Shown here: one piece after another, positions 1 to 64,000 of the stretch
Layout: each line of letters opens with the position of its first letter
Numbering within the stretch: the stretch's first letter is position 1
NCBI RefSeq assembly: GCF_900250075.1
Contig: NZ_LT977070.1
Coordinates: forward strand, 1,814,603 to 1,878,602
Direction of reading: 5' to 3'
Length of the DNA stretch: 64,000 nucleotides
From: Cupriavidus taiwanensis
GTDB taxonomy: Bacteria > Pseudomonadota > Gammaproteobacteria > Burkholderiales > Burkholderiaceae
Notes under the pieces: model-generated
Told to the model about the DNA's origin: nothing
What the model saw: only the letters and a program-made list of their open reading frames with translations
Database searches by the model: none
Program-made: the position numbers and the translations under genes

Positions 1-854
1 GCCAGCGTGATCGACAGGCCCACCGACGACCACAGCGAAAAGCGCCCGCCGATCCAGTCCCAGAACTCGAACATATTGGCCGGGTCGATGCCGAACTCGC
101 GCACCGCCTCGGTATTGGTCGAGACCGCGACGAAGTGCTTGGCCAGGTCCTGCTCGGCCACGCCGCCGGCGACAAACCACGCGCGCGCGCTGTGCGCGTT
201 TGCCATGGTCTCGAGCGTGGTGAAGGTCTTGGAGCAGACGATCACCAGGGTGCGCTGGGGATCGAGCCGCACCAGGGTCTCGGCGAGGTCGGTGCCGTCG
301 ACATTGGAGACGAAGTGCATGCGCGGCGCGGTGTTGCCATCCGCATCGGCGAGATGCGACAGCGCCCGGCACACCATGCGCGGCCCCAGGTCGGAACCGC
401 CGATGCCGATGTTGATGACATCGGTGATGCGCTCGCCGGTCGCACCCTTCCAGGCGCCGCTGCGCACGCGCGCGGAGAAGTCGCGCATGCGCGCCAGGAC
501 CTGCTGGATGGCCGGCACCACGGCTTCGCCGTCGACCTTGTAGCCGGCGCCGGCGGGGGCGCGCAGGGCCACGTGCAGGGCGGCGCGGTCTTCGGTGGTG
601 TTGATATGCTCGCCCGCGAACATCGCGTCGCGACGGCGGGTGACGCCGGCCTCGGCCGCGAGTTGCATCAGCAGGCTCATGGTCTGCTGGGTGATGCGGT
701 TCTTCGAGTAGTCGAGATAGAGGCCGGCGGCCTCGAGCGAGCATTGCGCGACGCGCTGTGCGCCTTCGCGATCGAACCAGTCGCGCATCCGGGCGTCGCG
801 AAGGGTGTCATGGTGCCGCAGCAGGGCGTTCCAGGCGTGAAGGTCAGTGGGCAT
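1..854 (-). CDS. pgi: glucose-6-phosphate isomerase, N-terminal part (runs off the window)
   Basis: Interconverts glucose 6-phosphate and fructose 6-phosphate in the cytoplasm. Only the first 284 codons are inside the window; the C-terminal half lies beyond position 1. The translation starts [11 protein letters not shown]. It carries the sugar-phosphate-binding [14 protein letters not shown] stretch and, close to the window edge, the PGI family signature [15 protein letters not shown]. The family is about 540-550 residues long, so roughly half is visible and nothing looks broken. The ATG at 854 is the first that includes the conserved N-terminus. The 240 bp upstream, up to the end of nnr, holds no gene and must contain its promoter. 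Confidence 0.97.
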
Positions 855-1094
855 GCAGGACTGGGCGTGCAGGACTAGCGGGGTTGCGGGGCGCGAGCCG
901 CGTGGCATTGCCGGCTTGCAAGACGGAGCGGTAAGTATATCGCCAGCAATCGCGGCATCGAGGGTAGCGGCGGCGTCATATCGTTACCACTTGCAACATA
1001 ACAGCCGCGGCGCCGCGCCGGTATCGGTCGTTGTCTGACGGCAGGTGCGGCGGGCGCCGCCGGTATGCGCCGGAACGCGAACCTCGCGCTTGCC

Positions 1095-2684
1095 TTACGC
1101 TTGCGCTGCGTTCAGCAACTGGTTGAATACGCCGCGGGCCGGCGCATACAGTTCACCTGCCATGACGCCTGCCGGACCCGTGCCTTGTTCGACCAGCACA
1201 TCGGCGGCACGGCCATGGATCCACACTGCCGCCTGCGCCGCGGCCAGCGGCGCCATGCCTTGCGCCAGCAGCGCGCCCAGCATGCCGGCCAGCACGTCGC
1301 CGGTGCCAGCGCTGGCCAGCGCCGCGTTGCCGGTCGGGTTCAGCGTCCACGGGCTGCCGTCGGGCGCGGCGATCACGCTGCCCGATCCCTTCAGCACCAC
1401 CACGGCCTGCCATTGAGCGGCCAGCGCCGCGGCGGCGGCGGGGCGGTCGCGCTGGATCTCGGCCACCGGCACGCCCATCAGCCGCGCGGCTTCGAGCGGG
1501 TGCGGCGTCATCACGGTGGCGGCGCCGCGCGTGGCCAGCTCACCCGCCAGGGCCGGATCGGACGCCAGCAGGTTCAGCGCATCGGCATCCAGCACCAGCG
1601 GCTGCGTCGCGGCCTGCAGCAGCCGCGCGAACTGCTGGCGGGCGTTGGCATCGGTGCCCATGCCCGGCCCGATCACCAGCGCCGACATCGACGCCAGTGC
1701 CAGCGCGTCGAGCGCATGCAGCATCAGCTCCGGATGCAGCGGATCGAGCAGCGGCGCCGGCTGCGCCAGGAAGCCGATATGCACCTTGCCCGCGCCGAGC
1801 CATTGCGCCGCCCGTGCGCCGAGCAGCGGCGCGCCGGTCATGCCGAGGTTGCCGCCGATCACCGCCAGCGAGCCATGCGTGCCCTTGTTGCTGGCGTGGC
1901 GGCGGCGCGGCAGCGCGGCACCGAACAGCGCGGGGCCGTTCACCAGGCCCTGCGGTGCTTCGCGCGGGGGATAGTCCAGGCCGATCGGCGCGATCTCGAC
2001 CGCGCCGGCGCAGTCGCGCCCGTCCAGCGTCAGCAGGCCGGGCTTGGCGGCAATGAAGGTCAGCGTGCGCCAGGCGCGCACGGCCGGCGCGCCAGCGCCG
2101 GTGTCGGCGGACAGGCCGCTGGGAATGTCCAGCGCAAACACCGGCAGCGCGGCGCGGTTGAGCTGGTCGATCCACCACGCCATGCGGCCATCGGCGGGGC
2201 GGTTCAGGCCGATGCCGAGCAGGCCATCGACGATCGCGGCGGTGCCGGCGGGCCAGTGCGGGTCCTGCGCGGTCTCCACCTCGGCCATCACGCTCGACGG
2301 CACGCCCGCGGCCTGCGCCTGCTGCCACGCGGTGGCGGCATCGGCCGGCAGGCGTTGCGGATCGGCGGCGAGCCAGACTTGCACCGCGCGCCCGGCGCGA
2401 TGCAGCTGCGTGGCGGCGACCAGCGCGTCGCCGCCGTTATTGCCCGGCCCCGCCAGGAACAGCAGCGGCCCGTCGGGCGCATGGCAAGCGAGCCAGCGCG
2501 CCGCTGCCGTGCCGGCGCGCGACATCAGCGTGAAGGCTGGCAGCTGCGCCAGCGCGGCGTGCTCGAGGCGGCGGATCGTGGCCACGCCGTAGAGCGGCAC
2601 CGGGGCCGGCGCGGCCGCATCGAGGGCAAGCCAGTCGTGTTCGTGGCCGGTGGGCGTGATGGCGGTGGCGGCAGGGCGGGTCAT
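1095..2684 (-). CDS. nnr: bifunctional NAD(P)HX epimerase / ADP-dependent NAD(P)HX dehydratase
   Basis: Repairs hydrated NADH and NADPH: the N-terminal YjeF_N domain epimerises NAD(P)HX and the C-terminal ribokinase-like domain dehydrates the S form using ADP. 529 residues, the usual length for the fused protein. The epimerase half shows AGPGNNGGDALVAA and VDGLLGIGL; the dehydratase half shows KGTHGSLAVIGG, VIGPGMG, LDADALNLLA, TPHPLEAARL and the ATP-site NAALASAGTGDVLAGMLGA. An open frame extends further upstream, but the ATG at 2684, 7 bp after the dadA stop, fits the family start. It is last in the minus-strand amidase/TRAP/dadA run. Coupling to a flavin dehydrogenase gene may be only operon convenience. 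Confidence 0.95.
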   Translation of the reverse strand: MTRPAATAITPTGHEHDWLALDAAAPAPVPLYGVATIRRLEHAALAQLPAFTLMSRAGTAAARWLACHAPDGPLLFLAGPGNNGGDALVAATQLHRAGRAVQVWLAADPQRLPADAATAWQQAQAAGVPSSVMAEVETAQDPHWPAGTAAIVDGLLGIGLNRPADGRMAWWIDQLNRAALPVFALDIPSGLSADTGAGAPAVRAWRTLTFIAAKPGLLTLDGRDCAGAVEIAPIGLDYPPREAPQGLVNGPALFGAALPRRRHASNKGTHGSLAVIGGNLGMTGAPLLGARAAQWLGAGKVHIGFLAQPAPLLDPLHPELMLHALDALALASMSALVIGPGMGTDANARQQFARLLQAATQPLVLDADALNLLASDPALAGELATRGAATVMTPHPLEAARLMGVPVAEIQRDRPAAAAALAAQWQAVVVLKGSGSVIAAPDGSPWTLNPTGNAALASAGTGDVLAGMLGALLAQGMAPLAAAQAAVWIHGRAADVLVEQGTGPAGVMAGELYAPARGVFNQLLNAAQA

Positions 2685-2691
2685 GTCGGGC

Positions 2692-3999
2692 TCAGTTGGC
2701 CGGCCCCAGCCCGTAGCGGTCGGGCAGCAGGCCTTCCATGTCGATGTCCGGACCGTCGCGGCCGGCGGCAGCGCCAGCGCTGGCGGCGATCTGGTCAGCC
2801 GCAATCTTGCCTGATCCGCAGCTCATCGCCCAGCCCGTCGAACCATGGCCGAGGTTCAGGAACAGCCCCGGCACCGCGGTGGGGCCGATCAGCGGCGGCC
2901 CGTCGGGCAGCATCGGCCGGGCGCCGGCCCATTGCGTCGCCTCCTGGTAGTTGCCGGCCACCGGGAACCAGTCGCGTGCGACCTTGACCAGCGTGTTCAG
3001 CGCGGCGGGGCGCAGGTCGAGCCGGCGCGAGCCCAGCTCCGCCGTGCCGGCCACGCGCAGCCGGTTGCCCATGCGCGTCATCGCGACCTTGTACGACTCG
3101 TCCATCAGCGCGCCCAGCGGGGCCTGCAGTTCGTCGCGGATCATCACCGTCACCGAATAGCCCTTGACCGGATACAGCGGCACGCGCAGGCCCAGCGGGC
3201 GCAGCAGCGCGGCGCTGTCGGCGCCGGCGGCGACCAGCACGCGCTCGGCGCCGAGCACCGCGGCAGAGCCCTGGCCGCCGGGTTCGTTCAGCTCGATCTC
3301 CAGCTTGCCGGCCGGGCCGGGACGGATGCGTGTCACCGCGGTGTCGAAGCGGAACGACACGCCCGCGGCTTGCGCATGCCGGTGCAGCGCGCGCACGAAC
3401 ATCGGGCAGTTGCCGGATTCATCTTCCGGCAGGTGCAGCCCGCCGGCCAGCGGCGTGCCGGCGGCCAGGCCCGGCTCGATCTGGCGGCATTCGGCGGCGC
3501 TGACCAGCCGGTGCGGCACGTTGTTCTCGCGCAGCAGGGCGATGGCGGGCCCGGCCAGGTCCAGCTCGCGCGCGGTGCGGAACAGCTGCAGGTAGCCCTG
3601 CGACTGCTCGTAGTCGATCTCCAGCTCGCTGCGCAGCCGGTGCAGGCAGGCGCGGCTGTAGAACGCCAGCCGCTGCATGCGCAGCTTGTTGGCGCGGTAG
3701 CGCTCGAGCCGGCATTCGCGCAGCCAGCGCGCGATCCAGCGCCACATCGCCGGGTCCGCGGCGGGGCGGAACAGCACCGGCGCCTCGCGCGCGAACAGCG
3801 TGCGCAGGATCTTGGCCGGCATGCCGGGCGCGGCCCAGGGCGTGACGTAGCCGGGCGCGATCACGCCGGCATTGCCGAAGCTGGCTTCCTGCGCCGGCGC
3901 GCCGCGGCGCTCGAGCACGGTCACGTCGAAACCGGCCTGGCGCAGGTACCACGCCGAACTGACGCCGATCGCGCCGGCGCCGATGACGATCACATGCAT
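2692..3999 (-). CDS. dadA: D-amino acid dehydrogenase, DadA type
   Basis: FAD enzyme that oxidatively deaminates D-amino acids to 2-oxo acids and passes electrons to the quinone pool at the inner membrane. 435 residues, the normal length for DadA. The N-terminus is a Rossmann FAD motif, VIGAGAIGVSSAWYL, followed by LERR (acidic end of the second strand). Further on are PGYVTPWAAPG and the C-terminal GHGSTGWAMSCGSGK flavin-binding stretch typical of DadA. No alanine racemase (dadX) is adjacent. It sits instead between a TRAP transporter and nnr on the same strand, which suggests use on an imported substrate rather than on alanine from peptidoglycan. Other DAO-family oxidoreductases (for example hydroxyproline or glycine oxidases) cannot be fully excluded. 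Confidence 0.9.
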   Translation of the reverse strand: MHVIVIGAGAIGVSSAWYLRQAGFDVTVLERRGAPAQEASFGNAGVIAPGYVTPWAAPGMPAKILRTLFAREAPVLFRPAADPAMWRWIARWLRECRLERYRANKLRMQRLAFYSRACLHRLRSELEIDYEQSQGYLQLFRTARELDLAGPAIALLRENNVPHRLVSAAECRQIEPGLAAGTPLAGGLHLPEDESGNCPMFVRALHRHAQAAGVSFRFDTAVTRIRPGPAGKLEIELNEPGGQGSAAVLGAERVLVAAGADSAALLRPLGLRVPLYPVKGYSVTVMIRDELQAPLGALMDESYKVAMTRMGNRLRVAGTAELGSRRLDLRPAALNTLVKVARDWFPVAGNYQEATQWAGARPMLPDGPPLIGPTAVPGLFLNLGHGSTGWAMSCGSGKIAADQIAASAGAAAGRDGPDIDMEGLLPDRYGLGPAN

Positions 4000-4045
4000 C
4001 GCTGCGCGAACCTCCCTCGCGTGTCCGTTGCCGTCCCGGCCAAGG

Positions 4046-5356
4046 CTATTTGACCTCCTGCTGCATCACTGCGTCGGGCAGCCAGGTCACCACGCCGGGC
4101 CAGATCGTGACGATGGCGATCGCCATCACCATCATCATGAAGAACGGCAGCGAGACCCGCGCGATGTAATTGCTGTCCTTGCCTGTCATGCTCTGCAAAA
4201 CGAACAGGTTGAAGCCGACCGGCGGCGTCACTTCGGCAATCTCCACCAGCAGCACGATGAAGATGCCGAACCAGACCAGGTCGAAGCCGGCCGCCTGCAC
4301 CATCGGCAGCACCGTGGCGGTGGTGAGGGCGATCATCGAGATGCCGTCCAGCGCCGTGCCGAGCACGATATAGATCACCGTGAGCACCGCGATCAGCGCC
4401 CACGGCGACAGCTGCAGCGCGGCCACCCACTCGGCCAGCGCGCGCGGGATGCCGGTAAAGCTCATGGTCACCGAGAGGAACGAGGTCGCGCCCAGCACGA
4501 ACATGATCATCGCGGTCAGGCGCGTGGCCGACATCAGGCTGTCCCAGAATGCGGCGCGCGTGAGCGACCCGCCCGCCCACGCCAGCGCCAGCGACGCGAC
4601 CACGCCATAGGCCGCGGCTTCGGTGGCGGTGGAGTAGCCGGTCACCATGATCGCGGTGATGAAGGCGATCAGCACGATGCACGGCAGCAGCTGCCGGATC
4701 GACGCCAGCCGCGCGCGCCAGTTGAAGTGCTCCGACGCCGGGGTCTTGTCCGGGTTGGCCAGCGCCCAGACCACGATGTAGCCGGAAAACAGCAGCATCA
4801 GCAGCAGCCCCGGGACGAAGCCGGCCAGGAACACGCGAATGATCGACACATCCGCCGAGACCGCGTACACCACCATCGTGATCGACGGCGGGATCAGGAT
4901 GCCAAGCGTGCCGGCGCATGACAGCGAGCCCAGCGTGATGCGCTCGTCGTAGCCGCGCCGGGTCAGTTCGGGCAGCGCCGACTTGGCGATGGTGGCGCAG
5001 GTGGCCGCCGACGAGCCCGACACCGAGCCGAAGATGCCGCAGCCCAGGATGTTGACGTGCATGAGCCGCCCGGGCAGCCAGCTCAGCCATGGCGACAGCC
5101 CGCTGAACATCTGCTCCGACAGCCGCGTGCGGAACAGGATCTCGCCCATCCACACGAACAGCGGCAGCGATGCCAGCGTGTACGAGGCGCTCGACGACCA
5201 CCACGCATTGGCCAGGCTGACCAGCGCCTCGCGGTCGGAGAACACCACCAGCCCGATCCACGACGTGACCGCGATGGCCACGGGAATCCACGCGCCCAGC
5301 GCGAGGAAGACGATCAGCACCAGCAGCAGGATCAGCGCAACCACGACCGTGCTCAT
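4046..5356 (-). CDS. dctM: TRAP transporter large permease (DctM)
   Basis: Twelve-helix membrane subunit of a tripartite ATP-independent periplasmic transporter, driving solute uptake with a sodium or proton gradient. 436 residues, starting MSTVVVALILLLVLIVFLALG, and hydrophobic throughout. Family landmarks are GCGIFGSVSGSSAATCATIAKSALPEL and GILIPPSITMVVYA in the first half, and EVTPPVGFNLFVLQ near the C-terminus. Its start codon shares one base with the dctQ stop (TGATG), so the two are translationally coupled. The order P-Q-M is the standard operon order. Substrate is not readable from the sequence; the neighbours (amidase, DadA) suggest an amino-acid derivative. Confidence 0.95.
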   Translation of the reverse strand: MSTVVVALILLLVLIVFLALGAWIPVAIAVTSWIGLVVFSDREALVSLANAWWSSSASYTLASLPLFVWMGEILFRTRLSEQMFSGLSPWLSWLPGRLMHVNILGCGIFGSVSGSSAATCATIAKSALPELTRRGYDERITLGSLSCAGTLGILIPPSITMVVYAVSADVSIIRVFLAGFVPGLLLMLLFSGYIVVWALANPDKTPASEHFNWRARLASIRQLLPCIVLIAFITAIMVTGYSTATEAAAYGVVASLALAWAGGSLTRAAFWDSLMSATRLTAMIMFVLGATSFLSVTMSFTGIPRALAEWVAALQLSPWALIAVLTVIYIVLGTALDGISMIALTTATVLPMVQAAGFDLVWFGIFIVLLVEIAEVTPPVGFNLFVLQSMTGKDSNYIARVSLPFFMMMVMAIAIVTIWPGVVTWLPDAVMQQEVK

Positions 5357-5907
5357 CAGACCGTCTCCCCGAAATCGCCGGCGGCCAGCTTGGCTTCCTG
5401 GGCCAGCTGGTAGCGCGGCTTCTGCCGCCGCACCACGCGCAGCCATTCGTCCGCGACCGCCAGCAGGAACCCCCCGCAGCCCAGCACCGCGAAGCTCTGC
5501 GGTATCCACAACGGGATCACGATCTGGCCCTGCGAGACATCGCCGATCTCCCAGCTCTGAAACGCGAAGGTGCCCAGCGCCCAGGCCGCATAGGCGGCGA
5601 ACACCAGGCAGATGGTGAGCGAGACCAGTTCGAGCAGCCAGCGCCGGCGCGGGCCGACCGCCGACAGCAGCATCTCCACGCGCACGATGCCGCCATGCTG
5701 GAAGGTCTGGCCGAGCACCAGGAAGGCGGAGGCGGCGCACAGCCAGGCCACGATGTCGTCGCCGCCCTTGAAGATCACCGAGGTTTCGCGCGACAGCGAC
5801 ATCAGGATCATGATCACGCAGACGGCGAGGATGCACAGCGCGCCGAGCGCTGCGAACAGGTCCAGCAGGCGGTCGAGCCAGCGCTTGGAGGAGGGGGCAG
5901 TGGGCAT
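5356..5907 (-). CDS. dctQ: TRAP transporter small permease (DctQ)
   Basis: Four-helix small membrane subunit of the TRAP transporter, partner of DctM. 183 residues, typical length. Hydrophobic segments lie at roughly residues 14-35, 50-70, 85-110 and 125-150. It includes the family-like SRETSVIFKGGDDIVAWLCAASAFLVLGQ region and WIPQSFAVLGCGGFLL. The stop overlaps the start of dctM by one base. A 94-bp gap separates it from dctP upstream, too short to judge whether a second promoter exists. Confidence 0.92.
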   Translation of the reverse strand: MPTAPSSKRWLDRLLDLFAALGALCILAVCVIMILMSLSRETSVIFKGGDDIVAWLCAASAFLVLGQTFQHGGIVRVEMLLSAVGPRRRWLLELVSLTICLVFAAYAAWALGTFAFQSWEIGDVSQGQIVIPLWIPQSFAVLGCGGFLLAVADEWLRVVRRQKPRYQLAQEAKLAAGDFGETV

Positions 5908-6001
5908 GATGGGCGGCGAAGATAAGGATGGGCGCCCCGCATGGCAGCCGGCGCGGCGGCGATGCAGGGCGCTGGAGATCGGTGGACGCGGGTCCCCGGG
6001 C

Positions 6002-6967
6002 CTACTTGCGGTAGGCGTCGAGGATGGCCTTGCCGTCAGGGCCCGCGCTCTTGGCCCAGTCGTCGACCATGGTCTGGCCCAGCTTCTGCATGTCGGCCTT
6101 GAGCTGCGGCGACGGCTGCTGCACCGTCATGCCGTTCCTGGCGAGCGTGGCCAGGTATTCCTTGGTCTTCTGCTCCGATACCTGCCAGCCGCGCTTCTCG
6201 GCGTCGGCGACGGCCTTGAGCAGCGCGTCCTGGGTGGGTTTGTCGAGCGCCGCGAAGGCCTTCTTGCTGACCACCAGCATGTTCTTGGGCAGCCAGGCAT
6301 CGACCGCATAGAAGTACTTCACGCTCTCCCACACCTTGGTGTCGACGCCGGTCGCGCCCGACGACATGAAGGAGTTGACGGTGCCGGTGGCGAGCGCCTG
6401 CGCCAGGTCGGCGGCCTGGATCGTGACCGGCTGCGCGCCGACCAGTTCGGCGATGCGCGAGGTGGCGGGATTGTAGGCGCGCCACTTCAGGCCCTTCATG
6501 TCGGCGGCCGAATTGATCGGCTTGTTGGCGTAGATGCCCTGCGGCGGCCAGGCCACCGCGTACAGCAGCTTGAGCCCCTGCTTGTCCAGCACCTTCTCCG
6601 TGACCGGGCGCGAGGCCTGCCACAGCTTGTAGGCATCGGCATAGCTGGTGGCCAGGAACGGCACCGCATCGACGCCGAACACCGGGTTCTCGTTGGCCAG
6701 CAGCGACATCAGGATCTCGCCCATCTGGACCTGGCCGGTCTGCACGCCGCGCTTGATCTCGTTGGCCTTGAGCAGCGACCCGTTCGGATGCAGCACGATC
6801 TTGAGCTTGCCGCCGGTGGCCTTGTCGACGTCGCTGGCCATCTGCTGCAGGTTCTCGGTGTGCAGGTTGGCGACGGGGTAGCCGGTGGGCAGGTCCCACT
6901 TGGTGTCCGCCTGTGCCGCCACGGCGGCCAGCATCAGCGTGGCCGCGATCATTGCCTTGACTCGCAT
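6002..6967 (-). CDS. dctP: TRAP transporter periplasmic solute receptor (DctP family)
   Basis: Periplasmic binding protein that captures the solute and delivers it to DctQM. 321 residues. The ATG at 6967 follows a GGAGAG ribosome site and gives a clean signal peptide (MRVKAMIAATLMLAAVAAQA, cleaved after AQA); an upstream in-frame extension would hide it, so I reject the longer start. Landmarks are the central LKWRAYNPATSRIAELVGAQPVTI, which holds the conserved Arg that grips a substrate carboxylate, and the following LAQALATGTVNSFMSSG. This supports a carboxylated ligand. It is the first gene of dctPQM-dadA-nnr, 124 bp after the amidase gene. Confidence 0.94.
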   Translation of the reverse strand: MRVKAMIAATLMLAAVAAQADTKWDLPTGYPVANLHTENLQQMASDVDKATGGKLKIVLHPNGSLLKANEIKRGVQTGQVQMGEILMSLLANENPVFGVDAVPFLATSYADAYKLWQASRPVTEKVLDKQGLKLLYAVAWPPQGIYANKPINSAADMKGLKWRAYNPATSRIAELVGAQPVTIQAADLAQALATGTVNSFMSSGATGVDTKVWESVKYFYAVDAWLPKNMLVVSKKAFAALDKPTQDALLKAVADAEKRGWQVSEQKTKEYLATLARNGMTVQQPSPQLKADMQKLGQTMVDDWAKSAGPDGKAILDAYRK

Positions 6968-7091
6968 CTCGATCTCTCCTGGTGTGCGCGCGGGGGCGCG
7001 GTGGTACAGCGGGTTGCGTACTACCTGGTGCCACGTGCGGGCCTGGCTCGGGCCCGGCGCATGGCGCAAGATCAACGGCGCGGCGGCGGGC

Positions 7092-8468
7092 TCAGTCGGC
7101 GCGCGCTAAGGGCTGCATGATGGGCTGCACGATACGTTCCAAGGCAAGGGCCGTGCCGAGCAGGCTGGCGTCGCGCATCGGCCCGTGCGACAGCATCAGG
7201 CCCACCGGCAGCTCGTCCGGCGCATGGCACGGCATCGATACCGAACAGCCGTCGAAGAAATTGAAGGCGGAGGTATTGCGCAACAGCAGGGCATTGACGC
7301 GGAAGAAGTGCGCGTCATCGGTGCGCAGCGGCGCCATCTCGGGCGCCACCATCGGCACGGTGGGGCAGACCACCGCGTCGAAGCCGTCCAGCCGCGCTTC
7401 CATGCGGGCAATCCAGTCCAGCCGGGCGCGGCCCAGGTCGATATAGTCGGCGGCGCTGATGCCCGCGCCGCGGTCGATGCGCGACGCCACGCGCGGGTCG
7501 TAGCGGTCGCGGCGGGCCGCCAGCAGGTGGCGGTGGATGGCATAGGCCTCGGCCGCGCTGAAGCCGCCATGCGCGTTCAGCGCGGCCAGTTCGCCGAGCT
7601 CGGGCAGGTCGACATGCTCCAGCCGCACGCCGGCGGCCGACAGCCGGCCCAGGGCGCGGTCGAAGGCGCGCGCCACCACGGGGTCGAGATCGTCCAGCAG
7701 CAGCTGGCGCGGGATCGCCAGCCGCGTCGCGGCGGGATCGGTCACGCGCGGCAGCACCGCGCTGTCGGCAATCACGCTGTCCACCGCGATGCAGTCGCCG
7801 ACCGTGCGCGCCATGGCGCAGGCGGTGTCGAGCGTGTACGACAGCGGGAAGGCCCCGGCCAGCGGCACGCGCCGCGCGGTGGGCTTGAAGCCGGTGATGC
7901 CGCACAGCGCGGCCGGGATGCGGATCGAGCCGCCGGTGTCGCTGCCGAGCGCGGCCACCGCCAGCCCCAGCGCCACCGATACTGCGGCGCCGGACGACGA
8001 CCCGCCCGGGATGCGGGCGGCGCCTTCGCCGCCGGCCGGATTGGCGGGCGTGCCGTAATGGGGATTGATGCCCACACCGGAGAAGGCGAACTCGGTCATG
8101 TTGGTGCGCCCCACCAGCGCTGCCCCGGCCGCGCGCAGGCGCGCCACCACGGGCGCGTCGGCGACAGCCGGCGCGGCATCGGCGCGCACCAGCGAGGCGG
8201 CGCGGGTGACCTCTCCGGCCACGTCATACAGGTCCTTGACCGAGACCGGCAGGCCCGCCAGCGGATGCAGCGCCTTGCCGGCGCGGCTGGCGGCATCGGC
8301 GGCACGCGCCACCTGGGCGGCGGCCTCGAAGGTGCTGTGCAGGAACACGGCCGCGGCCGCCGGCGTGGCCGCGCGGGCAGCGGCCTGCTCGACGATCTGT
8401 GCGCGGCTGGTGCCGCCGTCGCGCAGGCGGGCGTTGAGGGTATCGAGGTCGGGAAGCATCAAGGGCAT
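7092..8468 (-). CDS. amidase, amidase-signature family
   Basis: Hydrolyses a carboxylic amide to acid plus ammonia or amine in the cytoplasm. 458 residues with the complete Ser-cisSer-Lys triad: Lys78 in VSVKDLYD, Ser157 in IPGGSSSG and Ser181 in GSDTGGSIRIPA, with the standard 24-residue spacing between the serines. It is shorter at the C-terminus than GatA and is not linked to gatB or gatC, so it is a catabolic amidase, not the tRNA amidotransferase. A second Met at residue 4 could be the true start. It lies directly upstream of the TRAP/dadA genes on the same strand, so its substrate may be what the transporter brings in. The exact substrate is unknown. Confidence 0.92.
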   Translation of the reverse strand: MPLMLPDLDTLNARLRDGGTSRAQIVEQAAARAATPAAAAVFLHSTFEAAAQVARAADAASRAGKALHPLAGLPVSVKDLYDVAGEVTRAASLVRADAAPAVADAPVVARLRAAGAALVGRTNMTEFAFSGVGINPHYGTPANPAGGEGAARIPGGSSSGAAVSVALGLAVAALGSDTGGSIRIPAALCGITGFKPTARRVPLAGAFPLSYTLDTACAMARTVGDCIAVDSVIADSAVLPRVTDPAATRLAIPRQLLLDDLDPVVARAFDRALGRLSAAGVRLEHVDLPELGELAALNAHGGFSAAEAYAIHRHLLAARRDRYDPRVASRIDRGAGISAADYIDLGRARLDWIARMEARLDGFDAVVCPTVPMVAPEMAPLRTDDAHFFRVNALLLRNTSAFNFFDGCSVSMPCHAPDELPVGLMLSHGPMRDASLLGTALALERIVQPIMQPLARAD

Positions 8469-8630
8469 GGGTCTGCGAATGAGGTGCGGCGGCGCGCGCA
8501 GCGCGCGCCGGGGGGCGGCCTGGGAACCTCAAGGGTAGCAAGAAGCCCTGCAAGGCGACAGATAGGGATGGCCTCTATGTCGTGGCGCGCGCCGCGGCAG
8601 TGCCGGGGTGGGGTGGGGCGGAGCCGCCGG

Positions 8631-9745
8631 CTAGGCCTGGCGCGGCAGGCGTACCTCGAACACGGTCCCGGCCGCATCGGAGCGGGCGTCGATCGAGCCT
8701 TGGTGGGCCCTGGCGATCTCGCTCGCGATATACAGCCCCAGCCCCAGGCCGGGTGCGTTCTTGTCGTGCGGATCCTCGCCCCGCCTGAGCGGGTCGAAGA
8801 TCTGGCCCAGGGTCTGCGGATCGATCGGCGGGCCGCTGTTCCAGACCGACACATGGACCTGCGCCGCATGGCCCGTGACGGCAACCCGGACCGGCGTGTC
8901 CGCCGCGCCGTACGTGACCGCGTTGGTCACCAGGTTGGAGAGCAGCTGCTGCAGCCGCGCACCGTCCCAGACGCCCTGCAGGTTGCCCTCGGCGGCGAAT
9001 TCGATGCGGTGGTCCGGGTGGGCGGCGCGCAACTGGTCCACGGCATCGCCAAACACCTGCGCCAGGTCGATCGCGGCGGGCGCGATGTTGATGCCCAGGC
9101 CCAGCTTGGTCCGGTTGAAATCGCACAGGTCGTCCAGCAGCGCATTCATGCGGGAGCCGCTGCGGATCAGACGGGTCGCGGCTTCCGATACCTTTTCCCC
9201 GGCGTTCAGCGCGGCCAGGTATTGAGCGGTGGTCTGGATGGTCTGCAGCGGGCTGCGCATGTCGTGCCCCAGCATGCCGAGCAGCAGGTTGCGCGCCTGC
9301 TCGACCTGCGCATCGAAATACCGACGGATTCCGTGACGGCCTGGTCGATGGCCTCGTTGAAGCGGACCATGTCATCGAAATCCGATGGGCCCGGGTGGCC
9401 GTCATCGATCCACAGCCGCAGCACGCTGGCACGCAGGGCCCTGTACTCGCTGACCATCTGGTTGATGTTGAAGCCATGGCGTGCCCGCAGCAGCGCGTGG
9501 GTCTGGGCCGCGGTTTCCGGTGCATCGGGCAGGCGGGGCGACCGCCCCAGCGACTTTTGGCGCTGGGCGTGGCGCGTTTGCGGGGTGGACAGATCCTTGA
9601 TCACGGCATTCAGGATCTGCTGCGCGTGATCGCGCAGGGCGGGCGCATCCATGTGTCTTGCGGCCGGCACCAGGGTGGCGGCAAACGCCTCCCACTCCCT
9701 CAGGATGCTGCTCATGTCGCGCCTGATGAAATCAGCAAGTCGCAT
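8631..9745 (-). pseudogene. sensor histidine kinase with RsbRD-type N-terminal domain, broken by a one-base frameshift
   Basis: Two overlapping frames together make one kinase of about 371 residues. Residues 1-141 (from the ATG at 9745, behind GGAG) resemble the RsbRD N-terminal sensor domain (LADFIRRDMSSILREWEAFA). The frame then shifts inside GTCGG at about 9323. The second frame continues RYFDAQVEQA, then the dimerisation/phosphoacceptor motif LGHDMRSPLQTIQ (His about 161), the N box LLSNLVTNAVTYG and the G box PGLGLGLYIASEIARAHQG. Adding one C restores a perfect reading across the join. No slippery heptamer or downstream structure suggests programmed shifting, so this is a recent mutation or a sequencing error. 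No response regulator gene is adjacent. Confidence 0.85.
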
Positions 9746-9924
9746 GTCTGCTCCGGCAGGATTGGACAAACCGGTCTATGGACCTGGCCAGTAACATCTT
9801 ACGCGATTGCCGGCGCAGTGCTTGATTGCGGCGCGTTGGGCACGCATGGTCGCGCTGACCGCGACTGTGACGGCAAGTGCTGTCGCGGCCATCGGGCAAG
9901 TCCGCGCTGCGACCGGCCGCGCGG

Positions 9925-10140
9925 TCAGCCGTGTGACTCCTCGGGGGTGACGGCGGCGCGCAGGCGCAGGCCACCGTCGTGGCAATGGATATGCAGTTCG
10001 CCGTTCTCGCGCCTGGCTCGTGCCCAGCCCGCCGAGATCGCGTCCTCGAGCGTCGGGAACCGTTGCCGTTGGGGCGCGCTCTCGCAGTCCAGCGCCCAGC
10101 CAACGTCGGCCGGTGTAACGCGAATAATTCGCGCTTGCAT
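9925..10140 (-). CDS. small DUF2188-like protein
   Basis: 71 residues, MQARIIRVTPADVGWALD... The pattern (a strand with conserved GWAL, then FPTLEDAISAGWARARRENGELHIHCHDGGLRLR) resembles the DUF2188 family of small proteins whose function is unknown. No signal peptide or membrane segment. The ATG at 10140 has a good GGGAGG site; the longer in-frame start has none. It lies on the same strand as the LexA-box operon but 184 bp downstream of it, so cotranscription is uncertain. Confidence 0.75.
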   Translation of the reverse strand: MQARIIRVTPADVGWALDCESAPQRQRFPTLEDAISAGWARARRENGELHIHCHDGGLRLRAAVTPEESHG

Positions 10141-10324
10141 ATTGCCTCCCGGGGTCCGGGCCAAAAAAGCGCCCGCTACATGCAGCGGGCGGTCAAAGCC
10201 GAATGGGTGAACGCATCCGGCAGTGCGATATTGCCGCGCCGCAGTCGCCATAGCATATCCCTACTCAAGTGGTAGCGTGGCAGAAATGCATCACGTCTTG
10301 ATGCTTGGGAGCCCGGCCGGGACC

Positions 10325-10606
10325 TCAGGCGGGTTCCGCGCGATAGGCCGACCAGTAATAGTGGCTGTGCCGGTTATGGCGCGCGAGCTTCTTTACGATA
10401 AAGAGCCGAACCGTGCCCAGATGGCCGGCCTCGACCAGGACCTCATGGTGATTGGGCGCCTCCGCCGTGGCGCGCGGCAGGGTCTGCAGCGCGGCGGCGA
10501 CATGGTGTCCCTGCACTTGCGCCAGGATGCCGTTGGCCCCGGCTACCGGATACCCCGGCGTCGCGGCCGGCAGGTGGCAGCCGGCGGCCCGTTTGCTGTT
10601 GCCCAT
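10325..10606 (-). CDS. small hypothetical protein, second gene of a putative LexA-controlled pair
   Basis: 93 residues from the ATG at 10606, which is preceded by a strong GGAGGT site lying partly inside the end of the upstream gene. I do not recognise the family. The C-terminal third is basic and aromatic (VRLFIVKKLARHNRHSHYYW), with several histidines; the N-terminal part has one cysteine at residue 10. No signal peptide or membrane helix. It starts 2 bp after the stop of the zinc-ribbon gene, so the two form a tight operon. If the LexA box upstream works, this protein is made during the SOS response. Confidence 0.7.
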   Translation of the reverse strand: MGNSKRAAGCHLPAATPGYPVAGANGILAQVQGHHVAAALQTLPRATAEAPNHHEVLVEAGHLGTVRLFIVKKLARHNRHSHYYWSAYRAEPA

Positions 10607-10608
10607 GC

Positions 10609-10857
10609 CTACCTCCGCCCGGGCACGATGCGCACCCCGTCCCGGCAGACCTCGATCCGGGGCTGGTGGCCGTAAGCGCGCAGCAGCCGCACATCGTTCC
10701 TGGCGGACGCCGGGATCTGCTGGCGGCAAGCCAGGGCGCTGCGGCTGATGTGATAGGCGCCGCAAGCGGGGCAGTGATAGAGATAGCCGCGGGGCGCGGC
10801 GCGGGTGCGCTCGGCAGCAGCGCCGCAGAGGGGGCAGTTTGCGGGTTCGGGCGACAT
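10609..10857 (-). CDS. small zinc-ribbon protein behind a LexA box
   Basis: 82 residues. Two CxxC knuckles, Cys8/Cys11 (NCPLCG) and Cys29/Cys32 (YHCPACGAYHIS), form a classic zinc ribbon. The rest is a short helical and basic tail (RQQIPASARNDVRLLRAYG). The family is not known to me. The start codon is only 15 bp from a near-consensus LexA site, with a weak GAG-type ribosome site between. It is followed within 2 bp by a second small gene. DNA or RNA binding, or a protein adaptor, are both possible; nothing in the sequence decides. Confidence 0.75.
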   Translation of the reverse strand: MSPEPANCPLCGAAAERTRAAPRGYLYHCPACGAYHISRSALACRQQIPASARNDVRLLRAYGHQPRIEVCRDGVRIVPGRR

Positions 10858-10872
10858 GGGGGCTCGGGTTGA

Positions 10873-10892
10873 TACTGTATGGATATACAGTA
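10873..10892 (-). promoter_or_regulatory. LexA (SOS) operator and overlapping promoter
   Basis: TACTGTATGGATATACAGTA fits the gammaproteobacterial/betaproteobacterial SOS-box consensus (TACTGT-N8-ACAGTA) and is symmetric except at the centre. Read on the minus strand, the box overlaps a -10 like TATACT with a TTCCCA -35 sixteen bases upstream, so bound LexA would block polymerase. It ends 15 bp before the zinc-ribbon gene. The MarR-like gene begins about 208 bp away on the other strand and could in principle be affected. Confidence 0.8.
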
Positions 10893-11100
10893 TAGCGTCT
10901 CCGGCCGGTCTGGGAAGCGTCCGAAAACACGTGAGGTATTTCCAGATACCCAGGCCGTGCGCGGTCCCCGAAATGTCGTTTTATTCGTGGTAATTCACCG
11001 ATAAACTGTCAGGCCGAAGGCGGCGGCTGGCAGGTCGATCCGCCGCAACCGGGCCCCCGGACGCCTTGAATGCCGCCCCCAATCGAAAGGAAACTCCCGC

Positions 11101-11697
11101 ATGTCACGCAAGCCCGCCGAAAGCGCGCCCGCCGCCGCAGCTGCCGAAGCCGATGCCCGCGCCGGCCGGCCCGCTACCGCACTGTCGCGCGCCGCCGGCG
11201 CGAATATCGTGTCGTCGTCGCACCTGGTGTCGGTGCGCAGCCCCGAGCTGTCGGAATTCGAGTTCGGCCTGAACACCGCCTACAACGCCTACAGCCGCTG
11301 GGTGGTGCGCTGCATGGGCGCCGCCGGCGTGCGCGACCTGACCTTCCTGGACGTGCTGGTGCTGCACCACGTCAACCACCGCGGCCGGCCCAAGCGGCTG
11401 GCCGATATCTGTTTCGTGCTCAACGTGGAAGACACGCACCTGGTGACCTATGCGCTGAAGAAGCTGCAGGGGCTGGGGCTGGTGAGCGGGGAGCGGGTGG
11501 GCAAGGAGGCGACGTACTCGACCACCGAGGCCGGCGCGGAGGCGTGCTCGCGCTACCGCGAGATCCGCGAGCAATGCCTGACCAGCAATTTCACCGCGGG
11601 CAGCGAAGAGAATGCCGAGATCGGTGAACTGGCCCGGCTGATGCGGGTATTGACCGGCCTGTACGAGCAGGCGGCGCGGTCGGCAACGTCACTCTGA
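11101..11697 (+). CDS. winged-helix transcription regulator, MarR-like (COG5631 type)
   Basis: 198 residues. A disordered Ala-rich N-terminus (about 35 residues) precedes a MarR-like winged helix. The DNA-binding unit is around residues 75-150: LTFLDVLVLHHVNHRGRPKRLADICFVLNVEDTHLVTYALKKLQGLGLVSGERVGKEATYSTTEAG, with the recognition helix in NVEDTHLVTYALKKL and the wing in GKEATYST. A C-terminal helix (ARLMRVLTGLYEQAA) probably helps dimerise. The ATG has an AAGGAA site nine bases upstream. It is alone on its strand, 212 bp before purL. Target genes and ligand are unknown. Confidence 0.85.
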   Translation: MSRKPAESAPAAAAAEADARAGRPATALSRAAGANIVSSSHLVSVRSPELSEFEFGLNTAYNAYSRWVVRCMGAAGVRDLTFLDVLVLHHVNHRGRPKRLADICFVLNVEDTHLVTYALKKLQGLGLVSGERVGKEATYSTTEAGAEACSRYREIREQCLTSNFTAGSEENAEIGELARLMRVLTGLYEQAARSATSL

Positions 11698-11796
11698 GCC
11701 ATTCCTGGCCTTCAAGTGATGCATAAGCATTATCACGCCGGAGCGTGACACAGCACCGTGCGGATGTCGCAGTGCAAAAAGCGGGTGCCGGCAAGG

Positions 11797-11802
11797 TACA
11801 AT
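11797..11802 (+). promoter_or_regulatory. probable purL promoter -10 box
   Basis: TACAAT in the 212-bp gap before purL, with a weak -35 (TGCAAA) 18 bp upstream. It places the transcript start near 11809, about 100 nt before the start codon. No obvious riboswitch is visible in the leader. Confidence 0.5.
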
Positions 11803-11909
11803 AGCGGTTTCCCGCCAGCCGGCACCCCATGCAGCGGTGCCGAGCAAGCAGCAGCCCCTACCAGGCCCCTACCAGGCTTTACCTCCACGCCTCCCTGACC
11901 GCTACGATC

Positions 11910-14900
11910 ATGGCGCATTTCTCGTGCTTCCCCGGCGCTTTGGCGCTCTCCGCCTTCCGTCAGCAACGCCTGCTCACCGCTCTCCGGCAAATCGACGCCG
12001 ATATCGAGTCGGTGCACGGCCAGTTCCTGCATTTCGTCGATGCGCAGACGCCGCTGTCGGCCGACGACCAGTCGCGCGTGGCGGCGCTGCTGACCTATGG
12101 CGCACCGTTCGCCGAGCAGCCGGAGGGCGACCGCTTCGTGGTGATCCCGCGCTTCGGCACGATCTCGCCGTGGGCCAGCAAGGCCACCGACATCGCCCAC
12201 AACTGCGGCCTGACCCATATCCACCGCATCGAGCGCGGCATCGAGATCACCGTGCTTTGCAAGAAGGGCCTGCTGCGCGGGCGCAAGTCGCTGGATGCGG
12301 ACACCCGCGCCGCCGTCGCCGCGCACCTGTTCGACCGCATGACCGAGACCGTGGTCGCCTCGCGTGACGATGCCGCCGGCCTGTTCCAGGAACTGCCGGC
12401 CAAGCCGCTGCGCTTTATCGACATCTCGGCCGGGCGCGCCGCGCTGGCGGCGGCCAACGTCGAGATGGGCCTGGCGCTGTCCGAGGACGAGATCGACTAC
12501 CTGGTCGACGCCTATGCAAAGCTGGAGCGCAACCCGACCGACGTCGAGCTGATGATGTTCGCGCAGGCCAACAGCGAACACTGCCGCCACAAGATCTTCA
12601 ACGCCACCTGGACCATCGACGGCGTGCAGCAGGACAAGTCGCTGTTCGCGATGATCCGCAATACGCACCAGCTCAATCCGCAGGGCTCGATCGTGGCCTA
12701 CTCGGACAACTCGGCGGTGATGGAAGGCGACGTGGCCGAGCGCTGGTTCCCGCGCGGCGCAGACCACAAGTACGGCCGCCACGAGGCGCTGACGCACACG
12801 CTGATGAAGGTGGAGACGCACAACCACCCGACCGCGATCTCGCCGTTCCCGGGCGCCTCCACCGGCGCCGGCGGTGAAATCCGCGACGAAGGCGCGACCG
12901 GCCGCGGCGCCAAGCCCAAGGCCGGCCTGACCGGCTTCACGGTGTCCAACCTGATGCTGCCCGACGCCGTCGAGTCGTGGGAAAACGACCGCGACGCGGC
13001 CCAGCCGGTGGCGCACCGCAATCCCGACGACAAGCCCGGCGTGACCGGCAAGCCTGACCGCATCGCCTCGCCGCTGCAGATCATGATCGACGGCCCGCTC
13101 GGCGGCGCCGCGTTCAACAATGAATTCGGCCGCGCCAACCTGGGCGGCTACTTCCGCGTCTACGAGCAGAACGTCGGCGGCACCGTGCGCGGCTACCACA
13201 AGCCGATCATGATCGCGGGCGGCATCGGCAATATCGACGCCTCGCACACGCACAAGAACCCGCTGCCGGCCGGCACGCTGCTGATCCAGCTGGGCGGCCC
13301 GGGCATGCGCATCGGCATGGGCGGCGGCGCCGCCAGCTCGATGGCGACCGGCACCAACACCGCCGACCTGGACTTCGACTCGGTCCAGCGCGGCAACCCC
13401 GAGATGGAGCGCCGCGCGCAGGAAGTGATCAACGCCTGCTGGCAGCTCGGCGACGCCAACCCGATCCTGTCGATCCACGACGTCGGCGCGGGCGGCATCT
13501 CCAACGCCTTCCCTGAACTGGTCGACGGCGCCGACCGCGGCGCGCGCTTCGACCTGCGCCAGGTGCACCTGGAAGAGTCGGGCCTGTCGCCGGCGGAAAT
13601 CTGGTGCAACGAGTCGCAGGAGCGCTATGTGCTGGCGATCGCGCCGGACAGCTTCCCGCAGTTCCAGGCCATGTGCGAGCGCGAGCGTTCGCCGTTCGCC
13701 GTGGTCGGCATCGCCACGGAAGAGAAGCAGCTGCAGCTGGTCGACGCCAGCGTCGACGCCGCGCTCAAGGAGCACTACGCCGTCGACATGCCGATGGACG
13801 TGCTGCTGGGCAAGCCGCCGCGCATGCACCGCGACGTCAAGCGCGTCGAGCAGCCGCTGCCGGCCGTCGATGTGACCGGCATCAGCCTGGAGCAGGCCGT
13901 GCGCGACGTGCTGCGCCATCCGACCGTGGCCAGCAAGTCGTTCCTGATCTCGATCGGCGACCGTACCGTGGGCGGCATGAACGCGCGCGACCAGATGGTC
14001 GGCCCGTGGCAGGTGCCGGTGGCCGACGTGGCCGTGACCACGCTGGACTACAAGGGCAACGCCGGCGAGGCGATGACCATGGGCGAGCGCACCCCGCTGG
14101 CCGTGATCGATGCACCGGCCTCGGGCCGCATGGCGATCGGCGAGGCGCTGACCAACCTGGCGGCCGCGCCGGTCAAGGACCTGGGCAAGGTCAAGCTGTC
14201 GGCCAACTGGATGGCCGCCTGCGGCGTCGAAGGCGAAGATGCGAAGCTGTACGACACCGTGCATGCCGTCGGCATGGAGCTGTGCCCGGCGCTGGGCATC
14301 AGCATCCCGGTGGGCAAGGATTCGCTGTCGATGCGCACCAAGTGGCAGGACCAGGGCGTCGACAAGGAAGTGGTGGCGCCGGTATCGCTGATCATCTCGG
14401 CCTTTGCCGCGGTCGATGACGTCAACCGCACGCTGACGCCGCAACTGCGCACCGACGCCGGCGACACCGTGCTGATCGCGGTCGACCTGGGCCGCGGCAA
14501 GAACCGCATGGGCGGCAGCATCCTGGCGCAGGTGACGCAGCAGGTGGGCGACAGCGCGCCGGACGTCGACAATGCGGAAGACCTGAAGAACTTCTTCAAC
14601 GTGATCCAGCGCCTGAACCGCGAGGGCAAGCTGCTGGCCTACCACGACCGTTCCGACGGCGGCTTCATGGCGGCGCTGGCCGAAATGGCCTTTGCCGGCC
14701 ATTGCGGCATCTCGCTGAACGTCGACATGCTGGCGCTCGATCCGCAGCAGGAGCAGGACTACGGCGATGCCAAGAACTGGGCCCAGCAGATCGCCGAGCG
14801 CCGCAATGACCAGACCCTGCGCGCGCTGTTCTCGGAAGAACTGGGTGCGGTGGTGCAGGTGCGCATGGAAGACCGCGACGCCGTGTTCGCTGTGCTGCGC

Positions 14901-15956
14901 GAGGCCGGCCTGTCGGCATGCAGCCATGTGGTCGGCAAGCCCAACACCACCGACCAGGTCGAGATCTACCGTGACGCCAAGAAGGTGTTCGGCGCGTCGC
15001 GCACGGACCTGCAGCGCAACTGGAGCGAGGTCAGCTGGCGCATTGCGCGCCTGCGCGACAACCCGGCCTGCGCCGACAGCGAATATGACCGCCTGCTCGA
15101 CGCCGCCGATCCTGGCATCAGCCCGGTGCTGACCTTCGATCCGGCGGAGGACATCGCCGCGCCGTTCATCGCCACCGGTGCGCGTCCGCGCGTGGCGATC
15201 CTGCGCGAGCAGGGCGTCAACTCGCAGATCGAGATGGCGTACAGCATGGACCACGCCGGCTTCGACACGCACGACGTGCACATGAGCGACCTGATCGCCG
15301 GGCGCGCCAACCTGGCCGACTTCACCGGCTTTGTCGCCTGCGGCGGCTTCAGCTACGGCGACGTGCTGGGTGCGGGCGAGGGCTGGGCCAAGACCATCCT
15401 GTTCAATGCGCAGATGGCCGAGCAGTTCGCCGCCTTCTTCAACCGCCAGGACACCTTCGCGCTGGGCGTGTGCAACGGCTGCCAGATGATGAGCAACCTG
15501 GCCCCGATCATCCCGGGCGCGGGCGCCTGGCCCAAGTTCACGCGCAACCAGTCGGAGCAGTACGAGGCGCGCTATGTCACGGTCGAGGTGCAGTCGTCGC
15601 CGTCGATCTTCTTCGCCGGCATGGAAGGCAGCCGCATCCCCATCGTGGTCGCGCACGGCGAAGGGTTTGCCGACTTCTCGCAGCAGGGCAATATCGACCA
15701 GGCCCATGTGGCGCTGCGCTTCGTCGACAACTACGGCGCGGTCACGCAGACCTATCCGCTGAACCCGAACGGCTCGCCGGACGGCATCACCTCGGTGACC
15801 ACCGTCGACGGCCGCTTCACCGTGCTGATGCCGCACCCCGAGCGCGTGTTCCGCGCCGCGACCATGAGCTGGGCGCCGGATGCATGGAAGCAGGTCGCCG
15901 ATGGCGGCAGCCCGTGGATGCGGATGTTCCGCAATGCGAGGAAGTGGGTGGGATAA
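11910..15956 (+). CDS. purL: phosphoribosylformylglycinamidine synthase
   Basis: Fourth step of purine synthesis: converts FGAR, glutamine and ATP to FGAM. 1348 residues, the large single-chain type found in proteobacteria. The synthetase core shows [28 protein letters not shown] and GGAASSM; a second, decayed synthetase-like half follows. The C-terminal glutaminase domain has the nucleophile Cys1188 in [10 protein letters not shown] and the His/Glu pair in MPHPERVF. I take the ATG at 11910 ([14 protein letters not shown]) because it matches the family N-terminus; an 81-bp in-frame extension does not. A rho-independent terminator follows 40 bp after the stop, so it is a single-gene unit. Confidence 0.98.
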
Positions 15957-15995
15957 GCACCAGCCCGGGGCCTGTGCCCCTTCTCCCAACCAAGA

Positions 15996-16021
15996 GCCAC
16001 CGGCAGCGCCGGTGGCTTTTT
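15996..16021 (+). terminator. rho-independent terminator of purL
   Basis: Perfect 9-bp stem GCCACCGGC / GCCGGTGGC with an AGC loop, then TTTTT; weak A-U and G-U pairs extend the stem. A second T run follows a few bases later. Confidence 0.92.
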
Positions 16022-16207
16022 AGTTTTTTGGCGATGCAAGCCGCCAATGCGCGGATGCCGACGGCCATTTCGCTTCGCTTCATCGAATCTGCCGCATTTT
16101 CCGCCGCCTTCGCACTGTTAATCTCGCGCTGACTCACGATCGGATGCGGGGCCGGTGTCCCGCACCCGGCTCGCTCGCACACGGAACGGTTGATTCGGAG
16201 ATCCCGC

Positions 16208-17608
16208 ATGAATCAGAAGGCGCAGTCGTCCCCGGCAGTTGATGCAGACTATATGTTGGCCCCGGTCCCGCCCGATGCGCGCAGGCCGACCTGGAAGCAG
16301 GTGATGGTGTGGGTCGGGTTCGGCTACGTCGCCACCGGCCTGTTTATCGGCGGTACGCTGGCCGGCCCGGCAGGCGGAGCGGGCGTTTCCTTTCCGATGG
16401 CAATGCTGGCCATCGCCATCGGCATGGGCATCCTGTTCGTGCTGACGTCGCTGCTGGGTGTGATCGCGCAACGAACCGGGCTGAGCCTGGCGCTGCTGTG
16501 CCGTTATGCCTATGGCGCAAAAGGCATGAATTTGCCGATGCTGGCGATGGGGCTGCTGACGCTGGGCTGGTTCTCGGCGATCACGGGCATGGTGGGGGAT
16601 ATCTGGGGGGCCTTTATCGGCAACCCGAGCGGCATCGTGGTGTTCGACCCGGGCCGGATGGGATACCAGATCGCCCCCATTACGCTGGAGGTCTTTGCGG
16701 CATGCCTGCTCTGCGGGCTCTTGTTCACGGCGACTTCCATGTCCGGCATGAAAGGGCTGGAGCGGCTGGCGGTACCGGTGGCGCCCGTCATCATGCTGAT
16801 CGCGGTGCTGGTCGGCATCGGCATGCTGGACGAGGGCGGCGGGCTCGGCAGTTTTGTCGCGGCCTCGTCGCAGAAGCACGGCCTGCCGCTGTCGTCGGCC
16901 GTCACCATGCTGGTGGGGAGCTGGATTGCCGGCGCCATCATGGGCGTCGACCTGTTCCGCTTCTGCCGGAACGCCCGCGCGGTCTGGCTGGGCTCGGCCG
17001 CCTGCTTCCTGCTGACCAATCCCTTGCTCAATATCGTCGGCTATATCGGCACCGTCACCGTCGGTGAATACAACTACGTGTCGTGGATGCTGGAAAAGAG
17101 CTTCCTGCTGGCACTGGCGGGCGCGGTCACATGGACCTTGTCGCTATGGACCACCAACGACGCCGAGCTCTATTGCAATGCGCTCTACACCGGTCCCGTG
17201 CTGCAGTCCTGCGGCTTCGATGTCAGCAAGAAGCAGCTCGTGCTGGTGGCGGGCCTTGCCGGCACCGTGCTCGGTGCGCTCGGCTTCTACCAGATGTTCT
17301 TTTCGCCATTCATCAACTACCTCGGCATCATGGCGCCGCCGCTGGCCGGCCCGCTGCTGGCGGATTTCTACATCAAGCACAAAGGCCGCTATGACGTCCG
17401 CGAACTGGATCAGCAGCCGGAGTTCAACCGGGCGGGCGTGGGCTCGGCACTGATCGGCATGGTGCTGGGGCTCGCCCTCGAGCTGAACCAGTGGCTGGTG
17501 GCCTGGCCCAATGGCCTGGTGGCGCTGCTGGCCACCGTGCTGCTGTACTTGCTGTTGCACCCGATATTGAGCGCGAAGCCGCGCCCGCTGGCGGAGAAGG
17601 CATCATGA
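16208..17608 (+). CDS. codB: NCS1-family nucleobase permease (cytosine permease-like)
   Basis: Inner-membrane transporter of the cytosine/purine/allantoin (NCS1) family. 466 residues with about 12 hydrophobic segments; the N-terminus has TWKQVMVWVGFGYVATGLFIGG, and the middle has LLCRYAYGAKGMNLPM and the conserved VGSWIAGAIMGVDLFRFCRNA. It resembles CodB more than uracil/xanthine carriers. The ATG at 16208 (MNQKAQSS) has a GGAG site; an upstream TTG is less likely. Its stop overlaps the start of the creatininase-family gene by 4 bp (ATGA), so the two work together. There is no cytosine deaminase here, so the substrate may not be cytosine itself. Confidence 0.85.
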   Translation: MNQKAQSSPAVDADYMLAPVPPDARRPTWKQVMVWVGFGYVATGLFIGGTLAGPAGGAGVSFPMAMLAIAIGMGILFVLTSLLGVIAQRTGLSLALLCRYAYGAKGMNLPMLAMGLLTLGWFSAITGMVGDIWGAFIGNPSGIVVFDPGRMGYQIAPITLEVFAACLLCGLLFTATSMSGMKGLERLAVPVAPVIMLIAVLVGIGMLDEGGGLGSFVAASSQKHGLPLSSAVTMLVGSWIAGAIMGVDLFRFCRNARAVWLGSAACFLLTNPLLNIVGYIGTVTVGEYNYVSWMLEKSFLLALAGAVTWTLSLWTTNDAELYCNALYTGPVLQSCGFDVSKKQLVLVAGLAGTVLGALGFYQMFFSPFINYLGIMAPPLAGPLLADFYIKHKGRYDVRELDQQPEFNRAGVGSALIGMVLGLALELNQWLVAWPNGLVALLATVLLYLLLHPILSAKPRPLAEKAS

Positions 17609-18381
17609 AGAAGGTCTTCCTGAATGAATTCTCCACGGCCGAGCTGGAGGCCATGTTCGCCGCCGGCAACCTCGACAGTGCGATCACGGTATTCGGCAGT
17701 TGCGAGAGCCATGGCGGCCACCTGCCGCTGGGGCCAGACCTGTTCGTGCCCACCGAAGTGGCCCGGCAGGCTGCGCAACGACTTGCCCGCACCGTGGTGG
17801 TCCCGGGCGTGCCGTTTGGCACCTCGATGCACTACAACGCCAATCCGATGGCGATCTCGCTTCGCTTCGAGACGGTGACGGCCGTCGCCGAGGATATGTT
17901 CGAGAGCCTGCTTGCCTACGGCATCCGGCACATCTTTGTGCTGAACGGCCATGACGGCAATATCGCGCCGCTGGAAATCGCACAGCGCAAGGTCAAGCAG
18001 CGGCATCCGGAAGCCGTGTTCGCCTTTATGCCCGCCTGGTGGTACCTGGTTGGCAAGCTGCTTGGGGAAGACTTCTTCGCCGAGTGGGACGGGCTGGGCC
18101 ACGGCGGCGAAGGTGAAACCTCGATCACCATGGCGGTGCGCCCGGAATTGTGTGACCTGGGCAAGGCCGTGCGCCAGATGCCCGCTGACAGCATCCGCCT
18201 TGGCGAGCGCGTGCAGATCATTTGGGATATCGCTGAGGTTTCCGCGACCGGTGCCACCGGCGATCCTACGCGGGCCAGCGCGGAGAAGGGCAGCAAGATG
18301 CTCGATGCCCTGGTGGCGCTGGTCGTCGACAGTATCAGGCAGCTCGACGACGAAGGCTGGCGCTACGATCGCCGACAGTGA
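17605..18381 (+). CDS. creatininase-family metal-dependent amidohydrolase
   Basis: 258 residues. Metal-site motifs of the family are all present in slightly changed form: GSCESHGGHLPLGPD (usual E-x-H-G-x-HLP), NGHDGN (usual NGHGGN) and GHGGEGETS (usual HAGExETS). Relatives cut cyclic amides or formamides: creatinine, N-formyl intermediates of flavin synthesis (ArfB) and inosose lactones. The tight overlap with a nucleobase permease suggests an imported heterocyclic amide or formamidopyrimidine as substrate. That is inference; the exact reaction cannot be read from the sequence. Confidence 0.85.
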   Translation: MKKVFLNEFSTAELEAMFAAGNLDSAITVFGSCESHGGHLPLGPDLFVPTEVARQAAQRLARTVVVPGVPFGTSMHYNANPMAISLRFETVTAVAEDMFESLLAYGIRHIFVLNGHDGNIAPLEIAQRKVKQRHPEAVFAFMPAWWYLVGKLLGEDFFAEWDGLGHGGEGETSITMAVRPELCDLGKAVRQMPADSIRLGERVQIIWDIAEVSATGATGDPTRASAEKGSKMLDALVALVVDSIRQLDDEGWRYDRRQ

Positions 18382-18389
18382 GGGACGCT

Positions 18390-18689
18390 TCAGCCCCGCA
18401 TCGGCTTGCGCAAGCCTGAACTCCACGACGCACACGCATAAGTCAGCACGCGCCTGGTTTCAAATCCGGGGGGCGGCGTGATCTCGCCGCGAGCTTCCTT
18501 GTATGCCACCACGGCATGCAGGATCTTTTCGGGCGAGTAGCGGTCACGCAGGGGAAGGTGGGGATGGAGCCGGCGCCAGCCGGGGGCGGCGCCGTCCAGG
18601 GTGGCCCAGGCCAGTGCGCAATAGCACAGGCCCCGGGACGAGAGATGCCAGAGCTGCCAGTAGCGGCCGGTCGTCTGCACGCGCTGCAT
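18390..18689 (-). CDS. hypothetical protein
   Basis: 99 residues, unrecognised. Tryptophan- and cysteine-rich N-terminal half (YWQLWHLSSRGLCYCALAWATLDG), then a proline-rich stretch and a basic end. No clear signal peptide; one weakly hydrophobic segment near residues 18-30. The start at 18689 has only a weak AAGG site very close to the ATG. It lies 42 bp after ppiC on the same strand and fills the space up to the convergent creatininase gene. It may be an unexpressed open frame in GC-rich DNA. Confidence 0.35.
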   Translation of the reverse strand: MQRVQTTGRYWQLWHLSSRGLCYCALAWATLDGAAPGWRRLHPHLPLRDRYSPEKILHAVVAYKEARGEITPPPGFETRRVLTYACASWSSGLRKPMRG

Positions 18690-18731
18690 CCTTGATGGCT
18701 GCAGGGCCGGCAGGGGCGACCGGCCCGCGGC

Positions 18732-19526
18732 TTACTGGACCTTGGCCTTGTCCTTCAGGGCCTTCATCATGGCCTGGAACTGCTCGCGCTGCCAGTTCTG
18801 GTCGCCCATCAGCATCTGCGTCAGCTGCGGCTTCACTTCTTCGAACGACGGGATCTTGGCGTCGCGCACGTCGACCAGCTCGATGATGTGCCAGCCGAAC
18901 TGGGTCTTGACCGGGGTGTCGGTCATCTGGCCCTTCTTCAGGCCGGTCATGGCCGCCGAGAACTCGGGCACGTAGCTGCTGCTGTTGGCCCAGTCCAGGT
19001 CGCCGCCGTTGGCGGCCGAGCCCGGGTCCTTCGAGGCGGCCTTGGCCTGGTCCTCGAACTTGGCGCCGCCCTTGATCTTGGCGATGATGGCCTTGGCGTC
19101 GGCTTCCTTTTCCACCAGGATATGGCGGGCGTGGTATTCCTTGCCATTGCCGAACTGCGACTTGATCTTGTCGTATTGCTTGCGCAGCTCGGCGTCGCTG
19201 GCGCCGTGGGTCTTGACGTAGTCTTCGAACACCGCACCGGCCAGCACGTTCAGGCGCGCCTGTTCCAGTTGCTCCTGCACGTCGTCGCGCTGGGTCAGGC
19301 CGCGCTTGTTGGCTTCCTGCACGAGCAGTTCGCGGTCGATCAGCATGTTGCGGGCGCGCGTGCGCAGCTCCGGGCTGTCGGGCTGGCCGGTGCCGGCGAT
19401 CAACTTGTCCAGCTTTGCCGACGGAATGGCCTTGCCATTCACGACGGCGGCATTCTGGGCGATGGCCGGCAGGCTGCCGGCAGCAAGCACAGCCGCCAGG
19501 CTGAACGAGAGGACGGTGGTCTTCAT
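18732..19526 (-). CDS. periplasmic peptidyl-prolyl isomerase, parvulin (PpiC/SurA type)
   Basis: Catalyses cis-trans isomerisation of Xaa-Pro bonds and helps folding of exported proteins. 264 residues: signal peptide (MKTTVLSFSLAAVLAAGSLPAIA, cut near AIAQ), an N-terminal chaperone-like helical region (PELRTRARNMLIDRELLVQEANKRG), then one parvulin domain at about 130-225 (YHARHILVEKEADAKAIIAKIKGGAKFEDQA, GGDLDW, VKTQFGWHIIEL). It begins 4 bp after the bolA stop and belongs to the msrB-yciB-bolA-ppiC minus-strand group. Confidence 0.95.
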   Translation of the reverse strand: MKTTVLSFSLAAVLAAGSLPAIAQNAAVVNGKAIPSAKLDKLIAGTGQPDSPELRTRARNMLIDRELLVQEANKRGLTQRDDVQEQLEQARLNVLAGAVFEDYVKTHGASDAELRKQYDKIKSQFGNGKEYHARHILVEKEADAKAIIAKIKGGAKFEDQAKAASKDPGSAANGGDLDWANSSSYVPEFSAAMTGLKKGQMTDTPVKTQFGWHIIELVDVRDAKIPSFEEVKPQLTQMLMGDQNWQREQFQAMMKALKDKAKVQ

Positions 19527-19530
19527 GGAA

Positions 19531-19857
19531 TCAGGTCTGAGAGTTGCTGGAAGAATCGCGTGAGTGTGCGAGGGATTGTGCGCGGGATTGGTACTCTTGG
19601 TCGGTGAACGCAGTCACGGCGAGGGCGTGGATCTGCGTGGGGAACAGACCGCGCAGCGCATCATACACCATGCGGTGTCGGGCAACCCGGTTGTGACCCG
19701 CAAAGCGCTCGCTGACGATTGTCACGTCGTAATGTCCGCCGCCGGACGCGGCGCCGGCATGTCCGGCGTGCAGCGCGCTGTCGTCGCGCACGGCCAGGTG
19801 GCTGGGGGCGAGCGCTGCGCGCAGCATTGCCTCGATCGTAGCGGGATCGGCTGCCAT
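19531..19857 (-). CDS. bolA: BolA family protein
   Basis: 108 residues with the BolA/IbaG class II KH-like fold: VRDDSALHAGHAG near the start and SERFAGHNRVARHRMVYDALRG in the middle, containing the conserved FxGxxxVxRHR motif and the helix that meets Fe-S clusters bound to monothiol glutaredoxins. BolA proteins act in iron-sulphur trafficking and stress morphology. The ATG at 19857 has an AAGGAAA site. It sits between yciB (50 bp upstream) and ppiC (4 bp downstream), an arrangement common in Burkholderiales. Confidence 0.93.
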   Translation of the reverse strand: MAADPATIEAMLRAALAPSHLAVRDDSALHAGHAGAASGGGHYDVTIVSERFAGHNRVARHRMVYDALRGLFPTQIHALAVTAFTDQEYQSRAQSLAHSRDSSSNSQT

Positions 19858-19907
19858 CGGTGGTTTCCTTCGGTTTGTGGGAACGAAACGGGGGCGCGGC
19901 GACGCCG

Positions 19908-20447
19908 TCAGTCCTGGGTGTTTTCCGGCATGTGGCGCGACAGCCAGACGCTTTGCGCGACGATGAAGACCAGCATCAGCCCCATGCTGCCGAACAGCTT
20001 GAAGTTGACCCAGGCCTCGGTCGAGAACTGGTAGGCCACGTACAGGTTGAGCACGCCCATGGCGGCGAAGAAGCCGGCCCACGCGAGATTGAGGCGCGCC
20101 CATACCGGATCCGGCAGGGACACCTGCTTTTCCATCATGGCGCGGATCAGGTTCTTGCGCCACACCAGCACCGAGCCCAGCAGCGCGGCTGCGAACAGCC
20201 AGTACAGCACGGTCGGCTTCCACTTGATGAAGGTCTCGTTGTGCAGCACCAGCGTGGCGCCGCCGAAGACCGCGATGATCAGCAGGCTGACCCACTGCAT
20301 CGGCTCGACCTTGCGGTGGCGGAACCAGACCCAGCCGATCTGCAGCACCGTGGCGCCGATGGCCACGGCGGTGGCGGTGTAGATGTCGGCCAGCTTGAAG
20401 GCGGCAAAGAAAAGAATGACCGGAAACAGGTCGAACAGGAATTTCAT
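19908..20447 (-). CDS. yciB: inner membrane-spanning / septation protein A family
   Basis: 179 residues, integral membrane protein of the YciB (IspA) family, linked to envelope synthesis and septation in enterobacteria. Starts [28 protein letters not shown], the diagnostic N-terminus (FDxxPxxLFF). Five or six transmembrane segments; the end SRHMPE is typical. It lies in the msrB-yciB-bolA-ppiC run, 45 bp after msrB. Confidence 0.95.
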
Positions 20448-20492
20448 GCGGGTCCAGGTTGTGCCCGGCGTCTGGGCCGGGCCTTTCAGGCG

Positions 20493-20948
20493 TCAGGGCT
20501 GCGGGTCGCGTTTGGGCGCTTCGGCAGCGTGGGCATCGTCCGCCGCACGCTGCGCCGGGTCGCGATCGTCGAATTTTAGCGCAGCCGAGTTGATGCAATA
20601 GCGCAGGCCGGTCGGCGCCGGCCCATCCTCGAACACGTGGCCGAGGTGGCTGCCGCACTCCTTGCAGCGGACTTCGACGCGCGTCATGCCGTGGCTGTGG
20701 TCGACATGCTCGGCAATGACCTCGCCGTTGATCGGGCGGAAATAGCTGGGCCAGCCGCAGCCGGCATCGAACTTGGTGGCCGATTCGAACAGCGGCGTGC
20801 CGCAGCCCACGCAGTGGTAGATGCCCCGGTCCCAGTGGTCCCAGTAGCGGCCGGTGAAGGGTCGCTCGGTGGCGGCCTCGCGGGTCACGCGGTATTCGAT
20901 CTCGGAGAGTTGTGCACGCCACTCGGCGTCGGTCTTGGTGGTGGTCAT
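20493..20948 (-). CDS. msrB: peptide-methionine (R)-S-oxide reductase
   Basis: Reduces the R form of methionine sulfoxide in proteins. 151 residues. The structural zinc is held by Cys46/Cys49 (HCVGCG) and Cys95/Cys98 (RCKECG). The catalytic Cys118 is in [23 protein letters not shown] carries the substrate-binding aromatic residues. No signal peptide, so cytoplasmic. First gene of the group running through yciB, bolA and ppiC. Confidence 0.97.
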
Positions 20949-21103
20949 GGTTGTCCTCGCGGTGTTCCTTGGAGTGGATGGCCGGCCAGGCGTTCAGCGT
21001 CCACGCTTGTCCTTGCGGTTTGTCCACGGCATTGGTCGCCGGAATTGCGCGAACCTTACACCGGCTTGCGCCGGCTGCAGGCGCGCGGTGCCGGTTGTAG
21101 TCG

Positions 21104-22720
21104 TCAGGATGAGCAGCTCACCTCCAGCCCCGCGGCCCAGTCCGGCGGCAGCGCCGCGTAGTGCTCGGCCTCGGGCTGCTCGTCGAACGGGCGCGACAGC
21201 ACCGCCAGCAGCCGGTCCACCTCGCTGAAGTCCTTGTCGCGGGCACGGCGGATGGCGGTTTCGGCCAGGTGGTTGCGCAGCACGTACTTGGGGTTGACCG
21301 CCAGCATTTCCAGTTCGCGCGCGGCATCGTGCGATTGCTCGGCGCGCAGGCGCACGCGGTAGTCGGCCACCCAGGCATCGAAGGCGGCGCGGTCGAGGAA
21401 CAGGTCGCGCACCGGCGCGTCGCGCGAGGCATCGGTGGACGAAATGCCGCACAGCTTGCGCCAGAACAGCGTGTAGTCCACGCGCTGGCCGTGCAGCAGC
21501 TGGAACAGGCGGGTCAGCAGCGGCTCGTCGGCCTTGTCGTTGCCGCCGGCCGGTGGGCGCAGGCCCAGCTTGGCGCGGTAGTGGCGGAAGAACGCCGCGG
21601 CGTAGCGCTCGCGGAACGGGTCCAGCGCGGCGCGCGCCGCTTCGACCGCGGCATCGCGCGCGGCTTCCTGGTCGGCCTGCGCGGGCGGCAGCCACAGCGG
21701 CAGCAGCGCCTGCGCCAGGCAATGCAGGTTCCAGAATGCCACCTGCGGCTGCTGGCTGTAGGCGTAGCGGCCCTGCGTGTCGGAGTGGTTGCAGATATGG
21801 TTGGCGTCGAACGCATCGAGGAAGCCGAACGGGCCGTAATCGATGGTCAGTCCCAGGATCGACATATTGTCGGTGTTCATCACGCCGTGGCAGAAACCCA
21901 CCGCCTGCCAGTGCGCGATCAGGTCGGCGGTGCGCAGCGAGACCTCGCGCAGTAGCGCCTGGTAGGGCTGGCTGTCGTCGCGGCAGGCGGGCATGAAGTT
22001 GTCGATGACGAAATCCGCCAGCTTGCGCAGCGCGGCCACGTCGTCGTGCGCGGCGAAATGCTCGAAGTGCCCGAAGCGTATGAAGGTGGGCGACAGCCGG
22101 GTCACGACCGCGGCGGTCTCGATGGTCTCGCGCCGCACCGGCGCGTCGGAACCCACGATCGACAGCGCGCGCGTGGTCGGCACGCCCAGCGCGGCCATTG
22201 CCTCCGAGCACAGGTACTCACGGATCGACGAGCGCAGCACCGCGCGTCCGTCGGCCATGCGCGAATAGGGCGTCAGGCCCGCGCCCTTGAGCTGGATTTC
22301 CCACGGGCCGGTGTCGGTCTGCGCCTGCGCCAGGCGGATCGCGCGGCCGTCGCCGAGCTGGCCGGCCCAGACCCCGAACTGGTGTCCGGAATAGACCGTC
22401 GCCAGCGGATCGGCCCAGTCCGGCACCTGGTTGCCGATGAAGGTGTCGATGAAGTCTTGCCGGGCGGCGACGCTCGCGTCCCAGCCGAGCAGCGCCGCGG
22501 CGGCGGGCGCCACGCTCACCAGGTACGGCGACGGCAGCGGGGTGGGGCGCAGGCGCGTGAAGAAATGCGGGCCCAGGTCGGCAAAGCCGGGCGCGGCAGG
22601 GAACGGCAGCGGCAGGGTGACCGGCGGGGCGGTATCGGCAATGGATGGTGCAGCGTGCGGCTGGGGCGTATCTGGCATCGCGTAGGGCGCTCGGGCGCCA
22701 GGTGGCAGCGCGCTTTCCAT
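21104..22720 (-). CDS. selO: protein adenylyltransferase SelO (YdiU family)
   Basis: Pseudokinase-fold enzyme that transfers AMP from ATP to Ser, Thr or Tyr of target proteins, linked to oxidative stress. About 538 residues (524 if the Met at 22678 is the start; neither has a strong ribosome site). Motifs: [51 protein letters not shown] and the catalytic/metal stretch [23 protein letters not shown]. The C-terminus is CSS, with Cys at the position where eukaryotic SelO has selenocysteine. It is upstream of msrB on the same strand with a 155-bp gap, so probably separately transcribed. Confidence 0.96.
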
Positions 22721-23106
22721 GCACTTCGGCAGGGTGCCGCGGCACGCGTGTCAGGCGGTGCGGCGCGGCATGCAGAAGGCACGAAAATGCGATGGTGGCT
22801 AGGGAAAACGACATGTTGAGGTGCAACATGCCACGCAGTATTGTACGTCCTCAACGGCACGAGACCGCGCCCCGCCGGGACATGCCGCCATGCACCGCAA
22901 GGTTATTTCCCGCCTTCACTGAGCCCATGAATCCGGTGCATGGATTTCCGCAGAATTGCGGCCCCGACGACAGCAACGCGACGACAGTACGGGCAGTGCA
23001 CGACCGGGTCGGCTCCTTGCCGATGCCATACATGCGAACGACCGTCCAAAAATAGTACGGTTGTTCGTTTTTCGGTGGAACAGAACAGCATTCAGGAGAC
23101 AGGTTC
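22721..23106. other. 386-bp divergent intergenic region, selO / acyl-CoA ligase
   Basis: Holds the control regions of two divergent genes. The selO-proximal half shows no signal I can name. The half next to the ligase has the operator-like dyad at 23035-23068 and an AGGAGA ribosome site. A short minus-strand open frame (22851-23108) has no family features and overlaps the operator; I do not call it a gene. Confidence 0.7.
23049..23068 (+). promoter_or_regulatory. operator-like motif, TetR type, upstream of the acyl-CoA ligase
   Basis: AAAATAGTACGGTTGTTCGT, 38 bp before the ligase ATG. Its reverse complement matches the site upstream of fadB' (32022-32041) at 17 of 20 positions. It also forms the right half of an inverted repeat, CGAACGACCGT (23035-23045) against ACGGTTGTTCG (23057-23067), 10 of 11 pairing. 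Gene partners suggest a fatty-acid regulator; the protein is not encoded here. Confidence 0.65.
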
Positions 23107-24732
23107 ATGGCATTGATGGGTCAAATGATGAGCGCGCCGCTGCTCATTTCCTCCATCATCAAACACGCCGCGCGTTATTACGGCAGCACCGAGATCGTCT
23201 CGCGGCGCACGGAGGGCGACCTGCATCGCTATACGTACCGCGATTGCGAGCTGCGTGCCCGCAAGCTGGCGCAGGCGCTCGGCGCGCTGGGCGTGAAGCA
23301 GGGCGAGCGTGTCGGCACGCTGGCCTGGAACGGCTACCGCCACCTGGAGATCTACTACGGCGTGTCGGGCATGGGCGCCGTCTGCCATACCGTCAACCCG
23401 CGCCTGTTCCCCGAGCAGATTGCCTATATCGTCAACCACGCGGAAGACGGCTATGTCTTCTTCGACCTGACCTTCCTGCCGCTGGTCGAGGGCGTGGCCC
23501 CGCATTGCCCTAACGTCCGCGGCTGGGTGGCGATGACCGACCGGGCGCACATGCCGGCCGAGTCCAAGGTGCCGCTGCTGTGCTACGAAGAACTGCTCGA
23601 CGCACAGGACGGCAACTACGAATGGCCACAGTTCGACGAGAACCTCGCGTCGAGCCTGTGCTACACCTCGGGCACCACCGGCAATCCCAAGGGCGCGCTG
23701 TATTCGCACCGCTCCACGGTGCTGCACTCCTATGCCTCGGCCATGCCGGATGCGCTGGGCTGCTCGGCCAGCGACGTGATCCTGCCGGTGGTGCCGATGT
23801 TCCACGTCAATGCCTGGGGCCTGCCGTACTCGGTGCCGCTGGTCGGCGCCAAGCTGGTGCTGCCGGGGCCCAAGCTGGACGGCGCCTCGCTCTATGAACT
23901 GTTCGAGCAGGAAAAGGTAACCTTCTCCGCCGGCGTGCCGACGGTGTGGCTTGGCCTGCTGCAGCACATGCAGGCCAACCAGCTGAAGTTCTCCACCTTC
24001 CGCCGCACCGTGATCGGCGGCTCGGCCGCGCCGCCGGCGATGATCCGCGCGCTCGAGGCGCTGGACGTTGAGGTGATCCACGCCTGGGGCATGACCGAGA
24101 TGTCGCCGCTGGGCACCGCCAGCAAGCTGCTCGCCAAGCACCACGACCTGCCCGACGCCGAGCGCCACAAGATCCAGGAAAAGCAGGGCCGCGTGATCTA
24201 CGGCGTCGACATGAAGATCGTCGACGGCGAGGGCAAGGAACTGTCGTGGGACGGCAAGGCCTTCGGCGACCTGCTGGTGCGCGGGCCGTGGATCATCGAC
24301 CGCTACTTCCGCAATGACGCCAGCCCGCTGGTCGACGGCTGGTTTCCGACCGGCGACGTCGCCACCATCGATGCCGACGGCTTCATGCAGATCACCGACC
24401 GCAGCAAGGACGTGATCAAGTCGGGCGGCGAATGGATTTCGTCGATCGATATCGAGAACGTCGCCGCCGCGCATCCCGCGGTGCATATGGCGGCCTGCAT
24501 CTCCGCCTACCACCCCAAGTGGGACGAGCGCCCGCTGCTGGTGGTGGTGAAGAAGCCCGGCGCCGAGGTCAGTCGCGAGGAACTGCTGCGGTTCTTCGAA
24601 GGCAAGGTCGCCAAGTGGTGGATTCCGGACGACGTGGCCTTTGTCACCGAGATTCCGCTGACGGCCACCGGCAAGATGCAGAAGCTGCGGCTGCGCGAGC
24701 AGTTCAAGGACTACAAGCTGCCGACTGCCTGA
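23107..24732 (+). CDS. fatty-acid acyl-CoA ligase (AMP-forming)
   Basis: Activates a carboxylic acid with ATP and CoA to its acyl-CoA at the cytoplasmic side. 541 residues with the full adenylating set: [18 protein letters not shown] (P-loop), [48 protein letters not shown] and the C-terminal [13 protein letters not shown] containing the catalytic lysine. It is closest in pattern to the medium-chain/AlkK and DmdB-like ligases rather than to E. coli FadD. It has an AGGAGA site and an operator-like repeat in front. The livJHMGF-like genes follow on the same strand, suggesting that their substrate is a carboxylate activated by this enzyme. Confidence 0.94.
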
Positions 24733-24881
24733 GGCCGGCAGGCCAGCATCCGGTGCGCCGGGCCCGCTTGCGGCGCGGCGCTGCCGGGGCCGGCCGCGCG
24801 GCGCGAACAGGAGGGCGCCACGCGGCCGGTCGCATCGACGACATCGAACCACAAGCCACGATAAGAGTGAAGGAGACAGGT

Positions 24882-26132
24882 ATGACGAAAATGCGTCCGC
24901 TGGTGGCCGGTGTGGCCACGTTTGCCGCACTGGGTTCTGCGCTGGTTTCGGGGGCCGCACTCGCGGATACGGTGAAGATCGCCTTTATCGATCCGCTCTC
25001 GGGGCTGATGGCCCCGGTTGGCCAGAACCAGCTCAAGAGCTGGCAGTACGTGGCCGACGTCGCCAACCAGAAGGGCTGGGCCGGTCCGCACAAGTTCGAG
25101 GTGGTGGGCTTCGACAACAAGCTGTCGCCGCAGGAAAGCCTGACCATCCTCAAGCAGGCGGTCGACCAGGGCATTCGCTACATCGTGCAGGGCAACGGCT
25201 CGTCGGTCGGCCTGGCGCTGCAGGACGCGGTGGCCAAGCACAACGAGCGCAACCCCGGCAAGGAAATCGTCTACCTGAACTACGCCGCGGTGGATCCGGA
25301 CATGACCAATGCCAAGTGCAACTACTGGCATTTCCGCCTGGACGCGAACTCGGACATGAAGATGGAGGCGCTGACCACCTTCCTGGCCAAGGACCCGAAC
25401 GTCAAGAAGGTCTACCTGATCAACCAGAACTACTCGTTCGGCCACCAGGTGGCGCGCGCCGCCAAGGACTACCTGAAGCGCAAGCGCCCGGATATCCAGA
25501 TCGTCGGCGAAGACCTGCATCCGCTGGCGCAGGTCAAGGACTTCGCGCCGTACGCCGCCAAGATCAAGGCCTCCGGCGCCGACACCGTGATCACCGGCAA
25601 CTGGGGCAGCGACCTCGCGCTGCTGATCAAGGCGGGCAAGGACGCCGGGCTCACCACCAACTACTACACCTACTACGCCGGCACCACCGGCGTGCCGACC
25701 GCGATGGGCGCGGCCGGTGCCGAGCACGTCAAGTACGTGGGCTACTACAACCCCAACAACAAGGGCTTCCGCGGCGCCGACATCATCGAGGGCTACAAGA
25801 AGAAGTACAACGACGACTTCTACGTGATGGCCTCGTACACCGGTATTGCCATGCTCAGCAAGGCGATGAAGGACACCAACTCCACCGATCCGGTCAAGGT
25901 GGCCAAGGCGCTGGAAGGCATCAAGGTCGACAGCATGAACGGCACGGTCGAGATGCGCAACACCGACCACCAGGCGCAGCAGCCGCTGGTGGTCGCCACC
26001 TGGACCAAGGTCGACGGCAAGGAAGTCAAGTACGACCAGGAGAACACCGGCTACGGCTGGAAGACCAACGCGCTGATGGACCAGTACGTGTCGGCCCAGC
26101 CGACCTCCTGCCAGATGAAGCGGCCGGGCTGA
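24882..26132 (+). CDS. ABC transporter periplasmic binding protein, branched-chain amino acid (LivJ) type
   Basis: Periplasmic receptor of the Liv/HAAT family. 416 residues; signal peptide to about residue 28 (ALVSGAALA). Type I periplasmic fold: VKIAFIDPLSGLMAPVGQNQLKSWQYV, then VVGFDNKLSPQESLTILKQAVDQGIRYIVQGNGSS. The ATG at 24882 has an AAGGAGA site. It is 149 bp after the acyl-CoA ligase and precedes permease and ATPase genes. Because of the ligase and the shared regulation with beta-oxidation, the ligand may be an aromatic, dicarboxylic or other organic acid rather than an amino acid. Confidence 0.93.
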   Translation: MTKMRPLVAGVATFAALGSALVSGAALADTVKIAFIDPLSGLMAPVGQNQLKSWQYVADVANQKGWAGPHKFEVVGFDNKLSPQESLTILKQAVDQGIRYIVQGNGSSVGLALQDAVAKHNERNPGKEIVYLNYAAVDPDMTNAKCNYWHFRLDANSDMKMEALTTFLAKDPNVKKVYLINQNYSFGHQVARAAKDYLKRKRPDIQIVGEDLHPLAQVKDFAPYAAKIKASGADTVITGNWGSDLALLIKAGKDAGLTTNYYTYYAGTTGVPTAMGAAGAEHVKYVGYYNPNNKGFRGADIIEGYKKKYNDDFYVMASYTGIAMLSKAMKDTNSTDPVKVAKALEGIKVDSMNGTVEMRNTDHQAQQPLVVATWTKVDGKEVKYDQENTGYGWKTNALMDQYVSAQPTSCQMKRPG

Positions 26133-26341
26133 TCCCGACGGCGGGGCGCGGCCATCGCTGACAAAGTGGCCGCGCGGCCTGCATACTTCCGGTCTTTCCG
26201 GCCGACATTCCGGTCTTTTGCAGACCATAACGGGGAGTGTCCGGGGGCGATGTCCGCCCCCGGCGGTGGCGCTCACCCTCGATCGACCCGGACGGTTGCC
26301 GGCATGCCCCCGCATGGCGGCACCAGCTTGAAGGACACGCT

Positions 26342-27289
26342 GTGGAATTCTTCGTCATCTCACTGCTGAACGGCATCAGCTACGGGCTGCTGCTGTTCAT
26401 GCTGTCGTCGGGCCTCACGCTGATCTTCAGCATGATGGGCGTGCTCAACTTTGCCCATGCCAGCTTCTACATGCTGGGCGCCTACTTTGCCTACACCATC
26501 GCCAGCAAGATCGGCTTCTGGCCGGCGCTGATCTTCGCGCCGCTGCTGGTGGCGGGCGCGGGCGCGCTGGTGGAGCGCTTTGGCCTGCGCACGGTGCACA
26601 AGTACGGCCACGTGGCCGAGCTGCTGTTCACCTTCGGCCTGGCCTACCTGATCGAGGAGGGCGTCAAGCTGGTGTGGGGCCTGGCGGCGGTGCCGTACCG
26701 GATCCCGGCCGAACTCGACGGGCCGCTGTTCACGGTGTTCACCTCGTCGTTCCCCAAGTACCGCGCCTTCATGATGCTGGTGTCGCTGGGCATGCTGGTG
26801 GCGATCTACCTGGTGCTGACGCGCACCCGCATCGGGCTGGTGATCCAGGCCGCGCTGACCCATCCGGAAATGGTCGAGGCGCTGGGGCACAACGTGCCGC
26901 GCGTGTTCATGATGGTATTCGGCGGCGGCGCCGCGCTGGCGGGGCTGGCCGGGGTGATCGGCGGCAATGCCTTCGTCACCGAGCCGTCGATGGCCGCCGC
27001 GGTGGGGTCGATCGTGTTCGTGGTGGCGGTGGTGGGCGGCATGGGCTCGCTGGTGGGCGCGTTCATCGCGTCGATCCTGATCGGCGTGCTGCAGACCTTC
27101 GCGGTCACCATCGACGCCTCGCTGGCGGGCCTGATGACCAGCCTGGGCCTGGCGGTCAGCGAGGCCACGCCGTTCTATTCGCTGTGGAAGCTGACGGTGG
27201 CCCAGGTGGCGCCGGTGCTGCCATACCTGCTGCTGGTGGTGATGCTGATCTTCCGCCCGCGTGGACTGATGGGAACCCGGGAGAGCTGA
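26342..27289 (+). CDS. ABC transporter permease, LivH type
   Basis: 315 residues, eight or so transmembrane helices, LivH family. Begins EFFVISLLNGISYGLLLFMLSSGLTLIFSMMGVLNFAHASFYMLGAY, the hallmark N-terminus. I set a GTG start at 26342, five bases after AAGGA-like GAAGGACAC; the longer frame from 26237 would add 35 residues with no homology-like character. Forms the membrane channel with the LivM-type gene 4 bp downstream. Confidence 0.93.
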   Translation: MEFFVISLLNGISYGLLLFMLSSGLTLIFSMMGVLNFAHASFYMLGAYFAYTIASKIGFWPALIFAPLLVAGAGALVERFGLRTVHKYGHVAELLFTFGLAYLIEEGVKLVWGLAAVPYRIPAELDGPLFTVFTSSFPKYRAFMMLVSLGMLVAIYLVLTRTRIGLVIQAALTHPEMVEALGHNVPRVFMMVFGGGAALAGLAGVIGGNAFVTEPSMAAAVGSIVFVVAVVGGMGSLVGAFIASILIGVLQTFAVTIDASLAGLMTSLGLAVSEATPFYSLWKLTVAQVAPVLPYLLLVVMLIFRPRGLMGTRES

Positions 27290-27293
27290 CGCC

Positions 27294-28607
27294 ATGGAGC
27301 AAGCGATGCAACAACCCCGCGAGCCGGTGGCAACCGGCCGCACCCTGCGCTACCGCCCGCTGAACCTGGCGCGCTGGATCATCTGGAGCCTGACCGTGCT
27401 GGTCATGCTGGTGCTGCCGCTGTTCTTCACCGGGGGCTTCGCCATCACGCTGATGTCGCAGATGGGCATCATGATCATCTTCGCGCTGTCGTACAACATG
27501 CTGCTGGGCCAGACCGGCATGCTGTCGTTCGGCCATGCGGTGTATTCCGGGCTGGGCGCCTTTATCGCCGTGCACGTGCTGAACATGGTCGGCGCCGGCA
27601 AGGTGTGGCTGCCGGTGTCGATGCTGCCGCTGGTGGGCGGGCTGGCCGGCGCGTTCTTCGGCGTCATCTTCGGCTACGTCACCACCAAGAAGGCCGGCAC
27701 CACCTTCGCCATGATCACCATGGGCATCGGCGAGATGGTCTTTGCCAGCTCGCTGATGTTCCCGGAGTTCTTCGGCGGCGAGGGCGGCATCTCCACCAAC
27801 CGCGTGGTCGGCGACCCGTTCCTGGGCATCAGCTTCGGACCCGGGCGCCAGGTCTACTACCTGATCGCGGCATGGTGCCTGGTGTCGATGGTGGCGATGT
27901 ACGCCTGGACCCAGACGCCGCTGGGCCGCATTGCCAACGCGGTGCGCGACAATCCCGAGCGGGTCGAGTTCATCGGCTACAACACCCAGCGCGTGCGCTA
28001 CCTGGTGCTGATCCTGTCGGCATTCTTCGCCGGCATTTCCGGCGCGCTGGCGGCGATCAACTTCGAGATCGTCTCGGCCGAGAACGTCAGCGCGGTGCGT
28101 TCGGGCGGCGTGCTGCTGGCGGTGTTCATCGGCGGCGCCGGCGTGTTCTTCGGGCCGATCATCGGCGCGGTGGTGTTCGTGCTGTTCGCGGTGGCGCTGT
28201 CGGACCTGACCAAGGCCTGGCTGCTCTACCTGGGCCTGTTCTTCGTGCTGATGGTGATGTTCGTGCCGGGCGGCCTGGCGAGCCTGCTGCTGATGCAACT
28301 GCCGCTGGCGGCGAAGGGCAAGCTGCGCCGCATGCTGCCGTCCTATGCCAAGGCCGGCGCGGCCGGCGTGGTGCTGCTGGTGGCCGTGATCGTGACCGTC
28401 GAGCTGGTCTACAAGGTCCAGGTCGACAGCGCCAATGGCACCGCCATGAAGCTGTTCGGCATCGGCTTCGATGCCGCGACCTGGGCGCCATGGCTGGCGG
28501 CGGCGGCGCTGTGGGCGGTGGGGCTGGGCGCATGGCGACTGGCGGTGCGCGCGTCGCGTGCGCAATGGGACAAGGTGCAGGCAGAAATCGCAGGAGGCAG
28601 GGCATGA
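27294..28607 (+). CDS. ABC transporter permease, LivM type, with C-terminal extension
   Basis: 437 residues. The LivM core (about residues 30-325) has MGIMIIFALSYNMLLGQTGMLSFGHAVYSGLGAF and GKVWLPVSMLPLVGGLAGAFFG, ending in FVLMVMFVPGGLASLL. A further stretch of about 110 residues follows, with two extra hydrophobic segments (AGVVLLVAVIVTVELVYKV and APWLAAAALWAVGLGAWRLA). Many relatives end soon after the PGG motif, so the tail is unusual. Its stop overlaps the next ATG by 4 bp. Confidence 0.92.
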   Translation: MEQAMQQPREPVATGRTLRYRPLNLARWIIWSLTVLVMLVLPLFFTGGFAITLMSQMGIMIIFALSYNMLLGQTGMLSFGHAVYSGLGAFIAVHVLNMVGAGKVWLPVSMLPLVGGLAGAFFGVIFGYVTTKKAGTTFAMITMGIGEMVFASSLMFPEFFGGEGGISTNRVVGDPFLGISFGPGRQVYYLIAAWCLVSMVAMYAWTQTPLGRIANAVRDNPERVEFIGYNTQRVRYLVLILSAFFAGISGALAAINFEIVSAENVSAVRSGGVLLAVFIGGAGVFFGPIIGAVVFVLFAVALSDLTKAWLLYLGLFFVLMVMFVPGGLASLLLMQLPLAAKGKLRRMLPSYAKAGAAGVVLLVAVIVTVELVYKVQVDSANGTAMKLFGIGFDAATWAPWLAAAALWAVGLGAWRLAVRASRAQWDKVQAEIAGGRA

Positions 28608-29380
28608 GCGCGGCGGCACTGGAACTGACCGATGTACGCAAGAAGTTCGGCCAGACGGAGATCATCCGCGGCGTGAACCTGAGCATCCCCAAGGGCGAGC
28701 GCCATGCGCTGATCGGCCCCAACGGGGCCGGCAAGTCGACTACCTTCAACCTGATCTCGGGCCGCTTCGCGCCCAGCAGCGGCACGGTGCGGCTGAACGG
28801 TGAAGAGATCGGCGGGCTGCAGCCCTTCGTCATCAACCGCATGGGGCTGTCGCGCAGCTTCCAGATCACCAATATCTTCCACCGGCTGTCGGTGTTCGAG
28901 AACCTGCGCTGCGCGGTGCTGTGGTCGCTTGGCTACAAGTATTCGTTCTGGCACCGGCTCACCGGGCTGCGCGACGCGCGCGAGCGTGCCGAGGACGTGC
29001 TGGAGCTGATCGGCATGCAGCACCGCCGCGATACGCAGGCCGGCCTGCTGACCTACGCCGAGCAGCGCGCGCTGGAAATCGGCATCACCATCGCCGGCGG
29101 CGCCGAGGTGATCCTGCTGGACGAGCCCACCGCGGGCATGAGCCGCTCCGAATCGGACCACGCGGTCGAGCTGATCCGCAAGGTCACGGTGGGCAAGACG
29201 CTGGTGATGGTGGAGCACGACATGAGCGTGGTGTTCGGGCTGGCCGACCGCATCTCGGTGCTTGTCTACGGCGAAGTCATCGCCACCGATACCCCGCAGG
29301 CGATCCGCAACAACCGCAAGGTCAAGGAAGCCTACCTGGGCACCACGCTGGACGAAGCCACCACCGAAGGAGCGCATTGA
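28604..29380 (+). CDS. ABC transporter ATP-binding protein, LivG type
   Basis: 258 residues. Walker A GPNGAGKST, Q-loop SRSFQITNIF, Walker B VILLDEPTAGM, switch His in MVEHDMSVVF and the LivG-type C-terminus KVKEAYLGT. The signature motif is LTYAEQR rather than LSYGEQR, a mild change seen in this branch. The start overlaps the LivM-type stop and the stop overlaps the LivF-type start (TGATG), so all three are coupled. Confidence 0.94.
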   Translation: MSAAALELTDVRKKFGQTEIIRGVNLSIPKGERHALIGPNGAGKSTTFNLISGRFAPSSGTVRLNGEEIGGLQPFVINRMGLSRSFQITNIFHRLSVFENLRCAVLWSLGYKYSFWHRLTGLRDARERAEDVLELIGMQHRRDTQAGLLTYAEQRALEIGITIAGGAEVILLDEPTAGMSRSESDHAVELIRKVTVGKTLVMVEHDMSVVFGLADRISVLVYGEVIATDTPQAIRNNRKVKEAYLGTTLDEATTEGAH

Positions 29381-30093
29381 TGGGCAAGCGCATGCTGGAA
29401 GTCACGGGCCTGCACGCCTATTACGGCAAGAGCCACATCCTGCACGGCGTCGACGCGCATATCGGCGAGGGCGAGATCGTGGCGCTGCTGGGGCGCAACG
29501 GGGTGGGGCGCTCGACCATGGCCAAGGCCATCCTCGGCATGGTCAAGGCCGAAGGGTCGGTGAAGTTCCGGGGGGAAGAGATCCTCGGGCGACGGACCTT
29601 CGAGATTGCGCATCTCGGCATCGGCTACGTGCCGGAGAACCGGGATATTTTCCCTACGCTGACAGTGCGCCAGAACCTGCTGCTCGGGGAGAAGCGCAAC
29701 CCGCGACAGGCCAAGCCGCGCTGGAGCGTCGAGGACATGTTCAACATGTTCCCGCGCCTGAAGGAGCGCGAGAACACCTCGGCCGGCGTGCTGTCCGGCG
29801 GCGAGCAGCAGATGCTGACGCTGTGCCGCACGCTGATGGGGGATCCCGACCTGATCCTGATCGATGAGCCTACCGAAGGGCTGGCGCCGATGATCGTGGC
29901 GCTGGTGGGCGATTATCTGAAGACCTTGAAGGACCGCGGCGTCTCGGTGCTGCTGATCGAGCAGAAGCTGGCGATTGCGCTGGATATCTCGCAGCGGGTC
30001 TATGTCATGGGCCACGGGCATATCGTGTTCGAAGGCACGCCGGGCGAACTGAAGGCCAATGGGCAGGTCAGGAAGGAGTGGCTGGAGGTGTAG
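29380..30093 (+). CDS. ABC transporter ATP-binding protein, LivF type, with Arg in Walker A
   Basis: 237 residues. The Walker A reads GRNGVGRST: the usual catalytic Lys is Arg. Other ATPase parts are intact: YVPENRDIFPTLTVRQNLLLG, signature LSGGEQQM, Walker B LILIDEPTEGL and His-loop region LLIEQKLAIAL (the switch His is Gln). This subunit may bind but not hydrolyse ATP well, with LivG doing the work. Last gene of the cluster; a palindromic repeat follows. Confidence 0.92.
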   Translation: MGKRMLEVTGLHAYYGKSHILHGVDAHIGEGEIVALLGRNGVGRSTMAKAILGMVKAEGSVKFRGEEILGRRTFEIAHLGIGYVPENRDIFPTLTVRQNLLLGEKRNPRQAKPRWSVEDMFNMFPRLKERENTSAGVLSGGEQQMLTLCRTLMGDPDLILIDEPTEGLAPMIVALVGDYLKTLKDRGVSVLLIEQKLAIALDISQRVYVMGHGHIVFEGTPGELKANGQVRKEWLEV

Positions 30094-30122
30094 GTACAGC
30101 CTGTGCTCCGCGCATGTTTTCT

Positions 30123-30148
30123 CCCCTCTCCCGCTTGCGGGAGAGGGG
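30123..30148. repeat. palindromic dispersed repeat, copy 1 (probable bidirectional terminator)
   Basis: Perfect 12-bp arms CCCCTCTCCCGC and GCGGGAGAGGGG around TT, preceded by GTTTTCT. It lies between the convergent livF-like and permease genes. The same arms and flank occur at 48960-48989, again between convergent genes. Confidence 0.8.
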
Positions 30149-30208
30149 CGGGGGAGAGGGCCGGAGCGTCAACGAAGTGCATGCGTCGCTGTGCCCGGCC
30201 CCGGCTTC

Positions 30209-31747
30209 TTACGCAGCCTCTCGCTTGTCCCCGGCCTTCGGCTGCGGAAACGCAAACGGCATATCCTCATACGCAATCAGCCGCGACCCGGTGACCAGCC
30301 GATATCCCAGCCACAGCACCAGGAACACCGGCACGCCGATATAGGTGGCAACGATTTCCGGCCACCGGTTCGGGATGTCGGCGAAGGCCTGGTAATTCTG
30401 CCCGCCGATGATGACCAGACACAGCACAGCGGAAAAGACCGGCCCGAACGGATACAGCGGCGAGCGGTAAGCGAGCTTGCCGAGGTCATGCCCCTGGCGG
30501 GCCATGCCGCGGCGGAAGCGATAGTGGCTGACGGCGATGCCGAGCCAGGCGATGAAGCCGGTCATGGCCGAGGTGTTGAGCAGCCACAGGTAGGCGGTCT
30601 TGTTACCGAGCAGCGAACTGAGGAAGCACAGCGCGCCGATGCCGGTGGTCGCCAGCAGCGCGAAAAACGGCACGCCGTTGCGCGTGAGCCGGCCGAACAC
30701 GCGCGGCGCGCGGCGGCTGACGGCGAGGCCGTACAGGATCCGCGTCGACACGTACATGCTCGAGGTGCCGGCCGACAGCAGCGCGGTCAGCACCACCGCG
30801 TTCATCAGCCCGGCGGCGAAGGCCAGCCCTGCATGGCGGAACACCAGCGCGAACGGGCTCACGCCGACGTCGGTCACGTCGTTGCGCAGCAGGTTGGGGT
30901 CGGTATAGGGGATCAGCACGCCGATGACCAGGATGGCCAGCACGTAGAACAGCAGGATGCGCCAGAAGGTCTGCCGGATCGCGCGCGGAATGGTGATGGC
31001 GGGGCGCTCGGCTTCGCCGGCGGCGACGCCGACGGTTTCCGTGCCGAGGAAGGAGAAGCCGGCGATCATGGCCACGCCGAACATGGCCGGGATGCCGCCG
31101 ACGAATGGCGCATCGCCGCTGGTGAAGTTGTGCCAGCCCGACTGCGGCCCGCCCTGCATGATGCCGAAGATCATCAGCAGGCCCACGCCCAGGAACACCA
31201 CCACGGTCACCACCTTGACCAGCGCGAACCAGTATTCGGCCTCGCCGAAGCCGCGCACCGAGAAGGCGTTGAGCCCGAACATCAGCAGCAGGAAGCCGGC
31301 GCTCCAGACCAGCCCGGGCATGTCGGGGAACCAGTACTGCATCACCAGCTGCGCCGCGGTCAGCTCCACGGCGATGGTCACCGCCAGGCTGAACCAGTAA
31401 TTCCAGCCCAGCGCGAAGCCGAAGCCTTCGTCGACATAGAGCGCGCTGTAGGTGACAAAGGAACCGGCCACCGGCATGTGCACCGCCAGCTCGCCCAGGC
31501 TGGTCATCAGGCAATAGACCATCAGGCCGATCAGCATATACATCAGCAGCGCGCCGCCGGGGCCGGCCTGCGCGATCGACGCGCCCGAGGCCACGAACAG
31601 GCCGGTGCCGACCGCGCCGCCGACGGCGATCATGGTCAGGTGGCGCGCCTTGAGCTTGCGCTGGAGGTCGTCGTGCTCGACGACCGGGTGCTGGTGTCCA
31701 TGCGGCGCCAAAGCGGGCCGGGACGAGGAATCGGTGGGGGAAGACAT
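30209..31747 (-). CDS. amino acid permease, APC family (LysP-like)
   Basis: 512 residues, about 12 transmembrane helices. The N-terminal LKARHLTMIAVGGAVGTGLFVASG is the APC unwound-helix motif. GWNYWFSLAVTIAVELTAAQLVMQYWFP strongly resembles the lysine-specific permease LysP, and IMQGGPQSGWHNFTSGDAPFVGG matches the LysP loop. Proton-coupled uptake of lysine or another cationic amino acid is the best guess. Transcribed away from fadB'; no amino acid catabolic gene is next to it. Confidence 0.9.
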   Translation of the reverse strand: MSSPTDSSSRPALAPHGHQHPVVEHDDLQRKLKARHLTMIAVGGAVGTGLFVASGASIAQAGPGGALLMYMLIGLMVYCLMTSLGELAVHMPVAGSFVTYSALYVDEGFGFALGWNYWFSLAVTIAVELTAAQLVMQYWFPDMPGLVWSAGFLLLMFGLNAFSVRGFGEAEYWFALVKVVTVVVFLGVGLLMIFGIMQGGPQSGWHNFTSGDAPFVGGIPAMFGVAMIAGFSFLGTETVGVAAGEAERPAITIPRAIRQTFWRILLFYVLAILVIGVLIPYTDPNLLRNDVTDVGVSPFALVFRHAGLAFAAGLMNAVVLTALLSAGTSSMYVSTRILYGLAVSRRAPRVFGRLTRNGVPFFALLATTGIGALCFLSSLLGNKTAYLWLLNTSAMTGFIAWLGIAVSHYRFRRGMARQGHDLGKLAYRSPLYPFGPVFSAVLCLVIIGGQNYQAFADIPNRWPEIVATYIGVPVFLVLWLGYRLVTGSRLIAYEDMPFAFPQPKAGDKREAA

Positions 31748-32239
31748 CAGGGTCGCTGGACCTTCAGCCGCCCGGCGTCTCGTGAAGGCCGGGGAGCAAA
31801 AAACGAAAAGCCGCGAGTCTACCGCGTCTGCCCCGGCGATTTTCCCGTATCGGTCAAATAAAGTCCGATACTGGTCTGGAGGCGGCGCGCGCGGATGCTG
31901 GCAAGTGCCTTAACGGGCATCGGGGGGCGCTGCTTCGCGGCGGATAAGCGTTGGCTCCATGCAGACGGATCAGGGGCGGCATTCGCATTGCGCATGGCCC
32001 CGAAAATGTTCCGAATTGAAATTGAACGACCGTGCTATTTTGTGTATGCTTGTTTCGCCCAAGCGCCGGAAGGCGTTGCGTGGCGCGGGAAAGCGGCGGA
32101 TCGGGTCAAGGGTTAACCCCGCCCGTGACGGCCGCGACCCGGGGACAGGCGCGGCGTCAGCCGGCATGCCCCGCGCTGCAGAGAACATTCATTCGAGAAT
32201 TCGAATCCCGAGACAACTTCTGACACCAAAGGAACCAGC
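31748..32239. other. 492-bp divergent intergenic region, permease / fadB'
   Basis: No gene found; several short open frames lack ribosome sites and family features. It holds the fadB' promoter and operator (32017-32050) and a roughly 190-nt leader. The permease promoter must be in the first 200 bp, which are AT-richer (AAAAAACGAAAAGCC at about 31798), but I cannot place it. Confidence 0.7.
32022..32050 (+). promoter_or_regulatory. fadB' promoter with overlapping TetR-type operator
   Basis: TTGAAC (32022-32027), 17-bp spacer and TATGCT (32045-32050) make a good sigma-70 promoter. The operator-like stretch TTGAACGACCGTGCTATTTT covers the -35 and most of the spacer. Its reverse complement is 17/20 identical to the motif before the acyl-CoA ligase at 23049-23068. 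Bound repressor would block polymerase. Confidence 0.68.
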
Positions 32240-34321
32240 ATGACAGCGCAGTATCAGGTTCAGGACGGCGTAGCCGTCATCACGCTCGACAATCCCCCTG
32301 TCAACGGCCTGGGTCACAGCACCCGGCTTGGCATCGTCGAAGGCATGACCCGTGCGCTGGACGATGCCGCCGTCAAGGCGATCGTCATCACCGGCGCTGG
32401 CAAGGCTTTCTCGGGCGGCGCCGACATCCGTGAATTCAATACGCCCAAGGCGATGCAGGAGCCGACGCTGCACTCGGTGATCCGTGTGCTGGAAGCCTCG
32501 TCCAAGCCGGTGGTCGCCGCCGTGCACTCGGTTGCCATGGGTGGCGGCCTGGAACTGGCGCTGGGCTGCAATTACCGCGTGGCGTCCAAGGGCGCGCAGA
32601 TCGCGCTGCCGGAAGTCAAGCTGGGCCTGCTGCCCGGCGCCGGCGGCACGCAGCGCCTGCCGCGCGTGATCGGCCTGGAGGCCGCCGCCAACATGATCGT
32701 GTCGGGCACCGCGGTGCCGTCCGAGAAGTTCGCCGGCACCAAGCTCTTCGATGAGATCGTCGACGGTGACGTGCTGCCCGCGGCGGTCAAGTTTGCGCAG
32801 AACGTCGGCGCCGCCAGCGGCCCGCATCCCAAGGTGCGCGACCTGAAGGTGCGCCACGAGAATGCCGAGGGCTACCTCGGCTTTGCCCGCAACACCGTGG
32901 CCGCGATGGCCAAGAACTTCCCGGCGCCGTTGAAGTGCCTGGAAGCCGTGGCGGGCTCGCTCAAGCCGTTCGAGCAGGGTCTGAAGCAGGAGCGCGAGGG
33001 CTTCCTGTTTCTTGTGACCACGCCGGAATCGCGCGCGCTGCGCCATGCCTTCTTCGGCGAGCGCGCCGCCAGCAAGATCCCCGACGTGCCCGAAGGCACG
33101 CCGGTGCGCAAGATCGAGAAGGTCGCCGTGATCGGCGCCGGCACCATGGGCGGCGGCATCAGCATGAACTTCCTCAACGCGGGCATCCCGGTCACGATCC
33201 TGGAAACCAAGCAGGAAGCGCTCGACCGCGGCGTCGGCATCATCCGCAAGAACTACGAGAACAGCGCCAAGAAGGGCAAGCTGACGCAGGAGAAGGTCGA
33301 GCAGCGCATGGGGCTGCTGAGCACGACGCTGTCCTATGACGACATCAAGGACGCCGACATGGTGATCGAGGCCGTGTTCGAAGAGATGGGCGTCAAGGAA
33401 ATCGTGTTCAAGAAGCTGGACGAAGTGATGAAGCCCGGCGCGATCCTGGCATCCAACACTTCCACGCTGGACGTCAACAAGATCGCCTCGTTCACCAAGC
33501 GTCCGCAGGACGTGGTCGGCATGCACTTCTTCAGCCCGGCCAACGTGATGAAGCTGCTCGAAGTGGTGCGCGGCGACCAGACCGGCAAGGACGTGCTGGC
33601 CACGGTGATGCAGGTGGCCAAGAAGATCAAGAAGACCGCGGTGGTGTCGGGCGTGTGCGACGGCTTCATCGGCAACCGCATGATCGAGCAGTACAGCCGC
33701 CAGGCGGGCTACCTGCTGGACGAAGGCGCGCTGCCCGAGCAGGTCGACAAGGCCATCGAGAAGTTCGGCTTTGCCATGGGCCCGTTCCGCATGGGCGACC
33801 TGGCCGGCAACGACATCGGCTGGGCCATCCGCAAGCGCCGCGCCGTGGACAAGCCGGACATCCAGTACTCCAAGACCGCGGACCTGCTGTGCGAAATGGG
33901 CCGCTTCGGCCAGAAGACCGGCGCGGGCTGGTACGACTACAAGGCGGGCGACCGCAAGCCGTACCCGAACCAGCAGGTCAACGACATGATCGTGCAGCAT
34001 TCGAAGGACCTGGGCATCACGCGCCGCAAGATCTCGGATGAAGAGATCGTCGAGCGCCTGGTGTTCGCGCTGGTGAACGAAGGCGCCAAGATCCTGGAAG
34101 AAGGCATTGCTTCCAAGGCCTCGGATATCGACATGGTGTACCTGACCGGCTACGGCTTCCCGCTGTTCCGCGGCGGCCCGATGCTGTACGCGGACCAGGT
34201 CGGCCTGTACAACGTGGCGCTGGCCATGAAGCGCTACGCCAAGGGCTACCACGGCGAAGCCTGGCAGGTGGCGCCGCTGCTGCAGAAGCTGGCGGACGAA
34301 GGCAAGGGCTTTAACGGGTAA
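32240..34321 (+). CDS. fadB': bifunctional enoyl-CoA hydratase / (S)-3-hydroxyacyl-CoA dehydrogenase
   Basis: Performs the second and third steps of beta-oxidation on one chain. 693 residues. The crotonase domain (1-200) has [11 protein letters not shown] and [17 protein letters not shown] (oxyanion hole) and [20 protein letters not shown] (catalytic Glu). The dehydrogenase starts near 295 with [21 protein letters not shown] (NAD site), then [17 protein letters not shown] (catalytic His) and a duplicated C-terminal helical domain. It matches the FadB' type described in the second fatty-acid operon of C. necator. It has its own promoter and operator. A nicotinamidase gene follows after 41 bp. 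Confidence 0.97.
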
Positions 34322-34362
34322 GACGCGGCTAAGACGCCATCACGGTTCTCCCTGGCACTGAT

Positions 34363-35007
34363 ATGGACACCACCCTCCGACCTGGCGATTGCCTGCTGGT
34401 GATCGACGTGCAGAACGACTTCATGCCGGGCGGCGCGCTTGCCGTGCCGCGCGGCGACGAGGTCGTCCCCGTCATCAACCGGCTGGCGCGCGCGTTCGGG
34501 CACGTGGTGCTGACGCAGGACTGGCATCCGGCCGCGCACGTCTCGTTCGCGGCCAACCATGCCGGTACGCAGCCATTCCAGATGCTCACGCTGCCGTATG
34601 GCGAGCAGGTGCTGTGGCCGGTGCACTGCGTGCAGGACACGCCCGGCGCCGCGCTGCATACGGGGCTGCACGTGCCGCACGCGCGGCTGGTGATCCGCAA
34701 GGGCCATCATGCCGGCGTGGACAGCTACTCCGCCTTTATGGAAGCGGACCGCACCACGCGCACCGGGCTGGCCGGCTACCTGCGCGAGCATGGCGTCAGG
34801 CGCGTGTTCTGCGCCGGGCTGGCGACGGACTACTGCGTGGCCTGGAGCGCGCTCGATGCGCGCGCCGCCGGCTTCGAGGCCGCGGTGATCGAGGATGCAT
34901 GCCGTGCCATCGACCTGCAAGGCTCGCTGGCACAGGCATGGCAAGACCTCGGCGCCGCCGGCGTCGCGCGCGTGATGTCCGTTGACCTGCTCAGTGGTCA
35001 GGGCTGA
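34363..35007 (+). CDS. pncA: nicotinamidase
   Basis: Deamidates nicotinamide to nicotinate for NAD salvage. 214 residues, cysteine hydrolase fold with the Asp-Lys-Cys triad: Asp15 ([10 protein letters not shown]), Lys113 ([15 protein letters not shown]) and Cys158 ([15 protein letters not shown]). Metal ligands Asp53/His55/His59 are in [21 protein letters not shown] is the PncA-specific loop. It lies within a beta-oxidation operon, between fadB' and the thiolase, with 41- and 47-bp gaps, so it is very likely cotranscribed with NAD-consuming enzymes. Confidence 0.96.
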
Positions 35008-35054
35008 ACCGAAACACCGAACTGAACGACACAAGAGATTTCGAGGAGCATCAC

Positions 35055-36233
35055 ATGAACGAAGCAGTCATCGTATCCACCGCACGGACCGGCCTGGCCA
35101 AGAGCTGGAAGGGCGCCTTCAACATGACCCACGGCGCCACGCTGGGCGGCCATGCGGTCCAGCACGCCATCGCGCGCGCCAGGATCGAAGCCGCCGAGGT
35201 CGAAGACGTGCTGATGGGCTGCGCCAACCCGGAAGGCGCCACCGGCGCCAACATCGCGCGCCAGATCGCGCTGCGCGCCGGCTGCCCGGTCACCGTGCCC
35301 GGCGCCACCGTCAACCGCTTCTGCTCGTCGGGCCTGCAGACCATTGCCATGGCCGCGCAGCGCGTGATCGCCGACGAGGGCGACATCTTCGTGGCCGGCG
35401 GCGTGGAGAGCATCTCGTGCGTGCAGCAGGAGATGAACCGCCATATGGTCCAGGAGAGCTGGCTGACCAAGAACAAGCCGGAAATCTACTGGAACATGCT
35501 GCAGACCGCCGAGAACGTGGCCAAGCGCTACAACATCTCGAAGGAGCGCCAGGACGAATACGGCGTGCGCAGCCAGCAGCGCGCCGCGGCCGCGCAGGAA
35601 GCCGGCAAGTTCAAGGACGAGATCGTGCCGATGACGGTGCTTGCCGGCGTTGCCGACAAGTCCACCGGCCAACTGGTGACGAAGGAAGTCACCATCGACC
35701 GCGACGAAGGCATTCGCGCCGACACTACGCTCGAAGGTGTTTCCAAGATCCGCAGCGCCGTGCCGGGTGGTGTGATCACCGCCGGCAACGCCTCGCAGTT
35801 CTCGGACGGCGCCTCGGCGGCGGTGGTGATGAACGCGCGCGTGGCGGCGGCCAAGGGCCTGCAGCCGCTGGGCGTGTTCCGCGGCTTTGCCGTGGCGGGT
35901 TGCGAGCCGGACGAGATGGGCATCGGCCCTGTCTTCGCGGTGCCCAAGCTGCTGAAGAAGGCTGGCCTGAAGGTCGACGACATCGGCCTGTGGGAACTGA
36001 ACGAAGCCTTCGCGGTGCAGGTGCTGTACTGCGCCGACACGCTGGGCATCCCGATGGACCGCCTCAACGTCAACGGCGGCGCGATCGCGGTGGGGCATCC
36101 GTATGGCGTGTCGGGCGCGCGCCTGGTTGGCCATGCGCTGATCGAGGGCAAGCGCCGGGGCGTGAAGTATGTGGTGGTGACGATGTGCATCGGCGGCGGC
36201 CAGGGCGCCGCAGGCCTGTTCGAGGTCCTTTGA
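35055..36233 (+). CDS. acetyl-CoA acyltransferase (3-ketoacyl-CoA thiolase)
   Basis: Cleaves 3-ketoacyl-CoA with CoA, the last step of the beta-oxidation cycle. 392 residues, standard thiolase II length. Acyl-accepting Cys90 in [11 protein letters not shown]; the second-half motifs [19 protein letters not shown] (His) and [16 protein letters not shown] (acid/base Cys). [11 protein letters not shown] is the conserved NEAFA. GGAGCATCAC precedes the ATG. It probably works directly on FadB' products. The stop overlaps the next start by one base. Confidence 0.96.
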
Positions 36234-36682
36234 TGTCCGCAGCGGGCACGACGCGGCCGGCGACGGCCCCCGGCATGCTCGCCTGGGGCCGCGAAGTGCT
36301 GGCCAGCCAGCCCTTCTCGGTCCTGGTCGGGACCGAGCTGGCGGCGCTGTCGCCGGGCAAGGCCGAGCTGCGGCTGCCGATACGGCAAGCGCTGCAACAG
36401 CAGCATGGCTTCCTGCACGGCGGCGTGGTCAGCTACCTGGCCGACAACGCGCTGACCTACGCGGGCGGCGCGGCCATGCAGGTGCCCGTGGTGACTTCCG
36501 AGTACAAGATCAACTATGTGCGCCCGGCGATCGGCGAATTGCTGATCGCCCGCGCCGAATGCGTCAGCGTGGGCCGCCAGCAAGCGGTGGTGCGCTGCGA
36601 CGTGTTTGCGGTCAGGGATGGCGAGGAGAAGCTCTGCGCGGTAGCGCAGGGGACCATCGCGCGCCTTGGCGACGGTGGTTGA
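36233..36682 (+). CDS. PaaI-family acyl-CoA thioesterase
   Basis: Hotdog-fold thioesterase of 149 residues, coupled to the thiolase (TGATG). The core is QQQHGFLHGGVVSYLADNALTYAGGA, where the HGG and Asp form the PaaI active site, followed by VVTSEYKINYVRPAIG. Presumably releases CoA from stalled or toxic acyl-CoA made in the pathway. Last gene before a terminator. Confidence 0.9.
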   Translation: MSAAGTTRPATAPGMLAWGREVLASQPFSVLVGTELAALSPGKAELRLPIRQALQQQHGFLHGGVVSYLADNALTYAGGAAMQVPVVTSEYKINYVRPAIGELLIARAECVSVGRQQAVVRCDVFAVRDGEEKLCAVAQGTIARLGDGG

Positions 36683-36699
36683 CCGAGGGAAGGGAAGGG

Positions 36700-36721
36700 G
36701 GCGCGGCAGCGCCTTTTTTTT
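36700..36721 (+). terminator. rho-independent terminator after the fadB'-thioesterase operon
   Basis: Stem GGCGC / GCGCC with a 4-nt loop followed by eight T. The stem is short but GC-only, and the T run is long. It divides the beta-oxidation genes into two transcription units. Confidence 0.75.
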
Positions 36722-36790
36722 GACCGCTTCACCTTGAATCTGGCTAAAAGAATTCGCGGCGCCCCACGCAGTGCGCCGCCTGGAGACACC

Positions 36791-38653
36791 ATGTCGATGA
36801 TCCTTTCCCGCCGCGACCTGAACTTCATCCTGTATGAATGGCTCAAGGTCGACGAGCTGACCCGCATCCCGCGCTACGCCGACCACTCGCGCGAGACCTT
36901 CGATGCCGCGCTGGACACCTGCGAGAAGATCGCCACCGACCTGTTCGCGCCGCACAACAAGAAGAACGACCAGCACGAACCCGAATTCGACGGCGAGACG
37001 GTCAGCATCATCCCCGAGGTCAGCACCGCGCTGAAGGCCTTCTGCGAGGCCGGGCTGATGGCCGCCGGGCAGGATTACGAGCTGGGCGGCATGCAGCTGC
37101 CGGTGGTGGTCGAGAAAGCCGGCTTTGCCTATTTCAAGGGCGCCAACGTCGGTACCAGTTCCTATCCGTTCCTGACCATCGGCAACGCCAACCTGCTGCT
37201 GACACACGGCACGCCGGCGCAGGTCGAGACCTTCGTCAAGCCGGAAATGGAAGGGCGCTTCTTCGGCACCATGTGCCTGTCCGAACCGCAGGCCGGCTCG
37301 TCGCTGTCGGATATCACGACGCGCGCCGAGTACGAAGGCGAATCGCCGCTGGGTGCGCAATACCGGCTCCGCGGCAACAAGATGTGGATCTCGGCCGGCG
37401 AGCACGAGCTGTCGGAGAACATCGTCCACCTGGTGCTGGCCAAGATTCCCGGCCCCGACGGCAAGCTGATCCCCGGCGTGAAGGGCATCTCGCTGTTCAT
37501 CGTGCCCAAGTACCTGGTGAACGAGGACGGCTCGCTGGGCGAGCACAACGACGTGGTGCTGGCCGGCCTGAACCACAAGATGGGCTACCGCGGCACCACC
37601 AACTGCCTGCTGAATTTCGGCGAGGGCATGAAGTACCAGCCGGGCGGCAAGGCCGGTGCCATCGGCTACCTGGTGGGCGAGCCGCACAAGGGCCTGGCCT
37701 GCATGTTCCACATGATGAATGAGGCGCGCATCGGCGTGGGCCTGGGCGCGGTGATGCTGGGCTATACCGGCTACCTGCATGCACTGGACTATGCGCGCAA
37801 CCGTCCGCAAGGCCGCCCGGTCGGCCCCGGCGGCAAGGATGCCGCCAGCCCGCAGGTGAAGCTGGTCGAGCACGCCGATATCCGCCGCATGCTGCTGGCG
37901 CAGAAGAGCTATGTCGAGGGCGGCCTGGCGCTGAACCTGTATTGCGCGCGGCTGGTGGACGAGGAAGAAGCCGCTGCCTCCGCCGGCGACGAGGACGCAC
38001 ATGCGCGCCTGGCGCTGCTGCTCGACATCCTGACCCCGATCGCCAAGAGCTGGCCGTCGCAGTGGTGCCTGGAAGCCAACAACCTGGCGATCCAGGTGCA
38101 TGGCGGCTATGGCTACACCCGCGAATACAACGTCGAGCAGTTCTACCGCGACAACCGCCTGAACCCGATCCACGAAGGCACGCACGGCATCCAGGGGCTG
38201 GACCTGCTGGGCCGCAAGGTGGTGATGAAGGATGGCGCCGCGTTCAGGCTGCTGGGCGAGCGCGTGCAGGCCACCATCGGCCGCGCGCTGGCCGCGGACG
38301 ATGCCGAGCTGGCGCAGCAGGCGCGCGCGCTCGGCTCCTCAACGAAGCGCCTGGCCGAGGTGACCCAGACGCTGTGGAGCGCCGGCGATGTCAACGTGAC
38401 GCTGGCCAACGCATCGGTCTATCTCGAAGCCTTCGGGCACGTGGTGGTGGCGTGGATCTGGCTGGAGCAGGCATTGCTGGCGCAGGCCGCGCTGGCGCAG
38501 GCGAGCGGCCAGGAAGACCAGGACTTCTATCGCGGCAAGCTGGCCGCGGCGGCGTACTTCTTCCGCTTCGAGCTGCCCAGGGTCGGCCCCCATCTCGACC
38601 TGCTGGCATCGCTCGACCGCACCACGCTGGACATGCAGGACGCCTGGTTCTGA
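36791..38653 (+). CDS. acyl-CoA dehydrogenase, long (about 600 aa) type
   Basis: FAD enzyme introducing the 2,3 double bond into acyl-CoA, passing electrons to ETF. 620 residues, the larger class related to DmdC and the FadE variants of pseudomonads, with an extra C-terminal domain. FAD/substrate motifs: MCLSEPQAGSSLSDITTRA, NKMWISAGEHELSENIVHLVLA, GLNHKMGYRGTTNCLLNFGEG and VHGGYGYTREYNVEQFYRDNRLNPIHEGTHGIQGLDLLG. The ATG at 36791 begins MSMILSRRDLNFILYEW, the family N-terminus. Starts its own unit after the terminator; SDR and thioesterase genes follow. Confidence 0.95.
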   Translation: MSMILSRRDLNFILYEWLKVDELTRIPRYADHSRETFDAALDTCEKIATDLFAPHNKKNDQHEPEFDGETVSIIPEVSTALKAFCEAGLMAAGQDYELGGMQLPVVVEKAGFAYFKGANVGTSSYPFLTIGNANLLLTHGTPAQVETFVKPEMEGRFFGTMCLSEPQAGSSLSDITTRAEYEGESPLGAQYRLRGNKMWISAGEHELSENIVHLVLAKIPGPDGKLIPGVKGISLFIVPKYLVNEDGSLGEHNDVVLAGLNHKMGYRGTTNCLLNFGEGMKYQPGGKAGAIGYLVGEPHKGLACMFHMMNEARIGVGLGAVMLGYTGYLHALDYARNRPQGRPVGPGGKDAASPQVKLVEHADIRRMLLAQKSYVEGGLALNLYCARLVDEEEAAASAGDEDAHARLALLLDILTPIAKSWPSQWCLEANNLAIQVHGGYGYTREYNVEQFYRDNRLNPIHEGTHGIQGLDLLGRKVVMKDGAAFRLLGERVQATIGRALAADDAELAQQARALGSSTKRLAEVTQTLWSAGDVNVTLANASVYLEAFGHVVVAWIWLEQALLAQAALAQASGQEDQDFYRGKLAAAAYFFRFELPRVGPHLDLLASLDRTTLDMQDAWF

Positions 38654-38694
38654 GCGCCCGCCCCCTCACTCAAGACAACCAAGGAAGAGACAAC

Positions 38695-39477
38695 ATGCGC
38701 ACCATCCAGCAACTGTTTGACCTGAAGGGCAAGACCGCGCTGATCACCGGCGGCTCGCGCGGGCTTGGCCTGCAGATTGCCGAGGCGCTGGGCGAGCAGG
38801 GCGCGCGCATCGTGCTGTCGGCGCGCAAGGCCGACGAACTGCGCGCGGCGCAGGAACACCTGAAGGGCCTCGGCATCGAGGCCGACTGGATCGCCGCCGA
38901 CGGCTCGCAGGAAGCCGAGATCGCCCGGCTGGCCGACGAGGCCATCGCCAGGCTTGGCCACGTCGATATCCTGGTCAACAACGCCGGCGCCACCTGGGGC
39001 GCACCGGCGGAAGACCATCCGCTGGAAGCGTGGGACAAGGTCATGAACCTGAATATCCGCGGCCTGTTCCTGCTGAGCCAGCGCATCGGCAAGCTGTCGA
39101 TGATCCCGCGCCGCTACGGCCGAATCATCAACGTGGCGTCGATCGCGGGCCTGGCCGGCAATCCGCCGGGGTCGATGGAGACCATTGCCTACAACACCTC
39201 CAAGGGCGCGGTGGTCAATTTCACGCGCACGCTGGCGGCGGAGTGGGGCGAGCACAACATCACCGTCAACGCGCTGGCGCCGGGCTTCTTCCCGTCCAAG
39301 ATGACCAGGGGCTCGCTCGAGCGCATGGGCGTCGAGGCCATGTGCGCGGGCGTGCCGCTGCATCGGCTGGGCGACGACGAAGACCTGAAAGGCGCCGCGC
39401 TGCTGTTCGCCAGCGATGCCGGCAAGCACATCACCGGGCAGATTCTGGCGGTCGACGGCGGCGTCAGCGCGGTCTGA
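38695..39477 (+). CDS. short-chain dehydrogenase/reductase
   Basis: 260 residues, classical SDR. TGGSRGLG cofactor loop, NNAGAT, catalytic VASIAGLAGNPPG...YNTSKGAVVNF (Ser-Tyr-Lys) and ILAVDGGVSAV at the end. The Arg after the Gly loop (GGSRG, SARKADE) points to NADP(H). Possible roles: a 3-hydroxyacyl-CoA or 3-ketoacyl reductase/dehydrogenase, or action on hydroxylated side chains. AAGGAAGAG site. It sits 41 bp behind the acyl-CoA dehydrogenase. Confidence 0.9.
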   Translation: MRTIQQLFDLKGKTALITGGSRGLGLQIAEALGEQGARIVLSARKADELRAAQEHLKGLGIEADWIAADGSQEAEIARLADEAIARLGHVDILVNNAGATWGAPAEDHPLEAWDKVMNLNIRGLFLLSQRIGKLSMIPRRYGRIINVASIAGLAGNPPGSMETIAYNTSKGAVVNFTRTLAAEWGEHNITVNALAPGFFPSKMTRGSLERMGVEAMCAGVPLHRLGDDEDLKGAALLFASDAGKHITGQILAVDGGVSAV

Positions 39478-39571
39478 GCGAACGGCCTTCGTTTGCGGCA
39501 ATAATGCGGGGTCGGCGCCGGCGGCCAGACCGCCGGTGCCTCTCCAATCCCCCACTTCCACTTGCGTTGCC

Positions 39572-40009
39572 ATGAACCAGTACACCGGCTCCCTGAGCCA
39601 TATCCCCTTCCTTGCCGAGCTTGGCGTGACCTGCAGCCTGGCCGAGGGCGGGCGCAGCGAGATCTCGCTGTCGACCGAAAAGCGCCACCAGAACAGCTGG
39701 GACATGGCCCACGGCGGCGTCATCATGACGCTGCTGGACGTGGCCATGGCGGTGGCCGGCCGCAGCAGCGATGCCGATGGCCGCGGCGTGGTCACCATCG
39801 AGATGAAGAGCAGCTTCATGGCGCCGGGCCGCGGCCACCTGACCGCGCGCGGCACCACCGTGCACCGCACCACCACCATGGTGTTCTGCGAGGCCGAGAT
39901 CGTCGATGCCGACGGCAAGACCGTGGCGCGCGGCTCGGGCACGTTCAAGTACATCCGGCGCATGCCGCCGCAGCGCCCGGGCGAAACCGATACCGGCGCC
40001 GACGGCTGA
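39572..40009 (+). CDS. PaaI-like hotdog thioesterase
   Basis: 145 residues. WDMAHGGVIMTLLDVAMAVAGR is the HGG...D catalytic helix region; VTIEMKSSFMAPGRGHLTARG is the central strand. It is a second paralogue in this locus (the first is at 36233), only distantly similar, so it is not a recent duplicate. Likely cytoplasmic acyl-CoA hydrolysis. The start at 39572 has no strong ribosome site, so translation may be low. Confidence 0.87.
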   Translation: MNQYTGSLSHIPFLAELGVTCSLAEGGRSEISLSTEKRHQNSWDMAHGGVIMTLLDVAMAVAGRSSDADGRGVVTIEMKSSFMAPGRGHLTARGTTVHRTTTMVFCEAEIVDADGKTVARGSGTFKYIRRMPPQRPGETDTGADG

Positions 40010-40107
40010 GCGCCGGCGCCAGGGCAGGCGGGGCGTTTCATGTCCGGCATTGCCCCGCTTCAGCAGTTTCCATGCAGTTTCCATCTCCCATTGGAAGGAA
40101 CCCGACC

Positions 40108-41118
40108 ATGTCCAACACGTTCAAGCGCATCGTCCTGGCCTCGCGTCCCGAAGGCGCGGTGACGCCGGCCAATTTCCGGCTGGAAGAAGTGCCCGTGCCG
40201 CAGATCGCCGACGGCCAGGTGCTGGTGCGCAATCATTACCTGTCGCTCGACCCGTATATGCGCGGACGCATGAACGACAGCAAGTCCTACGCCGCGCCGC
40301 AGCCGCTCAACGAGGTGATGATCGGCGGCACCGTCGGCGAAGTGGTGGAGAGCAAGAACAGCAAGTTCAAGCCGGGCGACAAGGTGGTCGGCATGTTCGG
40401 CTGGCAGGAAATGGGCGTCAGCGACGGCACCGGCCTGCAGCCGGTCGATACCACGCATATCCCGCTGTCGGCCTATCTCGGCGCGGTCGGCATGCCGGGC
40501 GTGACCGCGTGGTATGGCCTGAACAAGGTCATCCAGCCCAAGGCGGGCAAGACCATCGCGGTCAGCGCCGCGTCGGGCGCGGTCGGCAGCGTGGTCGGCC
40601 AGCTGGCCAAGCTGGCAGGCTGCCGCGCGGTGGGCTTTGCCGGCGGCAAGGACAAGTGCGACTACGTGGTCAACGAGCTGGGTTTCGATGCCTGTATCGA
40701 CTACAAGGCGGCGAAGGACCCGAAAGAGCTCTACACCATGCTCAAGGAAGCCACGCCCGACGGCATCGACGGCTATTTCGAGAACGTCGGCGGCGAGATC
40801 TTCGACGCGGTGCTGTCGCGCATGAACGCCTTCGGCCGCATCGCCATGTGCGGCATGATCGCCGGCTATGACGGCCAGCCGCTGCCGCTGAAGAACCCGC
40901 AGCTGATCCTGGTCTCGCGCCTGACCATCGAAGGCTTTATTGTCTCGGAGCACATGGACGTGTGGCCGCAGGCGCTGAAGGAACTGGGCACCGCGGTCGC
41001 GCAGGGCAAGCTCAAGTTCCGCGAAAGCATCGCCGAAGGCCTGGCCAGCGCGCCGGAAGCCTTCATGGGCCTGCTCAAGGGCAAGAACTTCGGCAAGCAG
41101 CTGGTCAAGCTGGTGTAA
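40108..41118 (+). CDS. NADP-dependent zinc-free medium-chain reductase (CurA/leukotriene dehydrogenase-like)
   Basis: 336 residues of the MDR superfamily without zinc ligands. Begins RIVLASRPEGAVTPANFRLEEVPVP, with LSLDPYMRGRM typical of the CurA/PTGR branch; the nucleotide site is VSAASGAVGSVVGQLAKLAGCRAVGFAGG. Family members reduce the C=C of 2-enoyl ketones, aldehydes or curcumin-like compounds. Here it could saturate an unusual unsaturated intermediate, an auxiliary step of beta-oxidation. GGAAGGAA site at a good distance. Confidence 0.92.
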   Translation: MSNTFKRIVLASRPEGAVTPANFRLEEVPVPQIADGQVLVRNHYLSLDPYMRGRMNDSKSYAAPQPLNEVMIGGTVGEVVESKNSKFKPGDKVVGMFGWQEMGVSDGTGLQPVDTTHIPLSAYLGAVGMPGVTAWYGLNKVIQPKAGKTIAVSAASGAVGSVVGQLAKLAGCRAVGFAGGKDKCDYVVNELGFDACIDYKAAKDPKELYTMLKEATPDGIDGYFENVGGEIFDAVLSRMNAFGRIAMCGMIAGYDGQPLPLKNPQLILVSRLTIEGFIVSEHMDVWPQALKELGTAVAQGKLKFRESIAEGLASAPEAFMGLLKGKNFGKQLVKLV

Positions 41119-41156
41119 GTGCCGGCCATGCTGGCGAGGTTTCAATAACCGACACG

Positions 41157-41245
41157 TCGTCCTCGCGAAGGCGGGGACCCAGTGGCTTTCAAAGGCGCTG
41201 GATTCCCGCCCACGTGCGCTTTGGGTAGGCGCGGGAATGACGAAG
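41157..41245. repeat. dispersed intergenic repeat (REP-like inverted repeat)
   Basis: TCGTCCTCGCGAAGGCGGGGACCC at one side and GGATTCCCGCC...GCGGGAATGACGA at the other pair as an imperfect long hairpin. The sequence type (GTCATTCCCGCG...GGGAATCCAG) is the common intergenic repeat of Burkholderiales. Placed between two same-strand genes. Confidence 0.7.
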
Positions 41246-41317
41246 TAGGGCGCGTAGTTTGTCACTCCAATATGAGGTTGCGGTCCATGGGACTGCTGAC
41301 ACAAGAGGAGACACCTC

Positions 41318-42163
41318 ATGAATGCCCCCCAAATCCCGCAAGCCACTGATGACGAGATCGGCGCCGGCCTGCCCGAAGAGGTCAAGGCCCGCTACCGCAA
41401 CCTGCCACGGCCGCCGCAGTTCGCCACCGTGGGCGAAGAGCGCCTGCATCGCAAGCAGCGCCTGGCCGCCGCCTTCCGGCTGTTCTCGAAATTCGGCTTC
41501 GACGAAGGCGTGGCCGGCCATATCACCGCGCGCGACCCCGAGTTTCCCGACACCTTCTGGGTCAATCCCTTCGGCGTGCATTTCAGCCAGGTCCGGGTCT
41601 CCAACCTGATCCGCTGCGATCACCACGGCGACGTGGTCGAAGGCGAGTACCCGGTCAATGCCGCGGCCTTCGCCATCCATTCGCGCGTGCACCAGACCCG
41701 CCCCGACGCGGTTGCCGCCGCGCATTCGCACAGCACCTATGGCCGCGCCTGGTCGACGCTGGGGCGCCCGCTCGATGCGCTGACGCAGGACGTGTGCGCG
41801 TTCTACAACGACCATGCGGTCTATGACGACTTCGGCGGCGTGGTGGTGGAGCTGGACGAGGGCCAGCGCATCGCCAACGCGCTCGGGCAGAACAAGGCTG
41901 CGATCCTGCAGAACCACGGCCTGCTGACGGTCGGCAAGACCGTCGACGAAGCGGCGTGGTGGTTCATCACCATGGAGCGCTCCTGCCAGGTGCAGCTGCT
42001 GGCCGAAGCCGCCGCCGCGCGCACGCAGGCGCCGCTGAAGGTGATTGCCGACGCCGCCGCGCGCCAGGCTTATTCCATCGTCGGCACGGCGCAGGCGGGC
42101 TGGTTCCAGTTCCAGCCGCTCTATGCCCGCATCGTCAAGGAACAGCCCGACCTGCTGGACTGA
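41318..42163 (+). CDS. class II aldolase/adducin family protein
   Basis: 281 residues. The zinc-binding His-x-His is in AAAHSHSTYGRAWS and the third His in ILQNHGLLTVGKTVDEA. FDEGVAGHITARDPEFPDTFWVNPFGVHFSQV is the phosphate/substrate-binding loop of this class, here the non-sugar-phosphate branch often found in hydroxy-acid catabolism. The N-terminal 35 residues are extra relative to fuculose aldolase. An AGGAGA site leads to the ATG at 41318. Actual substrate is unknown; SDR and hydrolase genes follow on the same strand. Confidence 0.9.
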   Translation: MNAPQIPQATDDEIGAGLPEEVKARYRNLPRPPQFATVGEERLHRKQRLAAAFRLFSKFGFDEGVAGHITARDPEFPDTFWVNPFGVHFSQVRVSNLIRCDHHGDVVEGEYPVNAAAFAIHSRVHQTRPDAVAAAHSHSTYGRAWSTLGRPLDALTQDVCAFYNDHAVYDDFGGVVVELDEGQRIANALGQNKAAILQNHGLLTVGKTVDEAAWWFITMERSCQVQLLAEAAAARTQAPLKVIADAAARQAYSIVGTAQAGWFQFQPLYARIVKEQPDLLD

Positions 42164-42224
42164 CACTGCCGCGCCGCGCCGCGGCCGGCATTTTCCATTC
42201 GACTCACGCGACAGGACACACGAC

Positions 42225-43127
42225 ATGAAGGATTTCTCCAACAGGGTGGCCGTCATTACCGGCGGCGCCTCGGGCTTCGGCAAGGAATTTGCCCGCATTG
42301 CCGCCGACCTCGGCATGAAGCTGGTGCTGGCCGACGTGCAGGAAGACGCGCTGGACGCAACCGTCGCCGAGTTCCAGGCGCGCAACGTGCCGGTGATCGG
42401 CCTGCGTACCGACGTCTCGCGCGCCGAGCAGGTCCAGGCACTGGCCGATGCCGCGATCGAAGCCTTCGGCCAGGTCAACCTGCTGTTCAACAATGCCGGC
42501 GTCGGCGCGGGCGGCCTGATCTGGGAAAACTCGGAGCGGGACTGGGAATGGGTGATGGGCGTCAACCTGTACGGCGTGGTGCACGGCGTGCGCACCTTTA
42601 CGCCGCTGATGCTGGCGGCCGCGGAGAAGGACCCGGCGTTCGAGGGGCATATCGTCAACACCGCATCGATGGCGGGCTTGCTGAATCCGCCGGCGATGGG
42701 CGTCTACAACGTGTCCAAGCACGCGGTGGTGGCGCTGACGGAAACCCTGTACCAGGACCTCGGGCTGGTGACGGAGCAGGTGCGCTGCTCGGTGCTGTGC
42801 CCGTACTTCGTGCCGACCGGCATCAGCCAGTCGCAGCGCAACCGGCCCGCCGACCTGGCCAACCAGGCGCCGCCGACGCGTTCGCAGCTGGTGTCGCAGG
42901 CCTTGTCTGACAAGGCCGTCGGCTCGGGCAAGGTGACCGCGGCGGAGGTGGCGCAAATCACCTTCGATGCCATCCGCGACGAAAGCTTCTATATTTATTC
43001 CCACCCCCAGGCGCTCGCCCCCGTGCGCCAGCGCTTCGAGGATATCGTCGGGCAGCGCAACCCCGGCGATCCGTTTGCCGACAAGCCCGAGGTCCGCGCG
43101 GGCCTGGTTGCCGCGTTGCGCGGCTGA
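42225..43127 (+). CDS. short-chain dehydrogenase/reductase
   Basis: 300 residues. TGGASGFGKEFA cofactor loop with Asp after strand 2 (LADVQED), which favours NAD(H). NNAGVGAGG, NTASMAGLLNPPAMGVYNVSKHAVVAL (Ser/Tyr/Lys). The C-terminal part is long (VLCPYFVPTGISQSQRNRP...), typical of the SDR branch near cis-diol and steroid-type dehydrogenases. It follows the class II aldolase by 61 bp and precedes an alpha/beta hydrolase by 54 bp. Confidence 0.9.
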   Translation: MKDFSNRVAVITGGASGFGKEFARIAADLGMKLVLADVQEDALDATVAEFQARNVPVIGLRTDVSRAEQVQALADAAIEAFGQVNLLFNNAGVGAGGLIWENSERDWEWVMGVNLYGVVHGVRTFTPLMLAAAEKDPAFEGHIVNTASMAGLLNPPAMGVYNVSKHAVVALTETLYQDLGLVTEQVRCSVLCPYFVPTGISQSQRNRPADLANQAPPTRSQLVSQALSDKAVGSGKVTAAEVAQITFDAIRDESFYIYSHPQALAPVRQRFEDIVGQRNPGDPFADKPEVRAGLVAALRG

Positions 43128-43181
43128 GTTGGACGTTCGCCAACCCTGGCCAGCACCACGCCACAACGAGGAGGACCGCAT

Positions 43182-44129
43182 ATGGAGAACAACATGGCAG
43201 CCCCCGCCGCCGTGATCCGCCACCTGCAGTACGCCACGCTGCCCAATGGCACCCGGCTGCACTACGCCAGCGCCGGCGAGCGCGGCAAGCCGCTGATGCT
43301 GTTCGTGCACGGCTTTCCGGAATTCTGGTTCGAATGGGAGGCGCAGCTGGCTGAGTTCGGGCGCACGCATTTCGCCGTCGCGCCCGACCTGCGCGGCTTC
43401 AACCTGTCGAGCAAGCCCGGCGAGGTAGAGGCCTACCGCCCGCGCCATATCGTCGAAGATCTGGTGCAGTTCATCGGCGCGCTGGGCTATGACCAGGCGA
43501 TCGTGGTGGCGCACGACTGGGGCGGGGCGATCTGCTGGAACCTGGCGATCCAGTTCCCGCAGCTGGTGCGCCAGCTCGTCATCGTCAATTCGCCGCACCC
43601 GTACCTGTTCGCGCGCGCGCTCGCCACCGATCCGGCGCAGCAGGCCGCGTCGGCCTACATGAACTGGCTGCGCAAGCCCGGATCGGAACAGGCGCTGGCG
43701 GCCAACGACTTTGCGCTGCTGGACCGGATGCTGTCCGACGACGACGGCAAGCCGGCGGCCTGGTACACCGCCGAGACGCGCGCCCGGTACCACGCGGCGT
43801 GGTCGCAGCCGGGCGAAGGCAAGGACGCCGGCGTGCATCCGCTCACCGGCGGCGTCAATTTCTACCGGGCCTCGCCGATGCATCCGCCGGGCGAGGGCGA
43901 GCCGCCGCCCGATATTTCACGGCTGGATCCGGCGGCGTTCGTGGTCAGGGTGCCGACCCTGGTGGTGTGGGGCGAGCGCGACCGCGCGCTGCCGAAGTCG
44001 CTGGTGGACGGCCTGGCCGATTTCGTGCCCGACCTGCGGCTGGAGCGCATCCCCGAAGGCACCCACTGGGTGATCCACGAACAGCCCGAGCGGATCAACC
44101 AGCTGATCCGCAGCGCGCTGCCGGCCTGA
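43182..44129 (+). CDS. alpha/beta hydrolase, epoxide hydrolase-like
   Basis: 315 residues. LFVHGFPEFWFEWEAQLAEF (oxyanion HGFPE) and VAHDWGGAICWNLA, where the nucleophile is Asp, as in epoxide hydrolases and haloalkane dehalogenases. The cap has two Tyr-containing segments (WYTAETRARYHAAW and GGVNFYRAS) that could protonate an epoxide. A late acid is in VVWGERDRALP and the His in GTHWVIHEQPE. Epoxide hydrolase is the better call because the ring-opening tyrosines are present. GAGGAG site before the ATG. Confidence 0.9.
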   Translation: MENNMAAPAAVIRHLQYATLPNGTRLHYASAGERGKPLMLFVHGFPEFWFEWEAQLAEFGRTHFAVAPDLRGFNLSSKPGEVEAYRPRHIVEDLVQFIGALGYDQAIVVAHDWGGAICWNLAIQFPQLVRQLVIVNSPHPYLFARALATDPAQQAASAYMNWLRKPGSEQALAANDFALLDRMLSDDDGKPAAWYTAETRARYHAAWSQPGEGKDAGVHPLTGGVNFYRASPMHPPGEGEPPPDISRLDPAAFVVRVPTLVVWGERDRALPKSLVDGLADFVPDLRLERIPEGTHWVIHEQPERINQLIRSALPA

Positions 44130-44146
44130 CCGCTGGCAACGCACCG

Positions 44147-44172
44147 CATGCGGCGGCGCAGGCCGCCGCATG
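44147..44172. terminator. hairpin between convergent genes
   Basis: Perfect 11-bp stem CATGCGGCGGC / GCCGCCGCATG with a GCAG loop, exactly in the 48-bp gap between the convergent hydrolase and macrodomain genes. No T tract on either strand, so termination would be weak or need Rho. Confidence 0.5.
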
Positions 44173-44177
44173 GGGCT

Positions 44178-44699
44178 TCAGCTCAGCCGCTCGCGGTAAA
44201 GCCGGTAGTTTTCGTCGTCGAAGCAGACGAAGGTGACCTGCTCGATCTCCGGCGCCGCGGCCAGCGCCTCGCGCACCGCGGCGATGGCGATATCCGCCGC
44301 GCGCTCGCGCGGGAAGCCATAGATGCCGGTGCTGATATTGGGAAAGGCCACCGTGCGCAGGTGATGCTGCGCCGCCAGACGGATGCTGTTGCGGTAGGCA
44401 TTGGCGAGCTGCTCTTCCTCGCCCTGGCCTCCGCCTTGCCACACCGGACCGACCGCGTGGATCACGTACGGTGCCGGCAGGCGGCCGCCGGTGGTCAGCA
44501 CCGCCTCGCCGGTGGGGCAGCCGCCCTGCGCGTCGCGGATTGCGCGGCAGGCTTCCATGATGGCGGGGCCGCCGGCCCCGTGGATGGCCCCGTCGACGCC
44601 GCCGCCGCCGAGCAGGCCGCTGTTGGCCGCATTGACGATGGCATCGACTTCCATCCGGGTGATGTCGCCATGGACTACCTGCAAGTGCTCGCCGCTCAT
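44178..44699 (-). CDS. macrodomain protein, O-acetyl-ADP-ribose deacetylase (YmdB) type
   Basis: 173 residues. Macrodomain landmarks: [37 protein letters not shown] (ADP-ribose pocket with NAAN and the [10 protein letters not shown] catalytic loop), [12 protein letters not shown] and [18 protein letters not shown]. These enzymes remove acetyl from O-acetyl-ADP-ribose or ADP-ribose from proteins. The ATG at 44699 follows AGGAGA; the longer frame lacks family features. It is the downstream partner of the iron-dependent dehydrogenase (88 bp). Confidence 0.95.
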
Positions 44700-44787
44700 G
44701 TTGTCTCCTGCGCTGTGGAGGGAGGGCCGCCGGACAGCCGCTTGGTCGGTCCGACCGGCGGGAAGCCGCTGGATGCTACGCGGTGTG

Positions 44788-45936
44788 CTACATGGACTGC
44801 TCAAGCATACGCCGATAATCCGCGGCGCTGGCTTCTTTCGGGTTGGTCTTGTGGCAGTGGTCGCGCAGCGCGCCGGCGATCACCTTGTCGAACATGTCCT
44901 CGGTGACGCCCATCTGGCGCAGCCCGGTGGGCAGGCCCAGGCGCGCGGTCATGTCGTGCACCGCCTGCGCCAGGTCGGCGCCGTCGGGCAGGTGCATGGC
45001 GCGGCGCAGGCGCGCGTAGCGGTGATCGCGCACCACGGTCGGCGCGTCGGCATTGAAGCGCAGCACCGCCGGCATCACCACCGCGTTGAGCGTGCCGTGG
45101 TGCAGGCCGGTGCGGCCGTCGATCTTCAGCCCGCCGAGCGGGTGCGACAGCGAATGCACGCAGCCCAGTCCCTTCTGGAACGCCATCGCGCCCTGCATCG
45201 ACGCGCTCATCATGTTCAGGCGCGCATCGCGGTCGTTGCCGTCGCGGGTGGCGCGCTCGATATGGGTCCAGCCGCGCTCCAGGCCGTCGAGCGCGATGCC
45301 GTCCGCGGGCGGGTTGAAGGCGGGCGCCAGGAAGGTCTCGATGCAGTGGGCGATGGCGTCCATGCCGGTGGCGGCGGTCAGGCCGGCGGGCAGGCCCAGC
45401 GTCAGCTCGGGATCGCACACCGCCGATTTGGGCAGCAGGTGCCAGGAATGGAAGCCCAGCTTGCGGCCGTCGTCCAGGATGATGATGGCGCCGCGCGCGA
45501 CCTCGCTGCCGGTGCCGGACGTGGTGGGCACCGCGATCAGCGGCGCGGCCTGGTCGGTGATCTTGCCGCTGCCGCCTTCGATGGTGGCATAGGTGGTCAG
45601 CTCGCCCTCGTGCGTGGCCAGGATGGCGATGCCCTTGGCCAGGTCGATCGACGATCCGCCGCCCACCGCCACCAGCCCGTCGCAGCCTTGCTCGCGGTAC
45701 TGTGCGGCGGCCTTGCGCACCATGGCCTCGGTCGGGTTCGACGGGGTCTCGTCGAACACCGCTACCGGCAGGCCCTGCATCGCATCGATGGCGCGCTGCG
45801 CCACGCCGGCCGCGACCACCCCCTGATCAGTCACCAGCAGCGGCCGGCGGATGCCGATGCGCTCGCATTCCGACTTCAGCACGCTGACCGCGCCGAAGTC
45901 CAGGTGAATGTGGGTCAGATAGTAGATGAACGCCAT
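44788..45936 (-). CDS. iron-containing alcohol dehydrogenase
   Basis: NAD(P)-dependent, Fe(II)-using dehydrogenase of the ADH III family. 382 residues. Cofactor site [12 protein letters not shown] and [14 protein letters not shown]; metal ligands Asp in VCDPELTL, His in MDAIAHCIE and two His in [12 protein letters not shown]. The C-terminal end [12 protein letters not shown] is typical of the branch acting on 4-hydroxybutyrate, 1,3-propanediol or similar. The substrate is not decided by the sequence. Its neighbours point to hydroxy-acid or hydroxy-ester catabolism. Confidence 0.94.
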
Positions 45937-46291
45937 GTTTGCTTGTCTCCTGCTGGGATCTGCCGCGAAATAGTGGAATTCGCGCTGGAATTCCTCGTTG
46001 TCACGGGCCAGGCCTGTGGCTGGCGCCGTGCGCTGTCCTGGGGTTCAATGGACCTGCCGCAATCGTTTCCGCTCGCCCTCGGCGTGCTGCCAGCCGATCA
46101 TCGCGCAAAAACTTGCCGCGTGGCACGATGAGTAGGACTTTTCGGGGTTATCTCGGACTGCCCGGGGTCGGAAACATCTGGCATCATACTAAAATCGAAC
46201 GATCGTTCACTATTCGAACTTGTCCCGATGCCGACGCCGCGCCAGCGCTGCTGCGCGAGGCCGGCGCCGGGTTTGCGCCGCATCACGCCCT
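45937..46291. other. 355-bp divergent intergenic region, Fe-ADH / esterase
   Basis: Contains the perfect palindrome at 46197-46208 and an AT-rich stretch (CATACTAAAATC, 46185-46196) that looks like a promoter element for the esterase. The ADH-proximal part shows no clear signal. No coding sequence is recognised. Confidence 0.65.
46197..46208. promoter_or_regulatory. perfect palindromic operator, TetR type
   Basis: GAACGATCGTTC, a 12-bp perfect dyad followed by ACTATTCG. Core GAACGAYCGT and the CTATT that follows also occur in the fadB' site. 84 bp before the esterase ATG. Confidence 0.6.
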
Positions 46292-47305
46292 ATGTCTGTC
46301 GTACCGTCTTCCCGATCCGCCACGCCAGGCCTGCCGGATAATCCGCTGGACCCGCAGATGGCCGCGTTGCTGGCCTTGATCGCCCGCGCCAAGCGGCCGC
46401 CGATCCACGCCATGGCGCCGGAAGACGCCAAGATCGCCTACGAGAAAAGCGCGCCGATCCTCGACATCAACCCGCCGCCGGTGCATACCGCGGAAGACCT
46501 GCTGGTGCCGGCCCGCGACGGCCACGCCATCCCGGTCCGGCTGTACACGCCGCGCGAAGCCAGCTGGATCGAGCCGCTGCCGCTGCTGGTGTACTTCCAT
46601 GGCGGCGGCTTCACGGTCGGCAGCGTCGATTCGCACGATCCGCTGTGCCGCCTGCTGTGCGGCCAGGCCGATTGCATGGTGCTGTCGGTGGACTACCGGC
46701 TCGGGCCCGCGTGGCGCTTTCCGACCGCGGTCAACGACGCCTTCGATGTGCTGCACTGGGTCTTCGCCGAAGCCGACAAGCTCGGCGCCGACCTGGCCCG
46801 CATCGGCCTGGGCGGCGACAGCGCCGGCGGCACGCTGGCCGCCGCCTGCGCGGTCGAGGCCCGCGATGCCGGGCTGGCACCGGTGCTGCAACTGCTGGTC
46901 TATCCCGGCACCTGCGCGCGCCAGGATACGCCGTCGCACCGCGCGCTGGCCGACGGCTACCTGCTGACGGCGGACATGATCCGCTGGTTTTTCGCGCAGT
47001 ACCTGGACCAGGATGCCAGCCGCGATGACTGGCGCTTTGCGCCGCTGGACGGCGGCGGCACCGGCGCCGAGGTGCGCGGGGTCTGCCCGGCCTGGATCGC
47101 GGTGGCGGGCTACGACCCGCTGCATGACGAGGGCGTGGCCTATGCCGAAAAGCTGCGCGCCGCCGGCGTCGACGCCACGCTGGCCGACTACCCCGGCATG
47201 ATCCATGATTTCTTCAAGCTGGGCCGGTTCGTGCCCGCGGTGGCGCAGGCGCATGCCGATGCCGTCGCCGCGCTGCGCACCGCGTTCGGTCCCTCGCAGG
47301 ACTAG
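46292..47305 (+). CDS. alpha/beta hydrolase, hormone-sensitive lipase (HSL) family
   Basis: Carboxylesterase of 337 residues. HGGGFTVGSVDSHD is the HSL oxyanion motif and GLGGDSAGGTLAAAC holds the nucleophile Ser (GDSAGG). The acid and base are in VAGYDPLHDEGVAYAEKL (Asp) and YPGMIHDFFKLG (His). The N-terminal cap helix begins DPQMAALLALIARAKRPP. The ATG at 46292 is preferred over an in-frame start at 46220, which would cross the operator region. Likely cleaves short- to medium-chain esters. The gene is preceded by a palindromic operator. Confidence 0.93.
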   Translation: MSVVPSSRSATPGLPDNPLDPQMAALLALIARAKRPPIHAMAPEDAKIAYEKSAPILDINPPPVHTAEDLLVPARDGHAIPVRLYTPREASWIEPLPLLVYFHGGGFTVGSVDSHDPLCRLLCGQADCMVLSVDYRLGPAWRFPTAVNDAFDVLHWVFAEADKLGADLARIGLGGDSAGGTLAAACAVEARDAGLAPVLQLLVYPGTCARQDTPSHRALADGYLLTADMIRWFFAQYLDQDASRDDWRFAPLDGGGTGAEVRGVCPAWIAVAGYDPLHDEGVAYAEKLRAAGVDATLADYPGMIHDFFKLGRFVPAVAQAHADAVAALRTAFGPSQD

Positions 47306-47377
47306 GGCCCGCCTTGCGGTCGCGCCGGTCCACGCATTTTTCAAGCAGTGATTTGCAGCACTAGGAGACACTTTCAA

Positions 47378-48361
47378 ATGCAACGCCGCCACTTCCTCGC
47401 CCGCGCCGGCATCGCCGCCGCCACCGCGGCCCTCGGCCTTGCCGCCATGCCCGCCCAGGCCCAGGCCGACAAGTTCCCGCAGCGCCCGATCCGGCTGGTG
47501 ATCGGCTACACCGCCGGCGGCTCCACGGATATCCCGTTCCGCGTGCTGGCCGACAACGCCTCGAAGATCCTGGGCCAGCCGGTGATCGTCGAGAACAAGC
47601 CCGGTGCCGGCGGCGTGCTGCCGGCGCAGCTGATGCAGAGCACCGCGCCGGACGGCTACACGCTGGCGCAGGTGGCCATGCCGGTCTATCGCCTGCCGTA
47701 CACCACCAAGATCAACTGGGATCCGGTCAAGGACCTGAGCTACATCATCAACCTGGCCGGCTATTCGTTCGGCCTGGTGGTGCCGGCCGATTCGCCGATC
47801 AAGACCATGCAGGAGTACATTGCCTACGCCAAGGCCAACCCGGGCAAGCTGACCTACGGCTCGCCGGGCTCGATGACGACGCTGCACCTGACCATGGAAG
47901 AACTGGCCATGAAGCAGGGCGTGCAGTTCTCGCACATCCCCTACAAGGGCAATTCGGAATCGATGCAGGCGCTGCTGGGCGGCCACGTGATGTCGGTGGC
48001 CGACACGCCGGCGTGGGCGCCGTACGTGGAGCAGGGCAAGCTGCGCCTGCTGTCGACCTGGGGCGAGAAGCGCTCGGCGCGCTTCCCCAACGTGCCGACG
48101 CTGAAGGAACTTGGCATGGGCATCGTGCAGACCTCGCCGTTCGGCCTGGTCGCGCCCAAGGGCACCGACCCGAAGATCGTGCAGAAGCTGCATGACGCCT
48201 TCAAGAAGGCCATGGAAATGCCCAACTACCGCGAGTCGCTGGCCAAGTTCGACATGGAGCCGTTCTATCTGAACAGCCAGCAGTACGCGCAGTTCGCGGC
48301 GGAAACCGTCAAGAAGGAAAAGGCGATCATCGAAAAGCTCGGGCTGGCCAAGCCGCAGTAA
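47378..48361 (+). CDS. Bug-family periplasmic solute receptor (tripartite tricarboxylate transporter type)
   Basis: 327 residues. Signal peptide with twin-arginine-like start (MQRRHFLARAGIAAATAALGLAA, cleaved near AQAQA). Bug/TctC landmarks: FPQRPIRLVIGYTAGGSTDIPFRVLAD, VENKPGAGGVLPAQLM, DGYTLAQ and KLTYGSPGSMTTLHLTME. Binds organic acids in the periplasm. No TctA/TctB membrane genes are near, as for most of the many Bug receptors in this genus, so it must use a shared permease or act as a sensor. AGGAGAC site. Confidence 0.93.
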   Translation: MQRRHFLARAGIAAATAALGLAAMPAQAQADKFPQRPIRLVIGYTAGGSTDIPFRVLADNASKILGQPVIVENKPGAGGVLPAQLMQSTAPDGYTLAQVAMPVYRLPYTTKINWDPVKDLSYIINLAGYSFGLVVPADSPIKTMQEYIAYAKANPGKLTYGSPGSMTTLHLTMEELAMKQGVQFSHIPYKGNSESMQALLGGHVMSVADTPAWAPYVEQGKLRLLSTWGEKRSARFPNVPTLKELGMGIVQTSPFGLVAPKGTDPKIVQKLHDAFKKAMEMPNYRESLAKFDMEPFYLNSQQYAQFAAETVKKEKAIIEKLGLAKPQ

Positions 48362-48484
48362 GCCCGCGCTGATCCACCGCCTCGCATGCATCCAGGCCGC
48401 CGCGCCTGCCGGCTCCGCGCCGGCGGGTACGGCGGCCTGATGTCTTTCCAGCGTTCCAGAACAACCAACAAGGAGACCACGTCA

Positions 48485-48922
48485 ATGGCCAAAGAGGAGT
48501 TCCGCCACACCATCCCGCTGCGCGTGCGCTGGTCCGAAGTCGATCCGCAATCGATCGTCTTCAATGCGCACTACCTGACGTATTGCGATATCTGCGTGAC
48601 GGAGTACTGGCGTGCGCTGGGGATCCGCTATCCCGAGGACGTATTGCACGCGCACGGCGTCGATATCTTCGTGGTCAAGTCCACGCTCGAGTATCACGCA
48701 TCGGCGCGCTTTGACGATGAGCTGGAACTGCGCGGGCGCATGGCGCGGCTGGGGCGGTCCAGCATGCTGTTCCGGGTGGAGATGTATCGAGGCGACGAGC
48801 ACCTGATCACCGGTGAAATCGTCTATGTGTGCGCGGACCCGGCGACGCAGAAGTCGGCGTCGATCCCGGGGGTAGTGCGAGAGATTATCGAGGGGTATGA
48901 GGTGGTGAAGCCGGCGGGGTAA
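48485..48922 (+). CDS. acyl-CoA thioesterase, 4HBT family
   Basis: 145 residues of the 4-hydroxybenzoyl-CoA thioesterase/YbgC class. Active-site segment VRWSEVDPQSIVFNAHYLTYCDICVTEYWRAL, with Asp in the SEVDPQxIVFNAHY position; FVVKSTLEYHASARFDDELELRGR is the central strand region. It closes the plus-strand catabolic run. An AAGGAGACC site lies nine bases before the ATG at 48485. Confidence 0.92.
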   Translation: MAKEEFRHTIPLRVRWSEVDPQSIVFNAHYLTYCDICVTEYWRALGIRYPEDVLHAHGVDIFVVKSTLEYHASARFDDELELRGRMARLGRSSMLFRVEMYRGDEHLITGEIVYVCADPATQKSASIPGVVREIIEGYEVVKPAG

Positions 48923-48959
48923 GGGTTCGCAAGAATCCTCCAAATCCCGCTTGTTTTCT

Positions 48960-48989
48960 CCCCTCTCCCGCAAGCAAGCGGGAGAGGGG
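48960..48989. repeat. palindromic dispersed repeat, copy 2
   Basis: Same arms as at 30123-30148 (CCCCTCTCCCGC and GCGGGAGAGGGG) around AAGCAA, and the same flank GTTTTCT. Placed between the convergent thioesterase and denD genes. Confidence 0.8.
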
Positions 48990-49039
48990 ACCGGCGCTCA
49001 GCAACTGAATAGGCAGTCGCCATGGCGGCGCGGCGAAGC

Positions 49040-50026
49040 TTACTTGCCCACTCCCGCATCTTCCATATAAGCCCGGATCACCGCATCAAAGCTGGCATCG
49101 CTCTCGAACCCCAGCGACAAGGCCCGTTCGGCATTCCACGCCGCCGGCCACGTGCCGACGATCTTCTCGATGCGCTCCTCGCGTTCCCACGTCACGAGGT
49201 CCGCCACCGCATCGCCGGCCACGCGGCGCAGCGCATCGACCATGCCCGCCGCCGTCACCGACACCCCCGGCAGGTTGATGACGCGGCGGTTGCCCAGCCG
49301 TTCGCCGGCCAGTTCGATGCCGTTGACCAGCGCGGCAACCGCCGCGCGCGGCGACAACAGCCACAGCTTCGTCTCCGGCGCCACCGGGCAGTTCGCTGCG
49401 ACGCCCGACAGCGGCTCGCGGATGATGCCGCTGGCGAACGACGAGGCCGCCGCATTGGGCTTGCCCGGACGCACGCTGATGGTCGGCAGGCGCAGCACGC
49501 GGCCGTCGACGAAGCCGCGGCGGCTGTAGTCCGACAGCAGCAGTTCGCCGATGGCCTTCTGCACGCCGTACGACGATTGCGGGTTCAGCGCGGTGTCGTC
49601 CTGCACCACCGGCGGCAGTTCGCCGCCATAGACCGCGACCGAGCTGGTGAACAGCACGCGCGGCTTGTGGCCCAGCTCGCGGCAGGTTTCGAGCAGCGCG
49701 CGCGAGGCGTCGAGGTTGACGCGCATGCCGAGGTCGAAATCCGCCTCCGCCTGGCCGCTGACCACGGCGGCGAGGTGGAACACCGCACCGGTGTCCTGGT
49801 CGATGGCCTGGCGTAGCACCGCCGGGTCGGACAGGTCGCCTGTCACCACGCGTACGCGCCCATTGTCCAGGCCTTGGTCGAGGCCTTGCGGCGCGACCAC
49901 GTCGAGCAGCGTCAGGCGCTCGAAGGCAACGGCCTTGCCGTCCAGGTTCAGGGTGCCGCGTTGCAGCAGCAGGCGGGCGAGTTGCAGGCCAAGGAAGCCG
50001 GCGCCGCCGGTAATCAGTACGTTCAT
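49040..50026 (-). CDS. denD: D-erythronate dehydrogenase
   Basis: NAD-dependent oxidation of D-erythronate to 2-oxo-tetronate, first step of its catabolism. 328 residues, extended SDR. TGGAGFLGLQLA cofactor loop; HLAAVVSGQAEADFDLGMRVN; catalytic SSVAVYGGELPPVVQDD and SSYGVQKAIGELL (Tyr-xxx-Lys). LRLPTISVRPGKPNAAASSFASGIIREPLSG is characteristic of DenD. The ATG at 50026 begins MNVLITGGAG; a TTG further up is less plausible. It is last in the tetronate cluster, 27 bp after otnI. Confidence 0.92.
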   Translation of the reverse strand: MNVLITGGAGFLGLQLARLLLQRGTLNLDGKAVAFERLTLLDVVAPQGLDQGLDNGRVRVVTGDLSDPAVLRQAIDQDTGAVFHLAAVVSGQAEADFDLGMRVNLDASRALLETCRELGHKPRVLFTSSVAVYGGELPPVVQDDTALNPQSSYGVQKAIGELLLSDYSRRGFVDGRVLRLPTISVRPGKPNAAASSFASGIIREPLSGVAANCPVAPETKLWLLSPRAAVAALVNGIELAGERLGNRRVINLPGVSVTAAGMVDALRRVAGDAVADLVTWEREERIEKIVGTWPAAWNAERALSLGFESDASFDAVIRAYMEDAGVGK

Positions 50027-50053
50027 GGCAAGAGATCTGTGGTGGTTCTGCAA

Positions 50054-50836
50054 TCAGCGGCCGAGGTAGGGCTTGAGCCAGCCCAGTCCTTCGGACGTGC
50101 CGGCGCGCGGACGGTATTCGCAACCGATCCAGCCCGTATAGCCGAGCGAGTCGATCAGGTCGAACAGGTACGGGTAGTTCAGCTCGCCCAGGTCCGGCTC
50201 ATGGCGCTCGGGCACGCCGGCGATCTGGATATGGCCGATGCCGGCGATGTCGCGCCTGAGCTTCATCGCGATATCGCCCTCGACGATCTGGCAGTGGTAG
50301 CAGTCGAACTGCACCTTCAGGTTGGCCGCGCCGACCTCCTTGCAGATCGCCTGCGCGTCGTCCTGGCGGTTCAGGAAATAGCCCGGCATGTCGCGCGTGT
50401 TGATCGGCTCCAGCACGATGGTCACGCCCTGCGCGGCGGCCTCCTGCGCGGCGAAAGCGACGTTTTCCAGGTAGGTGGCGCGGTAGCGCGCGCGTTCGGC
50501 ATCGGCCGGTACCAGCCCTGCCATCACGTGCACGCGGTCATTGCCGATCACGCCGGCGTATTCCAGCGCGCGCCCGACGGCATCGCGGAATTCCGCCTCG
50601 CGCCCCGGCAGCGAGGCCAGGCCGCGCTCGCCCGCTGCCCAGTCACCCGGCGGGGCATTGAACAGCGCCTGGGCGAGACCGTTCGCGTCGAGGCGCGCGC
50701 GCAGCTCGGCGGCGGGGTGCTCGTACGGGAACAGGTACTCCACCGCCTGGAAGCCGTCCGCCGCGGCAGCGGCGAAGCGATCCAGGAACGCGTGCTCGTG
50801 GTACATCATCGAGAGATTTGCGGCGAAGCGCGGCAT
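50054..50836 (-). CDS. otnI: 2-oxo-tetronate isomerase
   Basis: Interconverts 2-oxo- and 3-oxo-tetronate so that the erythronate product enters the kinase step. 260 residues, hydroxypyruvate isomerase (Hyi) TIM-barrel fold. Begins [21 protein letters not shown]; metal-site motifs are [15 protein letters not shown] (Glu), QFDCYHCQI (Asp/His), [14 protein letters not shown] and [11 protein letters not shown] (Glu). Hyi and OtnI are close relatives; the presence of denD, otnK and otnC decides for OtnI. Confidence 0.93.
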
Positions 50837-50901
50837 GGGAACTCCAGAGCGTAGGACGAAGCCGGCCCGGTCGCGATCAGCGCGACCGGACCGGCCGGAT
50901 A

Positions 50902-52266
50902 TCAGCGATTGACCAGTTTAGCCGGCGTCAGCCACACCAGCACGGCGCCGACCACCAGGATCGCGGACAGCACGTACATCGGCAGCTGCGTGCTGTGCGT
51001 CAGGTCCTTGAGCGCGCCGACCATGTATGGCGACACGAACCCGGCCAGGTTGCCGACCGAGTTCACCACGGCAATGCCGGAAGCGGCGGCAATGCCGGAC
51101 AGGAACGCGGTGGGCAGCGACCAGAACAGCGGCGCGCAGGTCAGCACCCCGGCGGCGGCCAGCGACAGCGCGGCGATCGACACGGTCGTATTGTTGGTGA
51201 ACGAGGCGGCAATGGCAAAGCCCACCGCACCCATCAGCGCCGGCACGATCAGGTGCCAGCGGCGCTCCTGGCGCGCGTCGGCGCTGTGGCCGAGGATGTT
51301 CATGACGACGATGGCGCAGATGAACGGGATCGCCGACAGCAGGCCGATCTTCAGGTTGCCGGTGACGCCGCTGGCCTTGACCAGCGTGGGCATCCAGAAC
51401 GTCAGCGCGTACTGGCCGGTGACGAAGCAGAAGTAGATCAGGCACATCCACCACACCCGGCGGTCGCTGAACACGGCGCCCAGCGAATGCCCGTGCGCCT
51501 GGCCGGCGGCGGCGCCGGCCTTCTGCTGGTCTTCGTCGATATTGCGCTTGAGCACGCGCTTTTCATCGGCGCTGAGCCACGGGGCCTTGTCGATGCCATC
51601 GCGCAGCACGAAGATCGTTACCACGCCGATCACCAGCGCGGGCAGGGCTTCGAGCAGGAACATCCATTGCCAGCCGCTCATGCCATGGGTGCCGTTGAAG
51701 GCGTCCATGATCCAGCCCGACAGCGGGTTGCCGAACATGCCGGCAACCGGGATGCCCGACATGAACAGCGCGATCATCTTGGCGCGCCGGTTGGCCGGGT
51801 ACCAGTAGGTCAGGTACAGGATCACGCCGGGGTAGAAGCCCGCCTCGGCCAGGCCGAGCAGGAAGCGCATCACGTAGAACTGCGTCGGCGTCTTCACGAA
51901 CAGGAACAGCGCCGAGATGATGCCCCACGTGATCATGATGCGGGCGATCCAGATGCGCGCGCCGATCTTGTGCATCAGCAGGTTGCTGGGCACCTCGAAC
52001 AGGAAGTAGCCGATGAAGAACAGGCCGGCGCCCAGGCCGAACACGGTCTCGGAGAAGGCCAGGTCCTGGCCCATCTGCAGCTTGGCAAAGCCGACGTTGA
52101 CGCGGTCGAGGTAGGCGACCACGTAGCACAGCATCAGGAACGGCATGATGCGCCAGAACACCTTGCTGTAGGCGCGTTTCTCGATCTGGGTGTCGGTGTC
52201 GAGCCGGGCGTTGCCGCCCAGGCTGTCGAAGGCGGGCACGCTGGCCGCCGGTTGGTTGGAAGGCAT
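50902..52266 (-). CDS. MFS transporter, anion:cation symporter family (tetronate uptake)
   Basis: 454 residues, twelve transmembrane segments. N-terminal [38 protein letters not shown] is the mark of the ACS family that carries sugar acids and aromatic acids. [29 protein letters not shown] and [20 protein letters not shown] follow. Within the tetronate cluster it is the only carrier, so L-threonate/D-erythronate proton symport is the likely job. The start MPSNQ at 52266 is chosen by homology-like length. Confidence 0.9.
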
Positions 52267-52414
52267 CGGTGGTCTCCGGGTAGGGTCAGTCTGGTCTAGT
52301 AATGTGTGCCGGCTATGCGAAGCGCAGGCATGCGCGTGCCCCGCACGGTGGCCGCAAGGCAACCGCGCCGGTCAGATCCGTATGGCCGTGTCAGTCGGAA
52401 AAAAGAGGGCTGTG

Positions 52415-53068
52415 CTACCAGCGCGCCTGGAAGGCGTCGCGCAACTCAGCCAGTGCGCCGTCGGGCAGCGCCGCGCGGGCGGCGAAGCCCGGCGTGTCCT
52501 TCATCATCATCCATAGCTTGGCGGTCTCCTCCAGTTCTTCCAGCGCGAACGCGGCGCGCGAGACGCTGGACTCCCACACCACCGGCCCCAGGCGCTCCAG
52601 CAGCACGCCGCGCACCTGCGCGGCCAGCGTGGCCACGCGCGCGGCGACCGCGGGATCGCCGGGCCGGTGATAGGGAATCAGCGGGATATGGCCGACCTTC
52701 ATCACGTAATACGGCGTGAGTGGCGGCAGTACGTCGTCGGGTTGCCAGACCCCGGCGAGCGTCAGGGCCACGAGGTGAGTCGAGTGCGTATGCACCACGG
52801 CGTGCGCCCCGGGGTTGTTGTCATAGATCGCGCGATGCAGTGTCAGCGTCTTGGATGGCTTGTCGCCCGAGACCCAGCTGCCGTCGGCGGCGACCTTGGC
52901 GACCGCGGCCGGATCCATCATGCCCAGGCAGGCATCGGTCGGGGTGATCAGCCAGCCATCGTCCAGCCGCGCGCTGATGTTGCCGGCCGAGCCGACGGTA
53001 TAGCCGCGCTGGTAGAGGCTGGCGCCGATGCGGCAGATCTCTTCGCGCAGCTTGCTTTCGGTGCTCAT
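52415..53068 (-). CDS. otnC: 3-oxo-tetronate 4-phosphate decarboxylase
   Basis: Decarboxylates 3-oxo-tetronate 4-phosphate to dihydroxyacetone phosphate. 217 residues, class II aldolase fold. SAGNISARLDDGWLITPTDACLG is the phosphate-binding loop; metal ligands are in AVVHTHSTHLVALTL (His-x-His); GPVVWESSVSRAAFALEELEETAKLW lies near the end. ATG at 53068 shares one base with the otnK stop, so both are made together. Other class II aldolases (fuculose, ribulose) lack the otnK partner. Confidence 0.94.
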   Translation of the reverse strand: MSTESKLREEICRIGASLYQRGYTVGSAGNISARLDDGWLITPTDACLGMMDPAAVAKVAADGSWVSGDKPSKTLTLHRAIYDNNPGAHAVVHTHSTHLVALTLAGVWQPDDVLPPLTPYYVMKVGHIPLIPYHRPGDPAVAARVATLAAQVRGVLLERLGPVVWESSVSRAAFALEELEETAKLWMMMKDTPGFAARAALPDGALAELRDAFQARW

Positions 53069-54339
53069 CACTCGGCTCCCAGCTGGCGCAGCGCTTCGTC
53101 GAAGAAGTCCGGGCCGCCGAAATTGCCCGACTTGAGCGCCAGCGCCAGCGGCGTGGCGCCGAGCGTGACCGTGGCCGGCACACCCGGAGCGATCTGTGTG
53201 CCGATACGCAGCGCGCGGACGTTCAGCGCCTGTACCACGGCGCCCGAGGTCTCGCCGCCGGCGACGACAAAGCGGCGCGTGCCACGTGCGAGCAGGCCGG
53301 CCGCAACGGTGGCCAGGCATTGCTCGACCAGGTGGCCGGCACGCTCGACGCCCAGTTCGGCCTGCACGGCCTTGACCTCGTCGGGGCTGGAGGTGGCGTA
53401 GACCAGCACCGGCTCGTCGTGCGAGGCGGCGAAGTCCAGCGCGGCGTCGGCCACGGCTTCGCCGCGCGCCAGCGCGAGCGGGTCGATGCGCAGCGCCGGG
53501 CGGCCTTGCTCCAGCCAGCGCGCCACTTGCCCGTTGGTCGCGCGCGAGGCGCTGCCGGCCAGCACCACGCCGGGGCCGTCGATGGCCGGCACCGCGTCGG
53601 CGTCGGCGCGCTGCGGCAGCAGGCCGGCGCGGCGGAAGTTCTCGGGCAGGCCCAGCGCGATGCCGGAGCCGCCGGTGATCAGCGGCAGCCCGGCGCACGC
53701 CTCGCCCAGCGTAAGCAGGTCGGCGTCGGAGACGGCATCGGCAATTGCCATGCGTACACCCTCGCCGCGCAGCGCGGCGATGCGCCCGGCCGTGGCCTGC
53801 GCCCCGCGCGCGACCGCGTCATGGCGCAGCAGCCCAACCTTGTGCTTGCTCTGGCGCTGCAGCACGCGCACCAGGTTGGCATCGGTCATCGGCGTCAGCG
53901 GATGGTGCTCCATGCCCGATTCGTTCAGCAGCGCGTCGCCGACGAACAGGTGACCGCGGAAAATGGTGCGGCCGTTCTCGGGGAAGGCCGGGCAGGCGAT
54001 GGTGAAGTCGCTGTCCAGCGCCGCCAGCAGGGCCTCGGCCACCGGGCCGATATTGCCGGCGTCGGTCGAATCGAAGGTGGAGCAGTACTTGAAGACGAAC
54101 TGGCGGCAGCCCTGCGCGCGCAGCCATTGCAGCGCGGCCAGCGACTCGGCCACGGCCTGGGCCGCGGGCACGGTGCGCGACTTGAGTGCGACCACCACGG
54201 CGTCGGCGCTGCCGATATCGGCCATGGATGCGGGCACGCCGATGGTCTGCACGGTGCGCATGCCATTGCGCACCAGCGTGTTGGCGAGGTCGGTGGCGCC
54301 GGTAAAGTCGTCGGCGATACAGCCCAGGAGCGCGGTCAT
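53068..54339 (-). CDS. otnK: 3-oxo-tetronate kinase
   Basis: Phosphorylates 3-oxo-tetronate at C4 with ATP. 423 residues of the four-carbon acid sugar kinase (DUF1537) family: N-terminal LGCIADDFTGATDLANTLVRNG (substrate site), FKYCSTFDSTDAGNIGP and, in the C-terminal nucleotide domain, VVLAGSASRATNGQV and RRFVVAGGETSGAVVQAL. Gene order regulator-ltnD-otnK-otnC is the same as in described tetronate operons. Confidence 0.95.
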   Translation of the reverse strand: MTALLGCIADDFTGATDLANTLVRNGMRTVQTIGVPASMADIGSADAVVVALKSRTVPAAQAVAESLAALQWLRAQGCRQFVFKYCSTFDSTDAGNIGPVAEALLAALDSDFTIACPAFPENGRTIFRGHLFVGDALLNESGMEHHPLTPMTDANLVRVLQRQSKHKVGLLRHDAVARGAQATAGRIAALRGEGVRMAIADAVSDADLLTLGEACAGLPLITGGSGIALGLPENFRRAGLLPQRADADAVPAIDGPGVVLAGSASRATNGQVARWLEQGRPALRIDPLALARGEAVADAALDFAASHDEPVLVYATSSPDEVKAVQAELGVERAGHLVEQCLATVAAGLLARGTRRFVVAGGETSGAVVQALNVRALRIGTQIAPGVPATVTLGATPLALALKSGNFGGPDFFDEALRQLGAE

Positions 54340-54351
54340 GGTCGGTGCTCC

Positions 54352-55245
54352 TTATTCGGCCTTGCCCGGCAGTTCGATGCCCGGGAAGATCTTGATCACG
54401 GCCGAATCGTCTTCGCCGCCGTGGCCGGCGGTGGAGGCCATCATGAACATCTGGTGCGCCGCGGCCGACAGCGGCAGCGGGAATTTGCTGGTGCGCGCGG
54501 TGTCGAGCACCATGCCCAGGTCCTTGACGAAGATGTCGACCGCCGACAGGGGGGTGTAGTCGCCCTTCAGGATATGCGGCACGCGGTTCTCGAACATCCA
54601 CGAGTTGCCGGCGCTGTGCGTGATCACGTCATAGAGCGCGTCCGGGTCCACGCCTTCGCGCAGGCCCAGCGCCATCGCCTCGGCCGCGGCGGCGATATGC
54701 ACGCCGGCCAGCAGCTGGTTGATGATCTTGACCTTGGAGCCGGCGCCGTGCGCGGCGCCCAGGCGGTAGACCTTGCCGGCGATGGCGGCCAGCACGTCCT
54801 CGGCCAGCGCGTAGGCTTCGGCGGGGCCCGAGGTCATCATGGTCATTTCGCCGCTGGCGGCGCGCGCGGCACCGCCGGAGACCGGCGCGTCCAGCATCAG
54901 CAGGCCTTTTTCGGCGAGGCGCTGTCCCAAGGTCCCGGCAAAGCCCGGCGGCACCGTGGCGCTGGCGATCACCAGCTTGCCCGGCTGCATCGACGCCACG
55001 GCACCGTCGGCGCCGAACAGCACGGCCTCGGTCTGCTGCGCATTGACCACCAGCGTCAGCACCACGTCGCAGCGGCTGCCCAGCTCGGCGGGCGAGGCGC
55101 ACGGCACGCCGCCGGCATCGGCAAAGCGCTGCAGCACTTCGGCACGCAGGTCGCAGGCGTGCACGTTGAAACCGGCCCGCAGCAGCGACTGCGCGACACC
55201 AAAGCCCATGGCACCAAGGCCGATGACGCCGATATTCCTGGACAT
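54352..55245 (-). CDS. ltnD: L-threonate dehydrogenase
   Basis: NAD-dependent oxidation of L-threonate to 2-oxo-tetronate. 297 residues, 3-hydroxyisobutyrate dehydrogenase family. NAD site VIGLGAMGFGVAQSLLRAG; substrate loop MLDAPVSGGAARAASGEMTMM; catalytic Lys in GAGSKVKIINQLLAGVHIAAAAEAM; and DALYDVITHSAGNSWMFENRVPHIL. With denD also present, the cluster should use both L-threonate and D-erythronate. The ATG at 55245 is preceded by GGGAG. Confidence 0.94.
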   Translation of the reverse strand: MSRNIGVIGLGAMGFGVAQSLLRAGFNVHACDLRAEVLQRFADAGGVPCASPAELGSRCDVVLTLVVNAQQTEAVLFGADGAVASMQPGKLVIASATVPPGFAGTLGQRLAEKGLLMLDAPVSGGAARAASGEMTMMTSGPAEAYALAEDVLAAIAGKVYRLGAAHGAGSKVKIINQLLAGVHIAAAAEAMALGLREGVDPDALYDVITHSAGNSWMFENRVPHILKGDYTPLSAVDIFVKDLGMVLDTARTSKFPLPLSAAAHQMFMMASTAGHGGEDDSAVIKIFPGIELPGKAE

Positions 55246-55294
55246 AGGGACTCCCTGAAACAGATACGGATGATTCGATGCTTGCGACGGCGCG

Positions 55295-56047
55295 TCAGTT
55301 GGTGGCGCCGTGCGTCGCGCCGCTCTCGTCTGCGCCCAGTTGCGCCAGCCGGTGCGCGGCGTTGTACATGTGGTTCTGCGCGGCATTGCGCGCGGCCAGC
55401 GGGTCGCCGGCGCGGATCGCGGCGACGATGGCCTGGTGTTCCTCGCGCACCTGGCGCGAAAAGTCCGCGCGGCGCGCTTCGTTGGTGCGGGTCACGCGCG
55501 TGGCGGCTTCCAGGTACTGGCTCAGGAATTCCAGCGTCTTGAGGAAATAAGGATTGCCGGTCGCTTCGGCGATGGCGCGGTGAAAGCCCACGTCCTCGGC
55601 GACGCCGTCGCCGCCCTGCGCCACCACCTCGTCGAGGCGGGCCAGCGCGGCGTCGATCGCCGCCATCGAGGCATCGGTGCGGCGCCGGGCCGCCTGCGCG
55701 GCCACCTCGGCCTCGATCGCGCGGCGCAGCTCGACGATCTGCAGCACCGCTTCGAGCGTACCGGTGTCGGTGTAGTCGATGCGCAGCGGCCGGATGCCGG
55801 CCTGCAGCGTCACGAACACGCCGCTGCCCTGGCGCGACTCGACCACGCCTTCGTATTTCAGCCGGGAGATGGCCTCGCGCACCACGGTGCGGCTGACGCC
55901 GAACTCTTCGGACAGCACCGCCTCGGTGGGCAGCTTGTCGCCGCGGGCGAAGGCGCCGCTCTGGATCTTGTCCAGCAGCTGTTCGGCGACGTTGTCAGTC
56001 AGGGCGCGGGCAGGGACTTTCTGGAACACGGCAGCTTTCCCGGTCAT
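55295..56047 (-). CDS. GntR/FadR-family transcription regulator of the tetronate cluster
   Basis: 250 residues. The winged helix (about 14-80) reads TDNVAEQLLDKIQSGAFARGDKLPTEAVLSEEFGVSRTVVREAISRLKYEGVVESRQGSGVFVT, a textbook GntR start. The C-terminal FCD domain holds the metal/ligand residues, with VGFHRAIAEATGN, QVREEHQAIVAAIRAGD and AAQNHMYNA. It is first of the minus-strand cluster, 49 bp before ltnD, and probably responds to a sugar acid. Its own promoter region carries a possible operator. Confidence 0.93.
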   Translation of the reverse strand: MTGKAAVFQKVPARALTDNVAEQLLDKIQSGAFARGDKLPTEAVLSEEFGVSRTVVREAISRLKYEGVVESRQGSGVFVTLQAGIRPLRIDYTDTGTLEAVLQIVELRRAIEAEVAAQAARRRTDASMAAIDAALARLDEVVAQGGDGVAEDVGFHRAIAEATGNPYFLKTLEFLSQYLEAATRVTRTNEARRADFSRQVREEHQAIVAAIRAGDPLAARNAAQNHMYNAAHRLAQLGADESGATHGATN

Positions 56048-56054
56048 TCGGTAA

Positions 56055-56076
56055 TCAGGTCATCATACAAATTTGC
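56055..56076 (-). promoter_or_regulatory. candidate promoter and operator of the tetronate regulator
   Basis: On the minus strand, TTTGTATGATGACCTGAT includes TATGAT (-10) 15 bp before the start codon; TTGTATGAT resembles half-sites of sugar-acid GntR regulators. The -35 is weak and the dyad is incomplete. Confidence 0.35.
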
Positions 56077-56223
56077 TATGCGGCTGCCGACCCCAGGTAA
56101 ACCCTGATATGGTGCATTTCATGCCGGTCCCGTGCGCCCACTGCTCCATATTGGGGCGGCTGCGGTGGGGGCGGGGCTGGCGTATCATTGGCGCCCGCAT
56201 TGCCACTTGCCCGTTTTGACGCC

Positions 56224-56652
56224 ATGCCCACCACCGTCCTGATCTGCCCCTGGTCCGAAGCCCGCGAGCGTGCGCGCGCCATCCGCTACACCGTCTTTGT
56301 CGAAGAGCAGGGCGTGCCGGTGGAACTGGAATGGGACGAATGGGACGAGCCCAGCTGGCATGCGCTGGCGCTGGACGAGGATGGCACGCCGCTGGCCACC
56401 GGCCGGCTTCTGCCCGACGGCCATATCGGCCGCATGGCCGTGCTGAAGCCGGCGCGCGGCAGCGGCGTCGGCGCGCTGGTGCTGGAGGCGCTGATGCGCA
56501 AGGCGGAACAGCTGGGTTATCCGGAACTGGTGCTCAACGCGCAGACCCACGCGGCGCCGTTCTATGCGCGCGTGGGCTTCGAGCAGGTGGGGCCGGAATT
56601 CGAAGAGGCGGGCATCCCGCACGTGGAGATGCGCAAGCGCCTGCGGCGATAA
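56224..56652 (+). CDS. GNAT-family N-acetyltransferase (YjcF/ElaA-like)
   Basis: 142 residues. YTVFVEEQGVPVELEWDEWD at the N-terminus is typical of the ElaA/YjcF subset. The acetyl-CoA P-loop is GRMAVLKPARGSGVGALVLEALMRKAEQLG, followed by LVLNAQTHAAPFYARVGFEQVGPEFEEAGIPHVEM. Substrate unknown; relatives acetylate small amines or proteins. Alone on its strand, convergent with the NRDE gene. Confidence 0.9.
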   Translation: MPTTVLICPWSEARERARAIRYTVFVEEQGVPVELEWDEWDEPSWHALALDEDGTPLATGRLLPDGHIGRMAVLKPARGSGVGALVLEALMRKAEQLGYPELVLNAQTHAAPFYARVGFEQVGPEFEEAGIPHVEMRKRLRR

Positions 56653-56670
56653 AGCGGCGGCGCGCGGTGC

Positions 56671-57498
56671 TCAGCGCGGCGCCTGCACGATGCCGGTGTC
56701 GCGCGACAGGTTCAGCGTGCCGTGGTAGGCCACCTCGCCGATGCGGCCATCGGCGTCAAAGCTGCGCTCGTTCAGGTCGAAGCGCCCGTCGTGGCGGATG
56801 CGCAGCACGGTGCTGGCGCGCGTGCCGTACATCGGCGAACGGATAAAGGCCGACGACAGCAGCTTTTCCCACTCCGGCGCCACGCCGGTGGCGGGCAGCT
56901 CGAAATCCGCCGCCTGGCGTTGGTCAGCCAGCATCTGCAGGTAGGGTTCGGCGCTGGCGGTGGGCTGGCCGCTGTCCGCGGCCAGCACTTCGGCCAGCGC
57001 GCCGACGCGGCTGCGCACCTTGGGCCAGGGCGTGTCGAGCAGCGCGTTGGACAGCCCGTACAGGCCGGGGCGCAGCCGTTGCGGCTGGCGCGACGCCGAG
57101 CGGTTGCTGTACCACCACAGTTCGCGCAGGTCGCTCGCCAGCAGGTTGAAGCCGTTGTAGGCGCCGTCTTCGCCGGCGAGGCCGTCGAGGTAGTCGAACG
57201 GCGCCGCGTGGCCGCGCAGGAAGCCCGCCACCAGCTCGCCGCGCGAACGGGCGTCGGTGCGTTTTTCGGACGGGGCGCGGTAGTTGGTGAGCGCGGCGAA
57301 GCGGCCCTCGGCGTTGACGCCCATCCAGGTGCCGGGTTCGCCGATGACCTCGGCGAGGTCGCGGCCGGCCAGCACCTGGGGCGCATCCTGCCACCAGTGC
57401 GCGGCCGCCGCGGGGCGGGCATAGAATTCATCGCGGTTGCCGGCCACGACCAGGGCATAGTCCGGGTGCGATTGCCAGGCAACCAGGATCAGACACAT
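56671..57498 (-). CDS. NRDE (TANGO2-like) family protein
   Basis: 275 residues. The N-terminal MCLILVAWQSHPDYALVVAGNRDEFYARP contains the conserved NRDE motif with Cys2 exposed after Met removal, as in Ntn-type hydrolases. GTWMGVNAEGRFAALTNYRAP and GFNLLASDLRELWWYSN are further family marks. Function is not established in bacteria; the eukaryotic relative TANGO2 is linked to haem or acyl-CoA handling. No partner gene helps. Confidence 0.93.
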   Translation of the reverse strand: MCLILVAWQSHPDYALVVAGNRDEFYARPAAAAHWWQDAPQVLAGRDLAEVIGEPGTWMGVNAEGRFAALTNYRAPSEKRTDARSRGELVAGFLRGHAAPFDYLDGLAGEDGAYNGFNLLASDLRELWWYSNRSASRQPQRLRPGLYGLSNALLDTPWPKVRSRVGALAEVLAADSGQPTASAEPYLQMLADQRQAADFELPATGVAPEWEKLLSSAFIRSPMYGTRASTVLRIRHDGRFDLNERSFDADGRIGEVAYHGTLNLSRDTGIVQAPR

Positions 57499-57586
57499 CG
57501 TTTTGCTTCCTTTGCCGCAGGGGTTGCCGCGCCAGCGGTCCCCGCGTACTTCAGTCCGACGGCGCCATAACGCTGTTCAAGGGCGC

Positions 57587-57877
57587 CTACAGCACGTCCA
57601 GGTCGATAAAGTGTTCGGCGCGCCGCTCGCCTTCTATCCACTGGTCCAGCCCGCTCTGCCGCCACAGCCCTTCCAGCGTGGCATCGAACGCGGGCGGCAC
57701 GTCGGCGTAGCACTCCATCCAGGTCTGCACGCCGGCGCGGGTTTCCGGCCTGCGCATCAGCGTACCACCAATTCCGGTGGCTTCGGCGACCGTTTCCATC
57801 CAGCGGTGCCAGTGCGGCAGCGCCTCGGCGGCGACGGCTTCCGGCACGCGGAAATAGACATAGAGGTGATCGCTCAT
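57587..57877 (-). CDS. DUF4936 family protein
   Basis: 96 residues. MSDHLYVYFRVPEAVAAEALPHWHRWMETVAEATGIGG, then RRPETRAGVQTWMECYADVP, a small alpha/beta (ferredoxin-like) fold, cytoplasmic. The family is confined to betaproteobacteria and has no known role. 16 bp after ygfZ on the same strand, so probably cotranscribed. Confidence 0.85.
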   Translation of the reverse strand: MSDHLYVYFRVPEAVAAEALPHWHRWMETVAEATGIGGTLMRRPETRAGVQTWMECYADVPPAFDATLEGLWRQSGLDQWIEGERRAEHFIDLDVL

Positions 57878-57893
57878 GGCGGATCCCGTGCAA

Positions 57894-58910
57894 TCAGCTG
57901 GCGGCCTGGGCGGCTTCGCCAAGCGGCACCGCATAGGGCAGGCTGGCGGTGGCCAGTGCCGCGCCTTCGGCGCTGCCCAGGCGCAGCGCGCTGCCGGCGG
58001 CATCGATCTTCAGCTCGGCCAGCCCGGCCCAGCCGCCATCGGGCGCGGGCGCGGCGTTGACGATCATGCCGCAGGGCTGGCCCGGGTCTTCCGGACGATA
58101 GATTTCGGCCGCGGGCGCCGGCACCTCGCCTTCGCCCTGCACCAGCCACATGCGGCGCTTGAGGGTGCCGCGGTACTGGCTGCGCGCCACCACTTCCTGG
58201 CCGGGATAGCAGCCCTTGCGGAAATTGACGCCGCCGACCAGCTCGAAATTGATCATCTGCGGCACGAACTGCTCCTGCGTGGCGGCGACGATGCGGGGCA
58301 GGCCGGATTGCACCTCGAGCCAGTCCCACAACGCCGGCTCGGCAGCCGTCAGCGTGGCGGACAGCTTCGCGCGCAGCGCGTCGGCACGCTCGGCCGGCAA
58401 CACCAGCTGCCAGCGCGGCTGGCCGGCGCTGTCCGGCAGGCGGATCACGGTGGCGCCGTCGGCCGTGGCCACGGCAAAGGCGGTCTCCGGCGCGGGCAGC
58501 CCGGCCACGGCAAGCGCCCCGGCGGCGCCGGCGCCGGCCACGCCGAGGATGGCATGGCTCGGGGTGATATCGGCCAGCCTGGCCTTGGCGCGCAGCACGA
58601 ACATCGACAGCCGCTTCTGCACCGCAGGCTGGATCTCGGCCGACAGCTGCAGCACGATGCCGTCGGCGTCGCGCCACATCAGGAAGGTGGCCAGCAGCCG
58701 GCCCTTGGGCGAGCAGTAACCGGCCAGGCGCGCCGTGCCCGGCGCCAGGTCGTCGACCGCGTTGGTCAGCTGGGTGTGCAGGAAGCTGGCGGCATCGTCG
58801 CCCGCCACGCGGACGAGGCCGAGCCCGGCCGGTGTGCAAACCACGCCGCCGGCAGTCAGCGCGTCAAGGTTTGCGGCGAGTTCCTGGGCTTGGGGATTCA
58901 ATGCTGGCAT
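57894..58910 (-). CDS. ygfZ: tRNA-modifying / Fe-S folate-binding protein YgfZ
   Basis: 338 residues of the GcvT-like family. The diagnostic K-G-C-Y-x-G-Q-E motif is present (RKGCYPGQEVVARSQYRG), and FLHTQLTNAVDDL plus RLAGYCSPKGRLLATFLMW are at the N-terminus. Uses folate to maintain certain Fe-S enzymes such as MiaB; the Cys in the motif is needed. Divergent from mltG with a 213-bp gap, an order seen widely in Burkholderiales. Confidence 0.94.
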   Translation of the reverse strand: MPALNPQAQELAANLDALTAGGVVCTPAGLGLVRVAGDDAASFLHTQLTNAVDDLAPGTARLAGYCSPKGRLLATFLMWRDADGIVLQLSAEIQPAVQKRLSMFVLRAKARLADITPSHAILGVAGAGAAGALAVAGLPAPETAFAVATADGATVIRLPDSAGQPRWQLVLPAERADALRAKLSATLTAAEPALWDWLEVQSGLPRIVAATQEQFVPQMINFELVGGVNFRKGCYPGQEVVARSQYRGTLKRRMWLVQGEGEVPAPAAEIYRPEDPGQPCGMIVNAAPAPDGGWAGLAELKIDAAGSALRLGSAEGAALATASLPYAVPLGEAAQAAS

Positions 58911-59123
58911 TGCGAGGCAATCGTCGAGGCAAATCGGGGGAAGAGTTCAGGCCACCGAAGGGGCGCGGTGCCGGGCCTGCGGAGGCGCCGGCGCCACGGC
59001 TCACGGTCGGTGCCAGGCTGCCGGTTATTATATGGGGCTACGAGATTTTCGGCCGGCGCCGTTGGTCTGCCGCGGCGCGTGGTTGCGCCGACGGTGCCCG
59101 GGGCTGGTCGCTACAACGGATAC

Positions 59124-60119
59124 ATGAAACGTTTATTCCTCAGTCTTGGGCTTGCCGTGCTGGTATTTGCGCTGGCGGCCGCGGGCGGCTTCGCGTGGTG
59201 GGCCAATCACCCGGTGGCGCTTGCCAGGTCGCCGGTGGAAGTGGTGATCAAGCCTAATTCCGGCGTGGCCAGCGTCGGCCGGCAGATCCAGCGTGGCGGC
59301 GTGGGCATGGACCCGCGGCTGTTCGTGCTGCTGGCGCGGCTGACCGGCCACGGCGCCGACCTCAAGGCCGGCGGCTATGAATTCGAAACCGGCGCCACGC
59401 CGCTGTCGATCGTCGGCAAAGTGGCCCGCGGCGAAGTCACGCACTACGTGGTCACGGTGATCGAGGGCTGGGAATTCCGCAAGATGCGCGCCGCGGTCGA
59501 CGCCAGCCCGGCGCTGCGACACGACACCCGCGGCATGTCCGACGCGGAACTGATGAAAGCCATCGGCGCGGCGGAGGCTTCGCCCGAAGGGCTGTTCTTT
59601 CCCGACACCTACCTGTTCGCGCGCGGCAGCAGCGACCTCGAGTTGTACAAGCACGCCTACCGCGCCATGCAGCGCCGCCTGAACGAGGCCTGGAACGCGC
59701 GCTCGCCCGGCCTGCCGTACAAGACCCCGTACGAGGCGCTGGTGATGGCGTCGATCGTCGAGAAGGAAACCGGCCAGGCCGCCGAGCGCCCGATGATCGC
59801 CGCGGTGTTCATCAACCGGCTGCGCAAGAACATGCTGCTGCAGACCGACCCGACCGTGATCTACGGACTGGGCGAGGCCTTCGACGGCGACCTGCGCAAG
59901 CGCGACCTGCAGGCCGACACCCCGTACAATACCTACACCCGCACCGGCCTGCCGCCCACGCCGATCGCGCTGCCGGGGCTGGCCTCTCTGGCCGCGGCGA
60001 CCACGCCGGCGCCGTCCGACGCGCTGTACTTCGTTGCCCGCGGCGACGGCAGCAGCCATTTCTCCAACTCGCTACCCGAACACAACCGCGCGGTCGACAA
60101 GTACCAGCGCGGCAAATAG
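59124..60119 (+). CDS. mltG: endolytic murein transglycosylase
   Basis: Cuts nascent glycan strands at the inner membrane and sets chain length. 331 residues: one N-terminal membrane helix ([23 protein letters not shown]), then a LysM-like segment and the YceG domain. The catalytic Glu is in [29 protein letters not shown]. Also [13 protein letters not shown] and [16 protein letters not shown] near the end. The ATG at 59124 is preferred because an upstream in-frame stretch would bury the helix. Followed by tmk after 7 bp. Confidence 0.96.
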
Positions 60120-60126
60120 GCATTCC

Positions 60127-60738
60127 ATGCGCGGAAAATTCATTACCTTCGAGGGCATCGACGGCGCCGGCAAGAGCACCCATATCGACTGGGTTGCCGA
60201 CCGCCTGCGCGCGCGCGCCGACATCGCCGGTGTCGTCACCACCCGCGAGCCCGGCGGCACGTCGCTGGGCGAAGACCTGCGCCAGATCCTGCTGCACCGC
60301 AAGATGCACCTGGAAACCGAAGCGCTGCTGATGTTCGCGGCGCGGCGCGAGCATATCGCCGAAGTCATCGCCCCGGCGCTGGAGCGCGGCAAGTGGGTCA
60401 TTTCCGACCGCTTTACCGATGCCACCTTTGCCTATCAGGGCGGCGGCCGGGGCCTCGCCACCGGACGGCTCGAAGTGCTGGAAGGCTGGGTCCAGGGCGG
60501 CTTGCAGCCAGACCTGACGCTGCTGTTCGACGTGCCGCTGGAGACCGCCAGCGCCCGCCTGGCCGCCGCGCGCACGCCCGACAAGTTCGAGGCGGAATCG
60601 CGCGCCTTCTTCCAGCGCACCCGCGACGAGTATCTGCGCCGCGCGGCCCAGTCGCCGCAGCGCTTCCGCGTTATCGACGCGACCCGCAGCATTGCCGATA
60701 TTCGCGACGAGCTTGAAAAGATCCTCGCAACTATCTGA
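60127..60738 (+). CDS. tmk: thymidylate kinase
   Basis: Phosphorylates dTMP to dTDP. 203 residues. P-loop [15 protein letters not shown](F/Y) motif [18 protein letters not shown] and [10 protein letters not shown]. No Arg-rich lid anomalies. It is in the order mltG-tmk-holB-pilZ-(GNAT)-tatD, the common proteobacterial order apart from the GNAT gene. Confidence 0.97.
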
Positions 60739-60815
60739 TTAGCCGGCATTTTTATCCAGCCCCACGGCGATATTCAGCCGGTACTCGAAGTTGGACCGCT
60801 AACTTACTGATTTAC

Positions 60816-61823
60816 ATGCTATATCCCTGGCAGAAAGAAGACTGGCAACGGCTGGGCGCGCTGCGCGAGCGGCTGCCGCATGCCTTGCTGATCCACGGCC
60901 AGCAAGGCATCGGCAAGCGCGACCTGGCGTTGCATTTCGCCCAGGGGCTGCTGTGCGAGGCGCCGCTGGCGGACGGGCAGCCGTGCGGGCAATGCGCCGC
61001 CTGCCACTGGTTCAGCCAGGGCAACCATCCGGATTTCACGGTGGTGCGGCCCGAGGCCCTCGACGCCTCGGCCGAGGCGGAAACCGACGAGGGCGGCAAG
61101 AAAAAGGCGCCCAGCAAGATCATCCGCATGGAGCAGGTGCGCGCGCTGATCGAGGCCGTGGCGGTAGGCACGCACCGCGCCGGGTTGCGCGTGGTGGTGG
61201 TCTATCCGCTCGACGCGCTGCAGACCGAGGGCGCCAACGCCTTGCTCAAGACGCTGGAGGAACCGCCGCCGTCGACGGTGTTCCTGCTGGTGACCGACCG
61301 GCTTGACCGCATCCTGCCGACCATCCTGTCGCGCTGCCGCCAGTTTTCGGCCCAGCGCCCGACCCCCGAGGCCGCGCTGGCGTGGCTGCGCGGGCAGGGC
61401 GTGGCGGATGCCGAGGCCCAGCTGGCGCTGGCCGGCGGCGCGCCGCTGACCGCGCTGCACGCGGCCGAGGCCGAGGAGCAGCCGCTGCAGCGCTGGCTGG
61501 TGGGCCAGCTCGGCGCCGCGGCCGCCATCGACGCCGCCGCGGCGGCCGAGCAACTGCAGAAGCTGCCGGTGCCCGCCGTGCTTGGCATCCTGCAGCGCTG
61601 GACGTACGATCTGCTGGCACTGCGGCTGGATGGCGGTGCCACGCCGCGGTACTTCCCCAGGGAGCGCGCCGTGCTGGCGCGCTGCGCCGGTGCCACCGAT
61701 GCGCGCGGCCTGCAGGCGTTTGCCGCGCGCCTGAACTCGCACCGCCGCAGCGAGAACCATCCGCTGGCGGCACGGCTGGTGATGGAAGCGGTATTCCTCG
61801 AGTACCGGCAGCTGTTCCGCTAG
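60816..61823 (+). CDS. holB: DNA polymerase III subunit delta prime
   Basis: Clamp-loader subunit. 335 residues. AAA+ fold with HGQQGIGKRDLALHFAQG (P-loop of the non-hydrolysing delta' type, GKR in place of GKT), a zinc module with four Cys (LLCEAPLADGQPCGQCAACHWF) and SRC motif ILSRCRQF. The C-terminal domain lacks the collar strength of E. coli but has the usual length. 77 bp after tmk. Confidence 0.95.
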   Translation: MLYPWQKEDWQRLGALRERLPHALLIHGQQGIGKRDLALHFAQGLLCEAPLADGQPCGQCAACHWFSQGNHPDFTVVRPEALDASAEAETDEGGKKKAPSKIIRMEQVRALIEAVAVGTHRAGLRVVVVYPLDALQTEGANALLKTLEEPPPSTVFLLVTDRLDRILPTILSRCRQFSAQRPTPEAALAWLRGQGVADAEAQLALAGGAPLTALHAAEAEEQPLQRWLVGQLGAAAAIDAAAAAEQLQKLPVPAVLGILQRWTYDLLALRLDGGATPRYFPRERAVLARCAGATDARGLQAFAARLNSHRRSENHPLAARLVMEAVFLEYRQLFR

Positions 61824-61886
61824 CGCGGCCGCGGCCGGACCCGAACCATAACAACAAGCAGCATCGTCATTGTCAGGGGGTCATCC

Positions 61887-62306
61887 ATGAACACGGCAGT
61901 CGCCGGCACTGCGCCGGGCGAGGCGGGGTTTGGCAACACGGCGGGCGGCGCAGCGGGCAGCGGGGCGGCGTCGCGCCCCAACGTGCTGTCGCTGTCGATC
62001 AAGGACCAGGCCGGGCTGTACGCGGCCTATATGCCGTTCCTGGCGCGCGGCGGCATCTTCGTGCCGTCGAACCGGCCGTTCCGGCTGGGCGAACAGGTGT
62101 TCCTGGTATTGTCGCTGCTGGACCGGCCGCAGAAATACCAGATCGCAGGCCACGTGGCCTGGATCACCCCCGCGGGCACGCCGATGAAGACGCCAGGCGT
62201 CGGCGTGCACCTGCCCGACGACGACAACGGACGCAACCTGCGCCGCGCGGTGGAGGAAATCCTGGGCAAGATGCTGGAGTCCGGGCGCCCCACCCAAACT
62301 TTATGA
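61887..62306 (+). CDS. pilZ: PilZ domain protein (type IV pilus assembly)
   Basis: 139 residues. A glycine/alanine-rich N-terminus of about 30 residues, then a PilZ barrel: LSLSIKDQAGLYAAYMPFLARGGIFVPSNRPFRLGEQVFLVLSLL. The RxxxR c-di-GMP-binding loop is missing, as in the P. aeruginosa PilZ that works by protein contacts with the pilus motor. Genomic place after holB agrees with that protein. Confidence 0.93.
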   Translation: MNTAVAGTAPGEAGFGNTAGGAAGSGAASRPNVLSLSIKDQAGLYAAYMPFLARGGIFVPSNRPFRLGEQVFLVLSLLDRPQKYQIAGHVAWITPAGTPMKTPGVGVHLPDDDNGRNLRRAVEEILGKMLESGRPTQTL

Positions 62307-62343
62307 ATGTTGTGAGATTTCCCTCGCAACCATTTGATTTTCG

Positions 62344-62850
62344 ATGAATTTTTTGCTACGCATTGCCGAACCCCGCGATCTGCCGGGCATTGTCGCCATC
62401 TACAACAGCACCGTGGCTTCGCGCATGGTCACCGCCGACACCGAGCCGGTCACCGTGGCCTCGCGCCAGGCGTGGTTCGACGCTCATCAGCCCGCGCGCC
62501 GTCCGCTGTGGGTGTGCGAGGATGCCGGCGGCAGCATGGCCGGCTGGATGAGCTTTTCCGATTTCTACGGGCGCCCCGCCTATGGCGCCACCGCCGAGGT
62601 ATCGATCTACCTGGACGCGCAGCGCCGCGGCCAGGGGCTGGGGCGCTACCTGCTGCAGCAGGCCATCGACCACGCGCCCGCGGTTGGCGTCAACACGCTG
62701 CTCGGCTTTATCTTCGGCCACAACGCGCCCAGCCTGGGCCTGTTCGCGGCGCTGGGCTTCACGCGCTGGGGCGACCTGCCGCGCGTGGCCGTGCTCGACG
62801 GCGTCGAGCGCGACCTGATCATCGTCGGCCGCCGCGTGGACGCAGCCTGA
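62344..62850 (+). CDS. GNAT N-acetyltransferase (phosphinothricin/methionine sulfoximine type)
   Basis: 168 residues. RIAEPRDLPGIVAIYNSTVASRMVTADTEPV matches the Pat/MddA group, with acetyl-CoA loop YLDAQRRGQGLGRYLLQQAIDHA and GHNAPSLGLFAALGFTRWGDLPRVAVLDGVERDLIIVGRRV. Family enzymes N-acetylate phosphinothricin-like compounds. It separates pilZ from tatD, which are adjacent in many genomes, so it may be an insertion. Spacing suggests cotranscription. Confidence 0.92.
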   Translation: MNFLLRIAEPRDLPGIVAIYNSTVASRMVTADTEPVTVASRQAWFDAHQPARRPLWVCEDAGGSMAGWMSFSDFYGRPAYGATAEVSIYLDAQRRGQGLGRYLLQQAIDHAPAVGVNTLLGFIFGHNAPSLGLFAALGFTRWGDLPRVAVLDGVERDLIIVGRRVDAA

Positions 62851-62882
62851 GCGCCGCCTGAACGCCGTACCTGAGATTTCCC

Positions 62883-63677
62883 ATGTTTGTCGATTCCCAC
62901 TGCCATATCGATTTCCCCGAACTGGCCGCGCGCCTGCCGGAACTGCTGGAAAACATGCGCGCCAACCAGGTCACGCATGCGCTGTGCATCTCGGTCACGC
63001 TGGAAGACTTCCCGCGCGTGCTGGCGCTGGCCGAGCAGCATCCCAACCTGTACGCGTCGGTCGGCGTGCATCCTGACTACGAAGAGGGCGAGGAGCCGAC
63101 GCTGGAGCGGCTGGTGGCGCTGTCCGCCCACCCGCGCGTGGTCGGCACCGGCGAGACCGGGCTGGACTACTACCGGCTCAACGGCCGCAGCATTGCCGAG
63201 ATGGAATGGCAGCGCGAACGCTTCCGCACCCATATCCGCGCCGCGCGCCAGACCGGCAAGCCGCTGATCATCCATACCCGCTCGTCCGCCGACGACACGC
63301 TGCGCCTGATGCGCGAGGAAAACGCGGGTGAAGCCGGCGGCGTGATGCACTGCTTCACCGAAACCTGGGACGTCGCCCGCCAGGCGCTGGACCAGGGCTT
63401 CCATATCTCGTTTTCCGGCATCGTCACCTTCAAGAGCGCGGCGGACCTGCAGGAAACCGCGCGCAAGGTGCCGCTCGAGCGCATGCTGATCGAGACCGAT
63501 TCCCCTTACCTGGCCCCGGTGCCATACCGCGGCAAGACCAACGAGCCGGCCTGGGTGCGCCATGTGGGCGAGTTCATCGCGCAGCTGCGCGGGGTGCCGG
63601 TGGAACAGGTCGCAGAACAGACGACGGCAAATTTCTTCAACTTATTCAAGCACATTGACAGGAAATCTCATGTTTGA
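62883..63677 (+). CDS. TatD family metal-dependent hydrolase (YcfH-like)
   Basis: 264 residues, TIM-barrel deoxyribonuclease family. Metal ligands: DSHCHIDFPE (His-x-His), GTGETGLDYY (Glu), LIIHTRSSADD (His), VMHCFTETWD (His) and IETDSPYLAPVPYRGKTNEP (Asp). Family members process D-aminoacyl-tRNA or nick DNA ends; this is the YcfH branch beside holB and pilZ. A secreted ankyrin gene overlaps its end by 8 bp. Confidence 0.95.
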   Translation: MFVDSHCHIDFPELAARLPELLENMRANQVTHALCISVTLEDFPRVLALAEQHPNLYASVGVHPDYEEGEEPTLERLVALSAHPRVVGTGETGLDYYRLNGRSIAEMEWQRERFRTHIRAARQTGKPLIIHTRSSADDTLRLMREENAGEAGGVMHCFTETWDVARQALDQGFHISFSGIVTFKSAADLQETARKVPLERMLIETDSPYLAPVPYRGKTNEPAWVRHVGEFIAQLRGVPVEQVAEQTTANFFNLFKHIDRKSHV

Positions 63678-64000
63678 CATGAAGTTCGTCCGCTGTGCCG
63701 CCGGCGCTGTCGCGCTGGCCGCCGCCACGCTCGCCCAGGCCGCGCCGGCCGACGACATGCGCAAGGCGGTGGAATTCGACGACGCCAACACCGTCAAGAA
63801 GCTGCTGGCCAAGGGCGTCGACCCCAATGTTGTCGACAACCGCGGCAACCCGGCGCTGGTGCTGGCGCTGCGCGAGAAGTCGCTGAAGGCGGCCACGGTG
63901 CTGATCCGCGCCAAGGATATCGATTTCGACAAGGCCAACCCGGCCGGCGAAACCCCGCTGATGATGGCCGCGCTGCAGGGCCAGCTCGACATGGTCAAGC
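63670..64000 (+). CDS. secreted ankyrin-repeat protein, N-terminal part (runs off the window)
   Basis: 110 residues visible. Signal peptide (KFVRCAAGAVALAAATLAQAAPA) followed by ankyrin repeats: VEFDDANTVKKLLAKGVDPNVVDNRGNPALVLALREKS, then KAATVLIRAKDIDFDKANPAGETPLMMAALQGQ. The ATG at 63670 overlaps tatD by 8 bp and has AGGAAA before it; a second ATG at 63679 is possible and gives a tidier signal peptide. Periplasmic ankyrins often bind other proteins; partner unknown. Confidence 0.88.
   Translation, partial: MFDMKFVRCAAGAVALAAATLAQAAPADDMRKAVEFDDANTVKKLLAKGVDPNVVDNRGNPALVLALREKSLKAATVLIRAKDIDFDKANPAGETPLMMAALQGQLDMVK

Follow-up and report, generated by a model that had tools for sequence, protein, structure and literature searches.

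The window, i.e., the whole stretch of 64,000 nucleotides of the Cupriavidus taiwanensis genome that was analysed, carries an operon of two small genes on the minus strand, which we refer to by the family letters Z and P. Gene 1 (Z, 10609..10857) encodes an 82 aa zinc ribbon, and gene 2 (P, 10325..10606) encodes a 93 aa protein and begins after a gap of only 2 bp. A LexA (SOS) box, TACTGTATATCCATACAGTA as read on the coding (minus) strand, lies 15 bp from the start of Z at 10873..10892, was found by motif search, and is conserved in relatives; compared with the consensus TACTGTATATATATACAGTA, it has two mismatches, both central. The box is overlapped by the -10 element of a sigma-70-like promoter on the same strand, TTCCCA-16-TATACT (10889..10916), which is the sole promoter-like site found at 9900-11120 (shuffle mean 0.3). 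No clear Shine-Dalgarno sequence was seen upstream of Z. For P, a GGAGGT motif read from the sequence (10611..10616, minus strand) overlaps the stop codon of Z and precedes the ATG of P. The operon ends 3' of P with a terminator-like hairpin, CGCCCGCTGCATGTAGCGGGCG, of 9 pairs followed by the T-run CTTTTTT (10170..10191, minus strand), which is one of three terminator-like sites found in the examined stretch against 0.5 expected.

Directly past this terminator lies a DUF2188 gene (9925..10140, minus strand, with the start taken at the ATG at 10140), which is probably a separate transcript from the Z-P operon. On the other side, a gene for a winged-helix (HTH_27/MarR-like) protein (11101..11697, plus strand) diverges from the operon and is followed by purL, providing a landmark outside the operon. 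An earlier sequence-only reading of this DNA had described a two-gene unit with a near-consensus LexA box that overlaps the promoter, a CxxC-CxxC ribbon gene 15 bp away, and a second gene with a ribosome site after 2 bp. Each of these elements was recovered here, including the count and position of the mismatches on the coding strand and both ORFs (10857-10609 and 10606-10325, with GGAGGT at 10616-10611), and two corrections are needed: the range given for the unit, 10609-10892, omits the second gene, and the first gene has no clear Shine-Dalgarno sequence ahead of it.

Within the window, the box at 10873-10892 is the only match to CTGTATNNNNATACAG at 0 mismatches, and allowing up to 3 mismatches gives 4 matches against 4.9 expected. 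We also searched the 6.77-Mb genome for the 20-bp extended consensus with up to 3 mismatches, using the reversed pattern as a control, and obtained 9 sites against 0 for the control, with the Z-P box (2 mismatches) ranking within the best four. The plain core CTGT-N8-ACAG shows almost no enrichment (33 sites against 29 in the control), so it is the AT-rich extended form that carries the signal. As a same-genome control, we took 14 regions at the more AT-rich CTGT-N8-ACAG sites and searched their nearest ORFs with Pfam and NCBIfam. The genes behind the motif that scored above cut-off were LexA (with two boxes), RecA, ImuA, and DinD, and a UvrA-family gene also stands behind it; the motif is therefore the one that LexA uses in this genome. 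A Rad3/DinG-type helicase is also among the genes near the boxes, with its Pfam domains above and its NCBIfam equivalogs below cut-off. The core upstream of a further gene (L062) is the identical 16-bp duplex to that of the Z-P box in the opposite orientation. This gene scores above cut-off in Pfam, and its identification as uvrD itself was rejected since its NCBIfam uvrD and pcrA scores fall far below their cut-offs, leaving it a UvrD-family helicase.

For the other boxed genes of the genome that were searched, Pfam and NCBIfam gave no family match. Among them, a 94-102 aa protein (L073:3038-3343, plus strand, C2 near 2365430) is encoded downstream of a tandem pair of LexA boxes, the first of which is one mismatch off the 20-bp consensus, and a 126 aa protein (L067:3012-3389, plus strand, C2 near 648380) is encoded behind a single box; in L155, a relative of the latter lies about 3 kb from Z. 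A 742 aa GNAT-domain protein with sub-cut-off PIN and EVE matches (L064:732-2957, minus strand, C1 near 1083039) stands behind a near-consensus box. Finally, two boxes with identical 20 bp lie 17 kb apart (C2:2313482-2313501 and C2:2330696-2330715, L071 and L072), and the ORFs tried beside them have no NCBIfam match.

The sequence-only reading had proposed looking for the box in orthologous loci, its loss there being what would speak against the proposal. We found the box ahead of Z in 30/30 loci examined, our own included, and in the alignment of these loci it is the only upstream block conserved, with the surrounding DNA diverging. In a wider set that includes distant matches, the box lies upstream of Z in 46 of 55 cases; the nine without a box within 150 bp are L086, L089, and seven distant matches that are 36-42% identical to the nearest query Z. 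Among first-position P matches, 6/17 have no box, and four of those match only from an inner residue onward (both the 55-Z and the 17-P counts omit loci repeating one place or one genome under its public name). In a subgroup of Z loci (L012, L017, L021, L023, and L024), the first LexA box is preceded by another with a perfect core, 55-56 bp further upstream. Judging from the box, its position, and its conservation, it is near certain that the Z-P operon would be under LexA control. In the SOS response, DNA damage leads to a RecA filament and this to the self-cleavage of LexA. By this established biology, LexA sitting on the box over the -10 element would repress the bicistronic operon, and the RecA filament formed upon damage would, through LexA self-cleavage, allow Z and P to be transcribed.

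The cysteines of Z, C8-C11-C29-C32 (CxxC-x17-CxxC), are all invariant in 34 sequences, and the predicted structure (pLDDT 88.5) has a ribbon followed by two short helices and a beta hairpin. The small zinc ribbons of Pfam Zn_ribbon_3 and Lar share this CxxC-x17-CxxC arrangement, and Zn_ribbon_3 is the best Pfam match of Z; however, at 22.5 bits the match is under the cut-off of 27, and the C-terminal helices and hairpin of Z are additional. The NCBIfam scores of Z are likewise below cut-off, and its PHROG matches are weak. The P protein has an MGN start, a low-confidence N-terminus, and, in the model, one helix and three beta strands (pLDDT 82.7 overall and 93-96 over residues 31-93 in blocks of ten), and no known family was retrieved for it from Pfam, PHROGs, NCBIfam, or PADLOC. 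Neither predicted structure matched a known fold. Against ten same-locus orthologues, dN/dS is 0.11-0.25 for Z and 0.04-0.14 for P, and both proteins are under purifying selection. Z and P are at least two protein families without a name in Pfam, PHROGs, NCBIfam, and PADLOC, in agreement with the earlier statement that neither is a known SOS gene, and no description of these genes was found among the literature matches listed (titles and abstract starts).

In Cupriavidus, small genes behind LexA boxes form a shuffled set that includes Z and P, and we assigned its families the letters Z, P, H, D, and E in this analysis. Family H (84-101 aa) occurs in 48/60 genus genomes, and its relatives accompany P in the viral contigs L188, L189, L191, L192, and L204; D is 96 aa long, with the one member tested matching Pfam DUF2471; and E is about 128 aa long, with the two members tested belonging to no family. 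Neither H nor E has a Pfam match. The arrangements found behind LexA boxes include Z-P, Z-P-H, Z-E-SRAP, P-E-SRAP, H-P-SRAP, D-H-P, and lone P or Z. Boxed Z without P occurs at, e.g., L079, L080, and L084, and boxed P without Z at, e.g., L100, L102, and L106, and that each is found apart with its own box argues against an obligate pair.

The set also keeps company with SRAP genes, which share one unit with relatives at, e.g., L023, L084, L108, and L109. Using one row per gene for split matches (three Z and one P second pieces were dropped), 33/56 Z places have P no more than 2.5 kb away, against 0.05 expected. In the 60 genomes, 9/129 SRAP rows have a Z, P, or H match within 2.5 kb, against 0.29 expected if uniform, and the other 120 have none; a few of the 129 remain pieces of one gene, and four SRAP rows that scored under the family cut-off were left out of the counts, of which the one in G039 is beside P. 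SRAP is absent within the Z-P unit at the window locus, and this genome has its two SRAP genes at other places, where the stretches examined contain no perfect AT-rich box. The earlier idea of a two-gene module is right as far as the unit itself goes, and it missed the wider shuffled set with its SRAP, DUF2188, ATP ligase, and prophage ends. Our genome also has a family H copy of 86 aa with its own LexA box (L065:2701-2958, minus strand, C1:1608300-1608557).

Scanning viral contigs with the P alignment retrieved 22 loci on 22 contigs, while the Z alignment retrieved 2. P is no more than 5 kb from a contig end in 20/22 (the exceptions being L194 and L204), with the caveats that four of the 22 contigs are under 17 kb and that contig ends may contain host DNA. 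A LexA box precedes P or its unit in 18 of the 19 loci with upstream sequence; L190 has such sequence and no LexA box, and L192, L197, and L208 are cut off upstream of P and stand outside the 19. Within the flanks, spanin or endolysin similarity is found downstream of P in 19/22 loci, DUF2188 follows P in 12/22, and SRAP, ATP ligase, and integrase are present in 6/22, 6/22, and 4/22, respectively, counts that are not fully independent because L189/L191 and L206/L207 are near-copies. PHROGs confirmed the integrase in L207 and L190 and gave spanins in L207 and L194, endolysins in L194 and L196, and a DnaB-like helicase in L204, while Pfam gave ligase, integrase, and Dus in L149 (named as a C. 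pinatubonensis chromosome) and ligase with DUF2188 in L207. Relatives such as those in L190, L200, L206, and L207 sit between phage genes inside a prophage. The set lies towards one end of Cupriavidus prophages, with the lysis genes downstream of it and, in some cases, an integrase next to it. Among isolated phage records there was no P match and one weak Z match (34.5% identity, E 2e-3), and plasmid records gave 4 matches for P and 3 for Z, all in Cupriavidus and including the C. metallidurans CH34 megaplasmid record.

A place near a prophage end, small size, and direct LexA control are also what the consulted part of PMC3121763 describes for the Gifsy prophage antirepressors, and a Gifsy-like antirepressor is the main rival explanation. 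As a prophage induction switch, the small proteins would inactivate a phage repressor on damage, with the chromosomal copy acting in trans on resident prophages, and the finding of P in 22 viral contigs fits such a role. Nevertheless, we consider this unlikely, given that purifying selection acts on the window copy and on its ten orthologues at the same locus, that no prophage gene was seen next to them, and that many prophage copies share their stretch with DUF2188, SRAP, or ligase. In L204, the gene immediately ahead of the cassette encodes HTH and S24 peptidase domains and probably codes for a self-cleaving repressor, which would make an antirepressor needless there. Tum of phage 186 is a LexA-controlled antirepressor too. 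In contrast to the Gifsy proteins, Z and P are partly linked to repair genes and are also kept outside prophages.

Variable, shuffled content at a prophage end is typical of phage cargo, and several genomes have two or three copies, so that Z and P could instead serve host takeover or competition between phages through a damage-timed block of host replication, division, or superinfecting phages. This is quite improbable in our view, since there was no PADLOC match, no toxin-like family was found, and the long-kept copy at the purL locus suggests a benefit to the host, although phage exclusion would count as one.

At that locus, the winged-helix gene and purL stand beside the operon in 11/11 genomes and DUF2188 in 10/11. 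No phage genes were found among the neighbours examined (9.2-16 kb of the window), and the GC content of the operon equals that of its surroundings, both of which weigh against the prophage-type reading. A tree built from 70 P proteins groups the 11 copies at the purL locus into a single clade (100/99), with L013 and the viral-contig copy L187 as its nearest neighbours, and the viral copies are scattered across the tree (14 changes) and mixed with chromosomal ones; many forks are unresolved because 100 columns were kept. The tree is unrooted, making transfer from prophage to chromosome the simpler reading rather than a proven one. We consider it likely that the window copy is a prophage-type cassette retained by the host at the purL locus.

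The constant core surroundings in 11 genomes, together with the operon structure and the LexA box, would also fit a purely chromosomal SOS effector, which the sequence-only reading had imagined as a cell-cycle brake, a nuclease regulator, or a toxin-antitoxin pair. With relatives in prophages intermixed with chromosomal copies in the tree, Z and P separable and each boxed, and no protein family match that points to any of these roles, such an effector is very unlikely, and nothing found here supports the earlier ideas. What speaks against a toxin-antitoxin pair in particular is that the two genes are not kept together.

The operon is best read as an SOS-linked accessory operon of prophage type. 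Our reading as a whole, that it is LexA-controlled, was kept by the host, and aids DNA-damage tolerance, seems probable from the combined sequence comparisons. Z and P would be accessory factors for damaged or single-stranded DNA, the ribbon and its basic partner acting where SRAP protects abasic sites and ligation takes place, with the benefit going first to the induced prophage and later to the host. Of the steps in this reading, the molecular activity is the least secure and is put forward tentatively, this role being inferred from the gene company of SRAP and ATP ligase; against it stands that these two links are found in a minority of loci, each in 6/22 of the viral P loci, and that most SRAP rows of the genus are not near Z, P, or H. 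YedK and HMCES are SRAP proteins, and to our knowledge the partners of SRAP in bacteria are poorly known. SRAP crosslinks abasic sites in ssDNA, according to the part of PMC9436759 consulted. The small LexA-boxed genes partly linked to SRAP and ligase are candidate SRAP partners and offer a natural combination series. Prophages may be a route by which SOS regulons gain members, as with the unit that 11 genomes have retained here at a single chromosomal locus. It is possible, though doubtful, that Z, P, H, D, and E form a genus-wide, interchangeable, LexA-switched toolkit spread largely by prophages, which would act with SRAP and ATP ligase in alternative tolerance of abasic-site or ssDNA damage and of which bacteria such as this one would have domesticated parts as stand-alone SOS effectors.

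Several known systems resemble this set in part. The hypA and hypB genes are beta-proteobacterial genes with predicted LexA regulation (Sanchez-Alberola et al. 2012, PMC3323433), and the species set of that study, in the portion consulted, includes R. eutropha, R. metallidurans, and C. taiwanensis. Like Z and P, they are hypothetical genes predicted to be LexA-regulated; hypB is given there as Burkholderia-only, unlike Z and P, and hypA may or may not equal one of our families. The dusA-associated islands are reported to share nothing but the integrase and to be highly diverse (Farrugia et al. 2015, PMC4482086), and the cassette likewise adjoins an integrase and a dus gene in L149, L190, L200, and L207, although the consulted part of that paper makes no mention of Z/P-type cargo. 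A further likeness is to the SRAP neighbourhoods of Aravind et al. (2013, PMC3765255), where, in the sections consulted, SRAP is linked by gene neighbourhood with ATP-dependent ligase, Ku, and two zinc-ribbon-like domains in an SOS-linked setting, and two uncharacterised Zn-chelating domains are reported in DUF159-Ku neighbourhoods. What differs here is that the small genes come first in the unit, after a LexA box, are shuffled, and in many cases lie near prophage ends. Ku is present in 56/60 genomes and, as compared by eye, comes as near as 5 kb to Z, P, or H only once. This is a broken copy in G020 (C1:884967-885468) about 3.2 kb from the P of a boxed D-H-P unit (L099), which echoes the SRAP-Ku link described in the consulted part of PMC3765255.
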